A DNA stretch of 64,000 bases from Natronorubrum aibiense (lineage in GTDB: Archaea > Halobacteriota > Halobacteria > Halobacteriales > Natrialbaceae): the NCBI RefSeq assembly GCF_009392895.1, contig NZ_CP045488.1:372001-436000 (forward strand), in the 5' to 3' direction. This document shows, in pieces, positions 1 through 64,000 of the stretch. Within the stretch, counting starts at the first letter, position 1, and the number at the start of each line of letters is the position of its first letter. Made by a program: the position numbers and the translations under genes. The notes under the pieces were generated by a model. That model ran no database searches. It was given only the letters and a program-made list of their open reading frames with translations, and was not told the origin of the DNA.

Positions 1-148
1 CGCGAACGACCGATCCGACCGCCGGAGCACCGCTTCGTGACCGTTCGACGGCTTCTCGGACCGTATCCGATTCATCGGACTGCTCGTCGGGCGGATCGTC
101 ATCCCGATTGTGTACGGACAGGGAACGATCTTGGTTCGGGCCTTCCAT
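1..148 (-). CDS. N-terminal part of an unidentified protein, cut by the window edge
   Basis: A reverse-strand reading frame starts at an ATG (145-148 region) and stays open for 49 codons to the window edge. It gives an acidic, disordered-looking N-terminus rich in Asp, Ser and Glu, followed by a stretch ending AVGSVVR. Similar leaders precede some haloarchaeal formate/nitrite-type transporters, but that is a memory-based guess and too little sequence is present to assign a family. It is transcribed divergently from crtD, and the 155 bases between the two starts presumably hold both promoters. Confidence 0.5.
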   Translation of the reverse strand, partial: MEGPNQDRSLSVHNRDDDPPDEQSDESDTVREAVERSRSGAPAVGSVVR

Positions 149-303
149 TATCGGAGCGTAGTCGTAGATCCCCTAAGGGCTTGGCATTGCTGACAACCCC
201 TGCCGTCTGCTGACGGATCTGTAACGGTCGCTCACGCGGATTTCGGTCCCTCCCTACGTGGGTATGCTGTACGTTTATGCGTTCGCCGACATTCATGTAT
301 ACT

Positions 304-1800
304 ATGACATCGCTGGCCGGTGAGTCCGTCGTCGTGATCGGGGCTGGTGTTGGCGGCCTCTCGACGGCCTGTTATCTCGCCGATGCAGGTGCCGACGTTC
401 ACGTCATCGAGAAAAACGAACAGCTCGGCGGTCGAGCGAGCCGACTCGAGGAAGACGGCTTCCGGTTCGATATGGGGCCGTCGTGGTATCTGATGCCCGA
501 CGTCTTCGAGCGGTTTTTCGCCGAGTTCGACCGGACGCCGTCGGATTACTACGAACTAACTCATCTCGATCCCCACTATCGACTCTTCTTCAAAGACGGG
601 GACGAGGTCGACATCACGCCCAACCTGGAGCGAACCAAACGCGTCTTCGAGGAGTACGAAGACGGCGCGGGCGACGCCTTAGAACGCTACCTCGAGAAAT
701 CCCGCGAGAACTACGAAGTCGGGATGAAACACTTCGTCTACGAGGATCGCACCCAGCTTCGTGATTTCCTCACGCTCGACGTCGCCAGACAGGCCCGCGG
801 ACTCTCCCTGCTGGGGTCGATGCAGGGCCACGTCGAGAACTACTTCGACCATCCGAAGCTCCAGCAGATCATGCAGTACACGCTGGTGTTCCTCGGTGGC
901 TCGCCGACGAACACGCCGGCGCTCTACAATCTGATGAGCCACGTCGATTTCAACCTCGGCGTCTGGTACCCCGAAGGCGGGATCGGTGCCGTCATCGATG
1001 CACTCGTCGACCTCGGCGACGAACTGGGTGTCATGTACGACACCGATCGCCCGGCGACGGCGATCAAGGGTCGTGAAGGCGCGTTCCTCGTCGAGACGCC
1101 ACGGGGCCCGCTGCGGCCGGATCTGGTGGTTAGCAACGGTGACTACGCTCATACCGAACAGGAGCTGTTGGCGCCCGAAGCACGGGGCCACGACGCCGAC
1201 TACTGGGAGTCACGAACGTACGCACCGTCGGCGTTCTTGCTCTATCTCGGCGTCGAAGGCGACGTCGACGAGCTGGCCCACCACACGCTCGTCCTGCCGA
1301 CAGACTGGGAGGATCACTTCGATCAGATCTTCGAGGACCCTGCGTGGCCCGACGAGCCCGCCTACTATCTGTGCGTGCCCTCCGAAACCGACGATACGGT
1401 CGCTCCCGACGGCCACAGCGCCCTGTTCGTCCTCGTGCCGATCGCTCCGGGCCTCGAGGACACCCCCGAGATCCGTCAGGAGTACCGCGACCGGATCCTC
1501 GACGACATCGCCACCAACACCGGGGCCGAGCTTCGCGATCGGATCGTCTTCGAGGAGCGGTTCTGCGTCGACGATTTCGCGAGTCGGTACAACAGCTACG
1601 ACGGCACGGCACTCGGTCTGGCTCACACGCTCCGTCAGACCGCGCTGTTCCGACCGCCACACCGCTCCGAGAAGGTCGATGGCCTCTACTTTGTCGGCGG
1701 AGACACCACACCCGGCATCGGGATGCCGATGTGTCTCATCAGCGGCGAACTGACCGCCGACTGCGTCCTCGAGGACTACGGCCAGTCGACAGAACAGTGA
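304..1800 (+). CDS. crtD: Carotenoid 3,4-desaturase (CrtI/CrtD-type phytoene desaturase family)
   Basis: FAD-dependent carotenoid desaturase of about 498 residues, usual for the family. The N-terminus has a Rossmann dinucleotide-binding fold (VVVIGAGVGGLSTACYLA) followed by the conserved EKNEQLGGRASR segment. The C-terminus has the second FAD motif (LYFVGGDTTPGIGMPMCLIS). It lies directly upstream of lyeJ and cruF, the arrangement used for bacterioruberin synthesis, where CrtD introduces the 3,4 double bonds during C50 carotenoid formation. ATGs at 277 and 295 are in frame, but 304 places the Rossmann strand at the usual distance from the start. CrtI phytoene desaturase is the alternative; the neighbours favour CrtD. 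Confidence 0.88.
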   Translation: MTSLAGESVVVIGAGVGGLSTACYLADAGADVHVIEKNEQLGGRASRLEEDGFRFDMGPSWYLMPDVFERFFAEFDRTPSDYYELTHLDPHYRLFFKDGDEVDITPNLERTKRVFEEYEDGAGDALERYLEKSRENYEVGMKHFVYEDRTQLRDFLTLDVARQARGLSLLGSMQGHVENYFDHPKLQQIMQYTLVFLGGSPTNTPALYNLMSHVDFNLGVWYPEGGIGAVIDALVDLGDELGVMYDTDRPATAIKGREGAFLVETPRGPLRPDLVVSNGDYAHTEQELLAPEARGHDADYWESRTYAPSAFLLYLGVEGDVDELAHHTLVLPTDWEDHFDQIFEDPAWPDEPAYYLCVPSETDDTVAPDGHSALFVLVPIAPGLEDTPEIRQEYRDRILDDIATNTGAELRDRIVFEERFCVDDFASRYNSYDGTALGLAHTLRQTALFRPPHRSEKVDGLYFVGGDTTPGIGMPMCLISGELTADCVLEDYGQSTEQ

Positions 1801-1813
1801 CCGGGTGGCTGCT

Positions 1814-2686
1814 ATGAGCACGGGATCGACGGCCTCGAGCGACGGCGGACTCGCCACGCAGTTGTCGTACCTGCTGACGCTGTCGCGACCACGATTCTGG
1901 CTCTATCTGGCAGGGCCGGTGCTCGTGGGTGTTACGTACGCCGCCGACAGCGTCACCGACCTGTTCGCACCGGCCGTGATCGTCTTGTTCGCGTACTTCC
2001 TCGTCCCAGCGAACGTCTTTCTTTACGGGATCAACGACATCTATGACCGGGAGATCGACGCCGCGAACCCGAAAAAGGAGACGAAAGAGGAACGCTATCG
2101 CGGCCAGCGGGTCGTTCCCATCGCAGTGACACTCTGTGCCGTGCTTCCGCTGGGCTTTTTCCCGCTCGTGTCCACCGCGGCGTGGCCCTGGCTCGCGGGC
2201 TTTCTCGCCCTCGGCGCAGCCTACAGCGCCCCGCCGGTCCGGTTCAAGGCCACGCCGGTGCTCGATTCGGTCTCGAACGGGCTCTACATCATGCCGGGGG
2301 CCGCAGCGTACGCCGCCGTCGCAGGCACGCAGCCACCCGCGCTCGCCGTCCTCGGCGGCTGGCTGTGGGCGATGGGGATGCACACCTTTTCGGCGATCCC
2401 CGACATCGAACCCGACCGGGCGATGGGGATCGAAACGACTGCCACCGTCCTTGGCGAACGGCGAACCTACGCCTACTGCGGGAGCGTCTGGCTCGCCAGT
2501 GCGCTCGCATTCGGCGCACTCGACCCTCGTCTCGGTGCGCTCATGCTGGTCTATCCCGGACTGATCGGTATGATCGTTGCCTCGAGCGTCGCCGTGGCTC
2601 GGGCCTACTGGTGGTTCCCGGCGATCAACACGGTCGTCGGCGCGGCGTTGACGATGGGCGGCCTCTGGAGGATCCTCTATGGATAA
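1814..2686 (+). CDS. lyeJ: Lycopene elongase/hydratase, UbiA-type prenyltransferase
   Basis: A polytopic membrane prenyltransferase of 290 residues. The two Asp-rich UbiA motifs are visible: NDIYDREID near residue 75 and DIEPDRAMGIE near residue 200, both Mg-diphosphate ligands. In haloarchaea the family member between crtD and cruF adds dimethylallyl units to lycopene and hydrates the chain ends, the committed step to C50 bacterioruberin. The ATG at 1814 lies 13 bases after the crtD stop; a GTG at 1805 is also in frame. The gene overlaps cruF by 8 bases, which indicates one transcript and probable translational coupling. Confidence 0.9.
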   Translation: MSTGSTASSDGGLATQLSYLLTLSRPRFWLYLAGPVLVGVTYAADSVTDLFAPAVIVLFAYFLVPANVFLYGINDIYDREIDAANPKKETKEERYRGQRVVPIAVTLCAVLPLGFFPLVSTAAWPWLAGFLALGAAYSAPPVRFKATPVLDSVSNGLYIMPGAAAYAAVAGTQPPALAVLGGWLWAMGMHTFSAIPDIEPDRAMGIETTATVLGERRTYAYCGSVWLASALAFGALDPRLGALMLVYPGLIGMIVASSVAVARAYWWFPAINTVVGAALTMGGLWRILYG

Positions 2687-3563
2687 CCGCGGCTCGGTAT
2701 CATGGAACGAGGCGACGCGAACGAGCATCCAGCGACGCCTCGAGGCGCTCGTCCGCGAGAACCGGTTTACCATCGCGATCGTCTTTCCGTTCGTCGGCGC
2801 GGTGTCGCTGGTCGCAAGCGCCGAGGGGCTCCTGCCCGAGTCGCTTGCGTACAATCCGCTGTTACTCCTCTTTGGCACGATGGTGATGCGCTCGCCGTTG
2901 CTCGTCGGCTTGCTGCCGCGGGTCGGCTGGTGGGCACTCGGCTCGCTAACTCTCTTGACCGCGTACACGTACGCGATCGAAATCGTCGGTATCCGGACGA
3001 ACTGGCCGTACGGTGCCTTCGAGTACACCATCCAACTCGGGCCGATGCTGTTCGGCGAGGTGCCACTGGCCTTGCCGCTGTTTTTCATCCCACTGGTCCT
3101 GAACGCCTACCTGCTTACCCTGTTGGTCCTCGAGGACTGGAGCGACAACCACCTCGTCAGACTCTTCACCGCGATCGGGGCCGTCATCGCGATCGATCTC
3201 GTCCTCGACCCGGCCGCCGTCGCCATCGGCTTCTGGGCGTACATCCCGCCAGGTGGCTACTACGGCGTCCCGGCGTCGAACTACGTCGGCTGGCTGCTGT
3301 CGGGCACCGTCGCCGTCGTCCTCGTGGATCTCGCCTTCGAGCGCACGTCGCTGCTCGAGCGTGTCCGGTCCTGTGAGTTCATCCTCGACGATCTGGTGAG
3401 TTTCGTCTTGCTCTGGGGGGCGATCAACGTCCTCTACGGGAACTGGCTGGCGGCCGGCGTCGCCGGACTGTTCTGTCTCGGGCTGTTTCGGACCGACCGC
3501 TACGATCGCGACCTCCTGTGGCAGGTGCTGCCCTCGAGGGCGGTCGGCGGTCGTGAATCCTGA
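2679..3563 (+). CDS. cruF: Bisanhydrobacterioruberin hydratase (CruF-type carotenoid membrane protein)
   Basis: Integral membrane protein of 294 residues with about seven hydrophobic segments, typical of the CruF/DUF422 carotenoid biosynthesis family. The segment IVGIRTNWPYGAFEY with its conserved Trp-Pro-Tyr-Gly is the recognisable family core. In haloarchaea CruF hydrates bisanhydrobacterioruberin in the last step to bacterioruberin. Its ATG lies inside the last codons of lyeJ (8-base overlap), making it the third gene of the crtD-lyeJ-cruF operon. Confidence 0.88.
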   Translation: MDNRGSVSWNEATRTSIQRRLEALVRENRFTIAIVFPFVGAVSLVASAEGLLPESLAYNPLLLLFGTMVMRSPLLVGLLPRVGWWALGSLTLLTAYTYAIEIVGIRTNWPYGAFEYTIQLGPMLFGEVPLALPLFFIPLVLNAYLLTLLVLEDWSDNHLVRLFTAIGAVIAIDLVLDPAAVAIGFWAYIPPGGYYGVPASNYVGWLLSGTVAVVLVDLAFERTSLLERVRSCEFILDDLVSFVLLWGAINVLYGNWLAAGVAGLFCLGLFRTDRYDRDLLWQVLPSRAVGGRES

Positions 3564-3659
3564 GTGCCACGGCACACCGCAGCCGACCGCCGCGGCCCCG
3601 GCATACGAGGTCGAGCGTGCCTGCTCTACCCTTTTGGCGCTCGGTACGGTAGTGGATGT

Positions 3660-3821
3660 ATGGCAACGAGAGACACGATCGAGTGTCCGATCTGCCACGC
3701 CGTCCCGGCACGTGATCGGAACCTCGAGGACCACCTCGTGATGGTGCATACGAAACTGCGGTTGGCGAAGTTCGTCGTCGCCGAAACGGAAACGCTAACA
3801 GAAGCAGACATCTCCGAGTGA
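3660..3821 (+). CDS. Small C2H2-type zinc-finger protein, 53 aa
   Basis: A 53-residue protein starting at ATG 3660. It carries a C2H2 arrangement: Cys9-x2-Cys12 and His25-x4-His30, with a basic stretch after the second His. Such one-domain zinc fingers are common and mostly uncharacterised in haloarchaea; nucleic-acid or protein binding is plausible. The frame extends upstream, but the C2H2 unit sits at a natural position from this ATG. It follows cruF by about 100 bases and converges on crtB. Confidence 0.7.
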   Translation: MATRDTIECPICHAVPARDRNLEDHLVMVHTKLRLAKFVVAETETLTEADISE

Positions 3822-3902
3822 GCCACTGAACATCAGGCGTGTGGATGCTGGCATCACGTATTCCGACACATAGGCGGGGATGAGACAGTAGTTCGGCTCT
3901 GC

Positions 3903-4853
3903 TTACCGCGTCGGCACGCGGCTGCCGTGGCCGGGTTCGCTCCGGTCCGTCTCGAGGGCGGGCACGGCGGAGACGCGCTGGAAGACAGCTTCGGGGTCGC
4001 GGTTCCAGTGCCAGTGCCAGCGAGTCTTGACGAGACACCACAGTTTTCGGGCCGTCGACAGCGACGGCTCCTGACTGAGCACGTCGTAGTTCTGGGCGCG
4101 GATGACGGTGTGGTGTTCCGCATAGAGGACGGCCGCGAGCAAGACGGGAAGCTGGCAATCCTCGGGCAGGTATCGAATGCCGGCGACGCCCTCGCGGTAG
4201 AGGTCCTCCGTTCGCTTGAGTTCTGCTGCCATGGCCCGTCCGAACGACTCCGAGTACTCGAGGCGCTCGATCTGTTCGGGCGAGACGTCGTGGGTGCGAA
4301 GTGTCTTCTGTGGCAGGTAGATCCGGTCGCGGTCGACGATATCCTCGCGCACGTCACGCAGGAAGTTCGTCATCTGGAACGCCTCGCCGAGCTTGATCGC
4401 GTGGGGCAGCGCCGTCTCCCGGTCGTCCGGGTCCATGATGGCGGTCATCATCACGCCGACGGCGGCAGCCGACCCGCGCATGTACGACTCGAGGTCCGCG
4501 TACGTCTCGTAACGGTCGGTCTCGATATCCGACTGCATCGCGTCGATGAACGTCTCGATTTCGGCGTCGCTGATGTCGTACTCCCGGCGGAGTTCGTTGA
4601 ACGCAGCGAGGACGGGGCCGTCGGGGTCGGTCTCGCCGAGGGCCTGCGCCCGAAGCGCCTCGAGTTCGGCACGCTGTTGGGCCGGCGGAACGCCTGCCGC
4701 GTCGTCGACGACTTCGTCGGCGATTCGGAAGAACGCATAGAGGACGTGTGTGGCGTGGCGAACCCGTTTCGGGAGGAATTTGGTCGCGAGATAGAACGTC
4801 TTGCCGGTCTCCTTCTGGATCGCCTTGCCTTTGTCAATGTGTTCCTGTTGCAT
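3903..4853 (-). CDS. crtB: Phytoene synthase (squalene/phytoene synthase family)
   Basis: A 316-residue trans-isoprenyl synthase that joins two geranylgeranyl diphosphates to phytoene, the entry step of the carotenoid pathway encoded next door. The first Asp-rich motif is RIADEVVDD near residues 44-52, and the second is NFLRDVREDIVDRDRIYLP near residues 155-173. The ATG at 4853 was chosen because the family N-terminus begins only about 15 residues before the conserved KTFYLATKFLP segment. A TATA-like box lies about 55 bases upstream. It is transcribed toward the crtD operon but from its own promoter. Confidence 0.93.
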   Translation of the reverse strand: MQQEHIDKGKAIQKETGKTFYLATKFLPKRVRHATHVLYAFFRIADEVVDDAAGVPPAQQRAELEALRAQALGETDPDGPVLAAFNELRREYDISDAEIETFIDAMQSDIETDRYETYADLESYMRGSAAAVGVMMTAIMDPDDRETALPHAIKLGEAFQMTNFLRDVREDIVDRDRIYLPQKTLRTHDVSPEQIERLEYSESFGRAMAAELKRTEDLYREGVAGIRYLPEDCQLPVLLAAVLYAEHHTVIRAQNYDVLSQEPSLSTARKLWCLVKTRWHWHWNRDPEAVFQRVSAVPALETDRSEPGHGSRVPTR

Positions 4854-4907
4854 TCTCAGCCTCGTATCCGCAGACCGCAATGGGATGATATCAATACGAC
4901 AGATACG

Positions 4908-4914
4908 TATAAAA
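4908..4914 (-). promoter_or_regulatory. TATA box of crtB
   Basis: On the reverse strand the sequence reads TTTTATA within an AT-rich patch. Transcription would start near 4885, leaving a leader of about 30 bases before the crtB ATG. The element is inferred from position and composition only. Confidence 0.55.
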
Positions 4915-5046
4915 TAGCACCCCCTCACTAGTGGGGTTTTGATTGTCACACCAGCGAACAGGTAACGCGAAATGAAGGTTCGATCGGCAGCCAACGGAGT
5001 CGATAGCCGTCGTCCGCGCCGGTCGCGGATAGCGGCTGTCGACAGA

Positions 5047-6714
5047 TTACCGATCGGTCGGCGAATCCGCCCAGTCGTCGAACAGTTCGTCGAGAAGTTT
5101 TCGCTGTGCCGTCCGGAGATGCTGGTGGAACGTCGATCGGGAGATGTCCATCGACTGCGCGAGATCCTCGCCCGAGACGTTGCGCGGCCATTCGAAGTAA
5201 TCCGCGTAGTAGGCCGTCCGCAGCGCCGTGAGTTGGCGCTCAGTCAGTGACGACTCGAGACGGCCCAGCAGGTCCTGTGGCGTCTGTGTCGGCTGATCCG
5301 TCTCGTGGTAGCTGATCAGTTCGACCGTGTCGTAGCGCTGCTCGAGCAGGTCGTACGCAGAGCGGGCGGACTGGCCGTTCGGGAGATCGACGGTGAGATC
5401 GGCGACCGATCGGCCGGTCGCCGTCGGACGCGCCTCAGTGCCGTCCGCGGGGCTGGTGTCGAACCGCCGGATCGACGCGCCGTGTTCGGCCAGCGCGGCG
5501 ACGATGCTGTCGCGAACGCCGACTTCGAGCAGGGTCCCCGCGTCGTGGGTCGACAGGATCGTCACGTCAGTGATGCCGTCGATCTCGTCCGCCGAGGGAG
5601 AGGTCTCGATCCTGCGATCGGCGTGGAAGAACGCGATCGGGGCTCCGTCTTTGCCGTAGGTCAGTCCTCGGTAGGTGATCGTCGCCTCGAGTTCGTCGGC
5701 AAGCGCCGTTACGAACAGCGACGGATCGTCGATCGCGACCTCGAGTTCGATGACGGTGTCGGCCGCCAGCATGTGTCGCGTCTCGATCGCGTTCATCGCG
5801 GTCGCGATCGTGTCGGCGAGCGACTCGAGGACGAGTCGTTCCTGGTCAGCGAATGCGTTCGCTTCGTCGGCGAAGAGGACGAGCACGCCGTAGGTTACGT
5901 CGCCGTAGACGAGCGGGAGTGCGGCGACCGACTGGAACATGTCAGTCGCCCCGACGGGCCACCAGCGGTCGGCGTCGTCGAACGTCTCGAGGTCCTGCAG
6001 TACTTGTGGGTCACCCGTCTCGAGCGCCCGAACGGCGGGGTGGGTAGCGTCCGACTCGAGGATGAGAGCGCCGTCCTCGAGGGGCACCTCACCCTGACTG
6101 ACCCACTCGCGCGGTGAGAGTCGGTTGTTCGTGACGTCGGCCCGGCCGATCCACGCGAGGACGTAGGGGTCGGTGTCAGTGAGACACGCACACACCTGCC
6201 GTTCGATCTCGTCGCGCGTCGTCGCGCCGACGACGGCGTCAGTAACGTCCCGTAGCAAGCCGTTGATGCGCTCAAGGACGTGCTCGAGCGTCTGATGTTC
6301 CTCGCGGAGTTCCGCGGTGGTCTCCTCGACGGCGAGTTCCGCCAGTTTTCGGTCGGTGATCTCGAGGTGGGCGACCGAGATGCGGACGTCGCCGTCGACG
6401 GTAAACCGGTTGGCTCGCATCAGGAACCACTGCTTCCGGTCGGGTGTATGACAGGGGTACTCCATCGAGAACGTCTCCTGCTCGCCGTCGATGATGGCCT
6501 CGAGGCCATCGATGGCGCGTCTGGCGTGTTCGTCGTCGTCCATCGCGGCGGTCGCGATGTAGTCGACGCCGAGATGGTCGGTCTGGTGGTCGTCCGAGCC
6601 GAACTCACGCCACGCCTGATTCGTCAGCAGGATCTCGCCGTCGGTATCGATGACGGCAACGGTGAGCGGCAGCGTCTCGAGGGTCGCCTCGGCGAGTTCG
6701 TGCCGGTGATCCAT
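5047..6714 (-). CDS. Bat-like (bacterio-opsin activator type) PAS/GAF/HTH-10 regulator
   Basis: A 555-residue soluble regulator with the classic haloarchaeal Bat layout. An N-terminal PAS domain (residues about 8-125) is followed by a short coiled coil (130-160), a GAF domain (170-315), a Bat-specific segment (320-490) and a C-terminal HTH-10 DNA-binding domain (about 495-545, containing LTERQLTALRTAYYADYFEWPR). Bat proteins control bacterio-opsin and carotenoid genes in response to light or oxygen. Its position beside crtB and the bacterioruberin operon suggests control of pigment synthesis, which is an inference. The ATG at 6714 is used; a TTG lies 9 bases upstream. Confidence 0.85.
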   Translation of the reverse strand: MDHRHELAEATLETLPLTVAVIDTDGEILLTNQAWREFGSDDHQTDHLGVDYIATAAMDDDEHARRAIDGLEAIIDGEQETFSMEYPCHTPDRKQWFLMRANRFTVDGDVRISVAHLEITDRKLAELAVEETTAELREEHQTLEHVLERINGLLRDVTDAVVGATTRDEIERQVCACLTDTDPYVLAWIGRADVTNNRLSPREWVSQGEVPLEDGALILESDATHPAVRALETGDPQVLQDLETFDDADRWWPVGATDMFQSVAALPLVYGDVTYGVLVLFADEANAFADQERLVLESLADTIATAMNAIETRHMLAADTVIELEVAIDDPSLFVTALADELEATITYRGLTYGKDGAPIAFFHADRRIETSPSADEIDGITDVTILSTHDAGTLLEVGVRDSIVAALAEHGASIRRFDTSPADGTEARPTATGRSVADLTVDLPNGQSARSAYDLLEQRYDTVELISYHETDQPTQTPQDLLGRLESSLTERQLTALRTAYYADYFEWPRNVSGEDLAQSMDISRSTFHQHLRTAQRKLLDELFDDWADSPTDR

Positions 6715-6997
6715 TGGGTGCAATTTTGCGCTTGAGCCTCATAACGAAATCGGGCTGACTCGGCGGTCAGACACGGTGAACGGTCACGGTCATCGACCTG
6801 CAGGCGACGGAGTCGTCGCCACCTCAGAGCGCCGCACACCGACCCCATGGCTCATCGGCGCCGGGTCCCGTTCCGTCGAGACGTCTACCGAGAGCACGAG
6901 ATTCGCCACAAGCGGGCCGACCCGATAGGTCCGTGAAAATGATAGCTTCGCCAATACTTTTGTACGAATCCGTAGACACCCTCGAAAGAGATCAGGC

Positions 6998-7576
6998 GTG
7001 TCAGAACACACCACTACCCCAAAGACGGTCGAGTTGTGGATCCGCTCGTTCACCCCGATGAAGGCAGGTCCAACCCAGAAACGCGCCCTCGAGTGCCTCG
7101 ACGACCTCAAGTCGAGCGCACCGGTCGAGTCGATCGAGGTCGGCGTCTGGGGCAAGGAAGTCGAACGAACGAACCGGACGACGCGGATTCCACAGCTCGA
7201 GCGGATCGAAACGCGACTCGAGGCGTTCGAGTCGTGGGCGGCGCGAACGAGTCGATCCCTCGAGCCGTTCTTTCGGAACACCAGCATCGAATCGACAATT
7301 ACGGGCGAACACTACGATGTGTGGCGACTCCCGACGATCGCGCTCGCGGAGTTCGGTGCAGACGACGAACTCCTCCACGTGGCACCCTGTCGCAACGGCA
7401 ACGAGACGGTCGACGTCTTCGATCGGATCGACACACTCGTCGACGACGACACGGACGCGACGCTGCCCGGCGACGAGGAGAACCGGACCACCGAGGTGAT
7501 TGTCGACCGGCCGAACGATTGCACGAACCGGTACGGCAGCGGGCGTATCGATCCACCGCCATTTCGGTCCGACTGA
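6998..7576 (+). CDS. Haloarchaeal HTH-type uncharacterised protein
   Basis: A 192-residue acidic protein beginning at GTG. It has an N-terminal alpha/beta segment (VELWIRSFTPMK, VESIEVGVWGKEV), a helical middle (ERIETRLEAFESWA), then a second beta-rich part ending in a disordered acidic tail. This matches my recollection of the haloarchaeal family annotated as HTH domain protein (HTH_78-like), whose role is unknown. No catalytic motif is visible. It is separated from the divergent Bat-like gene by about 280 bases that look like regulatory spacer. Confidence 0.65.
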   Translation: MSEHTTTPKTVELWIRSFTPMKAGPTQKRALECLDDLKSSAPVESIEVGVWGKEVERTNRTTRIPQLERIETRLEAFESWAARTSRSLEPFFRNTSIESTITGEHYDVWRLPTIALAEFGADDELLHVAPCRNGNETVDVFDRIDTLVDDDTDATLPGDEENRTTEVIVDRPNDCTNRYGSGRIDPPPFRSD

Positions 7577-7735
7577 CGGGGGTGGGAAGACGAGGCCGTC
7601 ATCGAGAGTGGGGTAGCTCGTGACGGTCCAGTCGCCTCGAGTCCGAGACGCACTCGGCGACGAATCAGTCACTTGCTGTGAGTATCACGGTTGACGTGAA
7701 CAATTACTATGAGTGCTCCTACCATACTCGAGCGT

Positions 7736-7897
7736 ATGGTAAGCAAATCAGTCAGCGTCGGCAAGTCCCGGTGTCGGAACTGTGGGTTCGAAGCCCCCGG
7801 CGGCGATGATACATGGCGACGGATCGAAGTCCCGAAACTGGGACGAATGACGCAGTGTCCGGAGTGTGAGAGCACGGATATCATCACGAGTCGCTGA
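7736..7897 (+). CDS. Small CxxC zinc-ribbon protein, 53 aa
   Basis: A 53-residue protein with two CxxC-type knuckles, CRNCG near residue 13 and CPECE near residue 41, enough to bind one zinc ion. The stretch WRRIEVPKLGRMTQCPEC is typical of the tiny zinc ribbons that haloarchaea encode in large numbers. The ATG at 7736 was preferred to 7709, which would add nine residues of no family character. The partner is unknown. Confidence 0.72.
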   Translation: MVSKSVSVGKSRCRNCGFEAPGGDDTWRRIEVPKLGRMTQCPECESTDIITSR

Positions 7898-7948
7898 CGG
7901 TCCCGTGGCGCAGACAGACTCTTGGGTGTCTCGACGCTAGTCTGTCGT

Positions 7949-8368
7949 ATGGGACACGAAACGAACGATCGTGGGTCCGCCGACACCCAGCCGACGACCG
8001 ACAGCGAGTGGCGAGCCGAACTGAGCGACGAGGAGTACCGCATTCTGCGCGAGGCAGGAACGGAGCCACCGTTTAGCGGCGAGTTCGTCGACCACAAAGC
8101 CGACGGGAGCTACGTCTGTGCCGGCTGCGGTGCCGAACTGTTCGACTCCGAGACGAAGTTCGAATCCGGCTGTGGCTGGCCCAGTTTTTACGACACTGAC
8201 GACGAGCGCATCGAAACCCGGCTCGACACGAGCAACGGGATGCGCCGGACCGAGGTCCTGTGTGCGAACTGTGGCGGCCACCTCGGGCACGTCTTCGACG
8301 ACGGCCCCGAGCCGACCGGCAAGCGCTACTGCATCAACTCGGTGGCGCTCGATTTCGACGGGGAGTAA
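7949..8368 (+). CDS. msrB: Peptide-methionine (R)-S-oxide reductase MsrB
   Basis: A 139-residue MsrB that reduces the R epimer of methionine sulfoxide in oxidised proteins. The four structural zinc Cys are present as CAGC (57, 60) and CANC (105, 108). The catalytic Cys is at 128 in RYCINS, and the GHVFDDGP and GCGWPSF family signatures are visible. The ATG at 7949 is used; an upstream TTG at 7922 would add nine atypical residues. It acts in the cytoplasm in oxidative-stress repair. Confidence 0.93.
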
Positions 8369-8439
8369 CTCGGTCAGTACACGGGGACATCGAGACTGCA
8401 AGCACTATCGTTTTCGACGCGACTGCCCCACCGTCGCCC

Positions 8440-8646
8440 ATGTCCAACGAACGACCAACAGCCGAGGAGTTACGACAGGGGATCACCGTCGAGATTATTC
8501 AGGACGATCAGGACGTCCAGTCGACGGATCGGGAGCCAATCGTCGGCGAAATCGGCACGGTCTACGAGGACACCCCCGACGGGCCGAAAGTCGAACTGAA
8601 AACCGGCGTCGTCGGTCACGTGCAGTCGGTCGTCCACGACAAGTAA
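8440..8646 (+). CDS. YwbE-like small conserved protein (DUF2196)
   Basis: A 68-residue protein with the features of the YwbE family: RQGITVEIIQDDQD at the N-terminus and a C-terminal KTGVVGHVQSVV segment, which together form a small SH3-like beta barrel. The function of the family is not established. The ATG at 8440 is the only start that gives the normal family length. It lies 71 bases behind msrB on the same strand. Confidence 0.75.
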   Translation: MSNERPTAEELRQGITVEIIQDDQDVQSTDREPIVGEIGTVYEDTPDGPKVELKTGVVGHVQSVVHDK

Positions 8647-8753
8647 CGGTCGTCGATTCCGCCGCTTTGGGCGACTGTCGGCCGAGCGACGCCCCACCGT
8701 CGCCGTCCGTCTGCCGGCGCAAGCGATTTCCAGACCGTCGTCGATATCTGGAC

Positions 8754-9611
8754 ATGGTCGACTCGAGTCCGCGCTCGCTCGTCCACGATGTCGCTGCCGT
8801 TGCTCGGGAGCGCCAGATCAGTATCGCGTCGGCGGGGCTCGCCTATCACGCGTTCAACACCCTCGTCCTACTCGGGATTCTCGCGCTCGTCGCCGTCACG
8901 CTCGTCGATTCGCTCGAACCGCTGGTGGCCGCGCTCGAGACGGCGATCGGGCTCGAGGGAATCGTGACCGGCGGTGGACTCGAGGGAGTCGTCGGAACCG
9001 GTGTCGATCGGACGCGGGCCGCGGTTCTCGCGGTATCCATCCTGCTGTGGAGTGCAGTGCGGCTGTTTCAGGCAGTCAACAGCGCGTTTACCGACGTCTA
9101 CGGCTCTCGGAAAGACCAATCGTACGTGAACACAGCTGTAACGGTTACGCTGGTCACCGCGTTCAACGTTGTCCTTGTGACGGCGACGGTCGCGGTCGGC
9201 GTCGGGTTGGTCAGCGTCGTCGGGATCAGTCTCTCGCTGTTCGGCGGCGGGTTCCGGGCAACGACCGTCGGTGCCGTCGCGCTCGTCGGCCTGTTGATGG
9301 CCGTCTTCTTCCCGATGTACTACCTCTTTCCCGAACCCGACGTCTCGGTCGGCGAAATCGTCCCGGGAACGGCGTTTGCTGCCCTCACGTGGGCCGTCCT
9401 CGCTGGCGGCTTTCGGCTCTACGTCACGACCGCCGAGAGCGTCGCGCTCTTTGGCATCGCCGGCGCCGTCCTGTTGATCCTGACGTGGGTCTATCTCGGC
9501 GGGTTCTGTCTCCTGCTCGGAGCCGTTCTGAACGCCGTCCTCGCAGGGCGCGTCGATCCCGAAGACGGGTGGGTCCCGAGACGCGGTGGCAGATCCGATG
9601 AACCGACGTGA
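8754..9611 (+). CDS. YihY/BrkB family multi-pass membrane protein
   Basis: A 285-residue inner-membrane protein with six predicted hydrophobic segments. The family core AGLAYHAFNTLVLL is near residue 25, and the C-terminal segment AWAVLAGGFRLYV-type and IAGAVLLILTWVYLGGFCLLLGA ends the membrane domain. YihY/BrkB proteins were once misannotated as ribonuclease BN; transport or envelope roles are suspected, not proven. The start at ATG 8754 gives the normal short cytoplasmic N-terminus. Confidence 0.82.
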   Translation: MVDSSPRSLVHDVAAVARERQISIASAGLAYHAFNTLVLLGILALVAVTLVDSLEPLVAALETAIGLEGIVTGGGLEGVVGTGVDRTRAAVLAVSILLWSAVRLFQAVNSAFTDVYGSRKDQSYVNTAVTVTLVTAFNVVLVTATVAVGVGLVSVVGISLSLFGGGFRATTVGAVALVGLLMAVFFPMYYLFPEPDVSVGEIVPGTAFAALTWAVLAGGFRLYVTTAESVALFGIAGAVLLILTWVYLGGFCLLLGAVLNAVLAGRVDPEDGWVPRRGGRSDEPT

Positions 9612-9700
9612 ACCGGTCGATTACCGAACCCGTCGGCGAACGGTCCGTGGGAGGAGAGAAACCGATGGATTCTATCACGATCGACTGGTAGTGATCACGA

Positions 9701-12607
9701 ATGGTTTCTGTACGGACTGTCGACGACGCTCGGCTCCTCGTCGTCACCCCAGACGGCGACGGTGGCCTACTCGAGGCAGGGCCCCCGCGTCCGAGTGTTC
9801 TCGAGCGCGACTCGGGAGCCGAACTACACACGGTCTCGAGCGCCGGCGCGGCGCTCGAGGCCCTCGAGGCACACCCGATCGACTGTCTCCTGACGCCACA
9901 GCGACTGCCGGACGCGAGCGGCCTCGACCTCCTCGAGCGGGTTCGAAAGCGCGATCCGGACTGTCCGGTCGTCCTCACGCCGGCGGCTGGCGATGAAGGG
10001 CTCGCGAGCGACGCGATTGCAGCAGGAGTCACGGAGTACGTCCCCGCGGACCGACGCGATTCGGATCTCGTCCCAGCACTCGAGCGAGCGATCGACACGG
10101 GACGGGGCCAACGAGAACAGCGAGCGCAGTCGCGACAGTTCAGTGCGATTTTCGACGACCCAGAGACGTACTCGTGGGTGCTGGACCCGGACGGACGCGT
10201 TCGCCGCGCCAACAAGAGCGCGCTCGAGGCAGCCGTCGCGACCGGCGCCGACGTTCGCGGGCGGCCGTTCGCCGACCTCCCGTGGTGGTGTGACATCGAG
10301 GAAGGCCGGGACGTAATCGAGACAGCGATCGACCGGGCGGCAGCCGGCGAGCTCGTCCACCGAGAGGTGACGCGAGCGCGGGCGACCGACGAAGGAAGCG
10401 ACGGAGCCGATTCGCGCACGCTCGAGGTGACGATCCGCCCGGTCCGCGACGAGTCGGGAACGGTCGCCTCGTTGCTCGTCCGAGCGATCGACGTCACCGA
10501 GCGGGTCCAACTCGAGCGAGACCTGCGCGAGTCGGAGGAACTCCACCGGGTGACGCTTAACAACATGACCGACACCGTCCTCATCACGAACGACGCGGGC
10601 GAGTTTACCTACGTCTGCCCGAACGTCCACTTCATCTTCGGCTACACCGACGCGGAGATCCACGAGATGGGGACGATCGACGAACTCCTCGGGTCGAACC
10701 TGTTCGACCGCGAGGCGCTCGCGGACGAGGGCGTGTTGACCAACATCGAGTGTACGGCGACCGACAGGGCTGGCGGTGAACACACGCTGTTGGTCAACGT
10801 CCGCGAAGTCTCGATTCAGGACGGCACGACCCTCTATAGCTGCCGGGACGTGACGAAACGTAAACACCGAGAGGAGGCGCTGACGGCACTGCACCGAACC
10901 ACGCGACAACTGCTCTACGCCGAAACCGACCGCGAAATCGCTGATATCGTGGTCGAAGACGCGCCCGACATCCTCGACCTCGAGGCGAGTGGCGTGTTCC
11001 TGTTCGATACCGACGAGAACGTGCTTCGGCCGGCCGCCGCCTCGCCGGGACTGAAACGGCTCCACGGGCCGCTCTCGGAGCAACGAGCGACAGCCGACAG
11101 CATTGCGGGCGGCGTCTTCGTCGAGGGCCAGTCTCGCTTTTTCGAGGATATCCACGACGCGGACGTGCTCTCGGATCCGACGACCGATATCAGAAGCGGC
11201 GGGTTCGTACCGCTCGGTGATCACGGTGTCTTCGTCGTCGGCTCGTCGACGGCCGACGCGTTCGACGACGTCGCTCGAGAACTGACCGATCTGGTGGCGA
11301 CGACGGCCGAGGCGGCGCTGGATCGGGTCGAACGCGAGCGGACGCTACGCGAACGCGACCGGGAACTCAAACGGCGAAACCGAGAGCTGACGCGACTCAA
11401 CCAGATCAACGAGATCATCCGCGAGATCGACGCCGCACTGGTGCAAGCGGAGACTCGCGAAGAGATCGAAGCGGCCGTCTGCGAACGGCTCACCTCCGAC
11501 GAGCGGTTCTCGTTCGCGTGGATCGGCGCTGCGGACGTGACGGACGAACGGCTCGTGCCGAGCGCACACGACGGGACGGGACGCGGCCAGGACTACCTCG
11601 ACAGCGTCTCGCTTTCGCTTGCGGACGGCCGCGAGCCCGCAGTACGTACGGCAGCAACTCGCGAGGTGACCGTCGTCTCGAACGTCGCCAAAGGGCTCCG
11701 TGACGAGCCGTGGCGCTCCGACGCGCTTTCACGGGAGTACCAGTCGATCACGAGCGTCCCGCTGGCCTACGACGAGTTCACCTACGGCGTCGTGACCGTC
11801 TACGCCGACGAACCCGACGCGTTCGACGAGGTGACACGGACCGTCCTCGCGGAACTCGGCGAGACGATCGCCTCTGCGATCGCCGCCGTCGAACGCAAGC
11901 AGGCGCTGTTGACCGACTCCAGAACGCGCCTCGAGTTCGACGTCTTCGACGATAGCTTCGTGTTTTCCCGCCTCGCCCGGGCGACGGGCTGTATCCTGTC
12001 GTTCGACGGCGGCGTCCGTCTCCACGAAGACGGCGCTGCGGTGTTCGCGACGGTCGAAAACGCCGACCCGGATGCCATCGTCGACGCGGCTGCGGAACTC
12101 ATCGCCGTCGAGCGCGCACAGGTGATCAGCGGCGGTGAAAACGGCGAGGACGGCGGGAGCGGGACGGTCCTGCTCGAGCTGTCGTCGCCGTTTCTGGCCC
12201 TGCAACTCGCGGATCACGGTGTCGTATTACACAGCGTCGAGGCCACGCCGGACCGGACGCGAATCGTCGTCGACGTGCCACGGACCGTCGACGCCAGAGC
12301 GAGCATCGACGTCGTCTCGATCGCCTTCTCTGACGTCGACTTGCAGGCAAAACGCAGCGTCGACCGAACGACTGCCCGCGACCTGCGGGCCGAACTGCTC
12401 GAGCGACTCACCGACCGGCAACTCGAGGTCGTCCAACTGGCCTACTACGGTGGCTACTTCGAGTCGCCGCGGGCGCGCTCGGGCGAAGACGTCGCCGAGA
12501 AGCTCGAGATCTCGCCGGCCGCGTTCTACCGCCACATCCGGACCGTGCAGCGAAAGCTGTTTACGATCCTCTTCGAGGAACTCGACATTCCGGCAAGGCC
12601 TGCATAA
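9701..12607 (+). CDS. Large Bat-like sensor-regulator: pseudo-receiver, PAS, PAS, GAF, GAF, HTH-10
   Basis: A 968-residue cytoplasmic regulator. The order is a receiver-like domain (about 10-130), PAS (145-265), PAS (285-390), GAF (400-545), coiled coil (545-570), GAF (575-735), Bat-specific region (745-890) and HTH-10 (905-960, with LTDRQLEVVQLAYYGGYFE). In the receiver-like part the position normally held by the phosphorylated Asp reads CLLTPQRLPDASG, and the usual acidic pair and Lys are also lost, so phosphotransfer is unlikely. It has no kinase domain, so it is a one-component sensor. Its target genes are unknown; the neighbours give no clear hint. Confidence 0.87.
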   Translation: MVSVRTVDDARLLVVTPDGDGGLLEAGPPRPSVLERDSGAELHTVSSAGAALEALEAHPIDCLLTPQRLPDASGLDLLERVRKRDPDCPVVLTPAAGDEGLASDAIAAGVTEYVPADRRDSDLVPALERAIDTGRGQREQRAQSRQFSAIFDDPETYSWVLDPDGRVRRANKSALEAAVATGADVRGRPFADLPWWCDIEEGRDVIETAIDRAAAGELVHREVTRARATDEGSDGADSRTLEVTIRPVRDESGTVASLLVRAIDVTERVQLERDLRESEELHRVTLNNMTDTVLITNDAGEFTYVCPNVHFIFGYTDAEIHEMGTIDELLGSNLFDREALADEGVLTNIECTATDRAGGEHTLLVNVREVSIQDGTTLYSCRDVTKRKHREEALTALHRTTRQLLYAETDREIADIVVEDAPDILDLEASGVFLFDTDENVLRPAAASPGLKRLHGPLSEQRATADSIAGGVFVEGQSRFFEDIHDADVLSDPTTDIRSGGFVPLGDHGVFVVGSSTADAFDDVARELTDLVATTAEAALDRVERERTLRERDRELKRRNRELTRLNQINEIIREIDAALVQAETREEIEAAVCERLTSDERFSFAWIGAADVTDERLVPSAHDGTGRGQDYLDSVSLSLADGREPAVRTAATREVTVVSNVAKGLRDEPWRSDALSREYQSITSVPLAYDEFTYGVVTVYADEPDAFDEVTRTVLAELGETIASAIAAVERKQALLTDSRTRLEFDVFDDSFVFSRLARATGCILSFDGGVRLHEDGAAVFATVENADPDAIVDAAAELIAVERAQVISGGENGEDGGSGTVLLELSSPFLALQLADHGVVLHSVEATPDRTRIVVDVPRTVDARASIDVVSIAFSDVDLQAKRSVDRTTARDLRAELLERLTDRQLEVVQLAYYGGYFESPRARSGEDVAEKLEISPAAFYRHIRTVQRKLFTILFEELDIPARPA

Positions 12608-12708
12608 GTGGTTGAATAGTGAACAGCCGCAGATCGCCGACGCTAGTTATCTTACGAACACGTATATCCTAATATCCCTATTATTCCTAAATCGAAGTCC
12701 CAGCCCCC

Positions 12709-12849
12709 ATGAAAGACGTCAAACTCAACCCGACGGAGGAGTCGACCTACGAGTGCTTTGATTGCGGCACGGTCGTCCGTGCAACGGCCCCGGAACGGTG
12801 TCCGAACTGCGGCGCCGACATGCGAAACCGACAGACACCGATCGAATAA
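12709..12849 (+). CDS. Rubrerythrin-like-domain zinc ribbon, 46 aa
   Basis: A 46-residue protein with a rubredoxin-like knuckle pair: CFDCG near residue 16 and CPNCG near residue 31. Haloarchaeal genomes carry many copies of this small family, annotated as rubrerythrin-like domain proteins, but the four-helix diiron domain is absent. Metal binding (Zn or Fe) is likely and the function is unknown. An AT-rich promoter (about 12640-12690) precedes it. Confidence 0.75.
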   Translation: MKDVKLNPTEESTYECFDCGTVVRATAPERCPNCGADMRNRQTPIE

Positions 12850-12872
12850 TCGAACCGCTGTCCTACGCCCGG

Positions 12873-13502
12873 CTACGAATCCTCCTGTAGATACGCGATC
12901 GCTTCGTCGTCGCTTACCTGCCCGAACGTTCGATAGAACTGGCCGACGGCACGGAACGACTGCGGCGTCTCAAGGGCGATCACCTCGTCCGCTTCGGCCT
13001 CGAGGTCGTCGACGCTCCGGGGCGAGGCGACCGGCACCGCGAGCGCGACGAAAGTGGCGTCGGCGTCTCGCACCTGCCGGAGACAGGCTCTCGCCGTCGC
13101 GCCGGTCGCGACGCCGTCGTCGACGACCACCACGCGCTGACCCTCGAGCGAGGGGAGGTCCGCCCCGTCGCGGTACCGACTCGCCTTCTCGCGTGCGTTT
13201 TCGGCTTCGTTCGTGCGGACCTCCTCGAGGTACGCTTCGGAGATGCCGAGTCGAGCGATGAGATCGTCGTTGTACCAGACGCTGCCATCGCTCGCGACGG
13301 CGCCAATCGCCAGTTCGGGGTTGCCCGGCGCGCCCATCTTTCTGGCGACGACGACGTCGAGGTCGGCGTCCAGCGCGTCGGCGACTGGACGGGCAACGGG
13401 TAAGGCGCCGCGGGGAATGCCGAGGACGAGCTCGGCCTCGAGGCCGCGGCGCTCGAGGTGGGCCGCGAGCTGTTCGCCGGCGTCGGTTCGATCGTCGAAC
13501 AT
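12873..13502 (-). CDS. Type I phosphoribosyltransferase family protein
   Basis: A 209-residue PRTase with the PRPP-binding loop VVVVDDGVATGATAR at about residues 124-138. An N-terminal segment has VLGIPRGALPVARPVAD and ARKMGAPGNPELAIGAVA, shared with the predicted phosphoribosyltransferase/hydrolase family. The substrate base cannot be read from sequence; members are often annotated only as phosphoribosyltransferase. It is divergent from the broken gene at 13660, sharing a 157-base spacer. Confidence 0.82.
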   Translation of the reverse strand: MFDDRTDAGEQLAAHLERRGLEAELVLGIPRGALPVARPVADALDADLDVVVARKMGAPGNPELAIGAVASDGSVWYNDDLIARLGISEAYLEEVRTNEAENAREKASRYRDGADLPSLEGQRVVVVDDGVATGATARACLRQVRDADATFVALAVPVASPRSVDDLEAEADEVIALETPQSFRAVGQFYRTFGQVSDDEAIAYLQEDS

Positions 13503-13659
13503 AGGCGGGTACGGACTACGACGACCACGTACTATTCGTTACGGTGCCGTCGAACCGGTGACAGATCCGTCGGCGATCGCCCATTCTCGAGTTGGCACTC
13601 GTTCGACGACTGGAACACTCCTGCCGAACGGCTACCCGTCGTCGTTCGGGAACAGTGGT

Positions 13660-14411
13660 ATGGATCGCCTGCAACGAACGCTTCCGAATCGGTCCGAAGA
13701 CCGCGGGACCGACAACGGTCGCATCGGTATCGTCGCTGGGTCCATCGAGTATCCCAATCAACCCGCACTCGTTGGCCGTGCGGCGCTTCGGACCGGCTCG
13801 GACCACGTCCGAACGCTCGTCGCTGACCCGATTTACGAAATCGTCGCGAGTCACGAACCGAACCTCCTCGTGGACCGCTACGCGGGCGAACAGTTCGAGA
13901 ACGGTGCGGTAGAGCGCACGCGCTCGTGATCGGACCCGGCCTCGTCGACGCCGATCCCATTGCCATCCGAGACGCAATCGATGCCGTCGAGATTCCGACC
14001 GTCGTCGACGCGCTGGCGATCGAACCCGCACTCGAGGCCGACCTCTCGACCACGGTGCTCACGCCGAGCGGGACGGAAGACGGACCGATCCAGCGCGCCG
14101 CCGGCTCGCTCGAGGCGTTCTCCGAGGAGACGGGTGCGGTCATCGCGCTGACCGGTGACGTCGACAAAATCGTCGCTGACGGTGACCGAATCCACAACGA
14201 AACCGGGACGTCCGCGCTGACGGTCGCCGGGACGGGTGATACGCTGGCCGGCATCGTCGCGTCCCTGCTCGGACAGGGGCTGAATCGGCGCAAGGCGGCG
14301 GAGTTAGGTGCGTGGATCCTCGGCAAGAGCGGCGAGCTGGCGACAGCCGAGTACGGCCCGGGGGTCGTCGCAACCGACGTGATCGAACGGGTTCCAGACA
14401 CGATTCGGTAA
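13660..14411 (+). pseudogene. ADP-dependent NAD(P)H-hydrate dehydratase (YjeF C-terminal type), frameshifted
   Basis: Two adjacent reading frames together make one protein of about 250 residues. The first (13660-13929) has the N-terminal GRIGIVAGS segment. The second begins in frame at about 13911 and contains ALVIGPGLVDAD, the LTPSGTEDG loop and the catalytic-type TALTVAGTGDTLAG anion-hole region near the end. A one-base loss between about 13905 and 13922 makes the first frame stop at TGA 13927-13929. The dehydratase repairs hydrated NAD(P)H using ADP. The standalone form lacks the epimerase domain. It could be a real pseudogene, an assembly error, or two pieces; a GTG at 13926 could start the second piece. 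Confidence 0.78.
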
Positions 14412-14486
14412 CGGCCATCGACGTCGATACGGAGGCGACGCCCTCGGAGAAACGGTTACCCGTATCTCGCCCCACACTCGAGACAG

Positions 14487-15155
14487 ATGTCCGACCAGAA
14501 CGCGCAGTCGTCCCACGACCACGGCATCGCCCATCCCCTCTTCGCGACGCTGTACGACCGGCTCCCGCAGTCAGCCTTGCTTGCACCCCACCGGAACTAT
14601 CTCGTCGACGACCTCTCGGGGCGCGTGCTCGAACTCGGCTGTGGGACCGGGGACATGTTCCCGTTCGTCGCCGACGCGACACCGACAGCGTTCGAGTATC
14701 ACGCCATCGAGCCCGACCCGCACATGCGAACGCGGGCAGCACGCACCGCGGACGACGTCGGACTCGAGGTCGACCTCCGAGACGCCCGCGCCGAAGCGTT
14801 GCCCTACCCCGACGACAGTTTCGACGTCGTGCTCGCAAGCGTCGTCTTCTGTACGATTCAGGACCCCGACACAGCCCTCGAGGAAGTCGTGCGCGTCCTC
14901 AAACCGGGCGGCGAGTTCCGGTTTTTCGAGCACGTCCACGCCGACGGCTGGCGCGGGACCGGGCAGACGCTGCTCAACCCCGTCTGGGAGCGCGTCGCCG
15001 GCGGCTGTCAGCTCACCCGCGAAACGATTCCGCGGTTCGTTGGCCACGACGCCCTCGCCGTCGAGGAAGTCGATCGCCTCGAGTTCGGGCTCTTTCCCGC
15101 GACACCGTTCGTTCGGGGAACGGTACGCCGCCGTCGGAACGGCCTCCTCGAGTAA
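14487..15155 (+). CDS. Class I SAM-dependent methyltransferase
   Basis: A 222-residue methyltransferase with motif I VLELGCGTGDMFPF near residue 46, an acidic loop EPDPHMR after beta-2, and the post-motif RVLKPGGEFRFFEH. The C-terminal half has the methyltransferase-11 type arrangement seen in ubiquinone/menaquinone-like and small-molecule methylases. The substrate is unknown. It is monocistronic, with a promoter in the 75 bases after the frameshifted dehydratase. Confidence 0.8.
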   Translation: MSDQNAQSSHDHGIAHPLFATLYDRLPQSALLAPHRNYLVDDLSGRVLELGCGTGDMFPFVADATPTAFEYHAIEPDPHMRTRAARTADDVGLEVDLRDARAEALPYPDDSFDVVLASVVFCTIQDPDTALEEVVRVLKPGGEFRFFEHVHADGWRGTGQTLLNPVWERVAGGCQLTRETIPRFVGHDALAVEEVDRLEFGLFPATPFVRGTVRRRRNGLLE

Positions 15156-15268
15156 CAGCCGTCGACGACTGACTCTAACCGCTTCTCATACGGACACTCG
15201 CGCGACCGCACATCCGACCCGGAGGCTGCAGGTAGAACCGTTTCCCGAGCGCCGCCACTACCGCGGGT

Positions 15269-15547
15269 ATGTCCGAACCGGATCGAGAGCCGACCGAAAC
15301 GCCGACAACCGACAAATCGGAGGCCAAGGCGGACACTAAGTCGATGGCCCGCAACTGGCTCGGGATCGCTGTCGTCTCGATACTGGCGTTGCTGGTGCTC
15401 ACGCTCGGCATGTTGCAGTGGACCGGCCTCGTCGATGTCTTCGCACCGATCGCAGAAACGGAGGGCCAGCAGTGGGGCGCGTTCTTCGTCCTCGCGCTGG
15501 TCGTGATCGTCCTCGGTGGCTGGAGCTGGAAAGCGATCGTGAGCTAA
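15269..15547 (+). CDS. Small two-helix membrane protein, 92 aa
   Basis: The first 27 residues are polar and Thr/Asp-rich. Two hydrophobic segments follow, at about 30-50 (WLGIAVVSILALLVLTLGML) and 70-90 (FFVLALVVIVLGG). No family motif is recognised. It starts at ATG 15269 with codon use like its neighbours, so it is probably real. A short T-tract follows at 15565. Confidence 0.6.
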   Translation: MSEPDREPTETPTTDKSEAKADTKSMARNWLGIAVVSILALLVLTLGMLQWTGLVDVFAPIAETEGQQWGAFFVLALVVIVLGGWSWKAIVS

Positions 15548-15658
15548 CCGACCCGGAAGCCTCCTTTTTCGCCCGCAACGCGAGTTCAAGCCGATCCACT
15601 CGGCGTCGACTGGCGAGGTGCTGCGATCTTGCACCGACACGTTGCGATTCGGCGATCG

Positions 15659-16495
15659 TTACGGCTCGCTTGCCTCGAGCACGTCTCGATTTCGAATCCA
15701 CGCATCGGCTCCGAACTTCCGCTCGGCGAGGTCGCCGGCGGCCTCGAGTTCGTCGTCGCGCCAGTCGCCGTCGTCTGCGTCACACCACTCACCCAGTGCC
15801 GTTGTGAGCGTGTCGACGGCATCCTCGCGGTCAAGTCCCGTCTGGTCATGGATGCTCGTCACCCGATCAGTGAACGTCTCGGGCTCGAGGTCCGTCTCGA
15901 AGACGCCGACGTGACGCTCGGCCTCGAGGTCGTAGCTGATCGAACCGTGCTGGATGACGACGTCGCGCTGGCGGTACTGCGCGTTGCCGCTGATCTTCTG
16001 TGCGTTCTCGCCCGCGCTCGCGGGCGCGACGACGTCGTGAGCCGGGTTGATATCCCGCAGATAACAGGACGGGTGGTAGATCGCCGACTGCTCGACGGCG
16101 GCGAAGTCAGCGTCGATTCCCATGTCTCTGAGGCCCGCGAGCACCGGCTCGCAGAACAGTTCGTAACAGTCCATCAGATTGCCCGGAACTTCGTCCGCGG
16201 GAGCGACGATCGTATACGAGATGTCGGCGTACCGGTCGTGGTAAATCCCACCGCCGCCGGTCTGGCGACGCGTGACGTCGATGCCTTCCTGCTCACAGTA
16301 CGTCCAGTCGACGGTGTCGGCGTCCTGTCGGTACCCGAGCGAGAGCGTGCTTGGCTCCCACGAGTAGACCCGAACCGTCCGCAGGTCGTCCTCGAGTGCC
16401 GTCTCGGCCGCGATTTCCTCGAGGGCCATCTGCGTCGGTCCATCGCGTGGCTCGTCCCGAATCAACCGCCACGAGCGGTCGGCGAGGTCGGTCAT
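15659..16495 (-). CDS. lplA: Lipoate-protein ligase A family protein
   Basis: A 278-residue lipoyl/biotin ligase-fold protein. Visible signatures are the RRQTGGGGIYHD loop, the LGYRQD segment near residue 50, and SGNAQYRQRDVVIQHGSI with its conserved Lys-Ile-Ser-Gly context. It attaches lipoate to E2 and GcvH proteins; in haloarchaea it may act with a separate small domain. The ATG at 16495 gives the standard N-terminus (WRLIRDEP); an upstream extension in frame looks spurious. The E1-alpha gene at 58.7 kb belongs to a lipoate-dependent enzyme class but is far away. Confidence 0.85.
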   Translation of the reverse strand: MTDLADRSWRLIRDEPRDGPTQMALEEIAAETALEDDLRTVRVYSWEPSTLSLGYRQDADTVDWTYCEQEGIDVTRRQTGGGGIYHDRYADISYTIVAPADEVPGNLMDCYELFCEPVLAGLRDMGIDADFAAVEQSAIYHPSCYLRDINPAHDVVAPASAGENAQKISGNAQYRQRDVVIQHGSISYDLEAERHVGVFETDLEPETFTDRVTSIHDQTGLDREDAVDTLTTALGEWCDADDGDWRDDELEAAGDLAERKFGADAWIRNRDVLEASEP

Positions 16496-16921
16496 ACTCG
16501 TTCGATCGCTTTCGACCGAGTTAGGGATTGCGGCGAGGAAACACGGCCTGTGATGGCGGCCGGACGAGCGACGATCCGGGACGAGCGAGGGAGACACGCT
16601 GTTCGGTCGGTGAATTGCAACCGGCGTGTCACGTGTCAGACAAAGGTACGAAATCCGAGATGCGGCCATCGATCGAGCGGATTCGACACGTCGACGCACT
16701 CCTCGAGTCCGAGCTAATCGACCGGTGAACACTCATCACAACTAGAGAGTGGTTGTTGGTAACACGTGTATGCCGTCGTCGTGTTTCCGCAGAATTGCCC
16801 CGTCGTTTCTTTGCTCCCGCACACCGAGGCGAACATCTTCGCCAGTTGCCGATTCATCTAGTATGGATGTCGATTATGAATCCATAAAGAATATTATAAA
16901 CAATATTCAAGACTTGTCCAT
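16496..16921. other. 426-base intergenic region between divergent lplA and acyl-CoA ligase genes
   Basis: No convincing gene is present in either strand. The last 60 bases are strongly AT-rich and contain the promoter and two inverted repeats of the acyl-CoA ligase gene (see 16889-16908). The rest has haloarchaeal base composition without recognised motifs. Confidence 0.6.
16889..16908 (+). promoter_or_regulatory. TATA box embedded in an inverted repeat (candidate operator)
   Basis: The motif GAATATT-N6-AATATTC is a perfect inverted repeat whose centre holds a TATA-like ATAAAC. Transcription would begin close to 16920, so the acyl-CoA ligase mRNA would be leaderless. A second imperfect repeat (ATGGAT-N11-ATCCAT, 16863-16885) lies just upstream. 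A repressor bound here would block the TBP site. Confidence 0.5.
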
Positions 16922-18535
16922 ATGGAAGTCCCGCTCCTCGTGACCGATTTCCTTGACCGGGCGCGCAAGTACTACGGCGACGAAGAAGCGATCGTTGCGA
17001 CGACAGGCGAACGATACACGTACGACGAGTTCGGCGACCGTGCCGACCGACTGTCCGCAGTGTTGCAAGAGCGGGGCATCGAGAAGGGTGACCGCGTGGC
17101 AGTGCTCGACCCCAACACGCACTATCACCTCGAGTCGGCCTACGGGATCATGCAACTCGGTGCCATCCACGCGCCGCTGAACTACCGGCTGACGCCCGAC
17201 GACTACGAGTACATGCTCAACGACGCGGGCATCGACGCCATCATCGCCGACTACGAGTACGCCGAGAACATCGAGGCGATTCGCGACGACGTGCCCACGG
17301 AGACGTTCATCACGAACGACGCCGACGCCGTCGAGGGCGACTGGGAGGACTTCGACGAACTCATCGAGGACGCCGAACCCGACTACGAGCGTCCGGAGAT
17401 GAGCGAAGACGACGTCATCACGATCAACTACACCTCGGGGACGACCGGCGACCCGAAAGGCGTCATGCGAACCCACCGCACCGAGTCGCTGCACGCCCAG
17501 CTCGTGACGATTCACCACGAGATCACCGACGACGACGTCTACCTGTGGACGCTCCCGATGTTCCACGTCAACGGCTGGGGGCACATCTACGCGATCACGG
17601 GCATGGGCGCGAAGCACGTCTGTACCCGCGGCGTCGATGCCGAGCAGATCTTCGCCGACATCGCCGAGGAGGACGTCTCGTTCCTCTGTTGTGCACCGAC
17701 GGTGCTCAGCATGCTCGACGAGTACTACGAGGAACACGACGTTCCGCTCACGGGCGACAACCCAATGCGCGTCACCGCAGCCGGCGCGGCACCGCCTGAA
17801 AGCATCATCGAGACCGTCGAAGAGAAGTTCGGCTGGCACTTCCGCCAGCTCTACGGCGCAACCGAAACCGGCCCACTCATCGGCACCTCGGCGACTCGCC
17901 GCCTGATCGACGAGGACAGCGAGCGCCGCTTCGCGCTCAAAAAGCGCCAGGGCATCGCCCCGCTGGCGACCCAGGTGGAAGTCGTCGACGAGGACGGCAA
18001 CGAGGTTCCGTGGGACAACGAGACGATCGGCGAGATCCTCGTCCGTGGCAACCAGGTCATGGAGGGCTACTGGGAGAAACCCGAGGAGACCGACGAAGCG
18101 TTCAACGACAAACGCGACGGCTGGTTCCACACCGGCGACCTGGCCGTCGTCAACGAAGACGGCATGATTGCCATCCAGGACCGCGAGAAGGACATCATCA
18201 TCTCCGGCGGGGAAAACATCTCGAGCATCGAACTCGAGGACACGCTGTTCGACCACGACGCAGTCGCTGACGTGGCCGTCATCCCGTCCCCGAGCGAGAA
18301 GTGGGGCGAGACGCCGAAGGCGTTCGTCGTCCCCTCGAACGACGACCCCGAGAATCCGCCCGTCTCGCCGGACGAACTGACGGCCTTTACCCGCAACAAG
18401 CTCGCGGGCTACAAGGTCGTCCACCGCGTCGAGTTCGTCGACGAACTGCCGAAGACGGCGACCGGGAAGATCCAAAAGTACGAACTCCGCGAGCAGGAGT
18501 GGGACGAAGAAGAGAGCATGGTCGGCCAGGGATAA
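16922..18535 (+). CDS. AMP-forming acyl-CoA synthetase (fatty-acid ligase type)
   Basis: A 537-residue ANL-superfamily enzyme that adenylates a carboxylic acid and transfers it to CoA. The P-loop is YTSGTTGDPKG near residue 169, then YGATETGP near 313, the hinge/catalytic Asp in GWFHTGDLA near 400, and the C-terminal Lys in PKTATGKIQKYELR near 516. Length and motifs match medium/long-chain acyl-CoA ligases such as AlkK and FadD; exact chain length cannot be read. The ATG sits just behind the predicted TSS. The neighbouring operator suggests dedicated regulation, perhaps by fatty acids. Confidence 0.85.
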   Translation: MEVPLLVTDFLDRARKYYGDEEAIVATTGERYTYDEFGDRADRLSAVLQERGIEKGDRVAVLDPNTHYHLESAYGIMQLGAIHAPLNYRLTPDDYEYMLNDAGIDAIIADYEYAENIEAIRDDVPTETFITNDADAVEGDWEDFDELIEDAEPDYERPEMSEDDVITINYTSGTTGDPKGVMRTHRTESLHAQLVTIHHEITDDDVYLWTLPMFHVNGWGHIYAITGMGAKHVCTRGVDAEQIFADIAEEDVSFLCCAPTVLSMLDEYYEEHDVPLTGDNPMRVTAAGAAPPESIIETVEEKFGWHFRQLYGATETGPLIGTSATRRLIDEDSERRFALKKRQGIAPLATQVEVVDEDGNEVPWDNETIGEILVRGNQVMEGYWEKPEETDEAFNDKRDGWFHTGDLAVVNEDGMIAIQDREKDIIISGGENISSIELEDTLFDHDAVADVAVIPSPSEKWGETPKAFVVPSNDDPENPPVSPDELTAFTRNKLAGYKVVHRVEFVDELPKTATGKIQKYELREQEWDEEESMVGQG

Positions 18536-19104
18536 CGCCGCACCCGAACGAGCCAGGCCGACCGCTTGGCCGGCCGTCGAATCGCCGCCATAGGTAACTG
18601 CCGTCCGTTTTTTACCGCGACCGTCGCCGTGTCGCTCGAGTGTGTCCCACGGCGCAAGTGACTGGAAACGCGTCCGATAGCCGATAGACGACGCGGACAC
18701 CCGTGCATATCGAATGCCACTGAGATGGAGTGCTGGCGTCACTGCCGATCACCGACCCTGCCGCCCGTGCTCGGGACCGCAGACACTCACGCAGGACGAT
18801 CGCGTGAACTCTCTGGTAACGCGACGGGTCAACCCCTCTCGATTGACCCGAGATGATCGGTACGTGCTCGCGTTCAGCGACAGCCCAACAGAGAGCCACC
18901 TATTCGGAAGCCACCGGTTTTTGATATCGCAGTATGAGATTTATTCCAGAGCAGTACCGGCGCGCGAGTGTCGACACACAGCGCCGACAGCCCTGCATCC
19001 GGACAAACCGAGACGGATACGCGCGAGAACCGTATCACAACTCGACATCAACCCACCAGCGGCGGGGTCACGACGTTTTTACGTATCCACCAGCTATCAC
19101 GCCT
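18536..19104. other. 569-base region without a convincing gene
   Basis: Between the acyl-CoA ligase and rio2. It contains a T6 tract at 18608-18613 and a GGCCGACC/TTGGCCGG palindromic stretch near 18558-18581. Open frames present are out of line with codon use. The last 40 bases supply the rio2 start region. I see nothing else. Confidence 0.55.
18597..18613 (+). terminator. T-rich terminator candidate after the acyl-CoA ligase
   Basis: A run of six T follows a GC-rich segment about 70 bases after the stop codon, a usual archaeal termination pattern. Confidence 0.4.
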
Positions 19105-20016
19105 ATGGTGCGGAACGTCGCCGGATTACTTCCGGAACTCGAGGCCGAAGACTTCTATCTCCTTTCAGGGGTCGAACAGGGGATGCGCTTTTCGGAGTGG
19201 GTCCAGCGGGAGAAACTCCCGAAGTTCTCCGGCCTGACCGAAGAGGAGGTCGACTACCGACTCGAGCGCTGTCTCAAGCGCGGGTTAGTCGAAAAGAAAA
19301 CGATCCAGTACGAAGGGTACACTCTCCAGTTCGAGGGGTACGACGTCCTCGCGTTGCGATCGCTCGTCGAGCGGGACACGATCAGCGAGTTCGGCTCGCC
19401 GCTTGGCGTCGGCAAAGAGAGCGACGTCTACGAAGTCCGCTCGTACAAGCCGTTCGCTCTGAAGTACCACCGCGAGGGGTATACGAACTTCCGGGAAGTC
19501 CACAAGGAACGCGACTATACGTCGGACAACGAGCACGTCTCCTGGATGTACACTGCCCGGAAAGCCGCCGAACGAGAGTACGACATCCTCGAGACGCTGT
19601 ATCCGGACGTCTCGGTCCCGCGGCCGATCGACCAGAACCGCCACGCGATCGTCATGGAGAAGATGGACGGCGTCGAACTCTCACGGACGAGACTCACCAA
19701 CGATCAGGTGCTCGGCGTGCTCGACTTGCTCGTCGACGAGGTCGCGCTCGCCTACGCGAACGGCTACGTCCACGCGGACATGAGCGAGTACAACGTCTTC
19801 GTCAACGAGGCGGGCGTAAAGATTTTTGACTGGCCACAGGCGATTCCGACCGACCACGAGAACGCAACCGAGTTCCTCCGGCGTGATCTGACGAATATTC
19901 TGGGGTATTTCCGTCGGAAGTACCCCCAGCACGTTCCCGAGGACATCGACACCGACGAACTGGCGGCGGCGATCGAAACCGACTCGTTCGACAGCGTCCT
20001 GGACGCCCGTCCGTGA
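19105..20016 (+). CDS. rio2: Rio2-type serine protein kinase (ribosome maturation)
   Basis: A 303-residue RIO2 kinase. An N-terminal winged-helix domain (residues 1-85) is followed by the kinase fold, with nucleotide loop GVGKESDVYEVRSY near residue 105, the hinge IVMEKMDGVEL, catalytic VHADMSEYNVF near 225 and metal-binding IFDWPQAI near 248. RIO2 acts in late maturation of the small ribosomal subunit. The ATG at 19105 gives the standard family start (VRNVAGLLPELEAEDF); frames upstream carry no such conservation. Confidence 0.92.
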   Translation: MVRNVAGLLPELEAEDFYLLSGVEQGMRFSEWVQREKLPKFSGLTEEEVDYRLERCLKRGLVEKKTIQYEGYTLQFEGYDVLALRSLVERDTISEFGSPLGVGKESDVYEVRSYKPFALKYHREGYTNFREVHKERDYTSDNEHVSWMYTARKAAEREYDILETLYPDVSVPRPIDQNRHAIVMEKMDGVELSRTRLTNDQVLGVLDLLVDEVALAYANGYVHADMSEYNVFVNEAGVKIFDWPQAIPTDHENATEFLRRDLTNILGYFRRKYPQHVPEDIDTDELAAAIETDSFDSVLDARP

Positions 20017-20464
20017 CAGTTCCCCCGACTGAGGTCGCGACAGTTCTCTCGTCGGAGCGTGTCGGTGGTGACTGGTTGCGATACTGAATCGATTCACACT
20101 CGCGACGTATCGTGCGATTAAGTGTGCAATGACGATCAGTGGCCACTACAGCTCCCGGTTTTGCGAGCCTCGGTGTCCAACGAACGACTCCGCGGCCGAT
20201 TCGATCCGATCAAACGCTCGAGAGCGGCCAGTACGGGTACAGAGCAGGTAGTCGCGCCATCTCGTGTCGATCGCGACCCGGTCGGTCGATCCGCAGTACA
20301 TTCTATAGTGCTATATGAAATAGCGAAGTAGTGGGGATGCAGGCGAATGTTCGACGCAGGCGAGGTGTTGACCGCTCGAGTGGACAGTGATGTTCGTTCG
20401 ACCGTACTGTCTCCCTCGCCGACGGATGGTGGGTTTCATTCTGTTCGGGACCGTAGCAAATACT
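20017..20464. other. 448-base region without a convincing gene
   Basis: Between rio2 and a membrane-protein gene. It is spacer-like in composition, has a short stem GCTAT/ATAGC at 20310-20324 and no RNA-gene signature that I recognise. The promoter of the following gene should lie in the last 60 bases. Confidence 0.5.
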
Positions 20465-20998
20465 ATGGGAGATAATACCACACACGAACTCGACAGCGTC
20501 GGGGTCTGGGGTGGTGGCTTCACCGGCGGACTGGTCGGCGGCATCGCCATGGGACTGGTCCTACACCTCGGTGCGAACCAGATCGAACTGCTCGGTGGTC
20601 TCGTCCCCGGCAGCGAAACGGCGCTCGCCGCCGGCTGGACGTTTCACCTGATCATCAGCGTCCTGTTCGGGCTGTTGTTTGCAGCGCTCGCCTCGAGGGA
20701 TGTGGTTCAGGAACTGGTCGAGACGTTCACCGACTACGTGATCGTCGGTCTGGCGTTCGGGGCGCTCCTCGGGCTCTTTGCCGGCGGCGTGTTGTTCCCG
20801 GTGGCGATGGCAGGCGCCGGCGTAGAGACGTTGCCGCTTCCGTTCTTGCCGCTTCCCGGTATGGCAGGCGAGTTAGTCAGTGCGCTGTTGTTCGCGCTCG
20901 GCCACCTCGTCTACGGGCTGGTTCTCGGGGCTGTCTTCGCGGCGATCAACGGCGTGACGCCGGCGGCTGTCGAGCGACGGGTGCCGCTCGAGCGGTAG
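20465..20998 (+). CDS. Four-helix membrane protein of unknown function
   Basis: A 177-residue protein with four hydrophobic segments (about 18-38, 55-78, 90-115 and 140-165). It is Gly- and Leu-rich, with repeated small-residue packing motifs. No catalytic or binding motif is seen. It is likely conserved in haloarchaea, where similar 4-TM proteins are annotated as hypothetical. The ATG at 20465 starts the clearly conserved-looking part; the upstream extension is not. Confidence 0.6.
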   Translation: MGDNTTHELDSVGVWGGGFTGGLVGGIAMGLVLHLGANQIELLGGLVPGSETALAAGWTFHLIISVLFGLLFAALASRDVVQELVETFTDYVIVGLAFGALLGLFAGGVLFPVAMAGAGVETLPLPFLPLPGMAGELVSALLFALGHLVYGLVLGAVFAAINGVTPAAVERRVPLER

Positions 20999-21055
20999 GC
21001 CTCACGCGCACAGCACTCGAGTTGTTTTGACAGTCGGTCCGGGAGTTCGAAGGCC

Positions 21056-21212
21056 TTATACTCGAGAGTTGGATAGATGGTCGTAGACTCGCTGGGTCGC
21101 GGGCGTCAGCGGGCACCTGCGCAGCACGTCTCTGTGCTACAGGTCGGGATGTGATCCGCGGGGCATGGCCCCGGTCAGGATTGAACCAAGAAACGCCCGC
21201 GGGTGAACATCA
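21056..21212 (+). promoter_or_regulatory. Promoter and structured leader of the L15e gene
   Basis: A CTTATA box at about 21055-21062 predicts a start near 21083. That leaves a leader of about 130 bases, long for haloarchaea. Inside it are two perfect short hairpins: AGCAC/GTGCT at 21123-21138 (6-base loop) and CGGGGC/GCCCCG at 21159-21173 (3-base loop). Confidence 0.5.
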
Positions 21213-21803
21213 ATGGCAAAAAGCTTCTACTCCCATATCAAGGACGCATGGAAGGACCCCGACGACGGCAAGCTCGGGGAACTGCAGTGGCAGCGAAAAC
21301 AGGAATGGCGCAAGCAGGGTGCGATCGAACGCATCGAGCGACCCACCCGCCTCGACAAAGCACGCGAACTCGGCTACAAAGCCAAACAGGGCATCGTCGT
21401 GACCCGCGTATCGGTCCGCAAAGGGACCGCCCGGAAGGAGCGCTTTACGGCCGGTCGCCGAACGAAGCGCCAGGGTGTCAACCGCATCGGGCGGCGCAAG
21501 AACATCCAGCGCATCGGTGAGGAGCGCGTCTCCCGAAAGTACCCTAACCTGCGGGTGCTCAACAGCTACTGGGTCGGTGAAGACGGCTCGCAGAAGTGGT
21601 TCGAAGTGATCCTCGTCGATCCGAACCACCCCGCAATCGAGAACGACGACGACCTGAACTGGATCTGTGACAGCGCACACCAGAACCGCGCGTTCCGCGG
21701 TCTGACCAACGCCGGTAAAGCCAACCGCGGACTCAACAACCGCGGCAAAGGTGCCGAGAAGGTCCGGCCGTCTAACAACGGCGGTCAGGGTCGCGCGAAG
21801 TAA
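21213..21803 (+). CDS. rpl15e: 50S ribosomal protein L15e
   Basis: A 196-residue basic-acidic ribosomal protein of the large subunit. Family signatures include the [14 protein letters not shown] start, [26 protein letters not shown] and the C-terminal [19 protein letters not shown]. It is monocistronic with its own long leader. Length is normal for archaeal L15e. Confidence 0.97.
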
Positions 21804-21826
21804 CCCCGTTCGACTACCCAGATTCG

Positions 21827-21832
21827 TTTTTT
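21827..21832 (+). terminator. T6 terminator candidate after L15e
   Basis: Six consecutive T follow the L15e stop by 23 bases, the usual archaeal poly-T termination signal. Confidence 0.45.
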
Positions 21833-21946
21833 CGACTCGAGTCCTCGAGCCGTGCGTACGTCGCGCTCGGCTTTTGACCCCCAGTCGATCAGACGGCCGC
21901 CCCAGCGGCCGGAGATTTATTTCATCCGCCGGTGTAGTCGGAAGAC

Positions 21947-22381
21947 ATGGTAGACCACGTTCTCGTCCCAGTGGACAACTCGGCGCAATCGATGAACGCA
22001 CTCGAGTTCGCCTGTACGGAGTTCGCCGACGCCACGATCACGGCACTCCACGTCCTCGATCCCGGCGACTTCTACGGCGCGACGGGGATCGAAGGCGGGG
22101 CGATGGCGAACTACGAGGAGATCCAGAAACACCACGAGAATCGAGCCGAAGAACTCCTCGAGCAGGCGCGTACGCGGGCAGACGACTACGACGTCGAGAT
22201 CGAGACAGACCACGTCATCGGCAGCATTTCACGTTCGATCGTCGACTACGCCGACGAACACGGGGTCGATCTGATCGCAATCGGGAGCCACGGTCGGACG
22301 GGTGCGAGTCGCATTCTCCTCGGCAGCGTCGCCGAGAAAGTGGCTCGGCGCTCTCCGGTACCGGTGACAATCGTTCGGTGA
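21947..22381 (+). CDS. Universal stress protein (UspA family)
   Basis: A 144-residue single-domain Usp with a VLVPVDNSAQS N-terminus and the ATP-binding signature GSHGRTGASRILLGSVAEKV near residues 110-131. It is likely a dimer. The role is stress-related nucleotide-dependent signalling in general; no specific partner is evident. It is one of three Usp genes in the window. Confidence 0.85.
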   Translation: MVDHVLVPVDNSAQSMNALEFACTEFADATITALHVLDPGDFYGATGIEGGAMANYEEIQKHHENRAEELLEQARTRADDYDVEIETDHVIGSISRSIVDYADEHGVDLIAIGSHGRTGASRILLGSVAEKVARRSPVPVTIVR

Positions 22382-22497
22382 GCATCGCCACGATACTGCC
22401 GTGGCCGAACCGACGCGCTGTGTACGTACCTGCGTGTCCGTTTCTCACAGAGGACCACATACGAACGGTCAGGAGCGGATCGTCCCTCACAGCGTAT

Positions 22498-22927
22498 ATG
22501 ACCGACGCCGACACGCAGGTCGCACTCGTCTGCGTGCAAAACGCCGGCCGAAGCCAGATGGCGACTGCCTACGCCGAACGCGAGCGCAACGCACCCGGGC
22601 TCACCGAAGACGTAGCGATTCACACCAGCGGGACACACCCTGCAGACGCCGTTCACGACGTCGTTCGTGAAGCAATGCGCGAAGACGGGATCGACATCTC
22701 CGACCGCAAACCCCAGACGATCGCTCCGGAGACCCTCGAGGCCTGTGACTACGTCGCGACGATGGGCTGTTCGACGCTCGACCTCGAGGCCGACACCGAC
22801 GTCCGCGACTGGGAAGCTGCCGGACCCACACGGAGAAGACCTCGAGATGGTTCGAGAGATCCGCAGGGACGTGAAAACGCGGGTCGAGGCACTATTCGAC
22901 GAAATCGAGTCGGCGCGAGCCGACTAG
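22498..22927 (+). pseudogene. Low-molecular-weight phosphatase/arsenate reductase-like gene, frameshifted
   Basis: The frame from ATG 22498 has the LMW-PTP loop VCVQNAGRSQMA (Cys-x5-Arg) near residue 16, then ISDRKPQTI and CDYVATMGCS, typical of ArsC-type phosphatases. After VRDWE (about 22815) the expected LPDPHGEDLEMVREIRRDV continues in the +1 frame and ends at 22927. One extra base at about 22813-22816 separates the two. Without it the protein would have about 142 residues, normal for the family. It could be a natural loss-of-function or a sequencing error. The role would be arsenate or phosphotyrosine reduction/dephosphorylation. Confidence 0.8.
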
Positions 22928-23004
22928 AGCGTGTCATACAAGCAATTCGAAAAAGGTACCGCGCGACCGCGTGTGGTTATGAAACTACGGGCTCGAGTCG
23001 CGGT

Positions 23005-23454
23005 TTAGGCCGAAACGGTGTGACTCTCCTGTTCGGACTCCGAGGAGCGCATGTCCAGATCGGCCCGAAGCGCTTCGATGGCGTCCTCAGGATCCGTTTC
23101 GGAGTCGAAGACTCGATCGAAGCCCATCTCCCGGAAGAATCTCCGGGTTTCCTCGAAGTCGTCCTGTCCGACGGCGAGGTTGCCGCCGATATAGGTCGTG
23201 ACGTCCTCGAGACCGGCATCGATGATCTTCTGGTGGAAGCCCTCACAGTCCTGTTTCGCGTGACCGTAGAGGGAGGAAACGAGTACAGCCTCGGCGTCGT
23301 GAGCCGTTGCGGCGTCGACGAACTCTTCCTGGGAGCTCTGCACTCCGAGGTTGACAACGTCGAAGCCGGCTGCCTCAAACGCCTGTTCCAGGATGGTGAT
23401 CCCGACGACGTGTGCGTCGGAGCCGATCACGCCGAGGATGACTGTCTTCGTCAT
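23005..23454 (-). CDS. mamA: Methylaspartate (glutamate) mutase subunit S
   Basis: A 149-residue cobalamin-binding subunit. The DxHxxG signature is SDAHVVG near residue 12, and VSSLYGH and YIGGNLAVG also match glutamate mutase S rather than methylmalonyl-CoA mutase. The holoenzyme converts glutamate to 3-methylaspartate, first step of the methylaspartate cycle used by many haloarchaea to assimilate acetate. Subunit E and the other cycle genes are not next to it here. The ATG at 23454 is leaderless-like, 4 bases after the predicted TSS. Confidence 0.87.
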   Translation of the reverse strand: MTKTVILGVIGSDAHVVGITILEQAFEAAGFDVVNLGVQSSQEEFVDAATAHDAEAVLVSSLYGHAKQDCEGFHQKIIDAGLEDVTTYIGGNLAVGQDDFEETRRFFREMGFDRVFDSETDPEDAIEALRADLDMRSSESEQESHTVSA

Positions 23455-23483
23455 GGTCGTACTACCACCAACAGCGAGGAGCA

Positions 23484-23491
23484 CTATAAAC
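23484..23491 (-). promoter_or_regulatory. TATA box of mamA
   Basis: On the reverse strand the box reads GTTTATAG. Transcription should start near 23458, a few bases before the ATG, giving an almost leaderless mRNA. A-T-rich DNA continues to 23510. Confidence 0.55.
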
Positions 23492-23688
23492 CTAATGATT
23501 AATAATGTGGTAGTGTTTCACATGGTCTTTTATACAGAATGTCTCAGACCCGCACCAGTCGACGGGAGCGAGTTGTCGCCGACCGTCATACACACACCAT
23601 CGCACGACGGCCGTACGATGAGCGTATCCCCATTTCAGCTGTTGCTATCGCTCGCTCGAGTCGAACTGAGAGAAAGCGCGTCGAACGA

Positions 23689-24399
23689 TCAGACGGTCGT
23701 CAGCGCGCCGACCGGCGCGTCGGTGTGGTTGCGAGCACGCTCGATGCCGTCTTCGCCAGCGGCGATGAGTGCGAAGACGCCGGCAACCTCCGCGTCGGCG
23801 GTGTCAACGATATCGAGCAGGAGTTCCTGCGTCTCGCCCGAGCGGATGAGGTCGTCGACGACGAGTACCGACTCGCCGGTGTCGATGGCCGATCGAGGGA
23901 GGTAGTAAGTGAGTTCGATTCCGGACTGGAGTCGCTCGCGCGCTTCGATGAACTCCTCGACGGCGGTCTCCTTGCGTTTTTTCGCGTAGGCACACCGCGT
24001 CCCGTAGTAACTCGCGAGCGAGGCGGCGAGCGTGATGCCGTCCGTCGCGGCGGTCAGCACTACGTCGGGACGGTCGAAATCGAACCCGTTCGCAACGACG
24101 GGGGCGACGAGGTCGAGAAACGGCTGGTCGAAGACAGTCGCGGAGTTGTCGACGTATCCCTCCTCGTCGACGCGAATACGTGACTCGAGTTCCTTGGCCA
24201 ACGCCTCCCGGCCGAGGTCCTCGACGACCTCGCGCGCGCGATCCGCGCCCGGCAGCACGTGACCGTTGACGTACCGGTTGAGATCGCCCGCTGGGAGCGC
24301 CGTCGTCTCGGCGAGTTCGTCGTACGTTCGTGTCTCCTTTAACATCCGCAACACGTCGACGGCCCGCAACTGCAGGGCAGCCTTCTCTGCTCTGTTCAT
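23689..24399 (-). CDS. gfcR: PRTase-domain transcription regulator (GfcR type)
   Basis: A 236-residue protein. The N-terminus has a helix-turn-helix-like part (LKETRTYDELAETTALPAGDLNRYV) and the C-terminus a PRTase fold with SVLVVDDLIRSGETQELL. This fusion matches GfcR, the haloarchaeal activator of glycolysis genes that senses phosphorylated intermediates without being a true transferase. The alternative is orotate PRTase-like enzyme; real pyrE is present at 26776. The start ATG 24399 gives the compact form. Confidence 0.75.
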   Translation of the reverse strand: MNRAEKAALQLRAVDVLRMLKETRTYDELAETTALPAGDLNRYVNGHVLPGADRAREVVEDLGREALAKELESRIRVDEEGYVDNSATVFDQPFLDLVAPVVANGFDFDRPDVVLTAATDGITLAASLASYYGTRCAYAKKRKETAVEEFIEARERLQSGIELTYYLPRSAIDTGESVLVVDDLIRSGETQELLLDIVDTADAEVAGVFALIAAGEDGIERARNHTDAPVGALTTV

Positions 24400-24561
24400 A
24401 CAGGTATGCACGATTCCGCAACTATGGATATTTCGATTGTAAAAGTGAGAGATATTACCACAAACATGGATTGGGCGTCGACAGTCGGGTCGAGACGGTC
24501 ACAAGCGATCGACAGTCACAGACGACGGTCGAACGCGAAAAACGGGCTCGAGCGGTCGTGT

Positions 24562-26505
24562 TCAGTCCTGCAGGAAGTCCGGCTCCGTTCGCTGCTCGTC
24601 GCGTTCGGCCTCGAGGTGGGCCTTGAACGCGTCGATCTCGACGTCGTACTCCTGATCCTCGAAGCGGTCGCGCACCGAGATGTTGCCGGCTTCTTCCTCG
24701 TTGTCGCCGACGATGATCTGGTAGGGCACGCGGTCGTCGTGGGCAGCACGGATCTTTCGCTCGAGCGTCGAGTCGCGGTCGTCGACTTCGACGCGGAAGT
24801 CGTCGAAGTCGTTTGCGACCCGGTGGGCGTAGCCGAGGTTGTTATCCGAGATGGGCAGCACACGGACCTGTTCGGGCGCGAGCCACAGCGGGAAGCGACC
24901 CTCGTAGTGCTCGATGAGCATCATGAAGAACCGTTCGTAGCTGCCATAGAGTGCGCGGTGGATCATCACTGGCTCGTGCTCTTCGTTGTCCTCGCCGACG
25001 TAGGAGAGGTCGAACCGGTCGGGCATGTTGAAGTCCAGTTGGACCGTCGGCCCGTCCCACGAGCGGCCGATGGCGTCCTCGAACGCGAAGTCGATCTTCG
25101 GCCCGTAGAACGCGCCGTCGCCCTCCTCGATTTCGTACTCGAGGTTGCGCTTCTCGAGGACGTTCTCGAGTTGTTCTTCCGCGTGTTCCCAGATCTCGTC
25201 GGAGCCGACCGACTTCTCGGGGCGCGTGGCAAGGGCCATCTCGTACTCGAGGTCGAACGTCTCCAGAACCTCCGTGATCATGTCCATGATCTCCTCGACC
25301 TCGCGTTCGATCTGGTCGGGACGGATAAACAGGTGGCCGTCGTCGATCGTAAACGCCCAGACTCGCGAGAGGCCCGACAGTTCGCCGCGCTGTTCTTTGC
25401 GGTAGACTTTCCCGTTCTCGGCGTAGCGGATCGGGAGGTCGCGGTAGCTCCAGGACTGGTCCTGGAAGATGGCGGCGTGGCCGGGACAGTTCATCGGCTT
25501 CAGGCCGAACTCGTCGTCGCCGACGTCGAAGATGAACATGTCGTCGGCGTAGTTCTCGTAGTGGCCCGAGCGGTGCCAGAGGTCCGTCTTGAAGACGTGG
25601 GGCGTCTCGACGTAGTCGTAGCCGGCGTCTTTGTTCAGGTCCTCGACGAAGTCCTCGAGTTCTTTGAGGACCGTCTTCCCCGGCGGGTGATACAGCGGCA
25701 GTCCGGGGCCGGTGACGTCCTGAATCGAGAATAGGTTCATCTCGTTGCCGATCCGGCGGTGGTCGCGCTTTTCAGCTTCCTGCTTGCGCTCTAAGAAGTC
25801 CTCGAGGTCGCTCTCGTCCTCGAAGGCCGTGCCGTAGATGCGCGTCTGCATCGTATTCTCCTCGTCGCCGCGCCAGTAGGCACCGGCGATCTCGAGCAGT
25901 TCGACGGCACCGATCTCGCCCGTCGAATCGACGTGCGGACCGGCACAGAGGTCTTCCCACTCGCCCTGTTTGTAGAACGAGACGTGGTCGTTCTCGTCGG
26001 CGAACTCCTCGAGTAACTCGAGTTTGTACGGCTCGTCGGCGAGTCGGTCTTCGGCCTCTTCGATCGAGACGTCCTCGCGTTCGATCTCGTAATCTTCGGC
26101 GATGATATCCTCGATTTCGTCCTCGAGGACGGCGAGGTCTTCCTCGTCGATGTCGAGGTTGTCGAAGTCGTAATAAAAGCCGTCGTCCGTCGGCGGGCCG
26201 ATAGCGAGGTCGACGTCGTCGTAGTGGCGCTCGACGGCCTGCGCGAGACAGTGCGAGGCGGAGTGGCGCATCACACGAAGGTACTCGTCGGACTGATCCG
26301 TCACGATCTCGAGTTCGACGCCGTCGTAGACGGGTGCTTCTTTGGCGACGAGTTCGCCGTCGAGCTTGCCCGCGACCGTGTCACGACCGAGGCCGGGACC
26401 GATCTCGTAGGCACAGTCCTCGACCGTCGATCCGGGATCGACTTCGAGTTCTGATCCGTCTGGCAGTACGACCACGAGTTGCTCCTGTGAATCTGATTCT
26501 GACAT
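24562..26505 (-). CDS. thrS: Threonyl-tRNA synthetase, bacterial-type
   Basis: A 647-residue class II synthetase with an N-terminal TGS domain (1-65), the editing/HxxxH domain ([17 protein letters not shown] near residue 82), the catalytic core with PLYHPPG and MNCPGH signatures, and the anticodon-binding domain (540-647). The TGS plus N2 editing layout is the bacterial form; archaea of other groups use a different editing domain. It charges tRNA-Thr with threonine. The ATG at 26505 is chosen over a GTG 9 bases upstream. A structured leader precedes it. Confidence 0.95.
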
Positions 26506-26528
26506 GGATGTCACTCTGGCTGATTAGA

Positions 26529-26567
26529 GAACTTCTGTGAGAAGTTCGGTCGGGCGTCCGCCCAGAC
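26529..26567 (-). promoter_or_regulatory. Two adjacent hairpins in the thrS leader
   Basis: GAACTTCT/AGAAGTTC with a GTG loop occupies 26529-26547 and is a perfect 8-bp stem. A second stem, GGTC..GGGC paired with GCCC..GACC, lies directly upstream (about 26547-26567). They sit 24-62 bases before the thrS start. TATA-like boxes at 26682-26688 or about 26634-26640 would put both hairpins inside the mRNA leader. Confidence 0.5.
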
Positions 26568-26775
26568 CGCTCTGCTGTGCGTCGGTGCCAACACAGCGAG
26601 CGGTAGATGTGGGTTAGAAGCGGGCAAAAGCCCCTGTAAAGCGGACACCTACCATCGTAGCTCTAAATTCTCTCGAGCGGGATAAAAGCCTTCTGATGGT
26701 CTATTTGATCGGTCCGTCGGGCGTCCGCTCGCCGATCAAAACCAGCCTCGATCGGCGTGCCGTCGTGGCGGCTGG

Positions 26776-27300
26776 CTATCGAGACTCGAGCAACTCGCTT
26801 GCGGTCACCAGCGCTTCCATCTCGACGCCCGCGTCTTCGACGTTCTCGCGGCCACCCTCCTCGCGGTCGACGACGACCAGCGCGCGGTTGACGGTCGCCC
26901 CGGCGTCCCGAAGGGCCTCGATCGCGTCGACAAGGCTCGTCCCCGTCGTCACGATGTCCTCGAGGACGACGACTTCCTCGCCATCTTCGAGACGGCCCTC
27001 GACTAAGTTCGCGGTGCCGTACTCCTTGCGCTGCTTGCGTGCGATGACGTAGGGGACCCCGGCGGCGACGCTCGTCGCGGCCGCGAGCGGGACCCCACCG
27101 AGGGCGACGCCACCGAGTTTGTCTTTCGGCGTGACGCGCTCGGCGAAGGCGTCGGCGATAGCCTCGAGGCAGTCCGGATCGGTCTCGAAGAGGTACTTGT
27201 CGACGTAGTACTCGCTGGTGCCGCCGTGGGAGAGTTCGAACTCGCCGAACTGGACGGCATCCGCCTCGCGCAGGGCATCGATGAGTGCCTGGTTCGTCAT
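26776..27300 (-). CDS. pyrE: Orotate phosphoribosyltransferase
   Basis: A 174-residue PyrE converting orotate plus PRPP to OMP in de novo pyrimidine synthesis. The PRPP-binding motif is [18 protein letters not shown] near residue 113, preceded by [10 protein letters not shown] and [16 protein letters not shown], standard for OPRT. Length is typical of archaeal PyrE. It is transcribed by itself, in the same direction as thrS but across a 270-base gap. Confidence 0.93.
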
Positions 27301-27491
27301 TGCTCGAAGGGGCGCGCCGAACCGAAATAAGCGGTGTGGATCGACAGCGGATTCAGTGCTTCGCGGCCGCTGTGACGACCCGAACCTCGCCGGCGAGTGC
27401 GGGCACCCCTCCTCGAGTGGGCACCCGCCAGTGCCGTCTCCCTCGAGTCGAAGCCAAAAACGACTAACGATCGCCCTTCGTCGGAGGGAGC

Positions 27492-28781
27492 ATGCACGTC
27501 TCTATCGTCGGCAGCGGCTACGTCGGCACCACGATCGCAGCCTGTCTGGCCGATCTCGGCCACGAGGTCGTCAACGTCGAGATCGACGAGGACATCGTCG
27601 CGACGATCAACGCCGGTGAGGCCCCGATCCACGAGTCGGGTCTCGAGGAACGCATCGCCGAGCACGCGGGCACGAACCTGCGGGCGACCACCGACTACGC
27701 GGCAGTTCGGGACACCGACGTCACGTTCCTCTGTCTGCCCACGCCACAGGCCGACGACGGCAGTCTCGACCTCGCCGTGATGCGTGCCGGTGCCGAATCA
27801 CTCGGTCGTGCGCTCGCGACGAAGAACGACGATCACCTCGTCGTCGTCAAGAGCACGGTCCTGCCGGGAACGACCGAGGACGTCGTCGGGCCGATCCTCG
27901 AGGACGAGTCCGGCAAACACGTCGGCGACGACCTCGAGCTCGCGATGAACCCCGAGTTCCTGCGGATGGGAACAGCCGTGACGGACTTCCTCGAGCCGGA
28001 CAAGGTCGTCGTCGGCGCGACGAGCGACGACGCCGCCGCGACGCTTCGTGAGCTGTACGCCCCGATCCTTTCGCGCGAGGAAACGGATCTCGTCGAAACC
28101 GACATCCGCGAGGCGGAACTCATCAAATACGCAAACAACGCCTTCCTCGCCTCGAAGGTCTCGCTGGTCAACGAACTCGGAAACATCGCCAAAGCGTACG
28201 GCGCGGACGCCTACGAGGTGCTCGAGGCGGTCGGCCTCGACGACCGCATCTCCGAGCGGTTCATGCGCTCGGGGCTGGGCTGGGGTGGCTCCTGTTTCCC
28301 GAAAGACGTCGACGCGCTGCGGGCCGGAGCCCGCGAACAGGGGTACGATCCAGCCCTGCTCGACGCCGTCGTCGCGGTCAACGACGCCCAGCCGCGCCGA
28401 CTCGTCGACTCGCTCGCGGCCCACGTCGACCTCGAGGACGCACGGATCACGGTGCTCGGCCTGTCGTTCAAGCCCGGCACCGACGACATCCGAAAGTCGC
28501 GCGCGCTCGACGTGATCGAGTATCTGCAGGATCGCGGGGCAGCCGTCGTCGCCTACGACCCGGTCGCGATGGAGAACGTCCGACCGATGTATCCCGACGT
28601 CGAGTACGCCGAGTCGGCTACCGACGCGCTCGCGGACGCCGACGGCGCGGTCGTTGCGACCGACTGGCCCGAGTTCGACGACCTCGCGTTCGGCGGGATG
28701 GCCCAGCGCGTGGTCGTCGACGGGCGCCGGATCGACGTCGACGAGACCGAACTCGACGTCTACGAGGGTCTGACCTGGTAG
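27492..28781 (+). CDS. aglM: UDP-glucose 6-dehydrogenase AglM
   Basis: A 429-residue nucleotide-sugar dehydrogenase that oxidises UDP-glucose to UDP-glucuronate with two NAD. The N-terminal Rossmann motif is [14 protein letters not shown]. The catalytic Cys is at about residue 268 in GGSCFPKD, with [10 protein letters not shown] and KYANN also present. In haloarchaea AglM feeds the N-glycan of the S-layer protein, and aglJ follows 84 bases downstream. The start ATG is unambiguous because the Rossmann strand begins at residue 3. Confidence 0.92.
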
Positions 28782-28802
28782 CCCCGAACGGCGCGGTCGA
28801 GG

Positions 28803-28812
28803 ATAATATAAA
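28803..28812 (+). promoter_or_regulatory. TATA box of aglJ
   Basis: The sequence ATAATATAAA in an AT-rich gap predicts transcription from about 28833. It suggests aglJ has its own promoter in addition to read-through from aglM. Confidence 0.5.
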
Positions 28813-28865
28813 TCATCACTGAGCAATCAGTACGTTTTTGCAGTCACAGCGGAGATTCCTTGGCG

Positions 28866-29876
28866 ATGGACAATGACGTGGTTCGTGCGGACTCGAGGCT
28901 GTCGGTCGGCGATGAGGAGGTCGTCGCCATGAGCCGTGAGACGCGCGAGATCGCCGCCGAGGATGTCTGTATTCTCGTTCCGACGCTCAACGAGGCGGCC
29001 ACGATCGGCGACGTCATCGACGGCTTCCACGCGGAAGGCTACACGAACGTGTTCGTCGTCGACGGCGACTCTGACGACGATACGCGCGAGATCGCCCGCG
29101 AGCGCGGAGCCAACGTCCTCGTCCAGTCCGGCGACGGGAAAGGACAGGCCGTCCGCGAGGCTCTCGAGTACGTCAACGTCCCCTACGTGTTGATGCTCGA
29201 CGGCGACGGCACCTACGATCCGGCCGACGCAGATCGGATGCTCGAGCCGCTCTCACGGGGCTACGAGCACGTGATCGGCAACCGGTTTGCCGACATGGAC
29301 GACGACGCGATGAAGGCGTTGAACGGCGTCGGCAACCGGCTGATAAACAAATCGTTCCGGTTCATCCACGGGGCCGACTACGACGACATCCTCTCGGGAT
29401 ATCGGGCGTTTACGGTCGACTCGTTCGAACGGCTCTCGCTCGATTCGGACGGTTTTACCATCGAGACCGAACTCGCCGTCGAGTGTGTCAAACACGGAAT
29501 CGAGACGACCGTCGTCCCGGTCAGTTACAGCGCCCGGCCGGAGGCCTCGGAGACGAATCTCCACCCGGTCAAAGACGGCGGGACGATCATCCTCGCGCTG
29601 TATGCACTCGCCAAAACGAACAACCCGCTGTTTTACTTCGGCAGCCTCGGCGTCGGCGGCATCGTCTCCGGCGGCGTCGTCGCATCGTACGTCCTCTGGC
29701 AGTGGATTCAGTATCAACAGGGCCACGAGATTCTGGCGATGGTGTCCGCGGCCGCCATCCTGCTCGGCGTCCAGTTGCTCATGTTCGGCGTGCTCTCGGA
29801 TATGCTCGTGACGCTCCACCGCGAGCAGCGACGGCGTCTCGAGCAGATCACGCGCGACGACCGAGAGCAGGAGTGA
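28866..29876 (+). CDS. aglJ: Dolichyl-phosphate glycosyltransferase AglJ (GT2)
   Basis: A 336-residue family-2 glycosyltransferase. It has a GT-A catalytic domain with VPTLNEAATIGDVI near residue 37, the DxD-like LDGDGTYD near 112 and YDDILSGYRAF near 175, then two C-terminal membrane helices (about 255-277 and 289-310). AglJ adds the first sugar to dolichol phosphate in S-layer N-glycosylation. ATG 28866 was taken; ATG 28929, 21 codons later, would give a start closer to other AglJ proteins. Neighbour aglM makes the UDP-glucuronate used later. Confidence 0.86.
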   Translation: MDNDVVRADSRLSVGDEEVVAMSRETREIAAEDVCILVPTLNEAATIGDVIDGFHAEGYTNVFVVDGDSDDDTREIARERGANVLVQSGDGKGQAVREALEYVNVPYVLMLDGDGTYDPADADRMLEPLSRGYEHVIGNRFADMDDDAMKALNGVGNRLINKSFRFIHGADYDDILSGYRAFTVDSFERLSLDSDGFTIETELAVECVKHGIETTVVPVSYSARPEASETNLHPVKDGGTIILALYALAKTNNPLFYFGSLGVGGIVSGGVVASYVLWQWIQYQQGHEILAMVSAAAILLGVQLLMFGVLSDMLVTLHREQRRRLEQITRDDREQE

Positions 29877-29891
29877 GATGACAGCGCCCGC

Positions 29892-30221
29892 TCAAAACGG
29901 CAGCATCGATCGCATCTGCTGGAAGACGCCGCCGGAGTTGTTCCGACGGTACTCCTCGAACGGTTCGTGGAGCGCGTTGAGCAGTTCCTGCCGGGAGCGA
30001 AACTCCGTCGTGTCGACTTCCTCGAGCATCACACCCAGCGCGACGTCGTTGCCGTGGACGTCGTAGGGAATCTGCTCGTGGCCGAGTTCCGCCGCAACGT
30101 CGTCTTTCGCCGCCGGAAACGAGAGGTCTGCCGTTCTAAGATGTGCATCGACGGCGGCGATGCCGAATTCGATACTCTCCGGTTCGTCGTCGTCTCCGCC
30201 CGAGGGTGGCCGAACTCCCAT
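29892..30221 (-). CDS. Haloarchaeal conserved small protein (DUF5789-like)
   Basis: A 109-residue acidic protein. After a disordered N-terminus comes an alpha/beta core with AELGHEQIPYDVHGNDVALGVMLEEV and EFRSRQELLNALHEPFEEYR. I recognise this pattern as a widely distributed haloarchaeal family of unknown function. The ATG at 30221 is chosen because the frame further upstream has no family character. It is convergent with aglJ (15 bases apart). Confidence 0.62.
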   Translation of the reverse strand: MGVRPPSGGDDDEPESIEFGIAAVDAHLRTADLSFPAAKDDVAAELGHEQIPYDVHGNDVALGVMLEEVDTTEFRSRQELLNALHEPFEEYRRNNSGGVFQQMRSMLPF

Positions 30222-30318
30222 ACCAACCAGTAGCGCGTCCGATAGCAAAACCGCTACGAAGACGCTTGCGACTCCGTGTGGTCGACACGCCTTTGGCTTC
30301 GGCGATGGAGTATCGCGT

Positions 30319-30528
30319 ATGACCGAGTACACCACGGTTTCGATCCCGAAGGATCTCGCCGACCGCGTCGAGGACACGATCGAAGGGACGAGCTTTCAGA
30401 GCACGAGCGACCTCACTCGATTCCTGCTTCGCAGCATCGTCATCCAGCACCAGAAGCAGGGGAAACTCACGGAAGCCGAGTTCGAAGAGATTACCGAACA
30501 GCTTCGAGGCCTCGGCTACCTCGAGTAA
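30319..30528 (+). CDS. Ribbon-helix-helix (CopG/Arc-type) small regulator
   Basis: A 69-residue protein with a short beta strand YTTVSIPKDLADRVE, then two helices (SDLTRFLLRSIV). This is the ribbon-helix-helix DNA-binding fold that binds as a dimer to short direct or inverted repeats. It starts at ATG 30319, about 100 bases from the divergent DUF gene. No toxin partner is adjacent, so an antitoxin role is not supported. Confidence 0.72.
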   Translation: MTEYTTVSIPKDLADRVEDTIEGTSFQSTSDLTRFLLRSIVIQHQKQGKLTEAEFEEITEQLRGLGYLE

Positions 30529-30570
30529 GCACTCGAGCGAGCAGCCGTGTTCGCCACCGATCCCCACGAC

Positions 30571-30990
30571 TCACAGCGACTGCTCGGGCGGGCTGGCGTC
30601 GATGACTTCGAGTGGCTGGCGCTCGCCGCGCCGATCGAACGCGCCGAACGACCGCTCGCCGATCCCCCACGGTGGCACAGCGACGAAGATCACTTCGGCG
30701 AGGTCGTCTCGTCTGGTCACCTCGAGTTCCCGAACGGGGTGTGAGACGAACCGACCCTGTGCCTGCCGGGCCGGTGTCGAGAGGTCGACACCGAACACGG
30801 CGTTGACGGCGTTGCCGGGATCGGGCAGAAAGAAGTCCGTAAACACTGGCGTCTCGGGTGGCAACTCGACTGCCGCCCCCTCGAGGTCGCCTGCAGGAGT
30901 GACCGAGACGCCGGTCGTCACGCGGTTCGGATCGGCGTCGCTGGCCAGATCGAGCAGGACGTCGACGAGGGCACGCGTGATGTAAACCAC
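30571..30990 (-). CDS. JAMM/MPN-like protein lacking canonical metal ligands
   Basis: A 139-residue protein whose order of elements resembles archaeal JAMM1: an N-terminal helix, two long strands, the segment GRFVSHPVRELEVTRRDDLAE and the C-terminal SFGAFDRRGERQPLEV. In active JAMM proteases this region is His-x-His-Pro...Ser...Asp. Here the first His is Val and the Ser position appears lost, while His and a following Asp remain. The fold similarity is my reading, not a proven hit; if true, a catalytically dead or scaffold role is likely. The start ATG 30990 gives normal length. Confidence 0.55.
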   Translation of the reverse strand: MVYITRALVDVLLDLASDADPNRVTTGVSVTPAGDLEGAAVELPPETPVFTDFFLPDPGNAVNAVFGVDLSTPARQAQGRFVSHPVRELEVTRRDDLAEVIFVAVPPWGIGERSFGAFDRRGERQPLEVIDASPPEQSL

Positions 30991-31085
30991 ACCGGTTCTA
31001 GGAGCCCATCATAGTTAGTTGTATGCCAGGCGATGACACATTTGACGAGTGGCTGCGTTCGACCGAGCGCCACGAAAGCGGACGA

Positions 31086-31769
31086 CTATATCGGGAAGAG
31101 CTGTCGGGCCATCCCGGCGTACAGCCGCGGCATGTGTCGGACCGAGTTCGAGAGTGCGTCCTCGAGTGCCGTCACGGCGTCGCTCGTGACGCCACGTCCG
31201 TGACCGACGAGGACGCGCTCGGGTCGAAAGCGACCCAGTTCGTCCCGCGGGGGAACAGCCCGGCGCATCGGATGGACGCCGAGGCGTTCGTTTCCCGCGA
31301 GAAAGTACGCGGCCGTGCCGACTGATTCGGGGACCAACAGGGTGCCATCGTCCGGGTTGTAGAGGGCTACCTCCTGCCAGAACCGGTTATCGACGACGGG
31401 TTGGGCCTCGAGGCCGGTGTCGGACAACGTCCGCGAGAAGCGAGCGACAGGGGCGTCGAGTTCTTCGGTCACGCCTTCGAAAAAGTCGGGAAGGAAGACC
31501 GGAACGTTGTATCGGTTCGCGATTGCGGCGGCGTCTCGTTTGTGTCGATCGAGCATGACGACGACGCCGGCCACCTCGCCGAACTCGGCGAACAGGTCAT
31601 CGATCCCGTCGGCGTCGACTGGGTCGAAGACCCAGACGTCGCCGTCGATCTCGAGGGCGTGGCTCGCCCGTTGCATCCGTTCGTCGGGATGGGCAAGCCA
31701 GCCGACCCCGCCCTCGAAGCGATCGATCTCGCGAAAGTCGGTCGCACGCTCGTCGACGCGAAAGGTCAT
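31086..31769 (-). CDS. Haloarchaeal protein of unknown function, possibly metallo-beta-lactamase-fold
   Basis: A 227-residue cytoplasmic protein. It has an internal DRHKRDAAAIANRYNVPVFLPDFFEGV segment and a C-terminal VLVGHGRGVTSDAVTALEDAL, resembling the end of metallo-beta-lactamase-fold proteins. The usual HxHxDH metal motif is not visible, so a hydrolase role is doubtful. It starts at ATG 31769. Its 3' end overlaps an unlikely frame on the other strand, which I reject. Confidence 0.6.
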   Translation of the reverse strand: MTFRVDERATDFREIDRFEGGVGWLAHPDERMQRASHALEIDGDVWVFDPVDADGIDDLFAEFGEVAGVVVMLDRHKRDAAAIANRYNVPVFLPDFFEGVTEELDAPVARFSRTLSDTGLEAQPVVDNRFWQEVALYNPDDGTLLVPESVGTAAYFLAGNERLGVHPMRRAVPPRDELGRFRPERVLVGHGRGVTSDAVTALEDALSNSVRHMPRLYAGMARQLFPI

Positions 31770-31880
31770 GTGACAGCAGTATGGACGCTCAGTGCATAAA
31801 CGTGTAGCCAACGGACCACCGATCGCGCGAACCCTGTCGCCGCCAGAGCACCTATGCACGTCCCGCGAGTAGGGTCGAGT

Positions 31881-32573
31881 ATGCTCACCGGGCTGTCCTG
31901 GCTCGCCCTTGAGGTCAAATACCTCGAGCGAGCGCGATCGTTTTACGAGGAGACGCTGAATCTCACCCTCGCACAGGAACGGGACACCGAACTCGTGTTC
32001 GAGGCAGGCGAAACCGCGCTCGTTCTCCGTCGTCCAGCGGCGTTCCCCCGCGGCGGCCTCCACACCCACTTTGCGTTCTCGATTCCCGACGCAGCGTACG
32101 ACGACTGGTGGGACCGTCTCTCCGAGGCGTACGACCTCGAGGAAGCCCAGTTCGGCTCCGCCAGATCGCTCTATCTGTACGATCCCGACGGCAACTGCGT
32201 CGAGATCGGCCAGCAGGACGTCGCGGGGCCGGGTATCGATGGCATCTTCGAGGTCGTCCTCGAGGTCGAGTCGCTCGAACGGGCGACGTCGTTCTACGCC
32301 GACCTCGGATTCGAGACGGTCGATACGGGAGCCGATCGAAAACGTGTCCGCATGCAGGGACCGATGGCGCTCGAACTCTGGGAGCCACAGCTCGGGATCG
32401 CCGACGCCCGCGGAGGGGTCCACGTCGACCTCGGGTTCAGACTCGACGAGCCGAAGGTCGCACTCGACGCCGTCGCGGATCGGGTCCGTGCCATCGAACA
32501 GGAGACCGACGAGACGGTCGTCGTTCGCGATCCCGACGGCCACTTTCTGACGTTTACAACCGGTCAGTACTGA
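31881..32573 (+). CDS. VOC-superfamily protein (glyoxalase/extradiol dioxygenase-like), two modules
   Basis: A 230-residue protein made of two beta-alpha-beta-beta-beta modules (residues 1-115 and 125-230), the vicinal-oxygen-chelate fold. Each module ends in a DPDGN or DPDGH segment (YLYDPDGNCVEIGQ; VVRDPDGHFLTF), where glutamate or His normally binds a metal. The role could be glyoxalase, dioxygenase or fosfomycin-type resistance; motifs do not decide. ATG 31881 starts the first strand. Convergent with the gene at 32554, overlapping by 20 bases. Confidence 0.78.
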   Translation: MLTGLSWLALEVKYLERARSFYEETLNLTLAQERDTELVFEAGETALVLRRPAAFPRGGLHTHFAFSIPDAAYDDWWDRLSEAYDLEEAQFGSARSLYLYDPDGNCVEIGQQDVAGPGIDGIFEVVLEVESLERATSFYADLGFETVDTGADRKRVRMQGPMALELWEPQLGIADARGGVHVDLGFRLDEPKVALDAVADRVRAIEQETDETVVVRDPDGHFLTFTTGQY

Positions 32574-32844
32574 CGTCGACACCCGGCGGGGCCACGAGCA
32601 AGAATCCACGGAAGTGGATGAGGCTGCCACCCGATTCCTTGACGTCGCGGGCGAATCCCGAGGCTAACTCGTTGACGTCGCCCTCGACGTTGAGGACGAG
32701 CAGGTTCCCCTTCGAGATCGCCTCGAGCCACTCGTCGGCCGGCGTCGTGCCGTCGAGCACGCCGAGGATGACGCTGCCTTCGATCTCGAGTTCCTCGTCG
32801 ATGTGTTCCTCGACCGCACGAAGATCGAGGTCGAAATCGCTCAT
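32554..32844 (-). CDS. Haloarchaeal DUF5779-like small protein
   Basis: A 96-residue protein with a helical N-terminus (DLRAVEEHIDEELEIEG) and a compact alpha/beta rest (SVILGVLDGTTPADEWLEAI, NLLVLNVEGDVNELA). It resembles a conserved haloarchaeal family of unknown function. The start ATG 32844 has good codon use. Its tail overlaps the VOC gene convergently by 20 bases. Confidence 0.65.
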   Translation of the reverse strand: MSDFDLDLRAVEEHIDEELEIEGSVILGVLDGTTPADEWLEAISKGNLLVLNVEGDVNELASGFARDVKESGGSLIHFRGFLLVAPPGVDVSTDRL

Positions 32845-33407
32845 ACCGGGTGGGTCGAACCGGGACGAGAAAAACGTTCGCCTCGTCTTACGGCCTCGGA
32901 GCTGTCGTCGGTCGTCCTCGAGCGTCGCTTGCGACCGTCACCGACTGGATCCAAACCGCAGTCGACTCTCGGTCAGCCATTCTCCAGGGGCGGAACGATA
33001 GCCATGATATCGTCCGGTGAGAGCTTGATATCGGTGTAAACGACCGTATTCACCGCGACGCGGCCATCGCGTTCGTGCGCGCATCGGCGGCACTTTGCAA
33101 TGGGTGGTTCGCGCGTGCGTGGTTGCCGTTGGTCACAACGCGTCAGTTCTCGAGCGCACGACCGAAGGCGCACTGTCGATCGCCGCGCCCCACCTGTTTC
33201 CGTGTGCTTGCCGGCCATCCAAGTATGGTAGCCACTGAACGTCACTGCACACCCGATCGCACGATGGCTGTGCGATCAGTGTGGAGCTCGTTTCAGTTGT
33301 ATAGCGCTGTGACCCAAGAGGCCACCCCTCGTGGGACGAAGCCCGTTCGACGCCTCGCAATCGAGTTCGAGCGCATCTTTTTGTGTCGGTGTCGCACTAA
33401 ACACCAT
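32845..33407. other. 563-base region with a gene relic and otherwise no gene
   Basis: Between the DUF5779-like gene and an aldo-keto reductase. It contains a MoaD-like C-terminal relic on the reverse strand (32973-33065). The remaining sequence carries no convincing reading frame. The last 60 bases are AT-richer (TATA-like ATCTTTTT near 33375) and hold the next promoter. Confidence 0.55.
32973..33065 (-). pseudogene. C-terminal relic of a MoaD/ThiS-like ubiquitin-fold protein
   Basis: A reverse-strand frame ends in a 30-residue stretch RVAVNTVVYT..LSPDDIMAIVPPLENG that fits the tail of MoaD-type sulfur carriers (VAVN..Y...L..GDEVAIIPPVAGG). The final Gly-Gly needed for thiocarboxylation is Asn-Gly here, and no N-terminal two-thirds of the family can be found in the same frame upstream. 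It is therefore most likely a truncated relic. Confidence 0.42.
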
Positions 33408-34178
33408 ATGGAAGCCGTTTCGATCCGCAGCGTCGACGTCCCGGCACTCGGCCTCGGCACGTGGCCGATGCGCGGCGACGCGTGCACGCAAGCAGTGACG
33501 ACGGCACTCGAACTCGGCTATCGACACGTCGATACCGCCCAGATGTACGACAACGAAGATGCGGTCGGACGAGCGATCGCCGACTCGAGCGTCGATCGCG
33601 ACGACGTCTTCGTGACGACAAAACTACTCCGGGAGAACCTGCGACGTGACGACGCACTCGAGTCGTTCCGTCGGTCACTCGATCGACTCGAGATGGAGTA
33701 CGTGGACCTGCTCCTGATCCACGCCCCGAACCCGAGCGTCCCCATCGAAGAGACGATCCGAGTGATGAATCGACTGCAAGACGAGGGATCAGTTCGACAG
33801 ATAGGTGTGAGCAACTTCTCGATCGAACAGGTACAGGAAGCGATGACCGCATCCGAGACGCCGATCCTGACGAACCAGGTGCTGTATCATCCCTACCGAG
33901 ATCGATCGGCCATGCTCGAGTTCTGCCGCGACAACGAGCTCGTGCTCACTGCCTACAGTCCGCTGGGGGAGGGTTCGATCGCCACCGACGAAACGCTGGC
34001 CGAGATCGGTGCAACCTACGATAAGACGGCAGCACAAGTTGCGCTCCGCTGGCTGCTCCAGCAAGAAACGGTGTCGGCGATCCCGAAAGCGTCGTCTCAG
34101 GAGCACCTGCGCGAGAATATCGATATCTTCGATTTCGAGCTAACTGACGCGGAGATGGACCACATCTTCGCACTCTAA
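33408..34178 (+). CDS. Aldo/keto reductase
   Basis: A 256-residue NADPH-dependent (beta/alpha)8 reductase. The catalytic tetrad is visible: Asp42 and Tyr47 in DTAQMYDNE, Lys72 in TTKLL and His105 in LLLIHAPNP. The cofactor-binding tail SAIPKASSQEHLREN is present. It resembles 2,5-diketo-gluconate-type reductases; the natural substrate is unknown. The ATG at 33408 gives the usual family start, and the longer upstream frame is not conserved. Confidence 0.9.
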   Translation: MEAVSIRSVDVPALGLGTWPMRGDACTQAVTTALELGYRHVDTAQMYDNEDAVGRAIADSSVDRDDVFVTTKLLRENLRRDDALESFRRSLDRLEMEYVDLLLIHAPNPSVPIEETIRVMNRLQDEGSVRQIGVSNFSIEQVQEAMTASETPILTNQVLYHPYRDRSAMLEFCRDNELVLTAYSPLGEGSIATDETLAEIGATYDKTAAQVALRWLLQQETVSAIPKASSQEHLRENIDIFDFELTDAEMDHIFAL

Positions 34179-34439
34179 GCGAAAGGCAGCGCGAGTTCCC
34201 CGTCGTCCCACCGTTGGCGGGGGTGAAGCGCGTACACTCCGCTGAACAATCCGTCCGTTGAAGTCACCGTGGAGTAATAACCGATAGACCGGAGTCACGT
34301 TAACCGCCTCGCAAAATACCCATCAGGGTTGCGCCGGGCTGTGTCGGGTGGTGGTGAAGCCGCCGACCTCCACGGATACGTCACCTACGGCAGCACTAGC
34401 CGACCTCGAGTGCGGTAGGAGACACGGTGTATTCGGGTG

Positions 34440-34563
34440 TTACTGCTCCCACACGAACCTCATGGTAAGTGTGGAGGGAATTAAATTCGCCTGCCGCCGT
34501 CACGCTCCCGTTGGGAGAGGCCAAACGGTGAAGCCCCGCGCCACCGTGCGTGGGGTACTTCAC
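34440..34563 (+). mobile_element. Probable relic of an IS200/IS605-family right end
   Basis: A hairpin at 34528-34563 pairs GTGAAGCCCC with GGGGTACTTCAC, the form I know from right ends of haloarchaeal IS200/IS605 (TnpB) elements, whose transcript is the omega RNA. Upstream hairpins CTCCC/GGGAG (34505-34518) and CTCCCACAC..GTGTGGAGG (about 34447-34478) continue the structured stretch. No transposase or TnpB frame remains, so only the end survives. Family assignment is from memory of the end shape. Confidence 0.45.
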
Positions 34564-34661
34564 GTCTCCCAGTACGACAACTCGGTTCGCTAAGCGACGG
34601 CAGGGTGTCGACGCGGAATCCCATGGATTTGTTTCACTCATCGAACGAGATTCCGAAAAGT

Positions 34662-34680
34662 CGCCCTCCCCGATTTGAAC
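34662..34680 (-). repeat. Duplicated 3' segment of tRNA-Tyr (candidate attachment-site scar)
   Basis: The 19 bases at 34662-34680 are identical to 34789-34807, the T-arm and acceptor end of the tRNA-Tyr gene. The bases just outside (AAGT before each copy) also agree apart from one base. Such a partial copy next to a whole tRNA gene is what integration into the 3' end of a tRNA leaves behind. Confidence 0.6.
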
Positions 34681-34786
34681 AGGTGAGAGACGATGCGACT
34701 CGCTACGCTCGGCGGCTGCGACTCTTGTGTTCAAATAGATCAACGAGAGACGTTCCGCTGCTTACGAGTTTAGTTCGCAGTAGAAG

Positions 34787-34860
34787 TCCGCCCTCCCCGA
34801 TTTGAACGGGGGACAAGTCGATCTACAGTCGACTGCTCTACCAGTCTGAGCTAAGGGCGG
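34787..34860 (-). tRNA. tRNA-Tyr (anticodon GUA)
   Basis: The reverse strand folds into a complete cloverleaf: acceptor CCGCCCU/AGGGCGG, D arm with GGTAG, anticodon stem GUCGA/UCGAC enclosing CUGUAGA (anticodon GUA), and T arm with GTTCAAATC. The first pair C1-G72 and discriminator A are the archaeal tyrosine identity elements. CCA is not encoded. No intron is seen. A TATA-like CTTATG lies about 30 bases upstream. Confidence 0.95.
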
Positions 34861-34990
34861 TTGCATATCAACGTAGCCGCTCTGGGTGACATAAGGGTTA
34901 TTATTTTCGACGGCAAGAGTCGCCGCAGTCGGACCGAAATGGAAGAATGATTGATATGGTTGGAGTGTGAACCACGATGATAACCAGCAT

Positions 34991-35608
34991 ATGAGTAAGA
35001 TCACGTTCCGCGCCGACGATGAACTCGTCGAGCACCTCGAGACCCTCGAGCTCTCGAAAAGCGAGGCGATGCGGGAGGCGCTACGCGCATATCTCGATGA
35101 CGAGCGCTCGAGTCGGGGCGCGGATCGTGAGCGGCGGCCAGCCGCCGAGCAGACGGGCGCGATCGACGATCTGGTTCGTGAACGCGTCGACGAACTGCTC
35201 GCGGATCGGCTCCATGACCTCGAGTCGACATCCGATCGGCGAGCCACGAATCAGGACTCGGGAACGGTCACTGTCACCGTCTCGCTCGACGACGAGAACC
35301 CGACACCGAATCGAGCGACTCGAGAGCGGAGTCAGACACGACCTGACGACGCGCGTATACACGAGCACGACGAGAGACGTAGTAAAGGGGACCGAACACA
35401 CGCCAGTGAGGAGCAACGAACGCAGTGTGACCAGTGTGGCGAGGACGTCGATGACGACCACGTCTACTGCCCTAACTGTGGCGAGAAGGCCTCGAGACGG
35501 CTGTTCTGTGAGTGTGGCGACGAGATCAGATCCGACTGGTCGTTCTGTCCTGGCTGTGGTCGTCGGACGCCAGCTGCGGATGTCCTGAGCCGAGACAGTC
35601 ACACATAA
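34991..35608 (+). CDS. cdrL: CdrL-like regulator: ribbon-helix-helix plus C-terminal zinc ribbons
   Basis: A 205-residue protein. The N-terminal RHH domain (residues 1-45, ITFRADDELVEHLETL, SKSEAMREALRAYL) is followed by a long polar linker and two C-terminal zinc-binding knuckle pairs: CDQCG and CPNCG, then CECGD and CPGCG. This layout and its position directly before cdrS-ftsZ2 match CdrL, the haloarchaeal regulator that binds the cdrS-ftsZ2 promoter. The start ATG 34991 leads straight into the RHH strand. The name is by synteny and layout. Confidence 0.78.
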   Translation: MSKITFRADDELVEHLETLELSKSEAMREALRAYLDDERSSRGADRERRPAAEQTGAIDDLVRERVDELLADRLHDLESTSDRRATNQDSGTVTVTVSLDDENPTPNRATRERSQTRPDDARIHEHDERRSKGDRTHASEEQRTQCDQCGEDVDDDHVYCPNCGEKASRRLFCECGDEIRSDWSFCPGCGRRTPAADVLSRDSHT

Positions 35609-35616
35609 TGACTAGT

Positions 35617-35787
35617 GTAAGACACAGAAAGTCACATTCTGCGAAAGCTTTATTATCTATGACAGTCTTCCACTTAGTCGCGTAAGACGGTTGTCTTACA
35701 ACGGTCGGCAAACGCCGAAAACCGCCCGAAGTCGGGCGACTCCGTGTAAGACACGCCGCGTCTGACAGGGGCGCGCGACCGTCTTAC
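35617..35787 (+). promoter_or_regulatory. cdrS-ftsZ2 promoter with repeated GTAAGAC/GTCTTAC motifs
   Basis: A TATA-like TTTATTATC at 35649-35657 predicts a start near 35680. GTAAGAC occurs at 35617, 35682 and 35746, and its reverse GTCTTAC at 35693 and 35781; GTCTTCC at 35665 is a near match. The pair 35682-35699 is a perfect inverted repeat with a 4-base spacer right at the predicted TSS. The leader to cdrS is about 125 bases, unusually long for haloarchaea. Confidence 0.7.
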
Positions 35788-35805
35788 CCTACAGGGAATA
35801 CAACC

Positions 35806-35985
35806 ATGGAGCGTGTGACACTGCGAATTCCGAAACAGCAGATCGAGGAGGTCGAACAGCTAGTCGACTCGGGCGAGTACCCGAACCGGAGCGAAGCAAT
35901 CCGGTCGGCCGTCCGTGAAATGATCAACGAACAACAGGACGGGCCGAGCGAACAGTCCAGCAAACGAACGTGGGCCAAGGTGTAA
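35806..35985 (+). CDS. cdrS: CdrS, short ribbon-helix-helix cell-division regulator
   Basis: A 59-residue protein: strand [20 protein letters not shown], then helices with [14 protein letters not shown], a textbook RHH fold. In haloarchaea CdrS is encoded immediately before ftsZ2, shares its mRNA and controls division and other genes. Here its stop is 2 bases before the ftsZ2 ATG. The start at ATG 35806 is the only one compatible with the RHH fold. Assignment rests on fold plus synteny. Confidence 0.85.
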
Positions 35986-35987
35986 CG

Positions 35988-37175
35988 ATGCAGGATATCG
36001 TTCAAGACGCACTCGAGAACGCGGAACAGGAGGCCCGGGAGATGGACGCCGACATGGACGACGACGAGTTCGGCGATCCGCGGATCGTCATCGTCGGCTG
36101 TGGCGGTGCGGGGAACAATACGATCAACCGGCTGTATAACATCGGAGTCGACGGTGCCGATACCGTCGCAATCAACACCGACAAACAGCACCTCAAGATG
36201 ATCGAGGCCGACACGAAGATCCTCGTCGGCAAGTCGCTCACCAACGGGCTCGGTGCTGGTGGCGATCCATCGATGGGCGAGCGCGCTACAGAGATGGCCC
36301 AGAGCACGGTCAAGGAAGTTCTTGGGGATGCAGACCTCGTGTTCGTGACCGCGGGCATGGGTGGCGGGACCGGCACCGGTGCTGCCCCCGTCGTCTCGAA
36401 GATCGCCAAAGAACAGGGCGCGATCGTCGTCGGGATGGTCTCCACGCCGTTCAACGTTGAGCGTGCCCGCACGGTGAAAGCCGAGGAAGGCTTAGAGAAA
36501 CTGCGCGATCAGGCAGACTCGATCATCGTCCTCGACAACAACCGGCTGCTCGATTACGTCCCGAACCTCCCGATCGGCAAGGCGTTCTCGGTGATGGACC
36601 AGATCATCGCCGAGACCGTCAAGGGAATCTCGGAGACGATCACCCAGCCCTCGCTGATCAACTTAGACTACGCGGACATGTCCACCATCATGAACCAGGG
36701 TGGCGTCGCCGTCATGCTGGTCGGTGAGACACAGGACAAGAACAAGACCGACGAGGTCGTCAAAGATGCGATGAACCACCCGCTGCTGGACGTCGACTAC
36801 CGCGGCGCGTCGGGTGGGCTCGTCCACATCACCGGCGGCCCGGACCTTACACTCAAAGAGGCAGAGGGAATCGCGGACAACATCACGGAGCGCCTTGAGG
36901 CCTCCGCGAACGTCATCTGGGGCGCTCGGATCCAGGACAACTACAAGGGTAAAGTTCGGGTCATGGCGATCATGACCGGCGTTCAGAGCGCGCAAGTGCT
37001 CGGCCCAACGACCCAGAAACAGGCCGACAAATCCCGTCAGAGTATCGAAGGCGTCAGCAACACCGACTTCGACGCGAGCAACCACATCGAAGACGGTGGC
37101 TCCAACATCGGCGCACACAGCGACGGCGGCCGGGAAGAACTCGAGAAACAGAACGGCGTCGACGTGATCCGGTAA
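35988..37175 (+). CDS. ftsZ2: FtsZ2 tubulin-family cell-division GTPase
   Basis: A 395-residue FtsZ. The GTP tubulin signature [10 protein letters not shown] is near residue 128, with an N-terminal [14 protein letters not shown], and the T7 region NLDYAD for GTP hydrolysis. An acidic 35-residue N-terminal tail and a long disordered C-terminal tail (from about 340) are usual for haloarchaeal FtsZ2. FtsZ2 drives constriction together with FtsZ1. It lies in the cdrS operon. Directly after the stop are nine 28-bp tandem repeats. Confidence 0.96.
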
Positions 37176-37186
37176 TCGGCACGCAG

Positions 37187-37438
37187 CACTTGACACACCA
37201 CCCGCCGTACACGGCACTTGACACACCACCCGCCGTACACGGCACTTGACACACCACCCGCCGTACACGGCACTTGACACACCACCCGCCGTACACGGCA
37301 CTTGACACACCACCCGCCGTACACGGCACTTGACACACCACCCGCCGTACACGGCACTTGACACACCACCCGCCGTACACGGCACTTGACACACCACCCG
37401 CCGTACACGGCACTTGACACACCACCCGCCGCACGCGG
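37187..37438 (+). repeat. Nine tandem copies of a 28-bp unit directly behind ftsZ2
   Basis: The 28-bp unit begins CACTTGACACACCACCCGCC and ends with GTACACGG. Copies start at 37187, 37215, 37243, 37271, 37299, 37327, 37355, 37383 and 37411. Eight are identical and the ninth differs at two positions. There is no spacer. Each joint contains GCCG-TACA-CGGC, which can form a small hairpin. The array starts only 11 bases after the ftsZ2 stop. Because 28 is not a multiple of 3, frames through it stay open, giving false repetitive reading frames on the reverse strand. Confidence 0.97.
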
Positions 37439-37900
37439 CACACCGCATCGGTCCTGCGATCGACGGACCGGTTCATTTTTCAGCAGTTAGAGACTGGAGT
37501 GACAAGTCAGACAGTCGCTTCTGACGGACTGGCGCTCGAACTGGCGGGCACTCGTTCGTACACTCACACGGAGTCTAGGAAGCGAGACGGCCTCGAGTGC
37601 ACGGAACGTCTGAATCCGTAACCGACCAACAATAGCCGTGTTTCCGGCAGCTGTTACAAGGAGACGACAACGCTCCTTCTGAGTCCGGTTTCTGAACCAC
37701 CCGTCAGACAGTGTCATACAGAATCTTCAAAGTCGCGAGCATTTCACAATCCACTCCATTAAGGCGGCGTGCGAGACGACGGCGCTCTCGGACGACATCA
37801 CTCTACCCTCGTGTGGTGGCTTCGAAGAACGTACTTACGCTGGTATTCAGCGTCGGGGCTCTGGCAGTTCGGGGCAGAGAAGACGGCCGCTGTGTGGGGT
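37439..37900. other. 462-base region without a convincing gene
   Basis: Between the tandem repeats and ncsA. The open frames seen have no family character and poor codon use. No further copies of the 28-bp unit, CRISPR or RNA signature are seen. Confidence 0.5.
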
Positions 37901-38860
37901 TCAGGCGAGCGACTCGAGCAACGAACACTTCCGACAGCGCTCGCGGGTCGTGGTCGATCCACACTCGGCACATTCCTGTAAGTCAGTACCGTCGTCGCCG
38001 CTGAACTCGTCGGCGAGGATGCCAGCGAGTTCTTCGTAGCCCGAGAGAATCGAGTGACGCGTTCCCGGATGGTTCTCCTCGAGTCCGTAGAGGAGTTGCT
38101 GGATCTCGCCGCGGTAGGCCTCGCTCGAGTGGGGACACTCGGTGATGTGGGCCGGGAGGTCGTTGAGATGGGCATAGAGGGCGACCTCCTTTTCGGGGAC
38201 GTCTCGCAGCGGTTTCGCACGCGGGACGAACTCGTCCTGATCGTCGCGTTCGGAGAGCGGCCCGAGACTGGCGTCGAAGTGTTTGGCCATCTGTTCGACA
38301 TCGCCCTCGAGGAAGTTCATCAGCGCCGATTGGGCTTCGTCATCTAGGTTGTGGCCGGTCAGCAGGAGGTCAGCCTCGAGTTCGTCGGCGTACGTCGAGA
38401 GGAGATCCCGCCGGAAGACACCACAGTAGGCACACGCGGCCATGTTTTCGGGGTCGTCCTCGACGACGTCGTCCATCCGGACGCCGAACTCCTCCTCGTA
38501 GCTGACGACTTCGTGGCGGATCTCGAGGTCGTCGGTGAGGTCGAGACAGGCCTCGAGGCTCTTGTCCCGGTAGCCCTCGATGCCCTCGTGGATCGTCAAG
38601 CCGACGAGTTCGATACGAGGATCCTCTTCGAAGGTATCGTGGAGGATTTTCGTGAGAACGACGCTGTCTTTCCCACCGGAAAGGCCGATTACCCACGTCT
38701 GTGGGTTCTCTGGCGTCGCATCGTGTGGGACGAGGTCGTCCCGGCGGACGCGGCGGCGCACTCGCTTTTCGACCGACTCGAGAAAGTGGTCCGCACAGAG
38801 ATGCGCCCCAGAGTAGGCAGCGTGCATGACCGCCTCCTCGGAACACCGGTTACAGTCCAT
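37901..38860 (-). CDS. ncsA: tRNA 2-thiolation protein NcsA (TtuA/Ncs6 family)
   Basis: A 319-residue PP-loop ATPase ([15 protein letters not shown] near residue 59) with an N-terminal zinc finger (CNRCSEEA) and a C-terminal one ([12 protein letters not shown]). Catalytic CxxC lies in CAYCG near residue 142. It adenylates the uridine and, with a ubiquitin-like sulfur carrier (SAMP), places sulfur at U34 or U54 of tRNA. The ATG at 38860 starts with the zinc finger; the upstream frame is not conserved. Confidence 0.88.
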
Positions 38861-38979
38861 CGGCGTCAGGTTACCGACGAACGCGTATGTCCGTTTCGTC
38901 TCCGCGTGAGTGGTGACGAGGCAGTTCGGCCTCAACGGGCATCGATCAGGCCATCAAGGTGGCACCGGTCAGCTAACGT

Positions 38980-39717
38980 TCAGGCCGGAACCGGCTCTTT
39001 GTCGTCCGCGTCGTCGGTGTCTTCGACAGCGTCAGCACCGTCTTCGAGTGCGGCGAGCAGGGTCTCGACGTGACGGTCGCGACTCGCAGAGGAGAACAGT
39101 TCGTGGCCGCCGTCGTAGAGGACGACGTGGTCGGCGGGCACGCGTTCACCGATCGGGGCGAGACTGACCACGGGATCGCGCAACGAACAGAAGACGACCG
39201 CATCGTGGTCGATCGTCAGCAGCTCTGACTGGGCACGACGGGTTTCCCGGACGAATGCCGGCGAGACCCAGCGCGGCATCGTCGCGAGCTGGTGGTCAGT
39301 TGCCTTCTCGCCGAGTGCGTCGCGGTCCATCTCGCCGATCGGCAGACACGGGAACGTCGTCGGGAGCGTTGAGACGGCATCCAACAGCGGCTTCGGATAC
39401 GACTCGCTGTACCCCCACCACGGGCTCAGATAGACGTGGTTGTCCGCGCCGTCTAAGGCCTGTGCGACCAGCGCGCCCGCGCTGTGGCCTAACAGCTGAT
39501 AGCCCTCGAGGTCGACGACGTACTCGGCGATCGGCTCGAGCCAGTCGGCTTTGAAGTCGTCGATGTTCGTGGGCAGTTCGAACGCGTGGACACGGTAGCC
39601 GGCGTCGGTCAGCGTGCCAATGAGCCAGCTGACGTTCTCGTGGGTCCAGCGGTTTCCCCAGCCCATGACGAACACGAGGTCTGCGTTGCCGTCCTCGCCG
39701 AAGATTCGGTGTCGCAT
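38980..39717 (-). CDS. Alpha/beta hydrolase
   Basis: A 245-residue hydrolase. The nucleophile elbow is LLGHSAGALVAQ (Ser near residue 97), an oxyanion-region FVMGWGNRW is near residue 20, and a late His is in YDGGHELFSS. The segment SPWWGYSESYPKPLLDA is unusual. It has no signal peptide, so it is cytoplasmic. The substrate cannot be told. The ATG at 39717 gives the usual RHRIFGEDG start; a longer upstream frame is not conserved. Confidence 0.8.
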   Translation of the reverse strand: MRHRIFGEDGNADLVFVMGWGNRWTHENVSWLIGTLTDAGYRVHAFELPTNIDDFKADWLEPIAEYVVDLEGYQLLGHSAGALVAQALDGADNHVYLSPWWGYSESYPKPLLDAVSTLPTTFPCLPIGEMDRDALGEKATDHQLATMPRWVSPAFVRETRRAQSELLTIDHDAVVFCSLRDPVVSLAPIGERVPADHVVLYDGGHELFSSASRDRHVETLLAALEDGADAVEDTDDADDKEPVPA

Positions 39718-39869
39718 AGCGTTCCGTTCGCTCGGAACGAATAAAAAAGGTGCTCTCCTGACACCAGTGTAATACATCAGTTCGACCGACAGACGAGCGG
39801 CGAGACAACGGTACACAATCTGTGACTCGTTCACGAACACTGTTCCGGGTGGCCACTCGAGTCGACGGT

Positions 39870-40337
39870 ATGTTCGACTCCCTGAAAGCCCGACTCTACC
39901 GACTCGGGTTCAACCTCTTTCCGGCCTATCGTGGGACTGGTGGCCGAGTCACGTACGTCGCCCCCGACTGGCAGGAGGTCCGCATCAAGTTGCCACTGAA
40001 TTGGCGGACGCGCAACTACGTCGGAACGATTTTCGGCGGCAGCATCTACGCGGCCGTCGACCCGTTCTACATGATGATGCTCCTGAAAACGCTCGGTGAC
40101 GAGTACGTCGTCTGGGACAAGGAGGCCGAGGTACGGTTCAAAAGGCCCGGTCGAGAGACGCTGTACGCGCGGTTTCGGCTGTCCGATGCGGAACTCGAAG
40201 CGATCCGTGCTGAACTCGAAACCGAGGGAACGGAGTCGATCGACCGCCACTACACCGTCGACCTCGTCGACGCCGAGGGAACGGTTCACGCGACCATTCG
40301 AAAGACGGTCTACGTCGCGCGCGATCGATCGGACTGA
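39870..40337 (+). CDS. DUF4442-type hotdog-fold thioesterase-like protein
   Basis: A 155-residue protein matching the DUF4442 hotdog family: LNWRTRNYVGTIFGGSIYAAVDPFYMMMLLKTLG is the core, with the conserved GGS-Y-A-A helix. Such proteins are predicted acyl-CoA thioesterases. No catalytic residue can be assigned with certainty. The ATG at 39870 begins the family region. It is divergent from the hydrolase gene with a 153-base gap. Confidence 0.78.
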   Translation: MFDSLKARLYRLGFNLFPAYRGTGGRVTYVAPDWQEVRIKLPLNWRTRNYVGTIFGGSIYAAVDPFYMMMLLKTLGDEYVVWDKEAEVRFKRPGRETLYARFRLSDAELEAIRAELETEGTESIDRHYTVDLVDAEGTVHATIRKTVYVARDRSD

Positions 40338-40412
40338 GACGAGCACGGACCGTCGGTTGTGCGCGAGGCAGCGAAGAAACCGTTTTGCGACTCGAGTGCC
40401 GACGCTCTTCGT

Positions 40413-41072
40413 ATGAGTGGCTTTGACCGCCGTGACGCGGTCGATCGGCTCGAGGAGTTCGTCGACACCGTCGAAAACGAGCGAATGCCCGTTCCGGTCC
40501 GGGAGATCTGGGCCTTCGGCGACGTCGCACTCGGCGTCGATCCCGTCGAACGCCTCGATATCTATCTGACGAAAGACATCCTGCTGCGAGACGACAGTGC
40601 GTCTGTCGGGGAAACCGACGTCGGCGAGACGTACGACGTCGAGGGCGTCGGGCAATCCGTTCGCGCGGATTGGGCCGCCGACTACCCCCACTATCTCCGG
40701 GCGAACGCCAACGGACACGCCGCACCCGAGAAGTGCCTCGCGGCCCACTTGCTCGAGGACGACGAACCGATCCACCTCGAGGTCTGCAACGCCTCGTTCG
40801 AGGACAACGTCACCCAGCGCCTGCGCGGCGCGACACTGCGGGAGGACTACACGCAGTTGCTCGATCCGCGCGGTGTCTGTCTCTGGGCCGACGGCACCCG
40901 AAGCGAGGAGGCGTTCCGGAAACTCCGCGAGAGCGAACTGGCGCTGCCGACGCTGTCGGCTGCCCTCGAGATGCTCGGCCTCGACGCCGACGACGCCGAC
41001 GACGCTGCTCGCGAACTTCACGCCTGGCGCGAACAGCAAGACGGCGTGACGGTCCGCGGTGACGTCGTCTAG
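40413..41072 (+). CDS. Haloarchaeal conserved protein of unknown function, 219 aa
   Basis: A 219-residue acidic protein. It contains IWAFGDVALGVDPVERLDIYLTKDI in the N-terminal half and a His-rich spot NGHAAPEKCLAAHLLE in the middle; the C-terminal half is helical. I recognise it only as a haloarchaeal family (probably DUF7095). The RLDIYLTKD region resembles a nucleotidyltransferase-like strand, but catalytic residues are absent. It starts at ATG 40413, 75 bases behind the DUF4442 gene. Confidence 0.6.
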   Translation: MSGFDRRDAVDRLEEFVDTVENERMPVPVREIWAFGDVALGVDPVERLDIYLTKDILLRDDSASVGETDVGETYDVEGVGQSVRADWAADYPHYLRANANGHAAPEKCLAAHLLEDDEPIHLEVCNASFEDNVTQRLRGATLREDYTQLLDPRGVCLWADGTRSEEAFRKLRESELALPTLSAALEMLGLDADDADDAARELHAWREQQDGVTVRGDVV

Positions 41073-41074
41073 CG

Positions 41075-41449
41075 TCAGTCACAGTTGAGTCGTGGGAGTT
41101 GTAGGTCGGCAACCGTTGACTGAACGCACTCGAGACAGTCGATAAGCGCCGCCCGGTCGACACGAACCACGTCGTCGTTCGGGTCGTACTCGAGGAGGTC
41201 CGCATCGGCCAGCATCGGGACGTGTACGTGACGAAGTTCCGTCTTGATTGCTCGCCGGTCGAGGTCTGGTTCGGCCGACGACGCCGTTCGAACGACGATG
41301 TGGTCGACGAGCGTCTCGAGTTCGATAACGTCCGTCTGTATTCGGAGGACGGACCAAAAGAGTGCTCGGCGACACGGATCGTTCAGTAGCTCGAACGACA
41401 GCGTCGTCTGAGTGACGTCCGATTCGCCCACCACGTTCCGATCGGTCAT
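41075..41449 (-). CDS. Winged-helix HTH regulator (haloarchaeal DUF7344-like)
   Basis: A 124-residue winged-helix protein. The helical core FELLNDPCRRALFWSVL and the segment IKTELRHVHVPMLADADLLEYDPNDDVV, with the typical LRHVHLPxLxxxGLxxxD wing, match a large haloarchaeal regulator family. The ATG at 41449 is chosen; the upstream frame is not family-like. It is divergent from the Bat-type HTH gene at 41578. The target is unknown. Confidence 0.8.
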   Translation of the reverse strand: MTDRNVVGESDVTQTTLSFELLNDPCRRALFWSVLRIQTDVIELETLVDHIVVRTASSAEPDLDRRAIKTELRHVHVPMLADADLLEYDPNDDVVRVDRAALIDCLECVQSTVADLQLPRLNCD

Positions 41450-41577
41450 TAACAAGTAATAGCTGTGTTCGGGGATAGCCCTGCGGCGGAAATATTCACG
41501 TTCTTTATGAACAATAAGGCACAATAGCGAAATAGGATCGACAGCGAAAGACGACCCACCAACTGAAACCGCCTCAA

Positions 41578-42246
41578 ATGCTATTTACTGCGTTCTGGAT
41601 CGATTATCCGATCTTACGCGAAGCACTCTCGGCCGCACCCGACGTGACGATCACGTGGGAACAGTCGGATCTCACCGAAGACGGCAGCCACCAGATGCTC
41701 GTCTGGGCCGACGGCGACGGATACGACGCGTTCGAGACCGGCCTCGAGGCCGATGCGACCGTCGAACCGCCATCGAGAGTCGTCGAGTTCGGCGACCGAC
41801 GGCTGTATCAACTCGAGTTAACGCCAACGGGCAAGCGACAAAGCGTCTATCCGGTCGTACTGGAGGAGGGCAGCCTACTGCGGAGGGTGACGGCGACCCA
41901 CGAAGGCTGGCACTTCCGGGCCGTCTTCCCCAGCGAGGACGCGCTCGAGCGGTTCCACCAGTTTCTGCTTGACAACGACATCGGCCTCGAGTTGCAACGG
42001 CTCTACAAGGAACAGGACGGTGCCGACAGCACCCAGTTCGGGCTAACTGACCAGCAGCGGGAGACTCTCGTGACCGCCGTCGACGCTGGTTATCTGGATA
42101 TTCCGCGCTCGTGCTCGCTCGCCGAACTCGGCGAAGCGTTCGATATTTCGCCGAACGCGACGTCCGAGCGGTTCCGTCGAGGTGTGAAAGCGCTCATCGA
42201 AGAGACGGTGTATCCGAACGCCGGATCGCAGTCCGAGACGCAGTGA
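41578..42246 (+). CDS. HTH-10 (bacterio-opsin activator-type) regulator, short form
   Basis: A 222-residue regulator with an N-terminal Bat-specific sensing region (1-150) and the C-terminal HTH-10 (about 160-215; LTDQQRETLVTAVDAGYLDIPR, LAELGEAFDISPNATSERFRRG). It lacks PAS and GAF domains, so its input differs from the two longer Bat proteins in this window. It starts at ATG 41578, divergent from a winged-helix regulator, a common pairing. Confidence 0.85.
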   Translation: MLFTAFWIDYPILREALSAAPDVTITWEQSDLTEDGSHQMLVWADGDGYDAFETGLEADATVEPPSRVVEFGDRRLYQLELTPTGKRQSVYPVVLEEGSLLRRVTATHEGWHFRAVFPSEDALERFHQFLLDNDIGLELQRLYKEQDGADSTQFGLTDQQRETLVTAVDAGYLDIPRSCSLAELGEAFDISPNATSERFRRGVKALIEETVYPNAGSQSETQ

Positions 42247-42381
42247 GCGCCGCCGTCTACAATTGGACGACGACTCGATGGCGTGTCTGTGAATCCGGTT
42301 GCCCGTCACGAGAGGTGCCCGACAGGCGGCTCGCGTGCACACGATGACAACGGCTATCTTTCACGCGACGACTGTCGGTGT

Positions 42382-42582
42382 ATGCACGGTTCGTTAGTTC
42401 TCGAGCGGGTTCGGTCGCCCCGCATCGCGATGTTCGCCAACCTCGCACTCGTCATGACGGGGTCGGTACTCGCCTTACTGGGGGTCCTCGACGTCATCAC
42501 CGCCGTGGTGATCGTCGGGATCGGATTCGCGGGCGTCGTCATCTCGCGGATGGGCCACGGAGACGACCACGACGGCGAGTGA
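42382..42582 (+). CDS. Small two-helix membrane protein, 66 aa
   Basis: A 66-residue protein with two hydrophobic helices (about 17-37 and 37-56) and a charged His/Asp tail. It starts at ATG 42382. No family is recognised. Confidence 0.55.
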   Translation: MHGSLVLERVRSPRIAMFANLALVMTGSVLALLGVLDVITAVVIVGIGFAGVVISRMGHGDDHDGE

Positions 42583-42616
42583 GTGGGGGAGTCTGACAGC
42601 GCTGTCCGATACGGCC

Positions 42617-43426
42617 TTAGACGCGACCGACGGTAACGAAAAACGGCACGGATTCCTCGCGGCGGTACTCCCGCGCTTCCATCTGGGTGATCACGTCCCG
42701 ACCCATTCGTCGCCACGAGCCACGGAGGTCGTCGTACCCGGCTTCGGTCAACGCACCGGCGAGCATCGTTTCGCGGTCGTCGGCCAGCCCTGCCCCGGTC
42801 GCTTTCCGTCGCGCTGCGAGCAGTGCCCCCTCGCTGTAGGGTGGTTCGACGGTTCGGACGTGGTCGTATCGACGTGTCGCAGTCACCTCGAGGCCGGCCG
42901 TCTCGAACGCCTCGCGCGCATCAGCGCCGAGTGCAACATCCGTCGGAACGCCGTCGAGGTACGCCTGTCGTGCTCGTCGTTCGAGTCGCCCTTCAGCGTC
43001 GACGCTCGAGTCGACCTCGACGGCGGCGTTGTCGGGTTCGATGGCAGCGACGCGGTCGCTCGAGACGCGGGCGAACTCCCTGAGGGCGGCCGCCGGATCG
43101 GGGAGGTTGATCAACAGTGCCTGACAGACCACGAGGTCGAACGCGTCGTCCGGAAACGGCAGTCGGAGGGCGTCGCCAGCGACGACCGGAATCGGCTCCT
43201 CGTGCGTGGCGGCGACCGCGAGGAGGTCGCGGTCGGCGTCACAGCCAACGACCGTCGCTCCATCGGCTGCCTCGTCGCGAAGCACGCGGCTCAACTCGCC
43301 AGTGCCACAGCCGACGTCCAGAATGAGGTCGTGAGAGTCGACCTCGAGCGGCTCGAGGGCGACTCGAGAGTCGTCCCACATCCCGGATCGAGTCCGGCGC
43401 AGGTAGTCTTCGGAGAACTCGCGCAC
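42617..43426 (-). CDS. Class I SAM-dependent methyltransferase
   Basis: A 269-residue methyltransferase with the SAM motif ILDVGCGTGELSRVL near residue 35, an acidic GCDADRDLL, then AGDALRLPFPDDAFDLVV. The N-terminus REFSEDYLRRTRSGMWDDSR is a haloarchaeal subfamily mark. The start is a GTG at 43426; no ATG exists upstream in this frame. It follows nfo by 61 bases on the same strand and may be co-transcribed. Substrate unknown. Confidence 0.82.
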   Translation of the reverse strand: MREFSEDYLRRTRSGMWDDSRVALEPLEVDSHDLILDVGCGTGELSRVLRDEAADGATVVGCDADRDLLAVAATHEEPIPVVAGDALRLPFPDDAFDLVVCQALLINLPDPAAALREFARVSSDRVAAIEPDNAAVEVDSSVDAEGRLERRARQAYLDGVPTDVALGADAREAFETAGLEVTATRRYDHVRTVEPPYSEGALLAARRKATGAGLADDRETMLAGALTEAGYDDLRGSWRRMGRDVITQMEAREYRREESVPFFVTVGRV

Positions 43427-43487
43427 GAGGCGTCGTTGGGCCGAGTCGAGTAAAAGCGGGTCGGTTTCAGTCGCTTCGGACGGTCGG

Positions 43488-44360
43488 TTAGCAGTCGTCG
43501 CGAAGCTCTCGAACCTTCTCGATGTTCCACGCGAAGCCGCGGCCGTCTTCGGTCGGCGTCTCGAGTGCGAAGGGCACCTCGCGCAGATCGGGGTGGTTCA
43601 CGATCGCGCGCATCCCGTCCTCACCGATGTAGCCCTCGCCGATGTGGGCGTGTTCGTCCTTGTGTGTGCCGACGTCGTGTTTCGAGTCGTTGAGGTGGAT
43701 GTATTGCAGGTACTCGAGGCCGACTTCGTCGTCGAAACGGGAGACGGTCTCGTCGACGGCCTCGGGCGTCGTGAGGTCGTTTCCGGCGACCAGCGTGTGG
43801 GCCGTGTCGATACAGATGCCGATGTCGGTCTCGGTACGGTCGATGATCCCCGCGAGGTGGGCGAACTCGCCACCGAGTTTCGTCCCGCTGCCCGCGTCGG
43901 ACTCGATCAGAATCTCGACCCCGTCGGGGACCTCGAGTTCGTCGATCAGACTCGCCGCGTTGTCAAGGCCGCCCTCGACGCCAGCGCCCGTGTGCGCGCC
44001 GAGGTGGACGTTGACGTACGGAATGTCGAGTTTCTCTGCGGCGTCGAGTTCCGCCTGCATGCTCGCTTTGGACTTTCGGCGGAGGTCGTCTTTGGGCGTA
44101 CAGAGGTTGACCAGATACGAGGAGTGGATCACCCACGGCCCTTCAAGGTACTCGTCGGACTCGGCTCGGAAGCCCTCGGCGGCTTCGTCGCTGATCTCGG
44201 GTTCGGCCCAGACCTGCGGCGAGGTCGTAAAGATCTGTCCGCAGTTGCCGCCGAAGGCGAGTTGACGATGAACCGCGTTCCGCAGGTCGTCGTATGGCGG
44301 TGTTTCGTCGTCGGAAGAGACGCGCGAGCCGGAAATCGAAACGTGTGCGCCGACGTTCAT
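43488..44360 (-). CDS. nfo: Endonuclease IV (AP endonuclease)
   Basis: A 290-residue Nfo. The Zn-binding signatures are [37 protein letters not shown] and [23 protein letters not shown]. It nicks DNA 5' to abasic sites and removes 3' blocking groups in base-excision repair. Length is typical. It starts at ATG 44360 with [11 protein letters not shown]. Confidence 0.95.
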
Positions 44361-44543
44361 GGATTCTCGTCAGTACCGGTCCCTGATATGGATACCGGAG
44401 CGACTCGAGAGAAACAGGCATCGCCACTGACAGTCACAGTCGACGTGAGACCGGACACTGATCAGAGCGTCGTGACTGTGGAGCGTAGTTGTCTGGAAAA
44501 TGTCGTCATACAAAGTCGCCGTCAAGCGACGGAGATGCCGATA

Positions 44544-44738
44544 TTAGTTGCGGACGACGTTCGTCGCGCGGGGACCCTTGGGGGCCTGTTCGATGTCGAA
44601 TTCGATCTCTGTGCCTTCCTCAAGGTCCGGACCGCCAACGTCTTCCATGTGGAAGAAAACGTCATCGTCCGCGTCGTCCGTCGAAATGAAACCGTAGCCG
44701 CCTGTGTCGTTGAAGAAATCAACGTTGCCTTTCGCCAT
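44544..44738 (-). CDS. cspA: Cold-shock domain protein
   Basis: A 64-residue CSD protein. The RNP-1 motif appears as GGYGFIS and RNP-2 as VFFHM, both standard, with an acidic surface. It binds single-stranded RNA or DNA and acts as an RNA chaperone. ATG 44738 is the only start that fits the fold. Confidence 0.93.
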   Translation of the reverse strand: MAKGNVDFFNDTGGYGFISTDDADDDVFFHMEDVGGPDLEEGTEIEFDIEQAPKGPRATNVVRN

Positions 44739-44969
44739 TACAAACAAATGTACAACCGATACACGGATAAGACTTGCGAGGGTCGCGGTACCACGACCAC
44801 GGTCCTGTGAATACGACCCACACATTCGCGACGACAGCCCGAGTTTGGGACGGACACAGCGGCGAGCGGAGCCATCAACAGCAGTTCGAGCGTATATATG
44901 GCAGGTTCACTCATACCACCCCAGCGACGGAACAAAACCCGTTTAGCCCGGCCGTACCAGGGATGGACA

Positions 44970-46169
44970 ATGAGTACGAGTTACCGGATCGGACTCGTCG
45001 GCAAACCCTCTGTCGGCAAGTCCTCCTTTTTCAACGCAGCAACGATGAACGACGTACCCGAGGGGGCCTATCCGTTCACGACGATCGACCCCAGCGTGGG
45101 CGAGGCCTACGTTCGCGTCGACTGTGCGGCCCCAGAGTTCGACGAGGAGTGTACCCCAAACGTGGGCTACTGTGACCACGGCACCCGCTTCGTGCCGACG
45201 AAACTCGTCGACGTCGCCGGATTGATTCCCGGCGCACACGAAGGGAACGGACTCGGCAACCAGTTCCTCTCGGACCTGAACGAGACCGACGTGCTCGTCC
45301 ACGTCGTCGACTTCTCCGGCGAGACGGACTCGGAGGGCGAACCCACCGAGGGCCACGACCCCCGCGACGACATCGCCTTCTTAGAGGAGGAACTGGACCA
45401 GTGGTATCTCGGCGTCTTAGAGAAGGGGATCAACCGATACGAGTCCGGCTACACGACCGAAGACGACGCCATCGAGGAGGAACTCGCCGAGCAGATGAGC
45501 GCGTTCAAGACCAACGAGGACGAGATCAAACGCCTCATCCGGCGCGTCGACGTCGGCTTCGAGCCCGAAGCGTGGGACGAGGATGACAAACTCGAGTTGG
45601 CCCGCGAAATCCGCAAGGAGACCAAGCCGATGGTCATCGCGGCGAACAAGATGGACACTCCCGAGGCACAGGAAAACTACGAGGTGATCACATCCGATCC
45701 CGACTACGAGCATCTGACGATCGTTCCCTGCAGCGCTCATGCTGAGAAAGCGCTAAAGTCAGCCGATCAGGCCGGCGTCGTCGACTACCGACCCGGCGAC
45801 GACGATTTCGAGATCGTCGGCGACATCTCGGGCGAGCAAGAGCAAGGACTCGAGCAGATCCGCGACTTCCTCACCGAGTACGGCGCGACGGGCGTGCAGG
45901 CGGCCCTCGAGACCGCGCTCTTTGACGTGTTAGGCGTCGTTCCGGTGTTCCCCGGCGGCGCGAACGGACTGGGCAACGAACGCGGCGAGGTGTTGCCCGA
46001 CTGTTATCTGATCCCGCCGAACTCGACCGCGGAGGACTTCGCCTACAGCCTTCACTCCGACATCGGCGACGGCTTCCTCCACGCGATCGACTGTCGATCG
46101 AACCGCCAGCTCGGCAAAGACTACGAAGTCGAGTCCCGCGATGTGATCGAAGTCATCACGACGAACTGA
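44970..46169 (+). CDS. ychF: YchF/Ola1-type translation-associated GTPase
   Basis: A 399-residue P-loop GTPase: G1 GKPSVGKSS near residue 11, G3 DVAGLIPGAHEG near 75, G4-like ANKMD near 225, and a C-terminal TGS domain (about 320-395). The NKMD motif is compatible with ATP or GTP, as in the OLA1/YchF family. It associates with ribosomes and stress responses. The ATG at 44970 starts the family region. A TATA-like GTATATATGG lies at 44891-44899. Confidence 0.9.
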   Translation: MSTSYRIGLVGKPSVGKSSFFNAATMNDVPEGAYPFTTIDPSVGEAYVRVDCAAPEFDEECTPNVGYCDHGTRFVPTKLVDVAGLIPGAHEGNGLGNQFLSDLNETDVLVHVVDFSGETDSEGEPTEGHDPRDDIAFLEEELDQWYLGVLEKGINRYESGYTTEDDAIEEELAEQMSAFKTNEDEIKRLIRRVDVGFEPEAWDEDDKLELAREIRKETKPMVIAANKMDTPEAQENYEVITSDPDYEHLTIVPCSAHAEKALKSADQAGVVDYRPGDDDFEIVGDISGEQEQGLEQIRDFLTEYGATGVQAALETALFDVLGVVPVFPGGANGLGNERGEVLPDCYLIPPNSTAEDFAYSLHSDIGDGFLHAIDCRSNRQLGKDYEVESRDVIEVITTN

Positions 46170-46198
46170 TTCGCGACGCGCAAACTCGGACTGATCTC

Positions 46199-46423
46199 TT
46201 ACTGCCGCCAGATCAATCGATTCGCAACGTCGTCGAGTCGACTCGAGAGCCCCTCGAGCCAGGCGCTCGGTGACAGGGTTCGGAGCTGGGTCTCGTCGAC
46301 TTCGATCCGTGCATCGCCGTACGGATCGCGATCAGCCCGTTCGTCGGCGTCTCGATCGCTGTTCGCGACGTCGACGGCGACCGACATCGAACAGCGACCA
46401 CACGCTTCACGGTCCGTTGTCAT
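46199..46423 (-). CDS. Small protein of unknown function, 74 aa
   Basis: A 74-residue reading frame with an N-terminal Cys pair (CGRC), a disordered Asp-rich middle, and a helical C-terminus ending RLDDVANRLIWRQ. Codon use is haloarchaeal. It is divergent from the next gene and convergent with ychF. It could be a real small protein; support is composition only. Confidence 0.45.
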   Translation of the reverse strand: MTTDREACGRCSMSVAVDVANSDRDADERADRDPYGDARIEVDETQLRTLSPSAWLEGLSSRLDDVANRLIWRQ

Positions 46424-46527
46424 GTGTATTCGTCCCAGTGTACGGACTCCCACTGCTTAACTGCTGGCACGACTGACCGTGATCACGGTGGCGACGGACT
46501 TTTACTCGCGACGTGGCATCATCACAC

Positions 46528-47160
46528 ATGGACGACGACGAGTCCGCCACGAAGTCACGCGAGACGACAACCGACCGGCGGGCGGACAAGCGCCTCGAGG
46601 GTGTGCCTGACTGGGACGACGAGTACGTCGACCGGGTGAGCGACCGGCTCATGCACAACTACGACCTCGAGAAGGACTACAGCGTCGACGGCGAGCGGTT
46701 CACGCTGTACGGACAGATGGAACTGGTGAGCAAGAAGCAGTTTCTCCACCCCGCGCTCTCGATTGCCGAACACGAGTCGACCGAACACCTGTTCGTCAGG
46801 CGGGTCGACCGCGTCGACGACCGCACGCTCGACCAGTTTGTCGAATTTGGTGAGCGGCTGGCCGACGAGTGGATCGAACCGACCGAGGAACACTTCGCGA
46901 CGGCGTTTACGTTCGTCGCGATCGCGCCCTCGATTCCCGACTCGATCCGCGAACGTGTCTCAGGGTTCGATGGGCGAACAATGTTGAAGTACGGCTTCCA
47001 CGGCCACTACGAGATTAATCTAGCCGTCGTCGCCCCCGACAGCACGGACCTCGTTGCGAGCGACAACGCTGACGTGGCGACCGCGTTTCGGCTCTGGGAA
47101 CCGCTCGAGGCCGAGAAGTCCGGACTGCTCGGGCGACTTTCGCGGCGACTCCAGCGATAG
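46528..47160 (+). CDS. Haloarchaeal protein of unknown function, 210 aa
   Basis: A 210-residue protein. The N-terminal 30 residues are disordered, then an alpha/beta domain with SVDGERFTLYGQMELVSKKQ, FLHPALSIAEHESTEHLFVRRV and a C-terminal segment LKYGFHGHYEINLAVVAPDS. I see no catalytic signature. It looks like a conserved haloarchaeal family (probably DUF8052). Start ATG 46528. Confidence 0.6.
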   Translation: MDDDESATKSRETTTDRRADKRLEGVPDWDDEYVDRVSDRLMHNYDLEKDYSVDGERFTLYGQMELVSKKQFLHPALSIAEHESTEHLFVRRVDRVDDRTLDQFVEFGERLADEWIEPTEEHFATAFTFVAIAPSIPDSIRERVSGFDGRTMLKYGFHGHYEINLAVVAPDSTDLVASDNADVATAFRLWEPLEAEKSGLLGRLSRRLQR

Positions 47161-47287
47161 GCCGACGCTGGCGATACGGGTTCGTCTCCGTCTCGGATCG
47201 ACATGCAGCGTCGAACGAGCGACAGCAGTCACACACTCGGATCGAAAAAACAGCGCCTGTGATCGAAATAGCGACGCGGTGCCGCGA

Positions 47288-49150
47288 TCAGTCGTCCGAA
47301 GTCACGTCGGTCGCGACTCCATCGCCGGTCCCGCGGGCCGTCGTCATGTTGTCGTAGCCGATCTTGAACAGCGACAGCGCAAGTCCGATGAGGACCGCGA
47401 TGATGGCGATCTGAACGACGGCGGACGCCTGACCGAGCAGCGTCGTCTCGGCCTCAGCGGTGATGCCAAGTAATCGGCCGCCGAGGATCTGATAGATCCC
47501 GGTCCAGGAGAGGCCGATGACCGTGATGAATCCCATCAGCGCCATTGGACCGCCGGTCGAGATGAGTTGCTTGGATTCGCTCCAGTTGGCCAGCCAGACG
47601 GTGCCGGTCAGCAGCGCAAGCGACGCCAGCAGCTGGTTTGCGCCGCCGAACAGCGTCCAGAGGTCCTCCCAGCGGCCGCTGCCGAGCAGGAAGAACGCCA
47701 CGACGGCGATGGCCGTCGTGTTGACGTAGCGGTTCGCCGCGTACGTTTCGATCGTCGTCTCCGGCGTGCCGACGATCTCCTCCAACATGTACCGACCCAG
47801 TCGGACAGCCGTGTCCATGCTCGTCAGCAGGAAGCTCGCGAGCACGAGCGCCATAAAGGGCGCAGCGAACTCGAAGGGGATTCCGAGGGCAGTGAGGATT
47901 GCCCCACCACCGGTCGCGAAGTTCGGCAGTGCGAGCCCGATACCGCCCGAGGCGGCCGGGATCGCGACGACCGTCACTGCACAGAGTGCGACGGCCGCCA
48001 GCAGCCCTTCTGCGAGCATGCCACCGTAGCCGATCAGTTTGGCGTCGCTTTCCTTGTTCAACTGCTTGGCCGTCGTCCCCGAAGAGACCAGCGAGTGGAA
48101 GCCGCTGATAGTCCCACACGCGATGGTGAGGAACAACAGCGGGAACAGTGGCATAAGCGGAAGCGATTCTGCGAGCGGCCCAGCCTGTCCGAGGAACCCG
48201 TACCAGGCCCCGGTCGTGATCTCGAAGCTCAGTTGTGCGCCCGTTTCGGGGTGGACAGCGTCGGTGCCCATCCCGGTGATGAACGTGCCGACGATGACCG
48301 CGAGCAGGCTCCCACCGACCCCTGCGTACAGGAGGAACGACGAGAGGTAGTCACGCGGCTGCAACAGCATCCAGACCGGCAGGACGCTGGCGGCGGCTCC
48401 GTAGACCAACATCACCAGCACCCACGCGCCGATGTTCGCACTGCCGAGCAGTGCTGGGAAGAACGCCGCCGAATCGAACAACACGATCGTTCCCGCGGGG
48501 TAGTCGCCGGGGACGATCGCGAGTGGGTACTGAATACCGGCCCAGACCGACCCGAACACGCCCGCGACGAAGATGACCGTCCCGACCGAGAACGGTAGTC
48601 CTAGCTGGTAGAGCCAGATCCCGAAGACGAACGCGAGCGTGACGTACAGCAGACTCGCGGTCGCCGCCGACGGATACGCGTTCAGCACGACGCCGATGAC
48701 CAGCGCGAACACGGCGACGACGAGGATCGTCAGCAGGAACGCAAACCACAGCAACATGTCCTTGCCGCGTTCACCGACGTACTCGCCGATGATGTAGCCG
48801 ATCGACTTCCCCTCGTGTCGAAGGCTACTCGACAGCGAGATGAAGTCGTGAACGGCACCCAACAGCGGATTCCCGATCGCCACCCACAACACGGCGGGCA
48901 CCCAGCCCCAGACCAGTGCGGCCGTGATCGGGCCGACGACGGGCGCGCCGCCCGCGATACTCGAGTAGTGATGCCCCAGTAGCACCGGTTTTTTCGCCGG
49001 TACGTACTCCTGACCGTCTTGGTACTTGTGTGCTGGCGTTTCTCGACTGTCGTCGAGCCCCACGAACTGCGAGAGGTACCGACCGTACCCGATGTATGCG
49101 GCCGTAAACGTTACCAGCACCAGTCCCACGATCCAAATTACTCCTGCCAT
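47288..49150 (-). CDS. cstA: Carbon starvation protein CstA-type transporter
   Basis: A 620-residue polytopic membrane protein with about 16 hydrophobic segments. The segments YGRYLSQFVGLDD, LGHHYSSIAGGAPVVGPI and GTISGFHSLVSSGTT are characteristic of the CstA/BtsT family. Members take up pyruvate or peptides, and pyruvate is the better-supported substrate for several. The ATG at 49150 directly follows a good TATA region. A pyruvate link would suit the nearby E1-alpha, but this is inference. Confidence 0.9.
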   Translation of the reverse strand: MAGVIWIVGLVLVTFTAAYIGYGRYLSQFVGLDDSRETPAHKYQDGQEYVPAKKPVLLGHHYSSIAGGAPVVGPITAALVWGWVPAVLWVAIGNPLLGAVHDFISLSSSLRHEGKSIGYIIGEYVGERGKDMLLWFAFLLTILVVAVFALVIGVVLNAYPSAATASLLYVTLAFVFGIWLYQLGLPFSVGTVIFVAGVFGSVWAGIQYPLAIVPGDYPAGTIVLFDSAAFFPALLGSANIGAWVLVMLVYGAAASVLPVWMLLQPRDYLSSFLLYAGVGGSLLAVIVGTFITGMGTDAVHPETGAQLSFEITTGAWYGFLGQAGPLAESLPLMPLFPLLFLTIACGTISGFHSLVSSGTTAKQLNKESDAKLIGYGGMLAEGLLAAVALCAVTVVAIPAASGGIGLALPNFATGGGAILTALGIPFEFAAPFMALVLASFLLTSMDTAVRLGRYMLEEIVGTPETTIETYAANRYVNTTAIAVVAFFLLGSGRWEDLWTLFGGANQLLASLALLTGTVWLANWSESKQLISTGGPMALMGFITVIGLSWTGIYQILGGRLLGITAEAETTLLGQASAVVQIAIIAVLIGLALSLFKIGYDNMTTARGTGDGVATDVTSDD

Positions 49151-49186
49151 GGTATTCCCTCTCTAACCATGCGTTGAACGGGAGCA

Positions 49187-49194
49187 ATATAAAT
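49187..49194 (-). promoter_or_regulatory. TATA box of cstA
   Basis: Reverse-strand TTTATATT in a 20-base AT-rich run. It predicts transcription from about 49162, 12 bases before the ATG. Confidence 0.55.
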
Positions 49195-49332
49195 ATAATT
49201 CATTGAGGTCCCCGTCAGTTTATATTCTGGCACTTGATTCGTCGTAGAAACAATAATACGTGTAAAAATACAGCAATTTCTGACTGTAATGTGGTCAAAG
49301 TGGCAGTTTCGCGAGATGATTCGGCGGCCGTC

Positions 49333-50307
49333 TCAACTCACCCGCGGTCGATCGTCGCCGACCGACAGCTCGAGATCGGTCGCGACATCTTCGAGGATGT
49401 TCCCGCGCACTTCCTCGACGCGCGTCTCGATGGTCGCGACGACGGGGACGTCGAACGTCGCTTCGATGTACTCGAGGCGGTCGCGTTCGGTCGCGACCCG
49501 ATCACGGAGATAGGTAGCACCGCGACCCTCCTCGTGAGGCTCCGGCTCGGGCGTCAGGCGGTTGACGACGAGGCCGTGAACGGGCAACTCGGCGTCGGAC
49601 AGCGTCTCGAGTGAGCGACTCGTCTCCCTGATCGAGAGTTCGTCGGGGTTCAAAACGAGATAGAAGGCGGCATCGTCGCGTAACACCTCACCGGCGTACT
49701 CGAAGCGCTCCTTTCGACCCTGCAGGCGCGCGAGGATCGGATCACCCTCCATCACGCGCCGGGGCTCTTGGTTGCCGATCGCGGCCTTCTCGAAGAGGTC
49801 GATACTGCGCTCGCGTTTGTCCATCAACCGCTCGATCCAGCGCTCGAGCAGCTCCGGCAGGGCGAGCAACCGCAGCGTCGATCCGGTCGGTGAGGTGTCG
49901 AAAACAACCCGGTCGTAGGGATCGGCGTTTCGCATCACGTCGACGAACCGGTCGAACAGCGCGGCCTCGTAGGCCCCGGGCGTCTGGTGGGCCATCTCGA
50001 GTTGGATGTCGACCTCGTTGACCATCGCCGCACTCAGTTGGGAGTTCAACTGCCGTCTGAGATCCTGCAGGTGATCCTGGACCTCCCGTTCCGGGTCGAT
50101 CTCCATCGCCGACAGCCCGTCGTACCCCTCGACGGAGCGGGGCTCGTCGCCGAACTCCTGGTCGAAGACATCGGCCGTGCTGTGGGCCGGGTCCGTCGAA
50201 ACGACGAGCGTCTCGAGGCCCGCCTCGGCACACTCGAGCGCGTAGGCGCTCGAGACGGTCGTTTTGCCGACGCCGCCTTTGCCGCCGAAGAAGGTGAATT
50301 TGGACAT
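49333..50307 (-). CDS. ArsA/Get3/TRC40-family ATPase
   Basis: A 324-residue single-domain deviant-Walker ATPase: P-loop GGKGGVGKTTVS near residue 9, switch I STDPAHSTADVF near 39, switch II VFDTSPTGSTLRLL near 135. The family inserts tail-anchored membrane proteins (Get3) or drives arsenite efflux (ArsA). There is no ArsB, ArsD or ArsR nearby and one ATPase domain only, so a Get3-like role is more likely. The upstream 98-residue gene is 5 bases away, so they form an operon. Confidence 0.85.
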   Translation of the reverse strand: MSKFTFFGGKGGVGKTTVSSAYALECAEAGLETLVVSTDPAHSTADVFDQEFGDEPRSVEGYDGLSAMEIDPEREVQDHLQDLRRQLNSQLSAAMVNEVDIQLEMAHQTPGAYEAALFDRFVDVMRNADPYDRVVFDTSPTGSTLRLLALPELLERWIERLMDKRERSIDLFEKAAIGNQEPRRVMEGDPILARLQGRKERFEYAGEVLRDDAAFYLVLNPDELSIRETSRSLETLSDAELPVHGLVVNRLTPEPEPHEEGRGATYLRDRVATERDRLEYIEATFDVPVVATIETRVEEVRGNILEDVATDLELSVGDDRPRVS

Positions 50308-50312
50308 CGGTG

Positions 50313-50609
50313 TTAGAAGTGATACTGGTGGCCCTTGCGCTCGATGACCGACTGGCGGTCCCACATCCGCCGCTCCCAGGACTGGTATTCGTCCTCGAGA
50401 TAGGGCAGGAGTTCGGCCGTGTAGTAGGAGACGGGGCTCGGAATGCCGAAGGCATCGGGGAAACACGCGAGCATGAACGCGTCTTCCGTGTCTTCGGCCT
50501 CAGCTTCGATCTTCTCGTAGGCTGGATGTGTGAACATCCCGTGGTAGAGCCCGCGAAGCCACTCCTCGAGCGTGGTCCGGAACGATTCGATCCGGTCGGC
50601 GAGTGTCAT
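50313..50609 (-). CDS. Small protein in operon with the Get3-like ATPase, 98 aa
   Basis: A 98-residue protein. Its N-terminal half is a charged helix (TLADRIESFRTTLEEWLRGLYHGMF) and the middle holds FMLACFPDAFGIPSPVSYYTAELLPYLEDEY. It precedes the ATPase gene by 5 bases on the same strand. It may be a partner or chaperone of that ATPase. No family is recognised beyond haloarchaeal conserved. Confidence 0.65.
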   Translation of the reverse strand: MTLADRIESFRTTLEEWLRGLYHGMFTHPAYEKIEAEAEDTEDAFMLACFPDAFGIPSPVSYYTAELLPYLEDEYQSWERRMWDRQSVIERKGHQYHF

Positions 50610-50953
50610 CGTCAGTCATGCTCAGGCCCGGAGACAAAAGTATGTCGCGCCCGAGGCACTCGTCAGACGGCTGTCTGCCGAACAATTACCAGTGTCGACC
50701 GCGAACGGAAAGTTGCCTCCGGTTCCCGTTCACGACAACTGTGGCCACACCGGGGTAAACGGCGTTACGACTCGGCACCGTCACGACGTCGTGAAAACGG
50801 GAGCTGGTGGTGTGTCTGCTGCTGCGACTGTGCTCCCGTGGTGCCAGTCACAACTGGACCAGTATAACGCCACCGATTAGCGTAGCGACACCTCGCTTAC
50901 CCAACACGCTACCGATACGACGCTTCTTACCCCTCGAGTCACAACGGCACGGT
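50610..50953. other. 344-base divergent intergenic region
   Basis: Between the 98-aa gene (reverse) and the CobW-type gene (forward). Only a short CCAGT/ACTGG palindrome (about 50843-50857) stands out; no convincing gene. Confidence 0.5.
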
Positions 50954-52168
50954 ATGCACTCCGACGAGATTCCCGTCACCGTCCTCTCGGGCGGCCTCGG
51001 GGCGGGCAAGACGACGTTGCTCAATCACCTCCTAAAAAACGCCGACGACCGCGATCTCGCCGTACTAGTCAACGACATGGGGTCGGTCAACGTCGACGCC
51101 GACCTCGTCGCCGAGGGATCCGACCTCGACGCCGGCGGCGTTACCGAACTCTCGAACGGCTGTATCTGCTGTGAACTGCAAGACGACCTCGAAACCGCGG
51201 TCGTCCGGTTGGCCCGCGAACGGGAGTTCGATCATCTCCTCGTCGAATCCTCGGGAATCTCGGAGCCGGAACCGGTCGCACGGCTGTTTACGACCGCTTC
51301 GCGGGTCGCGGCCAGTTACGAGATCGACGCGCTCGTGACCGTCCTCGACACGCGGCGCTTTCTCGATACGTTCGCTGGCGAGGCCGTGCCGGAACGCCGC
51401 GGCGAGACGGCGGCCGACGAGACGCGCCCACTCGCGGATCTGCTGATCGAGCAACTCGAAGTGGCAAATCTCGTCTTGCTCAACAAGACCGATCTCTGTG
51501 ACGAGTCCGAACTCGAGGAGGCCGAAGCGCTCGTCGGCGCGCTCCAGCCCGAAGCCGAGACGATCCGAACGGAATTCAGCGCGGTCGATCCCGACCGGAT
51601 TCTCGGCGTCGACCTGTTCGATTCCGCCCGGATGGGCGAGTTAGCCGGCTGGCAGCACGCGCTGGCCGACGAGGATGCGGACGAGCACCACCACGGCCAC
51701 GAGCACGACGACCACCGCCACCCCGACGAGGTCTACGGCGTCGATTCGGTCGTGTTCCGCGCACGTCGGCCGTTTCACCCCGAGCAGTTCGCGACGGTCC
51801 TCCAGGAACTGCCCTCGAGCATCGTCCGCTCGAAAGGAGTCGCATGGATCGCCGGTCGGGACGTCAAAGTCGACCTCTCGCAGGCCGGCCCCTCGATCCG
51901 GGCGAGCGTCAGGGGGCCATGGATCGCCGCGCTCCCCGAGGTCAGACAGGAGCTGTACCGCTCCAACCGACCCGACCTCGAGTGGCACGACGAACACGGC
52001 GACCGCCAGAGCGAACTGGTCTTCATCGGCACTGACTTCGACGCCGAGCAGTTGCGTGCACGACTCGAGGACTGTCTGGTAACCGACGAGGAGTGGGACC
52101 GAGCGGACGCCCTCGAGAACCCGTTCCCGACCGACGAGACCGACGACGTGGTGCTTCGAGAGCCCTGA
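50954..52168 (+). CDS. CobW/YeiR-type metallochaperone GTPase
   Basis: A 404-residue G3E-family GTPase. Walker A is SGGLGAGKTTLLNHLL near residue 11, the metal-binding CxCC is GCICCELQDD near 72, and NKTDLCD (G4) is near 176. A His-rich loop at about 238-252 (HHHGHEHDDHRH) lies between the GTPase and C-terminal domains. This is the pattern of zinc or cobalt insertases such as ZNG1/CobW. No cobalamin gene is adjacent, so zinc delivery is the better guess. Start ATG 50954. Confidence 0.88.
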   Translation: MHSDEIPVTVLSGGLGAGKTTLLNHLLKNADDRDLAVLVNDMGSVNVDADLVAEGSDLDAGGVTELSNGCICCELQDDLETAVVRLAREREFDHLLVESSGISEPEPVARLFTTASRVAASYEIDALVTVLDTRRFLDTFAGEAVPERRGETAADETRPLADLLIEQLEVANLVLLNKTDLCDESELEEAEALVGALQPEAETIRTEFSAVDPDRILGVDLFDSARMGELAGWQHALADEDADEHHHGHEHDDHRHPDEVYGVDSVVFRARRPFHPEQFATVLQELPSSIVRSKGVAWIAGRDVKVDLSQAGPSIRASVRGPWIAALPEVRQELYRSNRPDLEWHDEHGDRQSELVFIGTDFDAEQLRARLEDCLVTDEEWDRADALENPFPTDETDDVVLREP

Positions 52169-52204
52169 GCGCTGCTGTTCGAGGAGTCGCTCGGTGCCAG
52201 CTCG

Positions 52205-52612
52205 TTAGCCGAGTTCGGCCTCGAGCGACTCGAGTGCGCGCGTGAGTTCGCCCTTCCGTTTCCAGGCGGCAATTCGATCGCCGAACGGCAGCGGTGCCGC
52301 GAGTGAGACCGACGACCGGAACGTGACTCGCGTGCCGTCAGTGACGTCTTCGACGTCGATCCACGTCTCCATGTGGGCGAATGGTCCCTGCTCGCCCTCC
52401 TGCGTGTAGTACAGTCCGTCGTCGCGCTCCTCGAAGCGCAGTGGGAGGTGCATCCCGGGGCCGCTGGCGACGACGATCGTCGCGTCGGCTCGTTCGTCGA
52501 TCGTCTCGACGGTGAAACTTCCCTCTGCCTCGACGACCGTCGCCGGCTCGAGCCAGTGCGAAACGACGACGGGCGACGCATCGACGACGCGAGACGCCGT
52601 GACCTCCTGCAT
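52205..52612 (-). CDS. SRPBCC-fold (START/polyketide-cyclase-like) protein
   Basis: A 135-residue protein starting MQEVTASRVVDASP, then a seven-stranded SRPBCC pattern with GPFAHMETWIDVEDVTDGTRVTF and a long C-terminal helix. Such proteins bind hydrophobic ligands or act as cyclases; nothing defines the ligand here. ATG 52612 is the family-like start. Confidence 0.72.
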   Translation of the reverse strand: MQEVTASRVVDASPVVVSHWLEPATVVEAEGSFTVETIDERADATIVVASGPGMHLPLRFEERDDGLYYTQEGEQGPFAHMETWIDVEDVTDGTRVTFRSSVSLAAPLPFGDRIAAWKRKGELTRALESLEAELG

Positions 52613-52736
52613 ACCGACTTCGTTCGGACCGACTGGCATAAATGCCGGTGTCGCCGGCTGCCGACGGTCGCGACCGATGCGAGCCGTCGTTGGCGACAGG
52701 GAAACGGCTAAGTGACCGACGACCCCGTCTCTCGGC

Positions 52737-52967
52737 ATGGCAGATCCCGACGCCGATCGAGACGGCTTCCGGGAGGGCCTCGAGTCCTCCAGTGGCGACC
52801 CGCGCGTACTGGCCGTGTTGAACGCGATCCTCTCGGTGGTGTTCGCCGTGATGATCGTTCAGGGGGCGTCGCTCATCGGCGCTATCGAGTACCGGACGAC
52901 GACCGTCGCGGGCGTCGCAGTTGCGCTGTTCGTCCTGACGTACGTGATGTCACAGCGGCGGCGATGA
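52737..52967 (+). CDS. Small two-helix membrane protein, 76 aa
   Basis: A 76-residue protein: polar 22-residue head, two hydrophobic helices (about 26-47 and 54-72) and an Arg-rich tail. No family is recognised. Codon use is normal. Confidence 0.6.
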   Translation: MADPDADRDGFREGLESSSGDPRVLAVLNAILSVVFAVMIVQGASLIGAIEYRTTTVAGVAVALFVLTYVMSQRRR

Positions 52968-53061
52968 CACCACGTCCGGGATCCGGACAGCGAGGGTGAC
53001 GGACTCGAGGCCCTGCAACGAGCCGACAAGTACTCACGGCCGGATCGACTGATTTTAGCCA

Positions 53062-54717
53062 ATGGATCTGCGGACTGCTGCGGCCTATCGGCCGACCAAG
53101 CCCGAACTCGCGGTTTTCGTCTCCGGGGTCACCAGTATGGGGCTGGAAATTCTGGCGGTGCGGATCATCGCACCACAGTTCGGCAGCCACATATACACCG
53201 TCGGCGGCATTCTGACGGTCGTTCTCGCCGCGTTGAGCCTCGGCTACTGGCAGGGCGGCAAGCGGGCCCGCGGGGCGACGAACCGAGAGATGTCGTGGCT
53301 GTTGCTCGCGACGGCGCTGTACGTCGCGGTCGTGATCTACGCGAGCGAGCTGTTGCTGATACAGACGTCGACGCTGGCATTACCGCCACGATACGCCGCG
53401 CTCCCGTCGGCGATCATCCTGTTCGGTCCGCCGACCTACCTGCTCGGCTTTATCAGCCCCTACGCCGCCGAACTCTCTCAAAAGGTAGGTGTCGGCGAAG
53501 CGTCCGGCCACGTCTACGCCCTCGGGACGATCGGGAGTATTCTGGGCTCGGCCGCGACCACGTTCGTGCTCATCCCCGCGATGAGCATCGACACCATCGC
53601 CCTGCTGTTCGGCGTGATCCTCGTCGGGACGGCCGTCGCGCTGACGCTGCCTTCGCTCCCACGGAAACCAACCCTCGCAAGCGTCGCTGTGGTCCTGTTG
53701 CTCGTCGCCGCGACTGGTGCCGGGCCGATCGCATACGACCACCGCGGCGACGTCGTCTACCAGACCCAGACCGCCTATCAGGAACTCGAGATTGTCGACG
53801 ACGGCGACACCCGAATAATGTATCTCGATGGGGCACGCCACAGCGCGATCGACCTTGAGGACCCCGACCGACACGTCTTCGAGTACACGCGCTACTTCCA
53901 CCTGCCGATGCTCATGACCGAGGACGTCGACGACGTCGACCGCGTGTTGTTCATCGGCGGTGGCGGCTACGTCGGACCACAGGACTTCGAGGACCACTAC
54001 GACGTCACCGTCGACGTCGTCGAGATCGACCCCGGTGTCACCACCGCCGCCGAAGACTACTTCGGCCTCGAGGAAAGCGAGACGATGACCAGCCACACGT
54101 CCGATGGCCGGCAGTTCCTGCAGAACACCGACGAGACCTACGACGTCATCATCCTCGACGCGTACAAACAGGATCAGGTCCCGTTCCACTTGACGACCGT
54201 CGAATTCATGACGCTGGTCAGCGATCGGCTGACCGATGACGGCGTGTTCTACGCGAACGTCATCGCCGCGCCGAACGGGCCTGCATCCGAGTTCTACCAC
54301 GCCCAACAGCGGACGATGGATCAGGCGTTCCCCGATACCTACAGCTTCCGCACCTCGGAGTCGAACGACATCCAGAACATCCAGATCGTGGCAACGAACC
54401 ACGAAACCGGGTTCAGCGAGGCTGATCTCGCCGCCCGAAACGACGGGCGTGACCTGAGCGTCGACCTGTCGGAGGCAGTCGACAACTACATGCCCGCCTC
54501 CGACGACAACGACGCCCCGATCCTCCGGGACGACCGCGGCGAAGTCGACAGCCTCCTCGATCCCATGCTGGGCCAGCGGTACGTGGTCGAAGAAACCGAG
54601 GACGGTTCCGGCTCGAGCGAGCCACCGCCCCAATCGCTAGGAGGTGAGCCCCTGACAGCGACGCTACGGGCGACCGACGCCGAGACGCCCCGCGCCGTCA
54701 GTCCCGCCGCACGGTGA
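53062..54717 (+). CDS. Membrane-fused spermidine synthase-like protein
   Basis: A 551-residue protein. The N-terminal half (to about 225) has six to seven transmembrane helices (for example VTSMGLEILAVRIIAPQ, AALSLGYWQG). The C-terminal half is an aminopropyltransferase-like Rossmann domain with VLFIGGGGYVGPQDF, VDVVEIDPGV and DVIILDAYKQDQVPFHLTT. The catalytic Asp of polyamine synthases is present in the DAYKQDQ region, but polyamine use is unproven. The last 35 residues are Pro-rich and variable and overlap the next gene on the other strand by 20 bases. Confidence 0.82.
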   Translation: MDLRTAAAYRPTKPELAVFVSGVTSMGLEILAVRIIAPQFGSHIYTVGGILTVVLAALSLGYWQGGKRARGATNREMSWLLLATALYVAVVIYASELLLIQTSTLALPPRYAALPSAIILFGPPTYLLGFISPYAAELSQKVGVGEASGHVYALGTIGSILGSAATTFVLIPAMSIDTIALLFGVILVGTAVALTLPSLPRKPTLASVAVVLLLVAATGAGPIAYDHRGDVVYQTQTAYQELEIVDDGDTRIMYLDGARHSAIDLEDPDRHVFEYTRYFHLPMLMTEDVDDVDRVLFIGGGGYVGPQDFEDHYDVTVDVVEIDPGVTTAAEDYFGLEESETMTSHTSDGRQFLQNTDETYDVIILDAYKQDQVPFHLTTVEFMTLVSDRLTDDGVFYANVIAAPNGPASEFYHAQQRTMDQAFPDTYSFRTSESNDIQNIQIVATNHETGFSEADLAARNDGRDLSVDLSEAVDNYMPASDDNDAPILRDDRGEVDSLLDPMLGQRYVVEETEDGSGSSEPPPQSLGGEPLTATLRATDAETPRAVSPAAR

Positions 54718-55144
54718 GCACTGGGACGTCGCTCTTTCGAACGACCTTCTCCGTGACGCTGCCGAGGACGAGTCGATCCGCACCCGACCGGCCGTGCGTG
54801 CCCATCACGATCGCGTCGATCTCGTGTTCGTCGGCGTACTCGAGAATCTGTGCGTGTGGCTTGCCGTGTTCGATCGCTTCGACGACCTCGAGGCCGTGCT
54901 CGCCGGCGCGCTCGGCGATTTGGGCGGTCGCGTCCGCTCCCTCGCGTTCTTGCTTTTCGACGATGTCACCCCACTCGGCAGATGCCGGTTCCGCGCCGGC
55001 TGAAAACCCCCCGAGCGGGATCGGTTCCACGACGTACAGCGCATGGAGTTCCGCGTCGTTTTGTCGTGCCAGCCCGATCGCCTCCTCGATTGCGGCCGCC
55101 GCCGGATCGCTCCCGTCCGTCGGCACCAGTATTCGATCGTACAT
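54698..55144 (-). CDS. Universal stress protein (UspA family)
   Basis: A 148-residue Usp: ILVPTDGSDPAAAAIEEAIGLA at the start and GTHGRSGADRLVLGSVTEKVVRKS near residue 116, the ATP-binding signature. ATG 55144 leads straight into the first strand; ATG 55162, six codons upstream, is possible. It is convergent with the spermidine synthase-like gene. Confidence 0.85.
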   Translation of the reverse strand: MYDRILVPTDGSDPAAAAIEEAIGLARQNDAELHALYVVEPIPLGGFSAGAEPASAEWGDIVEKQEREGADATAQIAERAGEHGLEVVEAIEHGKPHAQILEYADEHEIDAIVMGTHGRSGADRLVLGSVTEKVVRKSDVPVLTVRRD

Positions 55145-55227
55145 AGCGCTCAGGTGTGACATCGCGTCGCCGTTCAATAGGGATTTCGGCGGTTCGACAC
55201 GGCTGGGAACGGCGCCGGACTGGACTG

Positions 55228-56091
55228 TCAGTCCGAACGGCGGTAGTCGGGATCGAACAGCCGTGCCGAGGTCGGCGCGGGATCACCCTCGGTCAGGTTG
55301 TACTCCGAAAAGTCGTCGACGCCAGCCTCCTGAAGGAGTTCCTCATCGTAGACGCTGTTGCCGGTGAATTCGGCGGGGTCGCGGCTGAGGATCTCGAGGA
55401 CGGTGTCGCTGACGATGTCGGGGGTTCGCCAGTCGTCTTCGGTACCCATCCCGAAGTACCGCGTGGCGCGAGTATCGATGGCCGTCACGGGCCAGAAGGC
55501 GTTACAGCCGACGTCGTCGCCGCCGAGTTCGCTCGCGAGCGACAGCGTGATGAACGTCATCCCGAGTTTCGACCACGCGTAGGGACCCGAGCCCGGTGAG
55601 CGGTCGATCCCGACCGGGGGCGCGTTCGTCAGCAGCCACGCGTCGTCGACCTCACGCAGGTGGTCGGCGAAGGCCCTCGAGGTGAGGTAGGTACCCCGCA
55701 CGTTGACGTCGGTCAGCAGATCGAACCGTTTCGGCGGCAGGTCCTCGACGGTCGCGAGTTGAATCGCGCTCGCGTTGTTGATGACGATGTTGACCGTGCC
55801 GAACTCGTCGATGGCGCGCTCGGCCGCGGCCTCGACGGCTGCCTCGTCGCGAACGTCGAGTTTGATCGGCAAGGCGTCGACGCCGTGTGCTTCCGCCTCG
55901 CGGGCCGTCTGTTCGATCGAGCCCTCGAGGTCGTTGTCTGCGAAGTCGGCGTCGTTTTCGCTGGTCTTGCCGGTCGAGACGATGTTACAGCCCTGCTCGG
56001 CCAGCGCGAGCGCGATCGATTTGCCGATACCACGGGTTGTTCCCGTAATAAACGCCGTCTGTCCGGAGAGATCAGGCCTCGAGCGTGTCAT
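55228..56091 (-). CDS. Short-chain dehydrogenase/reductase (HSDL2-like)
   Basis: A 287-residue SDR. The cofactor motif is ITGTTRGIGKSIA near residue 15, then NNASAIQ, and the catalytic YAWSK near 172. The NIVSTGKTSEN stretch after beta-2 suggests NADP. The C-terminal part matches the hydroxysteroid dehydrogenase-like/citronellol dehydrogenase group. Substrate unknown. Confidence 0.82.
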   Translation of the reverse strand: MTRSRPDLSGQTAFITGTTRGIGKSIALALAEQGCNIVSTGKTSENDADFADNDLEGSIEQTAREAEAHGVDALPIKLDVRDEAAVEAAAERAIDEFGTVNIVINNASAIQLATVEDLPPKRFDLLTDVNVRGTYLTSRAFADHLREVDDAWLLTNAPPVGIDRSPGSGPYAWSKLGMTFITLSLASELGGDDVGCNAFWPVTAIDTRATRYFGMGTEDDWRTPDIVSDTVLEILSRDPAEFTGNSVYDEELLQEAGVDDFSEYNLTEGDPAPTSARLFDPDYRRSD

Positions 56092-56334
56092 ACATTCACA
56101 TCCATCGGCTCGCTGATAAGGCTCCCTAAACCGGAAGCGCGTATCAACGCCGTCGAACGTGTCTCGAGTTTCTCGTCGCTATGCAATCGACGACGCTAAC
56201 AGCCCACTATCAATCTGTGAGTGCGATATCAAATCTGAGAGTCGAGCGATCGGATCGCACTCGAGGTCAAAAATCGAGTCGGATAACAACGCCGCTGCTG
56301 TACGAAAGACGGACGGGAACCGCTCGATACCCGA

Positions 56335-56760
56335 TCAGTCGCCGCTGCCGCCAGTCACGACGACCGGACGATCGGTGTTCAGAATAACGGACTGTGTGAC
56401 GCTGCCGAATACCGCCTTCCCGACCGGGGAGCGTTTTCGTCCGCCGAGAACGATGGCGTCGACGTCGTACTCCTCGGCCCGCGTCAGGATGTCGCCTTCT
56501 TCGACGTCGCCGCTTCCCTCGAGGACGGTGACGTCGATATCGTTGTCCTCGAGGTGTTCTTTCGCCCGGCGAACGGAGCCGATTCGCGATGCCGATTTGA
56601 ACTGCTTGAAATCTTGGGGGAGGTCCTCGCTTTCGTCAGTGAAGATGAACAGGAGATACGCCTCGACCGACGCGGCGGCGTCCGGCAGCGACGTGACGTA
56701 ATTGGCCTGCGTGATCGCTCGGTCCTCGTTCGTGTCGACGGGTATTAGGACGCGATGCAT
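56335..56760 (-). CDS. Universal stress protein (UspA family)
   Basis: A 141-residue Usp. The N-terminus is VLIPVDTNEDRAI and the ATP-binding signature is the variant GGRKRSPVGKAVFGSVTQSV, so nucleotide binding is retained in form but not identical. It starts at ATG 56760. It is the third Usp in the window. Confidence 0.8.
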   Translation of the reverse strand: MHRVLIPVDTNEDRAITQANYVTSLPDAAASVEAYLLFIFTDESEDLPQDFKQFKSASRIGSVRRAKEHLEDNDIDVTVLEGSGDVEEGDILTRAEEYDVDAIVLGGRKRSPVGKAVFGSVTQSVILNTDRPVVVTGGSGD

Positions 56761-56873
56761 AGCGGGGCGTTCACATACAACAGTAATAAAACCGACTCTG
56801 ACTGTCGGGTCCGTGGAACGGTTGTCAACACATCTGTACGAGGAAGTCGCCGTGCTCGAGCGAAACGCGAAAT

Positions 56874-58544
56874 CTACTCGTCGGTATCGTCGACGAGTCC
56901 CTCGCGGTCGCGAAGCGACCGGCGCTGGATCTTGCCGGTGGTCGTCGTCGGCAGTTCGTCGACGAATTCGATCCGTCGTGGATACTCGTACTCGGCGAGT
57001 CGGTCCCGGACGAGGTCGCGTATCTCCTCGCGGAGTCGCTCGGAGTCGTAGTCGTCGCTCGCGGGCTGGACGTAGGCTTTGATCGCCTCGCCGTGGGTTT
57101 CGTCGGGGACGCCGATGACGCCCGCCTGTTCGGCCTCGGGATGGTGAAGGATCGCCTCCTCGACTTCCATCGGCCCGACGCGGTAGCCGCTCGTGAGAAT
57201 CACGTCGTCGGTTCGGGAGACGAACCACAGATAGCCCTCGGCGTCGCGTTTGACGAGGTCGCCGGTGAGGAACCACCCCTCCGTAGTCTGTTTATTCGCC
57301 GTCTTCTCGGGCAGTTTCCAGTACTCGTCGAAGAATACGCGGCGATCGCCCGGCTTGACTGCGAGTTCGCCGACCTCGCCGGGCTCGAGTTCGTCGTGCG
57401 TCTCGGGGTCGAGCACCGCCAGTTCGTAGCCGGGGAACGGTTTCCCCATGCTCCCGGGTCGCGTATCGAACCACGTCTCGGAGTTGCCGACGACGAGGTT
57501 GAGTTCGGTCTGGCCGTAGAACTCGTTGATCGCGACGTCCGCGAACGTCTCGTCGACCCAGTCGACGACTTCCGAGGTGAGCGGTTCGCCCGCCGAGGCG
57601 AACGTCTCGAGGGCGAGGTCGAACTGCGCCTCGGGGTCGTCGACGGCCATTAGCATCCGGAGCGCCGTCGGCGGCATGAACGCCTTGGTCACGCCGTGGC
57701 ATTCCATGAGATCGTAGGCCGCCTCGGGGTCGAACCCGTCGCGGGGCCAGCCGACGACGGTACAGCCGTGGTGCCACGCCGCAAAGAGCGTCCCGCCGAG
57801 GGCGGCCCCCCAGGCCCAGTCCGCGGGCGTCCACACCGTCGTCTCACCCGCCTCGAGGCCTTGATCGAAGTAGTTGTACGCCGCGGCGGCCCGCCCGAGC
57901 CAGAGCGCGTGGCTGTGACGAACCCCCTTCGGCGGGCCCGTCGAGCCGCTCGTGTACATGATCGCCGTCGGCGTCTCCGGCGTGGCGTCGTAGACGTCGA
58001 TGCCGGATTCGTGGGCCTCGAGCAGGTCGTCGAAGGCGTGGGCGTCGCCGCCGACCGACGACTCGTCGCCGAGTTCGATTACGTGCTCGAGGGCGGGGCA
58101 CTCGTCGCGAATCTCGTCGACCGTCTCGCGAACGCTCGGGTCGACGACGACAGCGACGGCCTCGCTGTCGGCGAGTCGGTACTGCAGGGCGTCACGGCCG
58201 AAGAGTACGGTGAGCGGGACGGAGACGGCACCTACCTTCCAGTTTGCGAGGTGAGTGAGCGGGTTCTGGGGCTTCTGTGGGACGACGACGCCGACGCGGT
58301 CGCCCGCCTCGACGCCGAGGTCGGCGAGGGCGGCTGCGAGCCGGTCGGAGCGCTCGTCGAGATCGTCGAAGGAGTAGGTCTCGAGACCGCCGTCGGGCTG
58401 TTCGTATCGAAGCGCCGTGCGACTCGTGTCGTCGTGTTTCCGCAGGAAGTCGACGGCAGGGTTGAACGACTCGGGAAGGTCCCACTGAAACGTCTCCCTT
58501 GCCTGCGCGTACTCGTCGAACGTCGGCATCACCGTCCATGTCAT
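56874..58544 (-). CDS. AMP-forming acyl-CoA synthetase (medium-chain/ACSM-like)
   Basis: A 556-residue ANL ligase: P-loop MYTSGSTGPPKGVRHSHAL near residue 185, YGQTELN near 337, GWFLTGDL near 436 and PTTTTGKIQRRSLRD near 535. The middle has the ACSM-like WTPADWAWGAALGGTLFAAW. It likely activates a medium-chain, branched or aromatic acid. ATG 58544 is used; ATG 58529 is a shorter possibility. It is divergent from the E1-alpha gene with a shared 120-base promoter region. Confidence 0.87.
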   Translation of the reverse strand: MTWTVMPTFDEYAQARETFQWDLPESFNPAVDFLRKHDDTSRTALRYEQPDGGLETYSFDDLDERSDRLAAALADLGVEAGDRVGVVVPQKPQNPLTHLANWKVGAVSVPLTVLFGRDALQYRLADSEAVAVVVDPSVRETVDEIRDECPALEHVIELGDESSVGGDAHAFDDLLEAHESGIDVYDATPETPTAIMYTSGSTGPPKGVRHSHALWLGRAAAAYNYFDQGLEAGETTVWTPADWAWGAALGGTLFAAWHHGCTVVGWPRDGFDPEAAYDLMECHGVTKAFMPPTALRMLMAVDDPEAQFDLALETFASAGEPLTSEVVDWVDETFADVAINEFYGQTELNLVVGNSETWFDTRPGSMGKPFPGYELAVLDPETHDELEPGEVGELAVKPGDRRVFFDEYWKLPEKTANKQTTEGWFLTGDLVKRDAEGYLWFVSRTDDVILTSGYRVGPMEVEEAILHHPEAEQAGVIGVPDETHGEAIKAYVQPASDDYDSERLREEIRDLVRDRLAEYEYPRRIEFVDELPTTTTGKIQRRSLRDREGLVDDTDE

Positions 58545-58664
58545 GCGTGGGGATTGTTGGGCCAGCACATAGCATTTTTCGACACGTCGTCGCACGGCCA
58601 CGAGACGTTCCGACTCTCTCGAGACGGCGATCAGTATATGTATCGAGCGTTCGACAGTGCATTC

Positions 58665-59792
58665 ATGTCACAAGACGTCCTCGAGGACGCCGTCTTCGAT
58701 CGAGAACCCGACGATCGAGTGCAGATCATCGACGCCGACGGGACCGTCGTCGCACCCGCTCTCGAGCCGGCCCTCGAGCCCGAGACGCTGCGAGCGATGT
58801 ACCGCGACATGCGGTTTTCCCGGCGGTTCGACGAACGGATGATCAGCCTCCAGCGGCAGGGTCGACTCGGGACGTACGCGTCGCTGGCCGGCCAAGAGGG
58901 CAGCCAGATCGGGTCGACGTACGCGCTTGCCGAAGCGGATCTGCTGTCGTTTCAGTACCGGGAACACGGCGCAGTCGCGGCGCGGGGGATGCCGTGGGAG
59001 TACCTGCATTACTGGATGGGCCATGAGGAGGGCAACGCCGCGCTGGCCGATCGTAACGTCTTCCCGCTGAATATCTCGATCGGCGGCCACCTCCCCCACG
59101 CCGTCGGCTGGTCGTGGGCCGCGAAACTGAAGGGTGACGAACGGCTCTGTCTCGTGCATTTCGGCGATGGCTCGACCTCGGAGGGCGATTTCCACGAAGC
59201 GATGAACTTCGCGGGCGTCTTCGATACACCGACGGTCTTTTTCTGTAACAACAACCAGTGGGCGATCTCGATCCCGCGCAAGGACCAGACCGCGAGCGCG
59301 ACCATCGCTCAGAAAGCCCACGCCTACGGCTTCGACGGCATTCAAGTCGACGGGATGGACCCGCTCGCGAGCTACGTCGTCACGAAAGCGGCACGCGAAC
59401 GGGCGCTCGAGCCCGGCGACGATCAGTTACGGCCGACGCTGATCGAGGCGATCCAGTACCGCTACGGCGCGCACACGACGGCCGACGATCCGTCGGTCTA
59501 CCGGGACGACGAAGAGGTCGAACGCTGGCGCGCGAAGGACCCGATCGACCGGTTCGAGGTCTATCTGCGGAACAACGGGGTTCTCGACGACGAGCAGATC
59601 GACGCGATCGAAGCCGAGATTGACGACACCCTCGCAGCGCTGATCGACCGCGCCGAAGCCGGCGAGCGCGACCCGCTGGAGATGTTCGAGTACACGTACG
59701 ACGAGCCGACGCCGCGGCTCGAGGAACAGCGAGCTGCCCTCGAGACGCTTCGGGATACCCACGGCGACGACGAGTTACTCGATTACGAATGA
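58665..59792 (+). CDS. Pyruvate/2-oxoacid dehydrogenase E1 component, alpha subunit
   Basis: A 375-residue ThDP-binding E1-alpha. The ThDP motif is GDGSTSEGDFHEAMNF...NNNQWAIS near residues 171-205, with YREHGAVAARG and YRYGAHTTADD typical of the family. E1-alpha works with E1-beta, E2 and E3, but no E1-beta follows here. ATG 58665 gives a normal start; an in-frame ATG at 58638 adds nine residues. Confidence 0.88.
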   Translation: MSQDVLEDAVFDREPDDRVQIIDADGTVVAPALEPALEPETLRAMYRDMRFSRRFDERMISLQRQGRLGTYASLAGQEGSQIGSTYALAEADLLSFQYREHGAVAARGMPWEYLHYWMGHEEGNAALADRNVFPLNISIGGHLPHAVGWSWAAKLKGDERLCLVHFGDGSTSEGDFHEAMNFAGVFDTPTVFFCNNNQWAISIPRKDQTASATIAQKAHAYGFDGIQVDGMDPLASYVVTKAARERALEPGDDQLRPTLIEAIQYRYGAHTTADDPSVYRDDEEVERWRAKDPIDRFEVYLRNNGVLDDEQIDAIEAEIDDTLAALIDRAEAGERDPLEMFEYTYDEPTPRLEEQRAALETLRDTHGDDELLDYE

Positions 59793-59869
59793 GTTTGACA
59801 GGTCCGATATAACGGACGCAATAGGACAGGGCAGCGGCTATCCCCACGTCGCCGCTGCGTTCGCATACG

Positions 59870-60367
59870 ATGCAACTCGAGCAGCCGACACAGGACCCCG
59901 ACTGGAGCGGCACGATCCCCAGCGCGCTCGACGTGCGAGTGCTCGGTCTCGTCGTCGTCACGGCGGGGCTGGCCGCATCGGTGAACATTCCCTACGGCGG
60001 CGTGCCCGTTGCACTCGCCGCGTTCGTCGTCCTCGTGGGTGGCGGCGTCGTCGTCCACGTCCTCGGCGAGCGGAAACTGCGCCGGATCACCGACGGCCTC
60101 GTCGAGCGGTGGGCCGCGGCTGGCGGACAGATCGACGACGTCACGCGGTCGGCCGACGGGATGCGAACGGAGTGGACCGTTCACACGCCGGACGGCGACG
60201 TGACGGTCGGCGGAATTGCACTGGTCCCGATCGCCCAACTTTCGATCGAGTGGCAGGGCGTCGGCGATACGATGGATGCAAGCGAGGCGGCGGACAATCT
60301 CGACGCGCTCGCCGACAGCCTCTACGAAGAGGTCTTCGAGATCGGCGCGACGCCCCAGCGGGCCTGA
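59870..60367 (+). CDS. Membrane-anchored protein of unknown function, 165 aa
   Basis: A 165-residue protein with two hydrophobic segments (about 23-41 and 45-64), then a soluble C-terminal domain with RKLRRITDGLVERWAAAGG, WTVHTPDGDVTVGGIALV and an acidic tail. No family is recognised. It follows the E1-alpha gene by 77 bases. Confidence 0.65.
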   Translation: MQLEQPTQDPDWSGTIPSALDVRVLGLVVVTAGLAASVNIPYGGVPVALAAFVVLVGGGVVVHVLGERKLRRITDGLVERWAAAGGQIDDVTRSADGMRTEWTVHTPDGDVTVGGIALVPIAQLSIEWQGVGDTMDASEAADNLDALADSLYEEVFEIGATPQRA

Positions 60368-60535
60368 GTTTCGATCTTCGCGGCCACTACCGGCAACCGA
60401 ATTCTCGAGTGCGCAAGCGCGGTCCGAATCGGACGGCGAACACACCGCAGACGAACCGGGTGAGGTGCCGAACTGGTGGCCCACACTGAATTTCGTGGCC
60501 GACAGTTAAGCCACTCGACAGACACGTGTTCACGT

Positions 60536-61753
60536 ATGTCAATAGACACCACCAGTGGTGTGGGATTCGGCGTCGACGACGAAACACTCATCCTCGACAG
60601 CCTCGACGAGTTTCTCGAGCAAGAAGTCGAGCCGCTCCTCGACGACCTCGGCGATGTCGACACGAATCCGCGCACGGGCCACCACGAAAACGGCCGCCTG
60701 ACGGACGACATCCTCGAGGCGCGAGCACAGATCCGGCGTCGATCCGCAGATGCTGGCTTCTACGCGATGAACCTGCCCGAGGCTGTCGGCGGTGAGGACG
60801 TCTCTCCGGTGACGTGGTATCGGGCGAAAAAGCATCTCGCGTCTCACGGCCCCGGACTGGCACGGTACGTGCTGGCCGGGCCGGAAGGGCCGAAACCGCT
60901 CCTGTTGCAGGCCGAAGGCGACCAGATCGAGCGCTACCTCGAGCCGACCGTTCGTGGAGAGAAATCCACGGCGTTCGCCCAGACCGAGCCGAACGTCGGC
61001 TCCGATTCGCCGAACATGGAGACAGTCGGGAGGAAAGAGGGCGACGAGTGGGTGCTCAACGGCCGCAAACAGTGGATCACGAACGCGCCGTATGCGGATT
61101 TCATCCAACTGTTCGCGCGGACGACGCCACAGGACGAAAGCGGGCGCTACGGTGGTATCACCTGTTTTCTCGTCGACCGTGACGAGTACGACCTCGGGTC
61201 GTACAACAACGCCGTCGGCGCGGTAGGGACACAGGCCGAGATCGTCCTCGACGACGTCCGTATTCCGGAAGACCGGGTGCTCGGCGAGGTTGACAACGCC
61301 TTCTACGCGGCGATGGAGTTTCTCTCGCTCGGTCGCCTCGAGTTGGGTGCCGAAGCCGTCGGATACAGCGAGTACGCCCTCGAGCAGGCTCGTGAGTACG
61401 TCACCGAGCGCGAGGCGTTCGGCCAGTCGATCGGAAACTTCCAGCAGGTGTCGGCGAGTCTCGCTTGCGGGAACGCCAAGACGTACGCGGCCGACGCGGC
61501 CGGGTTGAAACTCGCCTGGAAGATGGCACAGGACGAACGGACCGTGATGGATGCATCCGTGTTCAAGTGGTTCGCCACGACCGTCATGTGGGAGGTCGCC
61601 GACGCCGTGGTGCAGGTCCACGGGGCGAACGGCCTCGCCGAGGAAAACCCCTACATGGACCTGCTTCATCAAGCGCGCATGCTGCGGATCGTCGAAGGGA
61701 CGGACGAGATTCAACTCAACACGATCGCCAAAGAGCTGGGGCTCACGGAGTAA
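60536..61753 (+). CDS. Acyl-CoA dehydrogenase
   Basis: A 405-residue FAD enzyme. Signatures: AFAQTEPNVGSDS, NGRKQWITNAPYADF near residue 180 and the C-terminal RIVEGTDEIQLNTIAKELGL. These fit the acyl-CoA dehydrogenase family, which oxidises acyl-CoA to enoyl-CoA. Chain or substrate type is not clear. ATG 60536 gives the standard N-terminus. Confidence 0.88.
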   Translation: MSIDTTSGVGFGVDDETLILDSLDEFLEQEVEPLLDDLGDVDTNPRTGHHENGRLTDDILEARAQIRRRSADAGFYAMNLPEAVGGEDVSPVTWYRAKKHLASHGPGLARYVLAGPEGPKPLLLQAEGDQIERYLEPTVRGEKSTAFAQTEPNVGSDSPNMETVGRKEGDEWVLNGRKQWITNAPYADFIQLFARTTPQDESGRYGGITCFLVDRDEYDLGSYNNAVGAVGTQAEIVLDDVRIPEDRVLGEVDNAFYAAMEFLSLGRLELGAEAVGYSEYALEQAREYVTEREAFGQSIGNFQQVSASLACGNAKTYAADAAGLKLAWKMAQDERTVMDASVFKWFATTVMWEVADAVVQVHGANGLAEENPYMDLLHQARMLRIVEGTDEIQLNTIAKELGLTE

Positions 61754-61789
61754 CGGCGGCGGGAACGCGATGAAAACGCCCGGATTCGG

Positions 61790-62575
61790 TCAAAAACTGA
61801 ACAGATCGACGCCACCGGTGACGCCGATGACCTGTCCGGTCACGTACGAGGCCTGCTCCGAACAGAGGTAGGTGACCATGTTCGCGACGTCTTCTTCGGT
61901 GCCGAGGTGGCGCATCGGCGTCGCCTCGGCGATGCGCGCGAAGTACTCGTCGACGTTCTCGCGCAGTTCCTCGGGCGTCATCTCCGCCCAGTCACCGACG
62001 ACGATGTTGGGCGCGATGACGTTCGACGTGACACCCGACTGGGCACCCTCGAGCGCCATCGTCCTGCCGAGGCCGATCATCGCGGCTTTCGTCGCCGAAT
62101 ACGAGAGTTGGCCGAAGCCGCCGTACCAGCCGGCCATCGACGACATGGTGACGACCCGGCCCCAGCCGCGCTCGCACATCCGCGGGAACACCGCCTTGCT
62201 GATGTTGTACGTCCCGGTCAGGTTGATCTCGACGTCGCGGTTCCAGATGTCGTCGTCGTAGTCGCCGATGCGCGAGCGGGCATCGACCATCGCGGCGTTG
62301 TTGACGAGGATGTCGACGCCGCCGAACTCGTCACGCACGTCGGCCAGCGAGTCCGCGACGGCGTCCGCGTCGGTCAGATCGCACTCGAGAGCCATCGCCT
62401 CACCCGTATCGGCCGTCTCGTTGATGCCGTCCGCGACCGCCCGCGCGCTGTCAGTATCCACGTCGAGGACGACGACGTTCGCGCCCTCCTCGGCGAGCAG
62501 TCGGCAGTCTGCGCTTCCGATTCGTCCGCCCCCGCCGGTGACGACGGCTGTCTTCTCCTGCAGTCCGAGATCCAT
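61790..62575 (-). CDS. Short-chain dehydrogenase/reductase (FabG-like)
   Basis: A 261-residue SDR with VTGGGGRIGSADCR near residue 12, VLDVDTD (Asp after beta-2, so NAD is preferred), NNAAMVDA, SYSATK with the catalytic Tyr-Lys near 160, and LCSEQASYVTGQVIGVTGG at the end. ATG 62575 is the start. It is convergent with the acyl-CoA dehydrogenase gene and divergent from the CoA-transferase gene. Confidence 0.85.
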   Translation of the reverse strand: MDLGLQEKTAVVTGGGGRIGSADCRLLAEEGANVVVLDVDTDSARAVADGINETADTGEAMALECDLTDADAVADSLADVRDEFGGVDILVNNAAMVDARSRIGDYDDDIWNRDVEINLTGTYNISKAVFPRMCERGWGRVVTMSSMAGWYGGFGQLSYSATKAAMIGLGRTMALEGAQSGVTSNVIAPNIVVGDWAEMTPEELRENVDEYFARIAEATPMRHLGTEEDVANMVTYLCSEQASYVTGQVIGVTGGVDLFSF

Positions 62576-62735
62576 CGGTGTTCGGGATATGTCAGCATCG
62601 TAATTAAGTTTATTGTGAACGATGGTCACGGAAACCGCCGTGGGCCTGCGACCGAATCGATGGCAGCACACGCGGGGTCCACCGCTCGTTGGCCGCCCCG
62701 TAACGTAAAGTATCGCTGCGGGGATGTGTTCGGTA

Positions 62736-63923
62736 ATGAAACTCGATGGCATTCGCGTGCTCGATCTCTCGCGGCTGTTGCCCGGACCCTACGCGACGCA
62801 ACTGCTCGCCGACTCGGGTGCCGAGGTCGTGAAAGTGGAAGATACCGGCGCGGGCGACTACGCGCGAGCGATGGAACCCCTGACGTCCCGCGACGTCGGG
62901 GCGATTTTCGAGATGGTCAACCGAGGCAAACGCAGCGTCGCGATCGACCTGAAAGACGAGGATGGACGGACGGCGTTCTATCGCCTCGTCGAAGACGCCG
63001 ACGTCGTCCTCGAGGGGTTCCGGCCGGGTGTGGTCGATCGACTGGGGATCGACTACGAGACGCTCACCGAGTACAACGAGGACCTGATCTACTGTTCGTT
63101 GACCGGCTACGGACAGAACGGCCCTTGGGCGGATCGGGCCGGCCACGATCTCAACTACGTCTCGCTGGCCGGACTGATGGATCTGACCCGTGATTCGACG
63201 GCCGAGAAGCCACAGGTTCCCGGCTACCAGATCGGTGATATGGCCGGCGGGCTGTTCGCCGCCTTCGCCATCGTCGGCGCGGTGCTCTCGCGAGAACTCG
63301 GCAACACCGATGGCGAATACATCGACGTCGCGATGACCGACGTCGTCGCCTCGTTCTCCCAGTCGGTCGCCTACCAGTCGTTGACCGGCGACCCGGCCGA
63401 ACCGCGACCGGGAGAGACACCGCTGACCGGCGGCGTCCCATGGTACGACAGCTACGAGACCGCCGACGGGAAGTGGATCACGCTCGGCGCGCTCGAGCCG
63501 AAGTTCTGGCGAGCGTTCTGTGAGGCCATTGACCGGGACGACCTCGTCGACGCCCACGGCTCGGAGAACCCGGACGTGCTCGCCGCCTTAGCGGAGGAAC
63601 TGCGAGCCCTGTTTCGCGAGCGGACGCGAGACGAGTGGGAGACCGTCCTCGGTGACGTCGACGCGGCGTTCGCCGGGGTGTACGCACCCGCAGAGACGGT
63701 CGATCATCCCCAATTCCGGGCTCGAGACCTCGTCGTCCGACCCGACGACGCGCCACCGCGGCTCGGTTTTCCCGCCTGCGGCAGCGCCGTCCCGGAGACG
63801 ACCGACGAGACCGTACCGGTCCACGGCGAACACAGCCGCGAGTATCTCGCCGGTGCGGGCTACGACGACGACGAAATCGAGACGCTCCTCGAGTCTGGAG
63901 TCATCCGTCGGGACGCGCCGTAG
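62736..63923 (+). CDS. CaiB/BaiF-family CoA-transferase or alpha-methylacyl-CoA racemase
   Basis: A 395-residue class III CoA-transferase superfamily protein. The N-terminal ILDLSRLLPGPYATQLL-like start, VEGFRPGVVDRLGIDY and GHDLNYVSLAGLM (His as in the racemase active site) are present, and DMAGGLFAAFAIV holds the Asp. The combination favours alpha-methylacyl-CoA racemase, but CoA-transfer from succinyl-CoA cannot be excluded. ATG 62736 was chosen over 62724. Confidence 0.82.
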   Translation: MKLDGIRVLDLSRLLPGPYATQLLADSGAEVVKVEDTGAGDYARAMEPLTSRDVGAIFEMVNRGKRSVAIDLKDEDGRTAFYRLVEDADVVLEGFRPGVVDRLGIDYETLTEYNEDLIYCSLTGYGQNGPWADRAGHDLNYVSLAGLMDLTRDSTAEKPQVPGYQIGDMAGGLFAAFAIVGAVLSRELGNTDGEYIDVAMTDVVASFSQSVAYQSLTGDPAEPRPGETPLTGGVPWYDSYETADGKWITLGALEPKFWRAFCEAIDRDDLVDAHGSENPDVLAALAEELRALFRERTRDEWETVLGDVDAAFAGVYAPAETVDHPQFRARDLVVRPDDAPPRLGFPACGSAVPETTDETVPVHGEHSREYLAGAGYDDDEIETLLESGVIRRDAP

Positions 63924-64000
63924 CACGTCGTACCGAGCCTGCCCTTCGTGTAGTTGGAGAGGCAAATACGGATCGCGCTGATGCGGTTCCGATCGGGCTA

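Follow-up and report, generated by a model that had tools for sequence, protein, structure and literature searches.

It is known that the bacterial Csr/Rsm system (CsrA together with the CsrB or RsmZ decoys) has a short fixed loop motif, GGA, which is repeated on one RNA and is common to mRNA and small RNAs, with the mRNA sites placed at the ribosome-binding site. The tandem array behind ftsZ2 of the archaeon Natronorubrum aibiense resembles Csr/Rsm in this layout, as the ftsZ2 3'UTR and a family of small RNAs both carry the 13-mer TTGACACACCACC in their loops, but it lacks the features by which Csr/Rsm is defined: the conserved loop in the hairpins is the decamer GACACACCAC and not GGA, the sites are in the 3'UTR, the binder in this archaeon is hypothetical, and CsrA/RsmA (Pfam PF02599) was not found in this genome, while it was found in 3 of 14 control genomes. 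Archaeal 3'UTR and terminator elements, with termination at a U-run, are similar in that a T-run follows our element at the inferred transcript end; unlike them, it has a conserved loop decamer, is found on few transcripts and occurs in up to nine copies. Bacterial and archaeal VNTR or minisatellite loci share with it the tandem units and a copy number that differs between close species (between species only, not within one species), whereas the conserved unit here is a decamer with variable spacing that is also dispersed and present in small RNAs. The description as a variable tandem repeat fits the array but does not explain the conserved dispersed core. Type III toxin-antitoxin loci (ToxI) also have tandem RNA repeats near a terminator; no toxin gene adjoins the array, the neighbours of which are ftsZ2 and ncsA.

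The window, i.e., the whole stretch of DNA that was analysed, comprises 64,000 nucleotides, and positions below refer to it unless a contig is given. The first gene of the cdrS-ftsZ2 operon, cdrS (35806-35985, plus strand), encodes a 59-aa ribbon-helix-helix regulator (NCBIfam NF058555 CdrS, E 1.1e-35; Pfam RHH_1) and is followed by ftsZ2 (35988-37175, plus strand; TIGR00065, E 7.6e-120; Pfam Tubulin and FtsZ_C), which has its best matches in Natronorubrum (98-99% identity) and the 3' region of which holds the array. The convergent neighbour ncsA (37901-38935, minus strand; NCBIfam NF047749, E 1.4e-187), for tRNA 2-thiolation, is outside the element. In Halobacterium, cdrS-ftsZ2 mRNA rises over growth and ribosome occupancy does not, and the operon was proposed to be post-transcriptionally regulated (PMC8303175).

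Tandem Repeats Finder placed 9.1 copies of a 28-bp unit at 37186-37441 of the plus strand (99% matches, score 498), while the second-best array in the window had a score of 52. The preliminary description had spoken of nine tandem 28-bp units behind ftsZ2, eight of them identical, beginning 11 bases past the stop codon and with a unit length that is not a multiple of three, all of which was borne out: a pattern search of the whole genome matched the unit exactly eight times and once more with 2 mismatches, each time at the ftsZ2 locus, and the stop ends at 37175, so the array begins at the 11th base. The suggested search for the unit elsewhere had a divided result, as the unit is found nowhere else in the 4.35-Mb genome (the reversed-unit control gave 0 matches), while the 28-bp design recurs in three Natronorubrum relatives with 5, 6 and 9 units; an exact 40-base stretch of the array is absent from the other genomes searched. 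Nine copies of the core GACACACCAC were located by the genome-wide core search at 37192-37425 of the plus strand (C1:409192-409425), starting at 37192, 37220, 37248, 37276, 37304, 37332, 37360, 37388 and 37416. Behind the array, sequence and folding point to a hairpin (37447-37454 with 37465-37472) and a T-run (37476-37480), together (37447-37480, plus strand) a putative ftsZ2 transcript end, and most relatives also have a T-run 3' of the repeats. Since the array is placed between the ftsZ2 stop codon and the T-run, it is very probably the 3'UTR of the cdrS-ftsZ2 mRNA. The idea of a terminator cluster turned out to be weak, because T-runs come after the last hairpin and not after each unit.

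A CRISPR, already rejected in the preliminary description, is likewise rejected here, as the units stand head-to-tail without unique spacers between them. An array coding for a peptide was also considered and rejected: minus-strand frames of 261, 134 and 140 aa cross the array, but they exist because the unit has no stops on that strand, and unit length and frame differ in relatives, while the plus strand is not coding because the unit length of 28 is not divisible by three and a TGA lies inside the unit. Rfam gave no plausible match for the array region, and neither the array nor the small RNAs were found described in a literature search that covered few of the subscription journals.

The region 3' of ftsZ2 was compared in about 50 relatives and 80 named genomes, with some genomes in both sets. 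Relatives from the Natrialbaceae have 1-9 sense-strand copies of GACACACCAC after ftsZ2, at a spacing of 21, 27 or 28 bp or irregularly, and by this sequence comparison the conserved element is the core and not the 28-bp unit. The joint GCCG-TACA-CGGC, on which the preliminary description had focused together with the near-identity of the units, is indeed present (the first at 37204-37215 of the plus strand, recurring every 28 bp), but it is lineage-specific, whereas the core between the joints persists across genera. The string GACACACC is common to all motif-bearing ftsZ2 3' regions, with AC mostly next, and it occurs 133 times in sense and 0 times in antisense orientation in 130 such regions, some genomes being counted twice. 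The paired pattern GACACACC-N2-32-GACACACC is found at ftsZ2 in 15 Natrialbaceae genomes, and in this genome only at the ftsZ2 array. In the gene tree (rooted for drawing only), motif carriers make up a part of Natrialbaceae; Natrarchaeobius, Halopiger and Halobiforma, which sit among the carriers, are without the motif at ftsZ2, and since some Natrialbaceae lack it, the motif is not essential. Outside the family there are just stray matches in single genomes, and the Halobacterium genomes in the relative set have no ftsZ2 3' motif.

The core is embedded in potential stems. As a single strand, the array folds at -91.6 kcal/mol, compared with -72.7 kcal/mol (sd 4.9, z -3.9) for dinucleotide shuffles, all 100 of which it beats, and in the predicted fold, pairs of units form one long hairpin with the core in the loop. 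For 33 thinned instances, the mean score of the enclosing stem was 15.35. Shuffling the flanks gave a mean of 10.20 (sd 0.52) and exchanging partners among the instances one of 11.56 (sd 0.59), and none of 300 replicates reached the observed score in either control; the choice of core and stem score followed data inspection, and of the two controls the partner swap is independent of that choice. The complementary flanks read CCGGCACGAC[...]GTCGTGCCGG in N. altunense, GCGGC[ATCTGACACACCACC]GCCGC in N. hispanicum and GCCGACGTCGGC[...]GCCGACGTCGGC in Natronolimnohabitans. Because the flanks differ between species yet stay complementary, the core GACACACCAC appears to be usually displayed in the loop of a small hairpin or beside it, although some copies have no good enclosing stem. 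In the array itself, stem scoring and folding indicate that the arms of the joints can equally pair around the core (ACGGC-ACUUGACACACCACCC-GCCGU), and the joints are the same arms as the core-enclosing stem, in an alternative pairing.

Genome-wide, with both strands searched, the core has 25 occurrences, 9 of them in the array, and three of the others form the apical loop of an apparent stand-alone small RNA. Its predicted layout consists of a conserved TATA-like box, about 190 nt with several helices, and then a terminator hairpin with a T-run; the conserved promoter reads CCAATAG-CTTAAT. A covariance model finds 8 loci of this small RNA in the genome (weaker matches being uncertain), six on the main chromosome (C1:763293-763411, 745078-745198, 1449486-1449602, 1447829-1447936, 1395240-1395356 and 1359833-1359938) and two on smaller contigs (C2:127457-127581 and C3:71106-71222). 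Among 38 distinct sequences, 18 of 21 pairs are changed on both sides, in an alignment that was fitted to the model and favours its structure; cells with such both-side changes number 80, compared with 23.7 in shuffles, and 0 of 500 shuffles reach the observed values. Covarying helices and an own promoter, which mark a new small-RNA family, are thus both present, no Rfam family matches the loci, and the family seems to be previously undescribed. The neighbouring genes differ between the loci, so there is no constant gene partner.

The model also matches several loci in congeners, 3 in G028 and 7 in G036, the weaker ones uncertain, and E-values from such purpose-built models are rough. Strong matches are found in 12 of 17 genomes with the ftsZ2 motif and in 0 of 19 Natrialbaceae without it; in other words, all 12 Natrialbaceae genomes with strong matches carry the motif, with 10 of the 12 belonging to one genus and a per-genus p of 0.02. 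For Natrinema and Natronococcus, which have the ftsZ2 motif, the covariance model gave no convincing small RNA of the family, and it independently detects the ftsZ2 3' hairpin of Natrinema altunense. The loop is shared by one more hairpin in the window, CGGGAGC[...GACACACCACCA]GCTCCCG with a T-run (50794-50838, minus strand), with a cobW-type gene on one side and a 98-aa gene on the other. N. thiooxidans, N. bangense and G036 (L414) have it too, and N. sulfidifaciens and the remaining relatives examined lack it; a TATA-like box precedes the hairpin and T-run (50794-50870, minus strand), and the element is possibly a second small RNA or a leader.

As the ftsZ2 3'UTR, the small RNA and the cobW-side RNA all have the element just before a T-run, the presumed 3' end, and the array folds strongly, the hairpins could simply block 3'-to-5' exonuclease decay of the ftsZ2 mRNA, with a loop that just stabilises them or binds a general decay factor. 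We regard this as unlikely, though worth serious consideration, since a fixed decamer would not be needed for stability alone, the stems change while the core is kept, and the element is predicted on very few transcripts and not on 3' ends generally.

The number of copies differs between close species. Four Natronorubrum have 9, 5, 6 and 9 copies. The unit is 21 bp long in a genome grouped in the same genus (G009), where it occurs 6.7 times, and 27 bp long in three close Natrinema, which have it 3, 2 and 1 times; other Natrinema have one or two copies of the core, and Natronococcus, Natronolimnohabitans and Haloterrigena have 2-5 core copies without regular spacing. The suggestion of a length-variable 3'UTR was therefore partly right, given these differing numbers in Natronorubrum and Natrinema and the T-run after the repeats. 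In 29 units from four species, 2 of 290 cells vary in the decamer core and 48 of 522 in the rest of the unit. All differences in the 28-bp unit among four species (L009-L012) are transitions (C/T, A/G). The array could also be a neutral minisatellite, i.e., one ancestral hairpin resembling a terminator that slippage duplicated in some lineages, the extra copies having no function; eight identical units suggest recent expansion or homogenisation, which together with the differing copy numbers and the transition-only differences within arrays would be in line with this. We nevertheless find it rather improbable, as Natronococcus, Haloterrigena and Natronolimnohabitans have multiple copies that are not in tandem, the core is near-invariant in diverged arrays, and a small-RNA family that is otherwise different has this loop as well.

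Most loops of the small RNAs are TTGACACACCACCA, and there are paralogues with variant loops, which means either that recognition is loose or that these loops are functionally diverged. Variant loops could fit different partners, and a conserved single-stranded loop could serve as a seed, so it is conceivable that GACACACCAC pairs with an RNA carrying GUGGUGUGUC and that the small RNAs and the ftsZ2 3'UTR share this RNA partner. There is only a slight chance of this in our opinion, since the decamer is present at 25 places on both genome strands and no antisense transcript candidate stood out, nor did a non-systematic look find partners that match the variant loops. Sites for a DNA-binding protein (e.g., a regulator of division or replication) or for recombination would explain tandem, evenly spaced copies next to a gene controlled by the transcription factors CdrS and CdrL, but this is very improbable considering the strand bias of 133 to 0, the variable spacing, the covarying stems, the occurrence in small-RNA loops, and CdrL binding that was reported upstream of the operon and not downstream (PMC7439475).

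We rate at about even the chance that the array represents an RNA recognition hairpin amplified in tandem, which would likely serve as a multivalent docking site for a putative trans-acting factor. To hypothesize, each unit would expose the decamer GACACACCAC as a single strand, within a small hairpin loop or beside it, and this loop would be recognised by a trans-acting factor, for which an RNA-binding protein is the most likely candidate. Several copies on one ftsZ2 mRNA, if the array is transcribed as we expect, would then make a multivalent platform controlling translation, stability or location of the mRNA, with a presumable effect on cell division. The Halobacterium data (PMC8303175) independently support post-transcriptional control of this operon, although the Halobacterium genomes compared are without the motif. 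The dispersed small RNAs, presumably transcribed as well, display the same loop just before their terminator and may bind the same factor, thus competing or cooperating with the mRNA like the decoys of Csr/Rsm. Recognition at the level of RNA, rather than of DNA, is favoured because of the strand bias, the loop with its stem, and the small RNAs that share this loop; of the three ideas in the preliminary description, the protein-binding array came nearest, although the recognition site would be on RNA and not on DNA.

More tentatively, and with less than even confidence, we propose that Natrialbaceae have an unrecognised post-transcriptional system, in which an RNA-binding factor would read GACACACCAC loops, with ftsZ2 as the multivalent target and the dispersed small RNAs as decoys or co-regulators. 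To our knowledge, archaea have no established regulator that binds mRNA in a sequence-specific manner and is served by decoy RNAs, and the control of archaeal cell division after transcription is largely open. The element offers a concrete RNA bait sequence, small-RNA genes, and a set of species whose natural copy numbers range from 0 to 9.

Several other matches were set aside. An excess of TGACACACCACCA in relatives (35, compared with 2 in controls) was dropped and the raw enrichment is not used as evidence because the matches look coding (an MBL-fold LTHHHLDH stretch and a small zinc-finger-like protein). Occurrences of TTGACACACCACCA among the viral matches listed are scattered over unrelated contigs and were treated as chance. 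Repeats of the simple CACACCACGA type in another Natrialbaceae genome (L131, G034:C1:187504; L154, G034:C1:484701), one of them in a long open frame, are probably unrelated to the ftsZ2 array. A likeness of the unit to the 16S decoding-site strand CTTGCACACACCGCCCG was also dropped, as shuffles were as good in 79 of 300 cases for the core and 7 of 300 for the unit, the latter being marginal.

In the ftsZ2-ncsA region of relatives (e.g., L010, L016, L018, L020 and L021), a CGTTTACGG-CGTATACGG motif recurs near the 3' end of ncsA; it is inside a sugar nucleotidyltransferase-like gene (RGTRLRPYT) in some relatives and remnant-like in others. A 15-mer of the 16S rRNA decoding site is present five times in this genome (C1:738036, 777964, 901579, 1558205 and 2985636), which suggests that it has up to five rRNA operons.
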